A stretch of DNA of 24,548 nt, taken from assembly GCA_014896635.1 (NCBI GenBank), contig JADBKA010000054.1, forward strand, positions 1 to 24,548, in the 5' to 3' direction. Both the position numbers and the translations under genes were made by a program. The notes beneath the pieces are model-generated. The model was given only the letters and a program-made list of their open reading frames with translations, ran no database searches and was not told the DNA's origin. Source of the DNA: Ktedonobacteraceae bacterium. GTDB taxonomy: Bacteria; Chloroflexota; Ktedonobacteria; Ktedonobacterales; Ktedonobacteraceae. Shown piece after piece: positions 1 to 24,548 of the stretch; positions within the stretch are counted from its first letter, which is position 1, and every line of letters starts with the position of its first letter.

Positions 1-226
1 CGCATCCTGCGGCGGCGTCTTCAACAACTACGCCATCGTGCAGGGCGTGGACAAGATCGTGCCGGTCGATGTTTTCATCCCTGGCTGCCCGCCGACACCC
101 GATATGCTGCTTTTTGGTCTTAACGAACTACAGCGCAAGATCCGTGAAGGTATTCCCAATCCTCCTGATCCGCTGAAAGAGAGTGGCCTTAAATTGACCG
201 GTCCAACAAGCGATGAACCAGGTTAA
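1..226 (+). CDS. nuoB: NADH-quinone oxidoreductase subunit B, 3' part only
   Basis: This is the C-terminal part of the complex I subunit that carries the terminal Fe-S cluster N2, which passes electrons to quinone at the base of the peripheral arm. The frame is open from the window edge (first full codon at 2) to TAA at 224-226. The visible residues include SCGG-(V)-[16 protein letters not shown] and PGCPP, the NuoB signature; the Cys of PGCPP is a cluster N2 ligand. Most family members read CASSGG where this one has ASCGG, so there is an extra Cys beside the upstream ligand, which lies just outside the window. The 5' end and, presumably, nuoA are upstream. The family call is certain; the gene is truncated by the window and not by mutation. 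Confidence 0.95.
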
Positions 227-252
227 CTGTCAGGTGCAAGGAAGCGTTCCAG

Positions 253-276
253 AGGCACCTTGCGCAGGTGCCTTTT
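253..276 (+). terminator. Terminator-like hairpin after nuoB
   Basis: The arms AGGCACCT (253-260) and AGGTGCCT (266-273) form a perfect 8-bp stem with a 5-base loop. The run TTTT (273-276) follows directly. It lies 27 bp after the nuoB stop, where a Rho-independent terminator or attenuator would sit. The T-run is short, so termination may be partial. Confidence 0.6.
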
Positions 277-291
277 CATGTCTTAAAGACG

Positions 292-314
292 GTCCAGGAA
301 CAATATTCCTGGAC
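292..314. other. Perfect 9-bp inverted repeat in the nuoB-nuoC gap
   Basis: GTCCAGGAA (292-300) and TTCCTGGAC (306-314) pair perfectly around the 5-base loop CAATA. There is no T-run after it. Two direct copies of ATAAGGCGT follow between about 321 and 340. It could be an RNA processing or stabilising hairpin or a protein site. The rest of the gap up to 457 shows no convincing promoter; TAAAAT at 419-424 has no good -35 box. Confidence 0.5.
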
Positions 315-457
315 GGGGCGATAAGGCGTCATAAGGCGTGTTCCCGCCCTTCCTTCTCGCCCTTGTATACCGTGTTTGCGAGAGGATCGCGCTTCCCGCA
401 TGAATCAAGCAGAAGCGTTAAAATAGAAGTGTATTTTGTTTGAAGGAACCAGCAGCT

Positions 458-1108
458 ATGGTAATAACGGCAGCATCAACCGTTGAGGCGGTGCAGCAGA
501 AATACCCGCAGGCGGTGCTCGAAACCGTCGATTATCGCGGGGAGCAGACCATCGTGCTGAAACCAGAATTCCTGGTTAAAGTCTGCACCTTCCTTAAAAA
601 TGAACTGCACTATACGTTCCTGGAGACTATCACTGCGGTAGACTGGCCTGAGCGCGTGCCGCGCTACGATGTTGTCTACCAGTTGCTCTCCATGCAGCAT
701 ATGTGCTTTATACGGCTCAAAGTGCGTGTAGGACAGCGCCGCGAAGAGCACCCGAAGGTGCCGACGGTTACAGGTGTCTGGCCCGGCGCGAACTGGTACG
801 AGCGCGAGGTTTATGATATGTTCGGCATCGTCTTTACTGGCCATCCCGACCTGCGTCGCATTCTGATGCCACACGACTGGACGACCCACCCTTTGCGCAA
901 GGATTACCCGCTCACTGGCTTTGAGCTACCTGAGCCTCACTGGGGCGGGCAGGTCCCTTACAATACAGACCCCGGCGTTGGCACCGTATATCGGCAGACA
1001 TTGCGTACGCCCGAAGGTCGCCCGCTCAACGAGAGCCGTAGTGCCGTCAATCCTGAGCCGGAACCGGGGACGAAGCCTGAGCCAGAACCCGGCACGAAGC
1101 AGGAATAA
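458..1108 (+). CDS. nuoC: NADH-quinone oxidoreductase subunit C
   Basis: This is the 30-kDa-type subunit of the complex I connecting arm; it has no cofactor and docks against NuoD. The start chosen is ATG 458, with AAGGA at 443-447 ten bases upstream; the in-frame TTG at 440 has no such site. The protein has 216 residues. The family core is clear: WYEREVYDMFGI, GHPDLRRILMP, DW and HPLRKDYPL. After the core, the last roughly 20 residues are a proline/glutamate-rich tail with the unit EPEPGTK repeated, which most NuoC proteins lack. nuoC and nuoD are separate genes here, unlike the fused nuoCD of enterobacteria. Confidence 0.95.
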   Translation: MVITAASTVEAVQQKYPQAVLETVDYRGEQTIVLKPEFLVKVCTFLKNELHYTFLETITAVDWPERVPRYDVVYQLLSMQHMCFIRLKVRVGQRREEHPKVPTVTGVWPGANWYEREVYDMFGIVFTGHPDLRRILMPHDWTTHPLRKDYPLTGFELPEPHWGGQVPYNTDPGVGTVYRQTLRTPEGRPLNESRSAVNPEPEPGTKPEPEPGTKQE

Positions 1109-1115
1109 TTCCTTT

Positions 1116-1190
1116 ACATTCGGCGGCGAGGACTGGCGAATGCTGCCAGGCGACTGTAACGCAAGTTCTGTTTGCGCCGCCGGCGAATGT
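1116..1190 (+). promoter_or_regulatory. Long-range hairpin spanning the nuoC-nuoD gap
   Basis: ACATTCGGCGGCG (1116-1128) pairs with CGCCGC (1175-1180) plus CGAATGT (1184-1190), giving a 13-bp stem with a 3-base bulge. A smaller CTGGC/GCCAG stem (1133-1137 with 1145-1149) sits inside. The 3' arm ends a few bases before the nuoD ribosome-binding site (about 1195-1202). This could affect nuoD translation or mRNA stability. Structure is seen; function is inferred. Confidence 0.45.
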
Positions 1191-1209
1191 GTTTGGGAAG
1201 GATAAGCTT

Positions 1210-2445
1210 ATGCAGCAGCAAATGGAAAATAGATATACCGTCGAGGACAGCCAGATCCTGGAAGATGGACAACGTTCCGACACCATGACGATTAACATGG
1301 GGCCGCAGCACCCAAGCACGCACGGCGTCCTGCGCCTCGTGCTTACCATCGAAGGCGAGACAGTCCTCAAAGCCGTTCCCGACATCGGCTATCTGCACAC
1401 CGGTATCGAGAAAACCGCCGAAGCCAAGACCTATCATCAGGCCCTGGTGCTCACCGACCGCATGGAGTACCTATCCCCCCTCTGCAACAACCTGGGCTAT
1501 TCCCTCGCGGTCGAGAAGCTTCTGGGCATCGAAGACGAGATCAACGACAAGATCAAGTATACGCGCGTCATCCTGGCCGAACTCCAGCGCATCGCCAGTC
1601 ATCTTGTCTGGCTCGGTAGTAGCGCGCTCGACCTGGGCGCGATGAGCGTTTTCCTCTACTGTTTCCGCGAGCGCGAAATTATCCTGGATATCTTCGAGTA
1701 TGTTACCGGCGTGCGCATGATGACCAGCTACATCTGCCCCGGCGGCTTGCAAGCTGATCTGCCACCGGGCTTTGATGAGAAAGTACGTGCGTTCACTAAA
1801 ATTTTCCCCGACCGCTTGCAGGAGTACCACGATCTGCTGACCAACAATCAGCTCTGGCTCGAACGCACGCAGAACGTCGGTATTCTCAGCCAGGAAGACG
1901 CTATCGCCTACGGCACAAGCGGCCCGGTGCTGCGCGGCAGCGGCATCGTCTGGGATATTCGCCGGGCTTTCCCTTACTCAGGCTATGAGCAGTTCGACTT
2001 CGATATCCCGGTTGGCTCAAAAGGCGACGTCTACGACCGCTACATGGTGCGCATGCTGGAGATGGAGCAGAGCCTCAGAATCATTAACCAGGCTCTGGAC
2101 GGTATGCCCACCGGACCGCACCGTGTGCAGAATCCCAAAGTTGCGCCACCGCCCAAGTGGCAGATCACCGGCAGCATGGAAGCCCTGATCCACCACTTCA
2201 AGCTGTTCACCGAGGGCTATCGCCCGCCAAAAGGTGATGTCTTCGTGCGCACCGAGGCGCCAAAAGGCGAACTGGCATTCTACATCGTCAGTGATGGGTA
2301 CGCGAAGCCATATCGCATGCATGTACGCGCACCTTCTTTTGCCAATTTGCAGGCGTTGCCGCGTATGGTCGAAGGAAGCTTCCTCTCCGACGTCGTTGCA
2401 GCCATTGGGAGCATAGATATTGTATTAGGTGAGGTTGATAGATGA
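1210..2445 (+). CDS. nuoD: NADH-quinone oxidoreductase subunit D
   Basis: This is the 49-kDa-type subunit, related to the [NiFe]-hydrogenase large subunit, which forms the quinone-reduction cavity with NuoB and NuoH. The start ATG 1210 has GGAAGGA (1196-1202) seven bases upstream; a GTG at 1189 in the same frame lacks a comparable site. The protein has 411 residues. The segment GPQHPSTHGVLR carries the quinone-site His, and DRMEYLSP carries the Tyr that binds the quinone head group. YLHTGIEK and the C-terminal DIVLGEVDR are also typical. It overlaps nuoE by 4 bp (ATGA), which suggests translational coupling. Confidence 0.97.
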   Translation: MQQQMENRYTVEDSQILEDGQRSDTMTINMGPQHPSTHGVLRLVLTIEGETVLKAVPDIGYLHTGIEKTAEAKTYHQALVLTDRMEYLSPLCNNLGYSLAVEKLLGIEDEINDKIKYTRVILAELQRIASHLVWLGSSALDLGAMSVFLYCFREREIILDIFEYVTGVRMMTSYICPGGLQADLPPGFDEKVRAFTKIFPDRLQEYHDLLTNNQLWLERTQNVGILSQEDAIAYGTSGPVLRGSGIVWDIRRAFPYSGYEQFDFDIPVGSKGDVYDRYMVRMLEMEQSLRIINQALDGMPTGPHRVQNPKVAPPPKWQITGSMEALIHHFKLFTEGYRPPKGDVFVRTEAPKGELAFYIVSDGYAKPYRMHVRAPSFANLQALPRMVEGSFLSDVVAAIGSIDIVLGEVDR

Positions 2446-2954
2446 TTTCTGAACAGGCAAAGCAGCGCATGCGCGACCTGGCAGCCCGCTATCCCGTCGC
2501 ACGCTCGGCCATCATGCCTTCGCTCTACATCGCGCAGCAGGAAGAGGGCTATATCACGCAGACCGCTCTCCAGGCGGTGGCCGAGACACTCAATCTGACA
2601 GTCGATGATGTCGAGAGCGTTGCAACGTTCTATACCATGTACCATCGCACACAGCCGGGCAGAAAAATCATCAAAGTCTGTACCAGCATCAGTTGCTACC
2701 TGCGCAACTGTGACGCGCTGATGGAGCACCTCGAAAAACGGCTGGGCATCAAGCGCGGCGAGACGACGCCCGACGGCAACTATACGCTGCTGGGCGCCGA
2801 ATGTCTCGCGTCCTGTGGCACCGCACCGGTGTTGCAGGTGAACAACGAATTCGTCGAGAACGTCACGCTGGAGAAGGCCGATGCCCTGCTCGACGAACTG
2901 GATAGGGAGTTAAAGGTGAAACGATCCGAACCCGGCGCCGAGGCCCGCCACTAG
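2442..2954 (+). CDS. nuoE: NADH-quinone oxidoreductase subunit E (2Fe-2S)
   Basis: This 24-kDa-type, thioredoxin-fold subunit of the NADH-oxidising module holds the off-path [2Fe-2S] cluster N1a. It has 170 residues, normal for the family. The four ligands are visible as Cys80 and Cys85 (CTSISC) and Cys121 and Cys125 (CLASC). The N-terminal helical bundle is also recognisable (PSLYIAQQEEGY, then the VESVATFYTMY segment). The ATG overlaps the nuoD stop, and nuoF follows after a gap that contains an attenuator-like hairpin. Confidence 0.97.
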   Translation: MISEQAKQRMRDLAARYPVARSAIMPSLYIAQQEEGYITQTALQAVAETLNLTVDDVESVATFYTMYHRTQPGRKIIKVCTSISCYLRNCDALMEHLEKRLGIKRGETTPDGNYTLLGAECLASCGTAPVLQVNNEFVENVTLEKADALLDELDRELKVKRSEPGAEARH

Positions 2955-2962
2955 CGAGCAGA

Positions 2963-3001
2963 GAAACCGCTTGCCGGTACGGATTGCTGGTTTCCCTTTT
3001 T
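2963..3001 (+). terminator. Attenuator-like hairpin between nuoE and nuoF
   Basis: GAAACC (2963-2968) and GGTTTC (2989-2994) form a 6-bp outer stem around a 20-base loop containing a small CCG/CGG stem. CC and then TTTTT (2997-3001) follow at once. The shape is that of a Rho-independent terminator, but the stem is modest and the operon clearly continues, so partial termination (attenuation) is more likely than a stop. Confidence 0.4.
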
Positions 3002-3024
3002 AATAGATGAGGAATCATAGTCAT

Positions 3025-4335
3025 ATGCCAGAATTGATCGTTACGAAAGATATCGACGTTCCCGGTATCGATACGCTCGACGTCTATCGCCAGCACGGCG
3101 GGTACCAGGCGCTGGAGAAGGCGCTCCGCGAGTACCAGCCTGAGCAGCTCGTCGATCTGGTCAAACAATCGGGGCTGCGCGGACGCGGCGGCGCGGGCTT
3201 CCCAACCGGCATGAAATGGGGTTTTCTCGCCAAAAACGATAAGCCGCGCTATCTCTGCTGCAACAGCGATGAGAGCGAACCAGGCACCTTCAAAGATCGC
3301 ATGCTGATGGAGAAAATTCCGCATCGACTCGTTGAGGGGGTAATCATTGCCAGCTACGCCTGTCGCGTCACCACTGCGTTTATTTACATACGCGGCGAGC
3401 TGGCTCTGGCAGCGCGCCAGGTCGAACAAGCTGTGCAGGAAGCTTACGAAGCCGGCTACATCGGCAAGAACATCCTGGGCAGCGGCTACAGTCTCGACGT
3501 GATCGTGCATCGCGGTGCAGGCGCCTACATCTGCGGCGAAGAGAGCGCGCTCATGGAGTCGCTGGAGGGCCGGCGTGGCTATCCCCGCCTCAAACCGCCT
3601 TTCCCGGCAGCAATCGGCCTCTATGGCGGCCCGACGGTCATTAATAACTGCGAGACGCTATCAACTCTGCCTGCCATCGTTGCGGGTGGCGCCGAGTGGT
3701 ACGCCAGTTTCGGTACCGAGAAAAGCAAAGGCACCCGTATCTTCTGTCTCAGCGGCCATGTCAAAAAGCCCGGCAACTACGAACTGCCACTCGGCACGCC
3801 GCTGCGCACGCTGATCTACGATGAGCAGTACGGCGGCGGCATTCTGGGCGACAAAAAACTCAAAGCGATTATTCCAGGTGGCTCGTCCACCTATATTCTG
3901 GGAGCCGACAAAGTTGACACGCCGCTCGACTTCGAGTCAGTCGCGGCAGCCGGTTCGATGCTCGGCTCCGGCGGTGTCATCGTCATAGATGAGGATACCT
4001 GCATTGTGGGTGCCATCCTACGCATGACCGAATTCTATCGAGAAGAGTCCTGCGGCAAATGCACGCCCTGCCGTGAAGGCACGTTCTGGCTGGTGCAGTT
4101 GCTGGAACGACTCGAACACGGTCACGGCAAAATGAAGGATATTGACTTGATGGCGGACGTGTGCAGTAACATCCTGGGAAGATCCTTCTGCCCGCTGGGC
4201 GATGCTGCCACCAGCTCAATTACCAGTGGCATCCGCCTTTTCCGTGAAGAATTTGAATATCATGTCACGCATGGTCATTGCATGGTCGGACCAGGCAGCC
4301 GGAGCAGCCGCCAGCAGGCTCCTGCTCACGCCTGA
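3025..4335 (+). CDS. nuoF: NADH-quinone oxidoreductase subunit F (NADH/FMN)
   Basis: This 51-kDa-type subunit is where NADH binds, reduces FMN and passes electrons to the [4Fe-4S] cluster N3. The start ATG 3025 follows GAGGA (3009-3013) and gives 436 residues; ATG 3007 in the same frame lacks a ribosome-binding site. The glycine-rich FMN/NADH segment GRGGAGFPTGMKW lies at 53-65, the SDESEPGTF segment at 81-89, and the N3 ligands are Cys343, Cys346, Cys349 (SCGKCTPC) and Cys389 (SFCPLGD). With NuoE and NuoG this means the complex is NADH-dependent, unlike the 11-subunit forms that lack E, F and G. Confidence 0.97.
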   Translation: MPELIVTKDIDVPGIDTLDVYRQHGGYQALEKALREYQPEQLVDLVKQSGLRGRGGAGFPTGMKWGFLAKNDKPRYLCCNSDESEPGTFKDRMLMEKIPHRLVEGVIIASYACRVTTAFIYIRGELALAARQVEQAVQEAYEAGYIGKNILGSGYSLDVIVHRGAGAYICGEESALMESLEGRRGYPRLKPPFPAAIGLYGGPTVINNCETLSTLPAIVAGGAEWYASFGTEKSKGTRIFCLSGHVKKPGNYELPLGTPLRTLIYDEQYGGGILGDKKLKAIIPGGSSTYILGADKVDTPLDFESVAAAGSMLGSGGVIVIDEDTCIVGAILRMTEFYREESCGKCTPCREGTFWLVQLLERLEHGHGKMKDIDLMADVCSNILGRSFCPLGDAATSSITSGIRLFREEFEYHVTHGHCMVGPGSRSSRQQAPAHA

Positions 4336-4339
4336 ATGG

Positions 4340-4420
4340 AGTCCAGGGGCGCAGCCCCTGGCAGGGGGTTCGGAGATGTCCCGCCAGGCGGAGTGGGTAT
4401 CCCCTCCCGAAACTCTTTTT
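4340..4420. repeat. Interspersed GC-rich palindromic repeat, copy A
   Basis: The copy starts with the palindrome CCAGGGGCGCAGCCCCTGG (4343-4361) and ends in CCGAAACTCTTTTT. The middle is diverged compared with copy B. The same beginning and end recur in copy B (4437-4492), with degenerate copies at 9993-10036 and 20658-20699. It lies five bases after the nuoF stop. The family resembles non-autonomous REP or MITE-like elements; no transposase is visible. Confidence 0.7.
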
Positions 4421-4436
4421 ACTATCACCGTCGCGG

Positions 4437-4492
4437 GGTCCAGGGGCGCAGCTCCTGGCAGGGGTTCGGGGGTGTCCCCCAAAACTCTTTTT
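4437..4492. repeat. Interspersed GC-rich palindromic repeat, copy B
   Basis: This copy is in the same orientation as copy A. It has GGTCCAGGGGCGCAGCTCCT, then CTGGCAGGGGTTC, then the hairpin GGGGGTGTCCCCC (about 4468-4480), then AAAACTCTTTTT. The GGGGG/CCCCC hairpin followed by a T-run is terminator-like, so copies in + orientation could reduce transcription into nuoG. The remaining gap to nuoG (4493-4557) shows no strong promoter. Confidence 0.7.
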
Positions 4493-4557
4493 CCCGCCTT
4501 ATGTACGGAGAATAGCAAATAACCCGTTGTTTCTGTGGAAAGCGAACGGTAGAATAT

Positions 4558-6699
4558 ATGCCAGAAGAAAAAAAACAGGAACTCATCCACCTCACCATCG
4601 ACGGCACCCCCGTCGAAGTTCCACCGGGAACGCTAGTGTGGGCGGCAGCGCAAAAAGCCGGCATCGAAATCCCTATCTACTGCTACCATCCCAAGATGCC
4701 ACCACTTGGCGCCTGCCGCATGTGCTTTGTAGAAATCGAAAAGATGCCCAAGCCACCGCAGACGGCCTGTACCACGCCCGTTAGCGAAGGCATGGTTGTC
4801 CATACCAACACTGAGATGGTGCTCAAGGCCCGGCGCGGCACGCTGGAGTTCTTGCTCATCAACCACCCGCTGGATTGTCCTATCTGTGACAAGGGAGGTG
4901 AGTGCGATCTACAAGACTTCACACTCCGTCACGGACCGGGCGCTACGCGCTTCGATCTGAACAAGCGCCACTTCCGCAAACCCATCCCGGTGAGCGAAGA
5001 CGTTTTCCTGGACCGCGAGCGCTGCATTCTCTGCCAGCGCTGCACGCGCTTCAGTTCCGAGATCTCGATGGATAACGGTCTCGTCATGATCTCACGCGGC
5101 TATCGCATGGAAGTCGGCACGGCGCCTGATCACGCCTTCGACTCCATTTTCTCCGGCAATACCGTCGAAATCTGCCCGGTCGGCGCGCTCACTTCGTCGA
5201 AATATCGCTTCAAAGCGCGGCCCTGGGAAATCAGAAAAACGTCCAGCGTCTGCAATAATTGCAGTGTTGGCTGCAACGTACGCATTGATGCCCGCGTTGA
5301 TCGCATCATGCGCCTCATGTCGCGCACCAACGACGAGATAGACGACGGCTGGCTGTGCAACCGGGGCCGCTGGAACTTTGATTTTGTCAACGATCCACAG
5401 CGCCTGCGTACGCCACTCATTCGTCGCAACGGCAGCCTGGCCCCGGCTACCTGGGATGAGGCGTACGCCTATATTGCTCAGCGCCTCAAAGACATCATCG
5501 CCCGTCACGGCGCACAGTCGGTCGGCGGCATCGGCTCAACACGTACCACCAACGAAGAGAACTACCTCTTCCAGAAACTGCTGCGCCAGGTCATCGGCAC
5601 GCCCAACGTGGACCACCATCATGGCAAATTCGCCGGGCCACGCGACCGCCTCACCGGCAAACCCTGGATGATGACCGGCAGCATCGCCGAGCTGGAAAAA
5701 GCCTCACATATCGTCCTGATCGCTGCCGATCCATACCAGTATCAACCCGTTCTCAACCTGCGCATCAAGAAAGCCTTGCGCGCCGGAGCAAAAATTTACA
5801 TCGTCAATGCCGGCCCGACCGAACTTGACGGCTTTGCGACAATGCGCATCGCTATTCCTGCAAATAGCGCGGGGGCTGCCGCTCACGTGTTGCTCAGAGC
5901 CTGCCTGAGCAACAAAAACATCAAGGCCAGCAAAGAGATCGCCGCGCAGGCCGAAAAAGGAGAAGCCTTCTCTGCCTTCGATCCCGCCACTGTTGAGCAG
6001 CTGCGACTGCTGGCCGAAGAAATCGCCAGTGCAAAGAGCACGACAATGCTCTACGATGAAATGGCAACGCTCGATCCCGGCTGTGAGGATCTGGCTGCTG
6101 ACCTGCAAGCTCTCGCCGTCATTACCAATCAGATTGGACGTCCCGGCGCCGGCGTTGGTCCACTTTTCAGAGACGCGAATTCCCTGGGGGCGCGTGATAT
6201 GGGCTTGCTCCCCGACTCGCTGCCCGGCTATCAAGTGGCGACTGAGCAAGGTATGTCCTACGATGAGATGCTCAGCAGCCCGCAGATCAAGGCGCTCTAC
6301 GTCATGGGCGCGAATCCGGCGCGCCATCTGTCCGAATCTGAACTGCCCTCGACGCTGGAGTTCATCGTCGTGCAGGACATTCTGCTGACCGAGACCGCGC
6401 GTCAGGCCGATGTAGTGCTGCCCGCTGTGACGTTCGCTGAGAAAAACGGCACGATGACCAATCTCGATCACCATGTCCAGGTCATTCGCCCGGCCCTGCG
6501 GCCACTCCCCGGCGCCAGAGCCGACTGGGAAATACTCATCGACGTGGCACACCATCTCGGCAAAGATTGGGACTACAGCGAACCAGAAGACGTCTTCCAC
6601 GAAATTACTGCCAGCAATCCGCTCTACAGCGGCCTCACTCTGGAGAGCCTGGGGTTGCAGGGGATGCGTGCACAGGAACAGGAGGTGGCCCATGCTTGA
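4558..6699 (+). CDS. nuoG: NADH-quinone oxidoreductase subunit G
   Basis: This 75-kDa-type subunit of 713 residues carries the chain of Fe-S clusters between NuoF and NuoI. The [2Fe-2S] N1b ligands are Cys42, Cys53, Cys56 and Cys71. The N4-type His/Cys motif is in the HPLDCPICDKGGECDLQDF segment, and the N5-type ligands are in CILCQRC with the later EICPVGA. A further CNNCSVGC plus WLCNRGRW supplies ligands for the extra cluster N7 of the molybdopterin-oxidoreductase-like domain, which only some bacteria keep. The rest (about 240-700) is that domain without a pterin site. The ribosome-binding site before ATG 4558 is weak. The gene overlaps nuoH by 8 bp. Confidence 0.96.
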   Translation: MPEEKKQELIHLTIDGTPVEVPPGTLVWAAAQKAGIEIPIYCYHPKMPPLGACRMCFVEIEKMPKPPQTACTTPVSEGMVVHTNTEMVLKARRGTLEFLLINHPLDCPICDKGGECDLQDFTLRHGPGATRFDLNKRHFRKPIPVSEDVFLDRERCILCQRCTRFSSEISMDNGLVMISRGYRMEVGTAPDHAFDSIFSGNTVEICPVGALTSSKYRFKARPWEIRKTSSVCNNCSVGCNVRIDARVDRIMRLMSRTNDEIDDGWLCNRGRWNFDFVNDPQRLRTPLIRRNGSLAPATWDEAYAYIAQRLKDIIARHGAQSVGGIGSTRTTNEENYLFQKLLRQVIGTPNVDHHHGKFAGPRDRLTGKPWMMTGSIAELEKASHIVLIAADPYQYQPVLNLRIKKALRAGAKIYIVNAGPTELDGFATMRIAIPANSAGAAAHVLLRACLSNKNIKASKEIAAQAEKGEAFSAFDPATVEQLRLLAEEIASAKSTTMLYDEMATLDPGCEDLAADLQALAVITNQIGRPGAGVGPLFRDANSLGARDMGLLPDSLPGYQVATEQGMSYDEMLSSPQIKALYVMGANPARHLSESELPSTLEFIVVQDILLTETARQADVVLPAVTFAEKNGTMTNLDHHVQVIRPALRPLPGARADWEILIDVAHHLGKDWDYSEPEDVFHEITASNPLYSGLTLESLGLQGMRAQEQEVAHA

Positions 6700-7954
6700 C
6701 TTTCTGATGAATCCCATTGTTGCTGCCGTCATTAAAAGCATCATTATCATCTTCGTCCTGCTGACAGCCTTTGCCTACATGACGCTGATCGAGCGCCGCG
6801 TGGTTGCGAAGATTCAGGGACGCCTGGGACCGAATCGCGCCGGACCATTCGGCGTGTTCCAGCCGGTGGCCGATGCGATCAAGATGGCCTTTAAAGAGCA
6901 GATTATACCGGCACAGGCGAAAAAGCTCATCTACCTGATCGCACCGGTCATCTCGGTGGTTGTGGCGCTCAGCGCCTTCGCCGTGATCCCATTTGCCGCC
7001 GTTGACGCGAAGAATCCCGGCGTCTGGGCGCCTGTCATCGGCGATATCAACGTCGGCCTGCTCTGGATACTCTCGATCTCGTCACTGGCCGTCTATGGTA
7101 TCGTGCTCGGTGGCTGGTCTTCTGGCAACCGCTACTCGCTGCTCGGCTCGCTGCGCAGTGCCGCTCAGATGGTCTCCTACGAAACGAGCCTGGGTCTGGC
7201 ACTCAGCGGCGTGTTGATGTGGGCTGGTACGCTCAGCGTAGTCGGCATCGTCCACGCTCAGATCAACCAGGGCATTCCGTTTATCCTGGCACAACCGCTT
7301 GGCTTCTTCCTTTATCTTATCGCGGGCGTGGCCGAAGTCAATCGCGCGCCGTTCGACTTGCCGGAAGCGGAGCAGGAACTGACCGCCGGCTACCTGACAG
7401 AGTACAGCGGTCTGCGCTGGAGCCTCTACCAGATGTCCGAATACATCAACATGATCACAGTCAGCTCTGTCGCCACCACGCTCTTTCTGGGCGGCTGGAC
7501 CTTCTTCGGTCTGGAGCGCATCCCGCTGCTTGGTCTTGTCTTCTTTGTGCTCAAGGTCGCACTCTTCCTCTTCATGTTCATCTGGCTGCGTGCGACCCTG
7601 CCGCGCATCCGTTACGACCGCCTGATGCGCCTCGGCTGGCAGACGCTACTGCCGCTAGCCGCACTCAACGCCGTTATCGCCGCCGTCTGCGTTGCATTTA
7701 GCCTGCCCTGGTGGGTAAACTTTATCGCCGGCCTGATCGTTATCGCTGCGGTGCTGCTCTTCTTGCGGCGCAAGAGTGAGGTGGAGCATACGCGCTTTGT
7801 GGAGAAGGTCGGCGCTGGCCCGGTACTGCTGCCGGGAACGGTGCGCCTGGCGAAATTCGAGCGTGCTGCTGAGGCCGCCGCTACCGCGTCGGAACCGGCA
7901 GCTCAAGCACAGGCGCAAGTGCAGGGACAGAAGACAAAGGCCGTGCAGGTGTAG
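6692..7954 (+). CDS. nuoH: NADH-quinone oxidoreductase subunit H (membrane)
   Basis: This membrane subunit joins the peripheral arm to the proton-pumping arm and lines the quinone channel. The start ATG 6692 lies inside the end of nuoG, with GGAGG (6681-6685) six bases upstream; the frame is open further 5' but only as a shadow of nuoG. The protein has 420 residues. Conserved segments are GRLGPNRAGPFG, QPVADAIKM, the acidic loop NRAPFDLPEAEQEL with GYLTEYSG, and WLRATLPRIRYDRLM. Typical NuoH has about 330-350 residues; the excess is mostly a C-terminal tail rich in Ala and Gln. A toxin-antitoxin pair separates it from nuoI. Confidence 0.96.
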   Translation: MLDFLMNPIVAAVIKSIIIIFVLLTAFAYMTLIERRVVAKIQGRLGPNRAGPFGVFQPVADAIKMAFKEQIIPAQAKKLIYLIAPVISVVVALSAFAVIPFAAVDAKNPGVWAPVIGDINVGLLWILSISSLAVYGIVLGGWSSGNRYSLLGSLRSAAQMVSYETSLGLALSGVLMWAGTLSVVGIVHAQINQGIPFILAQPLGFFLYLIAGVAEVNRAPFDLPEAEQELTAGYLTEYSGLRWSLYQMSEYINMITVSSVATTLFLGGWTFFGLERIPLLGLVFFVLKVALFLFMFIWLRATLPRIRYDRLMRLGWQTLLPLAALNAVIAAVCVAFSLPWWVNFIAGLIVIAAVLLFLRRKSEVEHTRFVEKVGAGPVLLPGTVRLAKFERAAEAAATASEPAAQAQAQVQGQKTKAVQV

Positions 7955-7959
7955 CTGAC

Positions 7960-7994
7960 AGTTCGCCGGAGGCAGGGGGAGATCTCAGCGAACT
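7960..7994 (+). other. 7-bp inverted repeat after nuoH
   Basis: AGTTCGC (7960-7966) and GCGAACT (7988-7994) pair perfectly around a 21-base loop, followed by TCCCTTTCCC, so there is no true T-run. It begins six bases after the nuoH stop. It could be a weak terminator or RNA-stability stem marking the end of the upstream part of the operon. Confidence 0.35.
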
Positions 7995-8086
7995 TCCCTT
8001 TCCCTGCTGCCCGGCAGGAGCGGATGGAGAAAGCGCAGAAGCCCTGCAATTCGCGCAATAATCAGATAGTGGGTGTAGCATGACTC

Positions 8087-8095
8087 TGGTATGAT
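8087..8095 (+). promoter_or_regulatory. Possible extended -10 promoter of the toxin-antitoxin pair
   Basis: TGGTATGAT matches the extended -10 pattern TGnTATAAT at all but one position. No good -35 box lies upstream. It is 47 bp before the antitoxin ATG, a plausible place for a private promoter of the inserted pair. Confidence 0.3.
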
Positions 8096-8142
8096 TGTGG
8101 TGAGCGAGTCAAGCGCAAGCCGGTAAATTCGAGGAGAAAGTT

Positions 8143-8370
8143 ATGTCAACCTACACATACCGCCAGATACTGGACCAGGCAGAGCAGTTGACTGAAGATG
8201 AGCAGTTGCAACTGATAGAGGATTTGATAGCAAGATTGCGTAAGAAGAGTCAAATCAAAGCAGTGCCTCGCCATAATATCATGGAACTGAAAGGACTGGG
8301 TAAGGAACTCTGGAGATCAATTGACGTGGACAGGTACATTGCCGAGGAGAGAGCCTCATGGGATGGGTAG
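8143..8370 (+). CDS. Putative antitoxin of a PIN-domain toxin
   Basis: This 75-residue protein is encoded immediately upstream of a PIN-domain protein and overlaps it by 13 bp, the usual antitoxin position. ATG 8143 follows GAGGAGAAAG. Residues 1-35 look like a mostly helical segment (QILDQAEQLTEDEQLQLIED). The C-terminal part (HNIMELKGLGKELW, then VDRYIAEERASWDG) resembles the toxin-neutralising tail of short antitoxins found beside PIN toxins. I cannot assign a DNA-binding fold with confidence. Base composition is visibly more AT-rich than the flanking nuo genes, which suggests acquisition. The antitoxin role is inferred from size and position. Confidence 0.7.
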   Translation: MSTYTYRQILDQAEQLTEDEQLQLIEDLIARLRKKSQIKAVPRHNIMELKGLGKELWRSIDVDRYIAEERASWDG

Positions 8371-8804
8371 ATCCGCTAAAGGGATACGTAGTGGGATTGG
8401 ATACTGCTCCTCTAATTTATTTCATCGAGGAGCATCCGGTATATGCAGATGTGGTTGATCCTTTCTTCGAGGCTGTAGGGAGAGGAGAGATACAAGTTGT
8501 TACTTCTGTTATAACGTTTCTCGAAGTGCTAGTTCTGCCCATAAGAAGTGGGAATGTTGAATTAGCTCGCAAGTATCAGGATATTCTGTTTAACACAACC
8601 GGCCTGAATACTGTTGCTCTTTCTCCACATGTTGCTGAGGAAGCTGCGCGATTACGTGCGTTTCATAGAATTGCTACTCCTGACGCGATTCAGGTAGCTA
8701 CAGCTATTGCTGTATCTGCATCATACTTTCTCACTAATGATTTACATTTGCCGCTGCTGTCTGGCTTGCGAGTGCTTAGAGTAGATGAATTGAGAACGAG
8801 TTAA
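8358..8804 (+). CDS. PIN-domain ribonuclease toxin, VapC-like
   Basis: This 148-residue protein has the PIN fold of Mg2+-dependent endoribonuclease toxins, which typically cut tRNA or rRNA. The acidic catalytic set looks complete: Asp15 (GLDTAPLIYFIE), Glu56 (ITFLEVL), Asp109 (TPDAIQVATA) and Asp128 (TNDLHL). The start ATG 8358 has GAGGAGAG eight bases upstream and lies within the antitoxin gene. The sequence uses many A/T-ending and rare-type codons (ATA, AGA, TTA) unlike the nuo genes around it. It stands between nuoH and nuoI in the same orientation, so nuo read-through would also transcribe it. PIN family is sure; toxin activity is inferred. Confidence 0.88.
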   Translation: MGWVDPLKGYVVGLDTAPLIYFIEEHPVYADVVDPFFEAVGRGEIQVVTSVITFLEVLVLPIRSGNVELARKYQDILFNTTGLNTVALSPHVAEEAARLRAFHRIATPDAIQVATAIAVSASYFLTNDLHLPLLSGLRVLRVDELRTS

Positions 8805-8839
8805 CGATTTGTCACTTCTCTCAATTTAAGGAGTCTGTA

Positions 8840-9463
8840 ATGTCTTTTGATATCATCAAGGGTCTGGCAACGACCCTGAAGAATATGGGAAGGAAGCCGA
8901 CTACCGTCTCCTACCCGGAAGAGGAGCGTCAGTTGCCGCCGCGTTTTCGTGGTCGGCATGTGCTGCACCGCTACGATAACGGGCTGGAACGCTGTGTCGG
9001 CTGTTACCTCTGCGCCGGAGCGTGTCCGGCTGACGCCATCTATATTGAGGCCGAGGAGAACACCGACGAGAATCGTGTCTCGCCGGGCGAGCGATATGCC
9101 AGAGTGTTTGACATAAATATGCTGCGCTGTATCTTCTGCGGCTATTGCCAGGCGGCATGTCCTACCGGCGCGATCACACTGGAGAAGGTGTATAAACTGG
9201 CCTCGTACTATCCAGAGGATATGGTTTACCATAAAGAGCAACTGCTTGAGCCGAAAGGGCAGGCGACTGTCGGTTCAAACGAAGTCTGGACCGACCCGGC
9301 ACCAGAACCGGAAGAGGCGCCGCAGCCTGTGCCACAGAAGACTGGCGTCTTCGATGGCTCTCAGGCCAATGCTGCCGCCGTCGGTCTCGGCAACCTGCGA
9401 ACTGAGAGTGCAGTGCTCTTTACTGACGAGGAGCAAGACGAAGACAGAAGGAAACTGCGATGA
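8840..9463 (+). CDS. nuoI: NADH-quinone oxidoreductase subunit I (two 4Fe-4S)
   Basis: This ferredoxin-like 23-kDa-type subunit carries clusters N6a and N6b between NuoG and NuoB. It has two classical motifs: Cys52, 55, 58 (CVGCYLC) with Cys62 (ACPAD), and Cys97, 100, 103 (CIFCGYC) with Cys107 (ACPTG). ATG 8840 has AAGGAG (8828-8833) six bases upstream. Of 207 residues, about the last 70 form an extension rich in Pro, Glu and Gln, ending in the charged stretch DEEQDEDRRKLR; the family core ends near residue 137. The stop overlaps the nuoJ start (ATGA). Its own strong ribosome-binding site allows translation after the inserted toxin gene. Confidence 0.96.
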   Translation: MSFDIIKGLATTLKNMGRKPTTVSYPEEERQLPPRFRGRHVLHRYDNGLERCVGCYLCAGACPADAIYIEAEENTDENRVSPGERYARVFDINMLRCIFCGYCQAACPTGAITLEKVYKLASYYPEDMVYHKEQLLEPKGQATVGSNEVWTDPAPEPEEAPQPVPQKTGVFDGSQANAAAVGLGNLRTESAVLFTDEEQDEDRRKLR

Positions 9464-9990
9464 CGTTTGAAATCGTAACATTTTTTGTACTGGCTGTTGC
9501 CAGCATCGCCTCTGCGCTGGGTGTTATTCTTTTCAAGAACGCGGTCTACAGCGCCCTGAGCCTGATACTGACGCTCCTGTTCCTGGCGATGTTCTACCTG
9601 CAACTGGGGGCCATGTTCATCGCCATTGTGCAGATCTTGATCTATGCCGGCGCGATCATGGTGCTCTTTCTCTTCGTCGTCACCATGCTCGCGCCCGAAG
9701 TCGGCGATGTGGAGCAGCGCGACCGCCTGCCCTGGCAGCGCATCGTAGCGATTGTGCTTGGCCTGGTGCTGGTGGGTTCTCTCAGCTATTTGCTCTTTAC
9801 CGGCACTCAGCTCTCTCCTGATGCTGTGGCAAAGGGTGGTCAGAAACTCTCGCTTGTCGTGCAGCAGCAGGGCAATATCGAGGCATTCGGGCAGGCGCTT
9901 TTTCACGGCTTCCTGTTCCCGTTTGAAGTTACCAGCCTGTTAATCGTCGTTGCCATTCTCGGCGCGCTGATTTTTGGTCGCAGAGCATAG
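9460..9990 (+). CDS. nuoJ: NADH-quinone oxidoreductase subunit J
   Basis: This small membrane subunit of 176 residues packs between NuoH and the antiporter-like subunits. Its third helix is the one whose twisting is proposed to gate proton transfer. Several hydrophobic helices are visible: residues 1-21, a pair around 25-75 that includes AVYSALSLILTLLFLAMFYL and LGAMFIAIVQILIYAGAIMVLFLFVVTML, one near 90-107, and one at the C-terminus. The segments FKNAVYSALS and QILIYAGAIMVLFLFV are family signatures. It starts by a 4-bp overlap with nuoI. A repeat copy follows directly. Confidence 0.95.
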   Translation: MTFEIVTFFVLAVASIASALGVILFKNAVYSALSLILTLLFLAMFYLQLGAMFIAIVQILIYAGAIMVLFLFVVTMLAPEVGDVEQRDRLPWQRIVAIVLGLVLVGSLSYLLFTGTQLSPDAVAKGGQKLSLVVQQQGNIEAFGQALFHGFLFPFEVTSLLIVVAILGALIFGRRA

Positions 9991-9992
9991 GG

Positions 9993-10036
9993 AGGTCCGG
10001 GGGCAGCGCCCCTGGCGGGGTACAAGGGGTGTCCTC
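9993..10036. repeat. Interspersed GC-rich palindromic repeat, copy C (degenerate)
   Basis: AGGTCCGGGGGCAGCGCCCC followed by TGGCGGGG and AAGGGGTGTCC matches the first two thirds of copy B in order and orientation. The AAAACTCTTTTT end is lost. It begins two bases after the nuoJ stop. The gap up to nuoK also has the short direct repeat TTAGTAGA. Confidence 0.6.
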
Positions 10037-10086
10037 TTAAGCCTTCGCTCAAATTAGTAGATTAGTAGAAGCGTGGAGAGAAGAAA

Positions 10087-10386
10087 ATGTCCTTATCAGG
10101 TTATCTGATCGTGAGCGCCATCCTTTTCACCATCGGCGTCGTCGGCGTGCTGGTGAGGCGCAACCCGCTGATCATTTTCATGTCAATCGAATTGATGCTC
10201 AATGCAGTCAATCTCTCGTTTGTGGCCTTATCAAGATTTCTCGACTCAGCCGATGGACAGATGTTTGTCTTCATCGTATTGACCGTTGCTGCTGCCGAAG
10301 TCGTGGTGGGCCTGGCATTGATTGTCTCGATCTTCCGCACACGCCGCAATATCGACGTGGACGAGATGAACGTATTGCGAGGCTAA
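10087..10386 (+). CDS. nuoK: NADH-quinone oxidoreductase subunit K
   Basis: This three-helix membrane subunit of 99 residues is similar to MrpC and takes part in the central charged axis of proton transfer. Both buried glutamates are present: one in the second helix ([13 protein letters not shown]) and one in the third ([11 protein letters not shown]). Length matches the family norm of about 100. ATG 10087 follows GGAGAG (10075-10080) with six bases between. nuoL starts six bases after the stop. Confidence 0.96.
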
Positions 10387-10392
10387 GTACGT

Positions 10393-12402
10393 ATGGCGAA
10401 TCTCAGTTTATGGGTATTACTGCTGCCCTTGCTCGGATTTATCATCCTGGGCTTACTGGGGCGGTTCCTGTCCAGATCTACGATTCTCACGGTGGCCTGG
10501 GGAGCCTGTGGCCTGGCATTTCTGCTGGCCGCACTCAACTTCTTCTCGATGCTCGGCACACCCGCTGCCAGCCGTGTGAGCGACCAGGCGATATACACCT
10601 GGGTTATTTCTGGCGCGACCGCAGCCCATCCTTTCAGTGTTACATTCGGCTTACTGCTGGACCCGCTCTCGGCGACTATGCTGCTGATCGTGACCGGCGT
10701 GGGCCTGTTGATTCACATCTACTCGGCAGGATACATGGAAGGCGATCCTGGGTTCTGGCGCTTCTTCGCTTATATGAACTTCTTTATCTTTGCGATGGTG
10801 CTGCTGGTAACGGCCAATAACTTCCTGTTCCTGCTCGTTGGCTGGGGCCTGGTTGGCCTGGCTTCGTTCTTGCTGATCGGCTTCTGGTACCAGCGCCGTT
10901 CAGCCGTTGCAGCCGCGCAGAAGGCATTCGTCATCAACGTGATTGGTGATTTTGGCCTGATGCTGGCAATTTTTCTGATCTTCCTGACGTTCGGCTTTGT
11001 AGACTATCACAACGTCTTCGCCAATGTCAGCAAGCAACTTCCGGTGGGTAGCATCACAGCGACGGCCATCACGCTGCTGCTCTTCCTGGCCTGTACTGCC
11101 AAATCGGCCCAGTTGCCGCTCTACATGTGGCTGCCGGATGCGATGGAAGGTCCGACACCCGTGAGCGCGCTGATTCACGCGGCGACGATGGTGACAGCCG
11201 GTGTCTATCTCGTTGCGCGTGCGCACCCGCTTTTCGAGGCCGCGCCTATCGCGTTGAACGTCGTGGCAGGTATTGGCGGCGCGACGGCGCTTTTTGCCGC
11301 GAGCATCGCGCTCTTCCAGCTTGACATCAAGCGCGTGCTGGCCTACTCGACTATCAGCCAGCTTGGCTATATGTTCATGGGTGAGGGCGTTCGTAACTAC
11401 ACGTCCGGCATCTTTCACCTGACCACGCACGCCTACTTCAAAGCTCTGCTCTTCCTGGCTGCCGGCGCCGTTATTCACGCTCTGGCCGGCGAGCAGGATA
11501 TGCGCAAGATGGGCGGCCTGCGCCAGCGTCTCCCCATCACCTTCTGGACGTTCCTGCTGGCCGCTCTGGCTATCAGCGGCATTCCGCCGCTCTCAGGCTT
11601 CTGGAGTAAAGACGAGATTCTCGGTTCGCTGCTCGGCCAGGCCAGCGGAACGGGCAATCCCTGGTTCTATGTGCTGTGGGGTGTTGGCCTGCTGACCGCT
11701 GCTCTGACTGCTTTCTATATGTTCCGCCTTTTCTTCGGCATCTTCCTGGGCAACTATCGTGGCGCCGCCGCAGTCGTGCATACAGGTGAAGAGCACGAAG
11801 CAGAAGAGGAAGAAGAGAATGGCCATGCCCATCATCGCGCAGTTGCGTATTACGACATCCACGAAGCGCCGGGCGTGATGACGTTCCCCCTGGTCGTACT
11901 GGCACTGCTCTCGGTGATTGGTGGCTTCGTCGGCTCATTCGCGCTCTTTGGTCCAGCCGCCGCTCGCTGGTCTCCGCTGGCGAATTTCCTGGCTCCTGTG
12001 CTCGGTCAGCCGCATGAGATCTCGCTTGTGTTGAACTGGACCTCGACTGGCCTGAGCATCGTCGCCGGACTACTTGGCATTCTTGTCGCCTGGCTGCTTT
12101 ACAGGCGCGGCTTCGCGTATAAAGAGAATGCCAACCCGCTCTATCAGTTCGCTTTCCACAAATATTATGTGGACGAGGCGCTCTCGTTCGCGCTGGTCAA
12201 ACCGGTTGAAGGCATCGGACGCCTGGCGACGCGCGGCCTTGAAGGTTTCACACTCGATGGCGCCAGTCGCGGCATCGGCAGCATCTTTAGAGGATTCAGC
12301 ACAGGATTGCGTTACCTGCAAAGCGGCTACATGCGTAACTATGCCCTGGCGATTCTGATCGGGGCTGTACTGATTATCGTCTATTACGTGGTGAGGGGGT
12401 AG
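10393..12402 (+). CDS. nuoL: NADH-quinone oxidoreductase subunit L (antiporter-like)
   Basis: This distal antiporter-like proton-pumping subunit of 669 residues ends in the long lateral helix that lies along the membrane arm. Typical segments are LPLYMWLPDAMEGPTPVSAL, HAATMVTAGVYL and GIPPLSGFWSKDEIL. The TM7 Lys (Lys237, TAKSAQ), the Lys of AYFKALLF and the TM12 Lys (Lys406, WSKDE) are kept. The usual TM5 Glu is missing: the segment reads GWGLVGLASFLLIGFW, so Gly152 stands where family members have Glu. A loop at about 463-491 is rich in Glu and His. The start ATG 10393 has GAGG about ten bases upstream, at the end of nuoK. Confidence 0.96.
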   Translation: MANLSLWVLLLPLLGFIILGLLGRFLSRSTILTVAWGACGLAFLLAALNFFSMLGTPAASRVSDQAIYTWVISGATAAHPFSVTFGLLLDPLSATMLLIVTGVGLLIHIYSAGYMEGDPGFWRFFAYMNFFIFAMVLLVTANNFLFLLVGWGLVGLASFLLIGFWYQRRSAVAAAQKAFVINVIGDFGLMLAIFLIFLTFGFVDYHNVFANVSKQLPVGSITATAITLLLFLACTAKSAQLPLYMWLPDAMEGPTPVSALIHAATMVTAGVYLVARAHPLFEAAPIALNVVAGIGGATALFAASIALFQLDIKRVLAYSTISQLGYMFMGEGVRNYTSGIFHLTTHAYFKALLFLAAGAVIHALAGEQDMRKMGGLRQRLPITFWTFLLAALAISGIPPLSGFWSKDEILGSLLGQASGTGNPWFYVLWGVGLLTAALTAFYMFRLFFGIFLGNYRGAAAVVHTGEEHEAEEEEENGHAHHRAVAYYDIHEAPGVMTFPLVVLALLSVIGGFVGSFALFGPAAARWSPLANFLAPVLGQPHEISLVLNWTSTGLSIVAGLLGILVAWLLYRRGFAYKENANPLYQFAFHKYYVDEALSFALVKPVEGIGRLATRGLEGFTLDGASRGIGSIFRGFSTGLRYLQSGYMRNYALAILIGAVLIIVYYVVRG

Positions 12403-12407
12403 CAGTC

Positions 12408-13940
12408 ATGTTTCACTACTGGTTAACAATCGTTACATTTCTTCCGTTGCTCGGCGGCATCGTAACGCTGCTGCTACCCGACAACCGCCTGAGCATCGTT
12501 CGCTGGACGGCGCTTGGCTTTGCGTTGCTGAACCTGATTGTGGCCGTGGTGATCGGCCTGCTCTACGCGGCGACCAACACCAGCAGCGCCTATCTGGGGA
12601 CGTACCAGCTCCAGGATACGGTGCAATGGATTCCCACGCTCGGTATTAACTACAGCCTGGCCGTCGATGGCATCAGCGTTCTGCTGCTCCTGTTGACATC
12701 GCTACTGACGGCGGTCAGTATCGGAGCTTCGTTCAGCATTGAGCGTAAAGTCAAGCATTACATGGCTTTTATGCTGCTGATGGAAAGTGGCATTATCGGC
12801 GTGTTCCTGGCAGCCAATCTCTTTTTGTTCTACATCTTCTGGGAACTCATGCTGATTCCTGCCTACTTCCTGGTTGGAAGTTGGGGAGGCGAGCGCCGCA
12901 TCTACGCAGCGTTCAAGTTTTTGCTCTATACCTCGGTTGGTAGCCTGTTGATGCTGGCGGGCATTATCGCGCTTGGCTATTATCACCAGGTGGCAGCAGG
13001 AGGCAGCTACACGCTCGAACTCTCCAGCCTGCTCAATACCAAACTGGACGGCACGATCCAGCTCTGGCTCTTCCTGGCGTTCGCAGTAGCGTTCGCCGTC
13101 AAAGTACCGTTTTTCCCACTACATAGCTGGCTGCCTGATGCTTACAGCGAGGCCCCGGCTCCCGTGACTGCGATGCTGGCTGGCGCGATGACGAAAACCG
13201 GTGCGTACGGCTTCCTGCGCCTCTGCATTCCGCTCTTCCCACAGGCGGCCCAGACGCTGGCACCACTCTTCAGCATTCTGGCAGTTATCAGCATTCTCTA
13301 CAGCGCCATCCTGGCCCTGACACAGAGCGATCTGAAGCGCCTGATCGGTTACTCCAGCATCAGCCACCTGGGAGTGGTCATGCTCGGCATGTTCGCCTTT
13401 AATATCCAGGGCGTTGAGGGATCGGTGATGCAGATGGTCAACCACGGCATCACTATCGTGGCGCTCTTCCTGCTCATCGGCTTCCTGGAGACGCGCACGG
13501 GGACACGCCGCCTGAGCGATTTCGGTGGCCTGTCGTGGCGTGTACCGGTGCTGGCAACGGTGATGTGCATTGCCTCGCTCTCCTCGCTCGGCCTGCCCGG
13601 CCTGAACAGCTTTGCCGGCGAATTCGTGGCGCTGCTCGGCGTCTTCCGCAGCAATGTCGTATATGGTGTACTGGCGACGGCTGTGGTAATCCCTGCCGCG
13701 TGGTATATGTTGCGCTTCTTCCTGGGCATCATGCAGGGACCACCCCAGACTGAGAGATCTGTAGGGGCCAGTATACGTAAGAAGACGCTGGCGGATATGA
13801 GCCTGGGCGAATTCGGCGTGCTGGCGCCGTTGCTGGCGTTGATCTTCTACATTGGCGTGCAGCCTCTGCCTCTGACGTTCCTGATGGAGCCGTCGGTACT
13901 CAATACGATGCAGGCTCTTGGTAGTGCGTTTATTAAATGA
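12408..13940 (+). CDS. nuoM: NADH-quinone oxidoreductase subunit M (antiporter-like)
   Basis: This middle antiporter-like proton-pumping subunit has 510 residues and about 14 hydrophobic helices. The essential charged residues are visible: Glu146 in TM5 (FWELMLIPAYFLVG) and Lys232 in TM7 (FAVKVPFFPLHSWLPDAYSEAP). The segments PAPVTAMLAG and GLPGLNSFAGEF are family signatures. ATG 12408 follows GAGGGGG, and the gap from nuoL is five bases, so the two are probably co-translated. Length and motifs are normal. Confidence 0.97.
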   Translation: MFHYWLTIVTFLPLLGGIVTLLLPDNRLSIVRWTALGFALLNLIVAVVIGLLYAATNTSSAYLGTYQLQDTVQWIPTLGINYSLAVDGISVLLLLLTSLLTAVSIGASFSIERKVKHYMAFMLLMESGIIGVFLAANLFLFYIFWELMLIPAYFLVGSWGGERRIYAAFKFLLYTSVGSLLMLAGIIALGYYHQVAAGGSYTLELSSLLNTKLDGTIQLWLFLAFAVAFAVKVPFFPLHSWLPDAYSEAPAPVTAMLAGAMTKTGAYGFLRLCIPLFPQAAQTLAPLFSILAVISILYSAILALTQSDLKRLIGYSSISHLGVVMLGMFAFNIQGVEGSVMQMVNHGITIVALFLLIGFLETRTGTRRLSDFGGLSWRVPVLATVMCIASLSSLGLPGLNSFAGEFVALLGVFRSNVVYGVLATAVVIPAAWYMLRFFLGIMQGPPQTERSVGASIRKKTLADMSLGEFGVLAPLLALIFYIGVQPLPLTFLMEPSVLNTMQALGSAFIK

Positions 13941-13962
13941 TTCGTCGGTTGGGCGCAAAAAG

Positions 13963-14047
13963 AGAAGCCATTGAGGTTCTTATCGGAAACGCTTGACTGG
14001 ATCAACCTCTCAAGCTATATTAGAGGTGCAGCGTCGGAATGGCTTCT
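13963..14047. promoter_or_regulatory. Nested inverted repeats around the nuoN promoter
   Basis: AGAAGCCATT (13963-13972) and AATGGCTTCT (14038-14047) are perfect 10-bp inverted repeats enclosing the promoter at 13993-14021. Inside, ACCTCT (14005-14010) and AGAGGT (14022-14027) flank the -10 box, and GAGGTT (13973-13978) could instead pair with AACCTC (14004-14009). The two inner pairings exclude each other. It may be an operator or an RNA switch; this is inference from the sequence alone. Confidence 0.4.
13993..14021 (+). promoter_or_regulatory. Sigma-70-type promoter for nuoN
   Basis: TTGACT (13993-13998), a 17-base spacer and TATATT (14016-14021) match the consensus at five of six positions in each box with the ideal spacing. 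Expected start of transcription is near 14028, giving a leader of about 54 bases before the nuoN ATG. Confidence 0.65.
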
Positions 14048-14081
14048 GAAGCCCGTCAGGAATTGAAACAGGGATTGAAAT

Positions 14082-15776
14082 ATGACGTTTACATACACGG
14101 TTCCCCCACTCGATTGGGGACGCATTGCGCCGCTGCTGGTGCTGGCGGGCATGGCGCTGATCGTCATGCTCGTCGATCTGTTGCTGCCGCACGCCGGGGA
14201 GAAATCGAAGCATACCGGCCCGCAAAACTTTCTGGTGCTGCCCATTCTCTCTTTGCTGGGAGTCCTGGGCGCACTGGCGGCAGTCATCACGCTCTACGTG
14301 ACGGGTGATCAGCGGCCAGCTTTCAACTTCATGGTTGGTTCTGACCAGGGATCGCTCTATGGCTCTCTCGCCATCCTGGCAGCCTGCGGCATTGGCATCT
14401 TGCTCTCACCGGCCTATCTCAAACGGCTGAATCTGGTACACCAGGGCGAATACTATGCGCTGTTGCTGCTGGCAACGGTTGGCATGCTGCTGCTGGCGTC
14501 GGCGACCAGCTTCGTGATCGTCTTCGTGGGCCTGGAGATGCTCTCCCTGGCTCTCTATATCCTGTGTAGCTATGTTGCGCGCCGCAGCGCATCGCAGGAA
14601 GCGGGCATGAAATATTTCCTGCTCAGTTCATTCGCTTCGGCTTTCCTGCTCTATGGTATTGCGCTGATCTATGGTGCAACTGGCAGCACAACCTTCCAGA
14701 GCATTGCTGGCTTCGTCGCGGCCCACAAACAGAGCACGACGTTACTTTTCATCGGCTTGAGCCTGCTGGCTGTTGGCTTCGCCTTCAAGGTCTCGGCTAT
14801 CCCTTTCCACGCCTGGACACCTGACGTCTACCAGGGCGCGCCAGCTCCGGTGACGGCCTTCATGTCGGTCGGCACCAAAGCGGCGGCGCTGATCGCGTTC
14901 GCGCGCGTTTTCGACTTCGTGCTCGCACCTATCGCCGCCGACTGGACACCCGTGATCTGGACTATTGCAGTGTTGACAATCGTCTTTGGCAATATCATGG
15001 CTATCGTGCAGAGCAACGTCAAGCGCATGCTCGCTTACTCCAGTATCGCGCATGGCGGCTACCTGCTGATCGGCATTGTGGCAGGAGTAGTTGGCGGTAA
15101 GAACAGCGCCATTGGCACGGCGGCGATCCTCTTCTATCTGCTCTGCTATGCTTTCATGAATACGGGAGCGTTTGGCGTAGTGTCGATGCTTGAGCGCAGT
15201 GATAACTCAGGGACAAGCGCACAGGATCTGCGTGGCCTGTGGTTTCGTCGCCCGGTGCTGGCTGGTTTCCTGGCCTTCTTTCTGCTGGCGCTGGCAGGCT
15301 TCCCGCCGCTGGCAGGCTTCGCTTCCAAGTATTACCTGTTCTATGCCGCGCTGGTGCAGGGCTATCCCGAACTGTTGATCATCGGTGTGCTCGCCAGTGT
15401 ACTCGGCATGTACTACTATCTGCGCATTATCGCCACGATGTTTATGGAATACCGCGAGGTAGCACCGGCAGCCGCGCCGGCGACAGCAGCTCCTTTAACT
15501 TCGCCTGCCGGGCGCACTCGCCCGGCCAGTGGCGGACTCGCTACCGGCGGAACTGCAACGGCGGTCGCAGCAAAACCTGCTGCGACCGCAGCCCCTGCTG
15601 CACCAGCGGCATCTACAGGAGTTGAAGAGAGCGCAGAAGAGAGTGGTGAGCACTCCTGGCTGTCATGGACCGGCCTGGGCATCGCCGCACTCGGCACGCT
15701 GGCAATGGGAACGGTGCTGCCTTTCTGGCTGGTGAACCTGGCTCAGCAAGCAGCACAGACGCTGCTGACCAGGTAA
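14082..15776 (+). CDS. nuoN: NADH-quinone oxidoreductase subunit N (antiporter-like)
   Basis: This is the antiporter-like proton-pumping subunit nearest NuoK, with 564 residues. The TM5 Glu (Glu152, VGLEMLSLALY) and the TM7 Lys (FAFKVSAIPFHAWTPDVYQGAP) are present. The segment LAGFPPLAGFASKYYLF is typical. ATG 14082 follows CAGGGA. An unusual low-complexity insertion, rich in Ala, Pro and Thr and ending in acidic residues (about 459-525), separates the last helix (WLSWTGLGIAALGTL) from the rest; most NuoN proteins have only a short loop there. The gene has its own promoter-like sequence, is last in the operon and is followed by strong terminators. Confidence 0.96.
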   Translation: MTFTYTVPPLDWGRIAPLLVLAGMALIVMLVDLLLPHAGEKSKHTGPQNFLVLPILSLLGVLGALAAVITLYVTGDQRPAFNFMVGSDQGSLYGSLAILAACGIGILLSPAYLKRLNLVHQGEYYALLLLATVGMLLLASATSFVIVFVGLEMLSLALYILCSYVARRSASQEAGMKYFLLSSFASAFLLYGIALIYGATGSTTFQSIAGFVAAHKQSTTLLFIGLSLLAVGFAFKVSAIPFHAWTPDVYQGAPAPVTAFMSVGTKAAALIAFARVFDFVLAPIAADWTPVIWTIAVLTIVFGNIMAIVQSNVKRMLAYSSIAHGGYLLIGIVAGVVGGKNSAIGTAAILFYLLCYAFMNTGAFGVVSMLERSDNSGTSAQDLRGLWFRRPVLAGFLAFFLLALAGFPPLAGFASKYYLFYAALVQGYPELLIIGVLASVLGMYYYLRIIATMFMEYREVAPAAAPATAAPLTSPAGRTRPASGGLATGGTATAVAAKPAATAAPAAPAASTGVEESAEESGEHSWLSWTGLGIAALGTLAMGTVLPFWLVNLAQQAAQTLLTR

Positions 15777-15793
15777 ACGTGGGTACTTCCAAA

Positions 15794-15832
15794 CCCCGTC
15801 ATAAATGGCGGGGCTACAGATTTCCCCTTTTT
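15794..15832 (+). terminator. Terminator-like structure with two competing hairpins after nuoN
   Basis: CCCCGTCA pairs with TGGCGGGG (15794-15813, one T-G wobble). Alternatively GGGG (15810-15813) pairs with CCCC (15824-15827), which is followed directly by TTTTT (15828-15832). The two use the same GGGG and exclude each other. The second form would terminate transcription. The first hairpin resembles ends of IS200/IS605-type elements, but no transposase is near. Confidence 0.5.
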
Positions 15833-15864
15833 CTTCATCGTGAGAGAGGAGAAAAAAAAGATCT

Positions 15865-15909
15865 GTACCATTGAGCATGTGGCAAGTGCATGCTCAATGG
15901 TACTTTTTT
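15865..15909. terminator. Strong Rho-independent terminator of the nuo operon
   Basis: GTACCATTGAGCATG (15865-15879) and CATGCTCAATGGTAC (15889-15903) form a perfect 15-bp stem with a 9-base loop, followed by TTTTTT (15904-15909). An A-run (15852-15859) lies before the stem, so it could also work on the other strand. Confidence 0.9.
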
Positions 15910-15933
15910 ACCATTTTTTAATGACTGCTGAAG

Positions 15934-15942
15934 TGGTAATAT
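15934..15942 (+). promoter_or_regulatory. Possible extended -10 promoter for the 15998 ORF and hydrolase
   Basis: TGGTAATAT fits the extended -10 pattern. The T-rich -35 region (TTTTTA at 15914-15919, 17-base spacer) is a poor match. It lies just past the nuo terminator, where the next transcript should begin. Confidence 0.35.
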
Positions 15943-15997
15943 ACCCTCTAGCCAGTTGTATTTTTGCGTATCAAAACGTTCTCCTGGAGCTGTTTCC

Positions 15998-16144
15998 ATG
16001 TCACGAGCAAGGAAGCAAAAGCTACTGATTTCTCTACCCAGTGGTATTTATGCCCGCATTGCTGCCGCAGACACGTTCTTATATAAGGGATTGGATTATC
16101 CCAACTCGCAGGAAAATCTTTCTGAGCAAAAAGGGGACAGGTAA
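15998..16144 (+). CDS. Small unassigned protein, 48 residues
   Basis: This short frame begins MSRARKQKLLISLPSGIYAR and ends SEQKGDR. ATG 15998 has TGGAG (15985-15989) eight bases upstream, and the TAA stop overlaps the next ATG by one base (TAATG), a classic coupling arrangement. The N-terminus is basic and there is no membrane segment or metal motif. I do not recognise the family. It may be a real small protein or a leader peptide that controls translation of the hydrolase. It could also be chance, because the frame is short. Confidence 0.4.
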   Translation: MSRARKQKLLISLPSGIYARIAAADTFLYKGLDYPNSQENLSEQKGDR

Positions 16145-17121
16145 TGGCCAGCGGTAATTATGCAAAAAAACCGGCACAACAGGAGCCTCTCGACCTGCCC
16201 ACCTCTACCCGCGTCCCCCGCCGGGCCACGCGGCAGTTACCGGAAGAGACTCTCGTGGAGCCTGAAACTGAGGACGGTATTTATCTGCCGCGTCCGACGA
16301 TTTCCAGAACGTTACAAACGAGCATTAATAAGGAGAAACTGGTACCGGCTGTGGCTACCGACCAGTTAAGGAGACCTCCGCAGCCTCCGCAGATAGTCGT
16401 TGATGAATTCAAACCTCATCCGCTGGTCAAGTATAGATCGTGGTTAATGCCGCTGGTCATCTGCATGGTGATTGCCGTCGTCTTCTCAGCGGTGCTCCTG
16501 TCATCTTCGATGTACCAGCGCCAGGGAGGGCCGCAACTGGTGAACTTCATCGGCGGCAAGGTCTATGACATACAGGTTGGCGGTAACCTTGCCAATACCT
16601 GGCAGAGCGATCAGCCGATGCCGCCCAAAGTTCCTATTCCAAAGCAGACCGGCCCGTATTCCGTGCTGGGCAAGCCTTCGCTAACGGTAGATTTCATGAA
16701 TCGCGTGCTGGCGAGTTACCACTCGCCCGCCGCTGGCAAAGCGCAGACGCTCTATGATCTCGGCGTCAAATACGGTATCGACCCGGCGTATGCCCTGGCA
16801 TTCTTTCTGCACGAAAGCACATTTGGCACCGCCGGCGAAGCGCGCAAAACCCTCTCGCTCGGCAATCTGCGCTGCATTCCCGACGCGCAATGCGTGGACC
16901 AGGATCGCGGAGGCTATGCCGCGTTCCCGACCTGGGAAGCCGGCTTTGAGGCCTGGTATAAGCTGATTCGCAATCTGTACGTGGCACAGTGGGGACTGGT
17001 GACCGTTGATCAGATCATTCACAAGTACGCACCCAACGCAGACAATAATAACGAGCAGGGCTATATCAATGCGCTCAAGCACTATATTGATACGTGGCAT
17101 GCGGGCCAACTCAGGCCGTGA
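16144..17121 (+). CDS. Membrane-anchored glucosaminidase-like cell-wall hydrolase
   Basis: This 325-residue protein has three parts. Residues 1-99 are a polar, proline-rich cytoplasmic segment. Residues 100-122 are one hydrophobic helix (LMPLVICMVIAVVFSAVLL), with basic residues before it, so the C-terminus should lie outside. Residues about 180-320 form a lysozyme-like domain with ALAFFLHESTFGTAG, where Glu224 fits the catalytic acid of glucosaminidase domains, followed by LGNLRC and a tryptophan-rich stretch. Cys244 and Cys250 may form a disulfide. Probable role is peptidoglycan cleavage near the membrane. AAGGGGA (16131-16137) precedes ATG 16144. The 3' end overlaps the opposite-strand regulator gene by 11 bp. 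Substrate specificity is not shown. Confidence 0.75.
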   Translation: MASGNYAKKPAQQEPLDLPTSTRVPRRATRQLPEETLVEPETEDGIYLPRPTISRTLQTSINKEKLVPAVATDQLRRPPQPPQIVVDEFKPHPLVKYRSWLMPLVICMVIAVVFSAVLLSSSMYQRQGGPQLVNFIGGKVYDIQVGGNLANTWQSDQPMPPKVPIPKQTGPYSVLGKPSLTVDFMNRVLASYHSPAAGKAQTLYDLGVKYGIDPAYALAFFLHESTFGTAGEARKTLSLGNLRCIPDAQCVDQDRGGYAAFPTWEAGFEAWYKLIRNLYVAQWGLVTVDQIIHKYAPNADNNNEQGYINALKHYIDTWHAGQLRP

Positions 17122-18589
17122 TCAACCCCAGTTCCAGAGCTTTGCTCAGCGCCTCCGTCCGGCCTGAAACGTTGAGCTTCTGGTAGATATTTGCCAGGTG
17201 AAAATTGATTGTCCGCTCGCTTACAAAGAGGCGGGCGGCAATTTCTTTGTTGCGCAGACCGCGCGCTAGCAGGCGCAGCACTTCCAGTTCGCGCGCCGTA
17301 AGCGACTCGTAAGGCGCAGTGCCGCGCCTGCCAAAACGCGAGAGCAACCGCCCGGCCAGTTGTGGCTGAACCAGCACTTCTCCGCGCGCAACCGCGTGTA
17401 TGGCCTGCGCCAGCTCATCCGGCGCAATATCCTTTAACACGTAGCCATCCGCACCGGCACGCAGCGTCTCGTAGAGATACTCTTCGCGCTCCTGTGAGGA
17501 GAGTAACAACACTTTCGTGTTCAGGTTGAGTTGTTTGATTTGACGCAGTGCTTCTAGACTCTGCCCGTTGGGCAGCAGCGAATCCATCAGCACAACCTGT
17601 GGTCCTAGTTCTAGCGTCTCGCTGACGGCCTGTACACCGTCGGCAGCTTCCCCAACCACTTGCAGGTCATCATAGCCTTCTAGCAGGCGATGCAGGCCCG
17701 CCCGCGTGACTGCCTGGCTATCGACAATCAGCACACTGACGCGATCGGAAACGGCGGGTTCGGCTGCAAGCACACGATCAGCAGCAAACGGCGCTGGCTG
17801 TCCTGACTGTGCAGTTTCAACAGAACGACTCACCTTCTGCGCTGGCGCCACGTAAGGCACGCGCACCTGAACCCGTGTTCCCCGCTCACCTGTGCTGTGG
17901 ATTTCCAGCGTGCCGCCGAGAAGCGCCAGACGAGAGCGCAGGTCGCTGATGATCGGGACCTCTGCCTGCACGCGACCAGTGGCCGGCGTTGCAGGCGCGA
18001 AAGGAGGAGCGAGCACGCCGGGGAACGGCTCGCCGGCAGTCTCCTCGACAGACTCCTCTATAGTATGCGCACCCTCGTCTTCGATACTCATGACTGCCTC
18101 ATCCTCTCCATAGCTCAGAGCCAGGCGCAGACGGCGCGCGCCCGCATGCCGTTGCACCTGGTAGAGCGCCTCGCGCGCAGTCAGGTAGAGCAGGCGCTCG
18201 GCAGCGTGTGAGAGTGTATGCCCGGCAGGACGCCCCCGCTCGTCAACACCGGAGAACGCGACACGGCTGGCAAGACCAAGCATATCCGCTGTCTCCTCAA
18301 CCATGCGCGCCAGCGCAGCGGAGAGTGGACCGCCTTCCAGTTCCGCCGGTGGCCCCTCATCCGATTCCAGGCGCGTAAGATATAAAGCATCGCGCGCCCT
18401 CTGTTCCAGCAAGCGCAATTCACGGCGAAATTCATTGCTCAGTGCCTGCCGCTCCGCCTCGCTGCTGGACGCCTCTCTCTCAAGCAGCGCCCGCAGTCCG
18501 CCGATCTGGATCAGCATATCGCTAAGCAAGTGAGGAAGTGATTGCTGTATCATATCTGCTATCAAGCCACAAAAATGCTGTGATCGCAA
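17111..18589 (-). CDS. Degenerate kinase-like/response-regulator/LuxR fusion
   Basis: This 492-residue protein joins three modules. Residues about 45-246 look like a NarL-family sensor kinase: a helical part, an N-box-like AREALYQVQRHA, a G1-like IEDEG and a G2-like LGGTLEIHSTGERGTRV. The phosphoacceptor His and the N-box Asn are not evident, so catalysis is doubtful. Residues 283-400 are a receiver domain with Asp290, the likely phosphorylation site Asp336 (VVLMDSLLP), Ser364/365 and Lys386; one of the usual acidic pair is Ser291. Residues 430-490 are a LuxR-type helix-turn-helix. There is no membrane segment. The TTG start at 18589 is supported by AGGA eight bases upstream; ATG 18553 lacks a site. 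It diverges from the PadR gene. Confidence 0.85.
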   Translation of the reverse strand: MRSQHFCGLIADMIQQSLPHLLSDMLIQIGGLRALLEREASSSEAERQALSNEFRRELRLLEQRARDALYLTRLESDEGPPAELEGGPLSAALARMVEETADMLGLASRVAFSGVDERGRPAGHTLSHAAERLLYLTAREALYQVQRHAGARRLRLALSYGEDEAVMSIEDEGAHTIEESVEETAGEPFPGVLAPPFAPATPATGRVQAEVPIISDLRSRLALLGGTLEIHSTGERGTRVQVRVPYVAPAQKVSRSVETAQSGQPAPFAADRVLAAEPAVSDRVSVLIVDSQAVTRAGLHRLLEGYDDLQVVGEAADGVQAVSETLELGPQVVLMDSLLPNGQSLEALRQIKQLNLNTKVLLLSSQEREEYLYETLRAGADGYVLKDIAPDELAQAIHAVARGEVLVQPQLAGRLLSRFGRRGTAPYESLTARELEVLRLLARGLRNKEIAARLFVSERTINFHLANIYQKLNVSGRTEALSKALELGLITA

Positions 18590-18608
18590 GTGATCTTTCC
18601 TGCTTGCG
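18585..18608. promoter_or_regulatory. Inverted repeat in the divergent regulator gap
   Basis: CGCAAG (18585-18590) and CTTGCG (18603-18608) are separated by 12 bases. They cover the start codon and ribosome-binding site of the minus-strand fusion gene. It could be an operator for the LuxR-type or PadR-type protein encoded on either side. Neither strand shows a clear -35/-10 pair in the 86-bp gap. Confidence 0.3.
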
Positions 18609-18675
18609 CGGATGTGATACTATAGGTAAGCGAAAATAACGTTGTCGCAATGCTCTAGCAGGTCGAGGAGAAGCC

Positions 18676-19233
18676 ATGCAGATTAGCGAACCGGCTGAAT
18701 ATGTGCTGCTTGGACTACTCTATTCGCAGCCAATGCACGGCTATGAGATGTTTCAGCAGCTTGAGCACGGGATATTAGGCCAGATCGTCCATCTCGAAAT
18801 GAGCCAGATGTATGCGTTCCTCAAGAAACTGGAACGCCTTCACTACATCGAAGCCGAACTGGAACCACAGGGGATACGCCCTCCACGCCGCATCTTCCAT
18901 CTCACAGACGAGGGACGCGACGTCTTCCTCTCCTGGCTGATCCGGCCTGTAGATAAGCCGCGCGATATCCGCATCCTTTTCCTCATCCAGCTCTACTTTG
19001 TGCAACGCTTTCTCCCTGAGCAAACATCTTCCCTGGTTGAGCGGCAAATAGAGGCTTGCCGGCGCTTTCTCGCTCACCTGGAAGCACAGTCGTCGGGAAA
19101 CGGACACAAGATAACGGTAGACGATGCCGCTTTCTTCAATCACGTTGTGCTGCGCAGCCGTACCTACCAGACACGCGCGCTGCTAGAGTGGTTGCACGAA
19201 CTGCGCAGCGGAGTCGGCATCACAAGCACCTAG
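18676..19233 (+). CDS. PadR-family transcriptional regulator
   Basis: This 185-residue protein has the PadR winged helix at the N-terminus: VLLGLLYSQPMHGYEMFQQLE, then QMYAFLKKLERLHYIEAELE, then the wing with PRRIFHLTDEGR. A C-terminal helical region (about 100-180) should dimerise and take part in effector sensing, as in the Vir-type PadR proteins. ATG 18676 follows CGAGGAGAAG. PadR proteins usually repress transport or stress genes and often their own gene; the target here is unknown. It diverges from the kinase-like/LuxR fusion and converges on the SprT-like gene, sharing the four bases CTAG at the stops. Confidence 0.85.
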   Translation: MQISEPAEYVLLGLLYSQPMHGYEMFQQLEHGILGQIVHLEMSQMYAFLKKLERLHYIEAELEPQGIRPPRRIFHLTDEGRDVFLSWLIRPVDKPRDIRILFLIQLYFVQRFLPEQTSSLVERQIEACRRFLAHLEAQSSGNGHKITVDDAAFFNHVVLRSRTYQTRALLEWLHELRSGVGITST

Positions 19234-19958
19234 CTCTTCTCTTCTCCGTCTGGAGAGATCTGTGAGAGCAGCAGGCGGTAGCGCGGATTATAGCGACGGT
19301 CGCAACTGCTGCAAGAAACGGCCTGGGAGTATCTGCGCGTACGGGGATATTTCTTCCCACAGTTAGGACATTCATACAGGTAGCGGACAGGACGACGTTC
19401 ACGACGCAGGCGCTCTCTTTTTGCACTCTCTTCGTGCAGCAGAGCACGCAGTTCTTCCAGGCTATAGCCGGTAATCGCGGCCTCTTCAAGAGCAATCGCA
19501 TCGTGGCCGTGATGACGATGACGGCGCGGCGTACCACGCACGCGATCCGCCAGGTGGATCAATTCATGGGCAACCGTCACTTCAATTGAGCGCGGCTGCA
19601 TGTCAGGCTCAATAAAGATTAGATGGCGATGTGCCGGTACGCCGGAGCCAGAGCCGGAACTGCCTGCCTCACCGCCGGAGCGACGCCGTGAAACCTGTGT
19701 GGACGCCGGCACATAGCAGTAACAGCCGAGAGTCATGAGATTAAGCCGTTTGCCCGTCCAGCGCATAAATTCTTGCCGGTCTTGCGTGATAGCGAGCAGA
19801 CATAGTTCCTGCTCAGGGATATTGAGCTTCTGCCAGTAATGGAATAGCCAGCAGCGAATCGTCTCGTAATTACCGTGAATAATGGGGTGTGCTTGCTGCT
19901 GCGGCAGTGCCGGCTTTTGCGATTGTAAACGCAAACGACGTGTAGATGCAGTGGTCAT
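19230..19958 (-). CDS. SprT-like zinc metalloprotein
   Basis: This 242-residue protein has the metalloprotease motif HELIH (131-135) after VTVA, with His-rich HRHH (147-150) and GHD downstream that may give the third zinc ligand. A C-terminal zinc ribbon is formed by Cys197, Cys200 (CPNC), Cys216 and Cys219 (CSSC). This layout matches the SprT/Spartan-like family, whose eukaryotic members cut proteins crosslinked to DNA; bacterial roles are little known. A Ser/Gly-rich stretch (94-106) interrupts the segment before the active site. The start ATG 19958 has AGGAGG four bases upstream; ATG 19973 and the upstream frame lack a site and lie over the promoter. Protease activity is not proven. Confidence 0.72.
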   Translation of the reverse strand: MTTASTRRLRLQSQKPALPQQQAHPIIHGNYETIRCWLFHYWQKLNIPEQELCLLAITQDRQEFMRWTGKRLNLMTLGCYCYVPASTQVSRRRSGGEAGSSGSGSGVPAHRHLIFIEPDMQPRSIEVTVAHELIHLADRVRGTPRRHRHHGHDAIALEEAAITGYSLEELRALLHEESAKRERLRRERRPVRYLYECPNCGKKYPRTRRYSQAVSCSSCDRRYNPRYRLLLSQISPDGEEKS

Positions 19959-19983
19959 CGAGCCTCCTCTCATCGCAATGCCA

Positions 19984-20012
19984 AGTATATCAAGCACAAA
20001 GAACGAGTGCAA
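19984..20012 (-). promoter_or_regulatory. Sigma-70-type promoter of the SprT-like gene
   Basis: On the minus strand, TTGCAC (20012-20007), a 17-base spacer and TATACT (19989-19984) are near consensus. Transcription should begin near 19977, about 20 bases before the ATG at 19958, which supports that start. Confidence 0.7.
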
Positions 20013-20046
20013 GTGTACAGGCACGGCAAAGACACGGTGAAATTGC

Positions 20047-20075
20047 TTGACACCCTTTTTCGACAGTCGTAAGAT
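20047..20075 (+). promoter_or_regulatory. Sigma-70-type promoter of the 20125 gene
   Basis: TTGACA (20047-20052) is a perfect -35 box, the spacer is 17 bases, and TAAGAT (20070-20075) is a good -10 box. It lies back to back with the minus-strand promoter at 19984-20012, so the two divergent genes may share control. Confidence 0.75.
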
Positions 20076-20124
20076 GAGAAAGATAGTTTACATAAAACCT
20101 CCGCACCGCTAAGGAGCCGTTCGT

Positions 20125-20610
20125 ATGCCGTCACAAATCTGCATCAAAACCGACAAATCCTTACAGCAACTAGCTGCTGAGATTCAGCAACTTCTTACTC
20201 TCCCCTCCGTCACCGAAAACTCTTTCGCTGGCCAGCCTTATTACCAGTTTGAAATGTTTGGCATACTGGCGCTCATTCATCGAGCGGAAGAAGAGGGGCT
20301 AGATCCTGAGGTTATGGACTATCCCTACTGCCTGGATCTGCAAATGACGTTCACCGAGCACGAACTTGACACCGATGCCCTGGAATACCAGCTCCAGCCT
20401 TATTACGCCCAGTTACTCGCCTTTCACCTCGGCGTGGAGACTGCCTATCATGAAAAGCAAAAGATTGGCTCACGCTGGCGTATTCGTTATCGCTTCTGCC
20501 GCAAAAATCCTGTCTGGAATGAAGCGATTCTCTATGGAGAAGAGGGCTGGCAGCCCGCCGTGCTCTCCGATATGACTTCAGAATGGCGCTATAAACAGCC
20601 GGTTATCTGA
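20125..20610 (+). CDS. Unassigned protein, 161 residues
   Basis: I do not recognise this protein. It is soluble, acidic and rich in Tyr and Leu, with no signal peptide, membrane helix or metal motif. It starts with a helical segment (SLQQLAAEIQQLLTL), then FEMFGILALIHRAEEEGLDPE and aromatic stretches (MDYPYCLDLQ, PYYAQLLAFHLG), and ends with a Trp/Arg-rich region. A strong promoter precedes it and AAGGAGCC (20111-20118) precedes ATG 20125. Base composition is close to that of its neighbours. It stands alone with no operon partner, so context does not indicate a role. Confidence 0.7.
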   Translation: MPSQICIKTDKSLQQLAAEIQQLLTLPSVTENSFAGQPYYQFEMFGILALIHRAEEEGLDPEVMDYPYCLDLQMTFTEHELDTDALEYQLQPYYAQLLAFHLGVETAYHEKQKIGSRWRIRYRFCRKNPVWNEAILYGEEGWQPAVLSDMTSEWRYKQPVI

Positions 20611-20657
20611 AAAGTAGGCGATAGCTCTTCCCTCTTTTTCTCTTCCTTTTTGATTAT

Positions 20658-20699
20658 CCTCCTGGCGGGGGCCTCAGGGGTTCCCTCACCACTCTTTTT
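20658..20699. repeat. Interspersed GC-rich palindromic repeat, copy D (5'-truncated)
   Basis: CTCCTGGCGGGGG, then CAGGGGTTCCC, then ACTCTTTTT follows the second half of copy B in the same order and orientation. The first palindrome is missing. It stands 47 bp after the stop of the 20125 gene, again directly downstream of a coding region. Confidence 0.5.
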
Positions 20700-20925
20700 C
20701 TCCATTTTAATGAGAGGAACAAAAACCGTCTAAAGAAGGGGGGTAAGAAGAAGATTCGCGCGCTAGCAAGCGATCAGGCACATGTTACACAGGAAGAAAA
20801 ACATTTGTCTGCGGGGAAACATACACATTTATCCCAATATAAAAATCAGGTGAAAAAATTTGTTTAGTTAAAAAAAAGTTGGTGAAACACTGGACAGAGG
20901 CATATGATATCATGCATACTAGTAA

Positions 20926-20961
20926 TGTGTATTGTTACCGATAGTTTACAAACGATACACA
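20926..20961. promoter_or_regulatory. 11-bp inverted repeat upstream of the 21054 ORF
   Basis: TGTGTATTGTT (20926-20936) and AACGATACACA (20951-20961) match as inverted repeats with one mismatch and a 14-base spacer. The spacing of the half-sites suits a dimeric DNA-binding protein. No strong promoter boxes overlap it. Confidence 0.35.
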
Positions 20962-21022
20962 ATGTATTTACAACATGGCTATTCTGTAGATCAAAGAGCC
21001 TGATTATAGCCCACAGTTCTTG

Positions 21023-21031
21023 TGGTATTAT
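21023..21031 (+). promoter_or_regulatory. Possible extended -10 promoter of the 21054 ORF
   Basis: TGGTATTAT matches the extended -10 pattern; the -35 region is poor. A small CCACA/TGTGG hairpin (21011-21025) overlaps it. If used, the transcript would start about 17 bases before the ATG. Confidence 0.35.
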
Positions 21032-21053
21032 TGCCAGGAAAGGAAGTGCACAC

Positions 21054-21287
21054 ATGCTAGGAGCACAGGAACAGCGAAGCGAGGTGGCGCGTCTGCTTGC
21101 GCGAATCAGTGCCGAGTATGAAGCGGCTCAGCGTGGGCTGACGGGTCTGGCGTATGGCGTCTCTCAGCATGAATTTATCACCGCGCGTATGGAGAATATG
21201 GGGCGACTTCATAGCCAGTTGCAATCGCTGGTAGGGGATGCAGCAATCGCCATGATCGCAGACCGGTTGAGCGACACCGAGCGATGA
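21054..21287 (+). CDS. Small unassigned helical protein, 77 residues
   Basis: This protein begins MLGAQEQRSEVARLLARIS and appears almost wholly helical, with a charged amphipathic pattern (EVARLLARISAEYEAAQRGL, then ITARMENMGRLHSQLQSL). It has no Cys, membrane helix or known motif, and I do not recognise the family. ATG 21054 follows AGGAAAGGAAG. The frame is open further upstream, but that part lies in AT-rich non-coding sequence. A clear terminator follows 30 bases after the stop, so it is an independent short transcript. Confidence 0.6.
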   Translation: MLGAQEQRSEVARLLARISAEYEAAQRGLTGLAYGVSQHEFITARMENMGRLHSQLQSLVGDAAIAMIADRLSDTER

Positions 21288-21316
21288 TCAGAGCCTGCTG
21301 CGTGGTAGCAAAACAG

Positions 21317-21345
21317 AGCCAGGTGCCAGCCTGGCTTATTTTTAT
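21317..21345 (+). terminator. Rho-independent terminator after the 77-residue ORF
   Basis: AGCCAGG (21317-21323) and CCTGGCT (21330-21336) form a 7-bp GC-rich stem with a 6-base loop, followed by TATTTTTAT. It separates the small gene from the recG promoter 16 bases downstream. Confidence 0.8.
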
Positions 21346-21360
21346 GGTTTCTCTCCTGCC

Positions 21361-21390
21361 TTGACAGACGTTCCAATCATTCCCTATCAT
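21361..21390 (+). promoter_or_regulatory. Sigma-70-type promoter of recG
   Basis: TTGACA (21361-21366), an 18-base spacer and TATCAT (21385-21390) form a strong promoter. The leader to ATG 21436 would be about 39 bases; the ribosome-binding site in it is weak (CAGG at 21421-21424). Confidence 0.75.
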
Positions 21391-21435
21391 GGATGGTAGA
21401 ACTGAACTGCAAATTTTGTCCAGGTATGTTAGCTT

Positions 21436-24171
21436 ATGTCAGGAAATAGCCCACAGGCACTCGTTGCCAGTGTCGAGCGAGCGCGTAAGATACTGCAATA
21501 TGAGCAGCGCACGAACCACCAGGACCGGGCGATTCGTCCGGGCGGGCTGGAGACGTTCGCCGCTCGCTGGAGCGAAGAAGTTAGCGCAATCTGTAAAAAT
21601 GCTGGTCTGGACCTGGCTCCCGTTCATCACTTTATGGAGCGCATCGAAGGATACCACCAGCAAGATCCGATGCAGCGGGCCGCCAGCCTGCGCGCCGCGC
21701 TGGCAGTGCTCAACGAACTCGACGGCAGCGGGTCCGGTTCTACATCCACTATAGCCACTCCGCCTCCTCCGCCCGCGTCGTCGCAGGCGCCGCAGGCGCC
21801 AGTGCCCTCAACGGCTCATGTTCCTTCGCAGGCAAAAAAAAGCGCATCCGCATCTTCTGCTACAGACGCCACACAGGCAGCGGCATCGGGCAGTGCTGCC
21901 AGCCCGGCAGTTCGCACCACCACTAGAGTGGGAAACAGCCAGGTAGCACCGGCGCAGCCTGAACACGATATCGTCAGACTGGATGCAGGCATGTCACAGG
22001 GGCATACCGCCCTGGCACTGCTGAACGCAGAGATCACCGCTGTGCCCGGTGTCGGACCAGCGGCGGCTACGCGCCTGCGCCATCTTGGTATTCGCACGAT
22101 CCGCGATCTGCTCTTTTATTTCCCACGCGAACACCACGACTACAGCAAATTGACAAAAATAGCCGAAATTCCTTTCAGTGAAACCGTCACAGCGATGGGC
22201 CTGATCTGGGAAGTGGAGACGAAGCGCACCAGAGGCGGGCGCACTCTTACCGTTGCGACAATCTCAGACGAAAGCGGCAAACTGCACGTCTCCTGGTTCA
22301 ACCAGCCTTACTTACAGAAGCAGCTCGAAAAAGCAAAAGGCTCTTATCTAGTTGTTACCGGCATAAAACAGCGATTCGGCAACAAAGTCGAGTTCTCGGT
22401 GCGCAGCCACGAACTGCCTGAGCAGGGCGATATGCTCAACACAGGACGGCTGGTACCGATCTACCCGCTGACCGAAGGACTGCACGCTCGCACGCTGCGT
22501 CGCTACACGCGGTGGGTAGTAGATCGCTACGCGGCCATGCTTCCTGAGCACCTGCCACAGAGCGTGCGTGCTGCCGCGCAACTTCTGCCTCTGTCTGATG
22601 CCGTCGCGCACATTCACTATCCTGAGAACGAAGAAACGCTGGCTGCCGCGCGCCGCCGCCTGGCATTTGATGAACTTTTTCTCATTCAGCTTGGCATGCA
22701 GGAGCGACGCAGTCGCTGGCAGTTCTCCTCTCAGCAGACAAAGAGTCTGGCCATCGACCCGGCAAAAATTTTTATCGATCCGCCACCGCAGTTATACAGC
22801 GTGCCAGACAGACTCGACGAGCAAGCTGCACCTGCCGGTTCTACCCTCTGGTCAGCCATCGCCACAGACAAACCTTTCGAGGCCACGCTGCCTTTTACCT
22901 TCACCCAGGCACAACGGCGTGTCACCGCCGAGATTCTGAGCGATATGGCGCGAGACAGACCGATGTGCCGCCTGCTGCAAGGTGATGTCGGCGCGGGTAA
23001 AACGGCGGTCGCAGCAGCGGCTCTCTTCGCGGCGGCGCTCAACGGCAGCCAGGGCGCGATCATGGCCCCGACCGAGCTGCTGGCTGAGCAGCATGCGCGC
23101 GGCATCAGTGCGATGCTGGAGCCGTTCGGCATCCGCACCGTCCTGCTGACCGGTAGTCTGCGCCCGCGCGAACGCCAGATGGGACGCGCTGCGCTGGAGA
23201 GCGGGCAGGCGGCTGTCGCCATTGGCACGCACGCGCTGATCCAGGAAGATGTGGCTTTCCAGAACCTGGGACTGGTGATCGTCGATGAGCAGCATCGCTT
23301 CGGCGTAGAACAGCGCGATGCCTTGCGCCAGAAGGGCTATCATCCCCATATGCTGGTTATGACCGCCACGCCCATTCCGCGCACGCTCGCGCTAACGCTC
23401 TACGGCGATCTGGACGTCTCGGTCATTGACCAGTTGCCGCCGGGCCGGCAGAAAATTATCACACGCTGGCGCACCGGCGCCAGGAGAGGCGAGGCTTACC
23501 GCGCGGTCGCTCAACAGGTAGCAGAGGGACACCAGGCGTTTATCATTTGTCCTTTGATTGAAGAATCGGAATCGCTCCAGGTCAAAGCCGCTGTGAGCGA
23601 GTACGAGCGCCTGCAACGTGAAGTTTTTCCAAAGCTGCGCCTGGGCCTGCTGCACGGCGGCATGAAAGCGGCGGAGAAGGACCAGGTTATGCGCAGCTTC
23701 CGCGATCATGAACTCGACATCATCGTAGCGACGACCGTGATCGAGGTGGGCATCGACGTGCCGAACGCCACCATCATCGTGATTGAGGATGCAGACCGCT
23801 TCGGCCTCTCACAGTTGCACCAGCTCCGAGGGCGTGTCGGACGCGGCCAGCACCAGTCCTACTGCTACGTTCTTAGCGCCGATGCCGGCATCCAGGCCCA
23901 GGAACGACTGGGGGTATTCCAGGATATTGATGACGGTTTTCGTCTCTCCGAAGAGGACCTGCGACTGCGAGGTCCGGGCGATTTCGTCGGTGTGCGCCAG
24001 AGCGGCATGCCGGAACTGCGCATTGCCGATCTGAGCGATACGCGCCTGATCGAGCTGACGCGCGATATCGCTGCGCGGCTGTGGGCCAGCGATCCCTATT
24101 TGCGCAAACCGGAGCATGCTCCCTTGCGCGAAAAGATGCACCTCTTCTGGCAAAATTTCATGGCCCATTGA
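21436..24171 (+). CDS. recG: ATP-dependent DNA helicase RecG
   Basis: RecG reverses stalled replication forks and migrates branched DNA. This protein has 911 residues against about 690 for typical RecG. The excess is an N-terminal extension of about 195 residues whose second half is a low-complexity stretch of Pro, Ala, Ser and Thr (about 95-165). The wedge domain starts near 198 (AEITAVPGVGPAAATRL, then LLFYFPREHHDYS). The helicase motifs are intact: Walker A GDVGAGKT (516-523), DEQH (617-620), TATPIPRT (643-650) and the motif VI region QLRGRVGRG (796-804), followed by the RecG C-terminal segment with LRGPGDFVGVRQSG. It is a single-gene transcript from its own promoter. Confidence 0.97.
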   Translation: MSGNSPQALVASVERARKILQYEQRTNHQDRAIRPGGLETFAARWSEEVSAICKNAGLDLAPVHHFMERIEGYHQQDPMQRAASLRAALAVLNELDGSGSGSTSTIATPPPPPASSQAPQAPVPSTAHVPSQAKKSASASSATDATQAAASGSAASPAVRTTTRVGNSQVAPAQPEHDIVRLDAGMSQGHTALALLNAEITAVPGVGPAAATRLRHLGIRTIRDLLFYFPREHHDYSKLTKIAEIPFSETVTAMGLIWEVETKRTRGGRTLTVATISDESGKLHVSWFNQPYLQKQLEKAKGSYLVVTGIKQRFGNKVEFSVRSHELPEQGDMLNTGRLVPIYPLTEGLHARTLRRYTRWVVDRYAAMLPEHLPQSVRAAAQLLPLSDAVAHIHYPENEETLAAARRRLAFDELFLIQLGMQERRSRWQFSSQQTKSLAIDPAKIFIDPPPQLYSVPDRLDEQAAPAGSTLWSAIATDKPFEATLPFTFTQAQRRVTAEILSDMARDRPMCRLLQGDVGAGKTAVAAAALFAAALNGSQGAIMAPTELLAEQHARGISAMLEPFGIRTVLLTGSLRPRERQMGRAALESGQAAVAIGTHALIQEDVAFQNLGLVIVDEQHRFGVEQRDALRQKGYHPHMLVMTATPIPRTLALTLYGDLDVSVIDQLPPGRQKIITRWRTGARRGEAYRAVAQQVAEGHQAFIICPLIEESESLQVKAAVSEYERLQREVFPKLRLGLLHGGMKAAEKDQVMRSFRDHELDIIVATTVIEVGIDVPNATIIVIEDADRFGLSQLHQLRGRVGRGQHQSYCYVLSADAGIQAQERLGVFQDIDDGFRLSEEDLRLRGPGDFVGVRQSGMPELRIADLSDTRLIELTRDIAARLWASDPYLRKPEHAPLREKMHLFWQNFMAH

Positions 24172-24191
24172 GCGCAAAAGGGGGCTAACAG

Positions 24192-24220
24192 TTGCCAAAA
24201 ACATATCATATCAATATGTT
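24192..24220 (+). promoter_or_regulatory. Promoter-like box with internal operator-like repeat
   Basis: TTGCCA (24192-24197), a 17-base spacer and TATGTT (24215-24220) resemble a sigma-70 promoter. AACATAT (24200-24206) and ATATGTT (24214-24220) form a perfect 7-bp inverted repeat that covers the spacer and the -10 box, where a repressor could bind. Anything transcribed would be the structured stretch downstream. Confidence 0.45.
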
Positions 24221-24240
24221 ATCCTTTAGCGAGCTTTTGA

Positions 24241-24262
24241 TGCACATGATAGTGCACCTTTT
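24241..24262 (+). terminator. Weak terminator-like hairpin after recG
   Basis: TGCAC (24241-24245) and GTGCA (24252-24256) form a 5-bp stem with a 6-base loop, followed by CC and TTTT (24259-24262). The stem is short, so this is a weak call. Confidence 0.3.
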
Positions 24263-24278
24263 ACCCGGTTTGTCGGAT

Positions 24279-24465
24279 CTAACGCTCCGTCGTATATCGG
24301 TGGAGTGACGCTGCTACGGTCTGCTACGGTCTGCTACGGTCTGCTACGGTCTGCTACGGTCTGCTACGGTTGCCAGCGTTAGCTCTGCGGGGCTACCTGC
24401 TCACAGCAGGAAGAAAGTACCTTCTTTCCGCATGCCTTTTGAGCGTGCGGATAATTGTACTTTTT
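24279..24465 (+). ncRNA. Possible structured RNA downstream of recG
   Basis: CTAACGCT (24279-24286) and AGCGTTAG (24375-24382) pair perfectly and enclose the decamer array. Then come CCTGCT/AGCAGG (24396-24401 with 24405-24410), an imperfect stem at 24409-24429, and an 8-bp stem CCGCATGC/GCGTGCGG (24428-24435 with 24443-24450, one wobble). TTTTT (24461-24465) follows. A promoter-like box lies upstream. Existence as an RNA is inference; no known RNA family is recognised. Confidence 0.3.
24311..24370. repeat. Six exact tandem copies of a 10-bp unit
   Basis: CTGCTACGGT is repeated six times without a mismatch. Ten bases is about one DNA helical turn, so each copy would face the same side. Perfect identity suggests recent slippage or selection. 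The unit is not self-complementary. Confidence 0.95.
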
Positions 24466-24466
24466 A

Positions 24467-24548
24467 GCAACGGGGCAGAGGAGCCAGGGCCTCGCAACGG
24501 GGCAGAGGAGCCAGGGCCTCGCAACGGGGCAGAGGAGCCAGGGCCTCG
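24467..24548. repeat. 27-bp tandem repeat, three units, cut by window end
   Basis: The unit begins GCAACGGGGCAGAGG and ends CCAGGGCCTC. Three exact units start at 24467, 24494 and 24521, and the last base of the window begins a fourth. The length is a multiple of three and no frame on either strand has a stop within it, so it could be coding beyond the window or a minisatellite. Confidence 0.95.

Follow-up and report, generated by a model that had tools for sequence, protein, structure and literature searches.

The window, i.e., the whole stretch of 24,548 nucleotides analysed here, contains a complex I operon on the + strand which, according to Pfam and NCBIfam matches, reads nuoB (partial)-C-D-E-F-G-H, then two small open reading frames (ORFs), then nuoI-J-K-L-M-N. 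The two ORFs overlap by 13 bases (Table 1). The original prediction of a toxin-antitoxin-like pair inside nuo, between nuoH and nuoI and on the same strand, agrees with the ORFs, the Pfam matches and the nuo flanks, and its description of the pair as low in GC is borne out as well (0.48 in the antitoxin and 0.44 in the toxin vs. 0.57 in nuoI). Read-through from nuo, which it also proposed, is possible, as a terminator scan found no terminator-like site between nuoH and nuoI of the window. The nearest relatives of the window's NuoI in named genomes are those of Ktedonobacteraceae and related Chloroflexota (best 85%).

Table 1. Features at the nuoH-nuoI junction of the window
Feature	Position	Strand	Evidence or remark
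nuoH	6698..7954	+	Pfam NADHdh, E 1.1e-115; NCBIfam NuoH
Promoter-like block GGTGTAGCATGACTCTGGTATGAT	8072..8095	+	Extended -10 TGG TATGAT (TATGAT = 8090-8095); weak -35 hexamer
GAGGAG, likely ribosome-binding site of the antitoxin	8131..8136	+	Sequence reading
Antitoxin-like gene, 75 aa	8143..8370	+	PF09720 below cut-off; predicted helical N-terminus, conserved C-terminal stretch
PIN-domain toxin-like gene, 148 aa	8358..8804	+	PF01850, invariant acidic residues, predicted VapC fold
Overlap of antitoxin end and toxin start	8358..8370	+	Sequence reading; GAGGAG at 8344-8349
AAGGAG, likely ribosome-binding site of nuoI, 3' of the cassette	8828..8833	+	Sequence reading
nuoI	8840..9463	+	NCBIfam NuoI (NF004537), E 1.3e-54

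The start of nuoH is approximate: the mechanically called ORF begins at 6473, within nuoG, and the best NCBIfam NuoH matches begin at ORF residue 76 at the earliest. Rfam gave zero matches within the window, no clear pair of repeats (terminal inverted repeats or a target duplication) was found at the two cassette ends, and the search for relatives of the cassette on phages or viral contigs returned none; relatives on plasmids reach at most 44% identity, in four cyanobacterial records. Elsewhere in the window (20125-21284), a low-GC stretch upstream of recG holds two ORFs, of 161 and 127 aa, for which neither Pfam nor PADLOC gave a match.

The two proteins and the promoter-like block

The 148-aa ORF contains a PIN domain (PF01850; E 5.6e-12, 46.8 bits vs. 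a cut-off of 23.6), and its residues D15, E56, D109 and D128, which we take to be the catalytic acidic set of PIN toxins, are invariant in all 32 aligned toxin homologues. The predicted model (pLDDT 94.3) is matched by Foldseek at E < 1e-4 to the VapC structures 3zvk, 5ecw, 7by3 and others, the best match being 3zvk (TM 0.69), the VapC of Rickettsia felis VapBC2. Domain and modelled fold suggest that the protein is likely a VapC-like PIN-domain RNase. The best Pfam match of the 75-aa ORF is PF09720 (putative addiction module) with 18.6 bits, below the gathering cut-off of 23.3, and this family is matched at E <= 0.1 in nine of 27 aligned antitoxin homologues. Two helices are predicted at its N-terminus, and the C-terminal stretch is conserved with the consensus E-x-K-GLGKE-x-W-x-x-ID-x-x-x-Y-x-x-x-ER-x-SW. 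The structural model is poor (pLDDT 72; a single fold match with E 9.7), and no recognised DNA-binding domain (AbrB, RHH, Phd, etc.) scored above curated cut-offs, the fold search having used this low-confidence model. For the first antitoxin of genomes G007 and G008, dN is 0.059 and dS 0.328, which indicates that this gene is under purifying selection. We infer that the two proteins form a toxin-antitoxin pair. The overlap of their genes, identical in length (13 bases) in G015, G007 and G042, likely couples the translation of toxin to that of antitoxin.

A common block lies directly 3' of nuoH in G015, G003 and G042, with a near-consensus -35, a 17-base spacer that is itself similar, and an extended -10; in G039, it is preceded by an antitoxin relic and followed by the intact antitoxin. 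With up to three mismatches, the pattern TGACANGYGTAGGNGACTYTGNTATGAT has five matches in the 47 Ktedonobacterales genomes compared, all in the nuoH-nuoI junction (reversed control: 0), namely in these four antitoxin carriers and in G004, which has no antitoxin. The block of the window, which starts 117 bp 3' of the nuoH stop, has diverged; it aligns to those of the four carriers with a summed score reached by none of 2000 dinucleotide shuffles and a best single score reached by one of 2000. It was listed neither by a generic promoter scan nor by the 28-base pattern at up to three mismatches, owing to its weak -35 and an inserted base. A gapped match follows a decayed nuoH tail in G007 (0 of 500 plain shuffles), and G008 has kept the right half of the block, CTCTGGTATGATGGTGAG, 2203 bases upstream having been searched (score reached by 3 of 500 plain shuffles). 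Among 22 junctions compared, the block is present in G003 and G004 only; in cassette-free junctions, the nuoH-nuoI gap measures 7 to 269 bp. The block is likely the cassette's own promoter and perhaps also an operator bound by the antitoxin. That it might be a native nuoI promoter older than the cassette is disfavoured, as each of the five matches is accompanied at its junction by an antitoxin or, in the case of G004, by a toxin scar.

The nuoH-nuoI junction in other Ktedonobacterales

nuoI was found in 43 of the 47 genomes, and the nuoH-nuoI junction was readable in 41; these include neither G009, whose junction is cut off by the end of a contig, nor G008, in which nuoI is not preceded by nuoH. 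Five of the readable junctions contain the antitoxin: one has the antitoxin alone, three a toxin with one or two antitoxins, and one a toxin with four. The antitoxin query matched eight of the 47 genomes at E <= 1e-3; in six of them the antitoxin lies directly before nuoI, and in G023 and G032 it lies elsewhere. The six slots hold an antitoxin only (G003), antitoxin and toxin (G042), antitoxin, toxin and an extra antitoxin relic (G039), two antitoxins and a toxin (G015), four antitoxins and a toxin (G007), and two antitoxins with a deleted toxin (G008). The junction comparison that the original prediction had called for thus confirms that the slot recurs in relatives, its contents varying, even among sister species, from the pair to antitoxin only to neither. 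In G003, about 250 bp of sequence without assigned identity take the place of the toxin (L003:4747-5000). One nuoH-nuoI gap (L014:4824-5000) contains a palindromic repeat resembling a small non-autonomous element.

Toxin matches were obtained in 13 of the 47 genomes, five of them close (54-62% identity) and eight distant (31-39%). The close toxins occupy the nuo slot in four of five genomes, the fifth (G032) having it elsewhere, so that the situation named beforehand as counting against a link with nuo, the same pair at unrelated places in related genomes, mostly does not obtain. In the eight genomes with distant toxins, the stretches examined show none of the nuo genes from G to K, the five looked for. 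Among 400 Chloroflexota genomes, the toxin query matched ten at E <= 1e-25, including the four nuo carriers. All seven carriers, the window included, have cassette genes of lower GC (0.40-0.49) than nuoI (0.55-0.60). The claim that composition marks the pair as foreign therefore holds as to the low GC but is weaker than stated as a proof of import, since a family trait or repeated import fits as well as one recent import.

The genomes of three Ktedonobacter (G042, G003 and G005) allow the slot to be followed at close range. The flank before the slot is 92-99% identical in every full 100-bp block (nuoH of G042 vs. G003: 95-99% per 100 bp), the left breakpoint is the nuoH stop codon, and the slot holds the pair in G042, the antitoxin only in G003 and neither in G005. 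On the right side of G005, the 14 bases GAACGCGTCCTTAA are those that end the toxin gene of G042 and stand directly before the shared nuoI leader; they are likely a scar of cassette loss, although they may instead belong to an older flank in which the toxin gene of G042 terminates. Clearer than G005 is G004, where the promoter block runs, within the gap, straight into codons that spell LDELKTRQ-stop. Two database toxin homologues end in exactly these letters (LDELKTR occurs in 12 of 138 toxin sequences compared); by its sequence, this is a deletion scar of the toxin end. In G008, remnants of the toxin start and of about the last 15 codons are left, out of frame, and two antitoxins are kept. 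The antitoxins of G042 and G003 differ by a dS of 1.80 vs. 0.11 for nuoI, suggesting that the cassette was probably exchanged and did not age in place; alternatively, different ancestral copies may have been retained. The antitoxin copies of G007 are mosaic (copies 1 and 4 are 86.8% identical over 91 bp), as would be expected from tandem duplication and recombination.

How often the slot was invaded was approached by means of trees. In the nuo tree, all nine carriers and scarred genomes (including the window, G004 and G005) fall within a clade of 21 readable rows, and parsimony fits six changes (Fitch) about as well as one gain and six losses. Carriers are clustered when the whole nuo tree is considered (shuffles as low: 47 of 2000), but inside the 21-row clade they are not (494 of 2000). 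The tree of located toxins unites G015 and G042 as sisters (98/91), in agreement with the nuo tree. With located toxins alone, a single nuo toxin clade is not rejected (p 0.26), yet it appears in 0% of the bootstrap trees; when 119 database homologues of unplaced genomic location were added, a nuo-only toxin clade was rejected (p-AU 1e-6), a result that is hard to read because some of these homologues may also lie in nuo. Many cassette-free junctions show no scar, and a single ancestral insertion is therefore only one possible history.

Relatives outside nuo and competing explanations

Relatives of the pair also occur in other gene neighbourhoods, among them those of other Chloroflexota (G315, L172, L181, L170 and L171). 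G315 (L109:3438-7221) has relatives of both antitoxin and PIN toxin between the genes for isocitrate dehydrogenase and malate dehydrogenase, followed by fumarase, and in G032 (L061:5033-9850) a close pair follows nadA at a distance of 138 bp. The latter run reads nadB-nadC-nadA, with a GC of 0.60-0.62 in the pair vs. 0.69 in the region. A further relative (L172) is flanked on both sides by iron-sulfur/flavin oxidoreductase genes read as hdrA-like; the names nadB, nadC and hdrA are our own reading of translations that matched no family so named. Other relatives are flanked by SRAP and MobA-like genes (L181), follow a gene for a class V aminotransferase after 14 bp (L170), overlap a dus gene (L171) or adjoin an exonuclease-type gene. 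In the best-scoring 30 loci (one class) of a longer match list, the upstream neighbour is co-directional in 19 of 26 readable cases and not so in seven, a count made on mechanical ORFs, two of them doubtful (L169, L175), and without a background control. Lodging in operons may thus be a habit of the family that is not special to respiration. A general preference for NAD(H)-related operons is suggested by some neighbours, but other relatives adjoin unrelated genes, and we treat it as a lead only.

The explanation that we consider fairly probable is that the pair is a VapBC-like, self-contained addiction cassette with its own promoter, carried as a passenger in a swap-prone nuoH-nuoI slot. The likely promoter at 8072-8095 would drive the antitoxin, the antitoxin would bind and block the PIN-domain RNase, and read-through from the nuo promoter might add to cassette expression, the operon offering a safe, transcribed site. 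Loss of the antitoxin would be penalised while the toxin remains, so that toxins would be deleted and antitoxins stay, and with a passenger in a host operon, sister species could lose the cassette with their nuo genes unharmed. The alternative that the toxin level is tied to respiration, as the original prediction had suggested, would make the pair a growth switch: nuo transcription would set the levels of antitoxin and toxin, falling respiratory expression would free the toxin and slow growth, and selection would keep the pair in nuo. The shared strand, the tight packing, the lack of a terminator-like site between nuoH and nuoI, the concentration of the order's close toxins in the nuo slot and the presence of some relatives in other energy-metabolism operons (G315, L172, G032) are all compatible with such a switch; the cassette, however, has its own conserved promoter-like block, sister species with near-identical nuo genes do without the toxin or the whole cassette, and other relatives stand beside unrelated genes, so that we regard the switch, which none of the findings calls for, as quite unlikely. 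Rather than regulating respiration, the cassette is probably a fast-changing passenger of an energy operon, and we infer that it persists mainly in this role.

Tandem antitoxins (four in G007, two each in G008 and G015), the antitoxins without an intact toxin in G003 and G008, and the purifying selection on the antitoxin might instead point to a reservoir that neutralises incoming toxins, or to a pair that aborts phage infection. Both forms of this idea appear rather unlikely: no PADLOC model fits the window pair, G007 and G008 (draft MAGs) have no other toxin match at E <= 1e-3, and duplication alone can give tandem copies, in keeping with their similar leaders and mosaic sequences. A non-functional recent insertion, a chance arrangement or an error in the assembly of the MAG would accord with the low GC of the cassette, but the same genes occupy the same junction in independent genomes, such as NZ_BNJI01000001.1 (antitoxin, on a 6.7 Mb contig) and G042 (pair, on a 4.9 Mb contig), and the frames are open and the acidic residues invariant. 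Chance is ruled out because homologues occur in the same junction of other genomes, and for the same reason a recent, isolated insertion in the window was rejected; largely refuted by these comparative data, this group of explanations is highly improbable as a whole. G007 and G008 raise another question. In G008, nuoF, nuoG and nuoH span two contigs that share 80 identical bases, the end of nuoH is intact and is not followed by nuoI on its contig, and nuoI-nuoN lie on a separate contig headed by two antitoxins; in G007, a decayed nuoH tail is found in the stretch before the antitoxin array. Both are draft MAGs and may suffer from faulty binning or assembly, but they agree with each other. If the split is true, transcription of nuoI-N would have to start within or near the cassette, which could then serve half of complex I as a portable internal promoter: the antitoxin-controlled promoter would also transcribe and regulate nuoI-nuoN and let the operon break at the slot in the G007/G008 lineage, with the antitoxin array heading nuoI-N and the nuoH-containing front half elsewhere. 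We hold this extension to be unlikely. Two side observations concern the same genomes: in G008 (L066; L209/L210), the two antitoxins and a PhnD-like gene fragment precede nuoI-N, and in G007 (L007:460-1122), a 220-aa ORF with a weak coiled-coil match only separates the decayed nuoH tail from the antitoxin array.

Relation to known systems

Discussions of toxin-antitoxin evolution mostly concern plasmids and islands. In the present case, a single fixed junction of a core energy operon shows many stages side by side in related species, i.e., the pair, an antitoxin array, the antitoxin only, an internally deleted toxin, a scar, and none of these. This natural series lends itself to the question of whether toxin-antitoxin pairs of chromosomes are mere passengers or have been recruited, and to that of whether an ancient operon can come apart with the help of a promoter brought in by such a passenger.

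In Paracoccus and Rhodobacter, too, complex I operons contain additional genes, and the window resembles them in this respect; unlike them, the slot described here holds a swap-prone toxin-antitoxin-like cassette with a promoter-like block. The word "toxin" does not occur in PMC8115037 and PMC4859585, and a literature search restricted to open-licence papers, partly accessible, brought up no description of toxin-antitoxin genes within a nuo operon, which is weak evidence of novelty. The cassette is similar to VapBC in that a small upstream antitoxin-like gene overlaps a PIN-domain gene whose product has a predicted VapC fold and invariant acidic residues. It differs from VapBC in its antitoxin, whose N-terminus consists of two predicted helices and which, with its low-confidence model, matched no known antitoxin fold and reached no curated cut-off, and in its position within nuo, where it is preceded by its own conserved block. 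The Unstab_antitox family (PF09720) is the best Pfam match of this antitoxin, but at a score below the family's cut-off. The antitoxins without an intact toxin in G003 and G008 resemble the "orphan antitoxins" of bacterial genomes, a term used, for example, in PMC7192599, whereas the nuoH-nuoI slot differs from these in presenting pair, antitoxin only and neither at one junction of closely related species.
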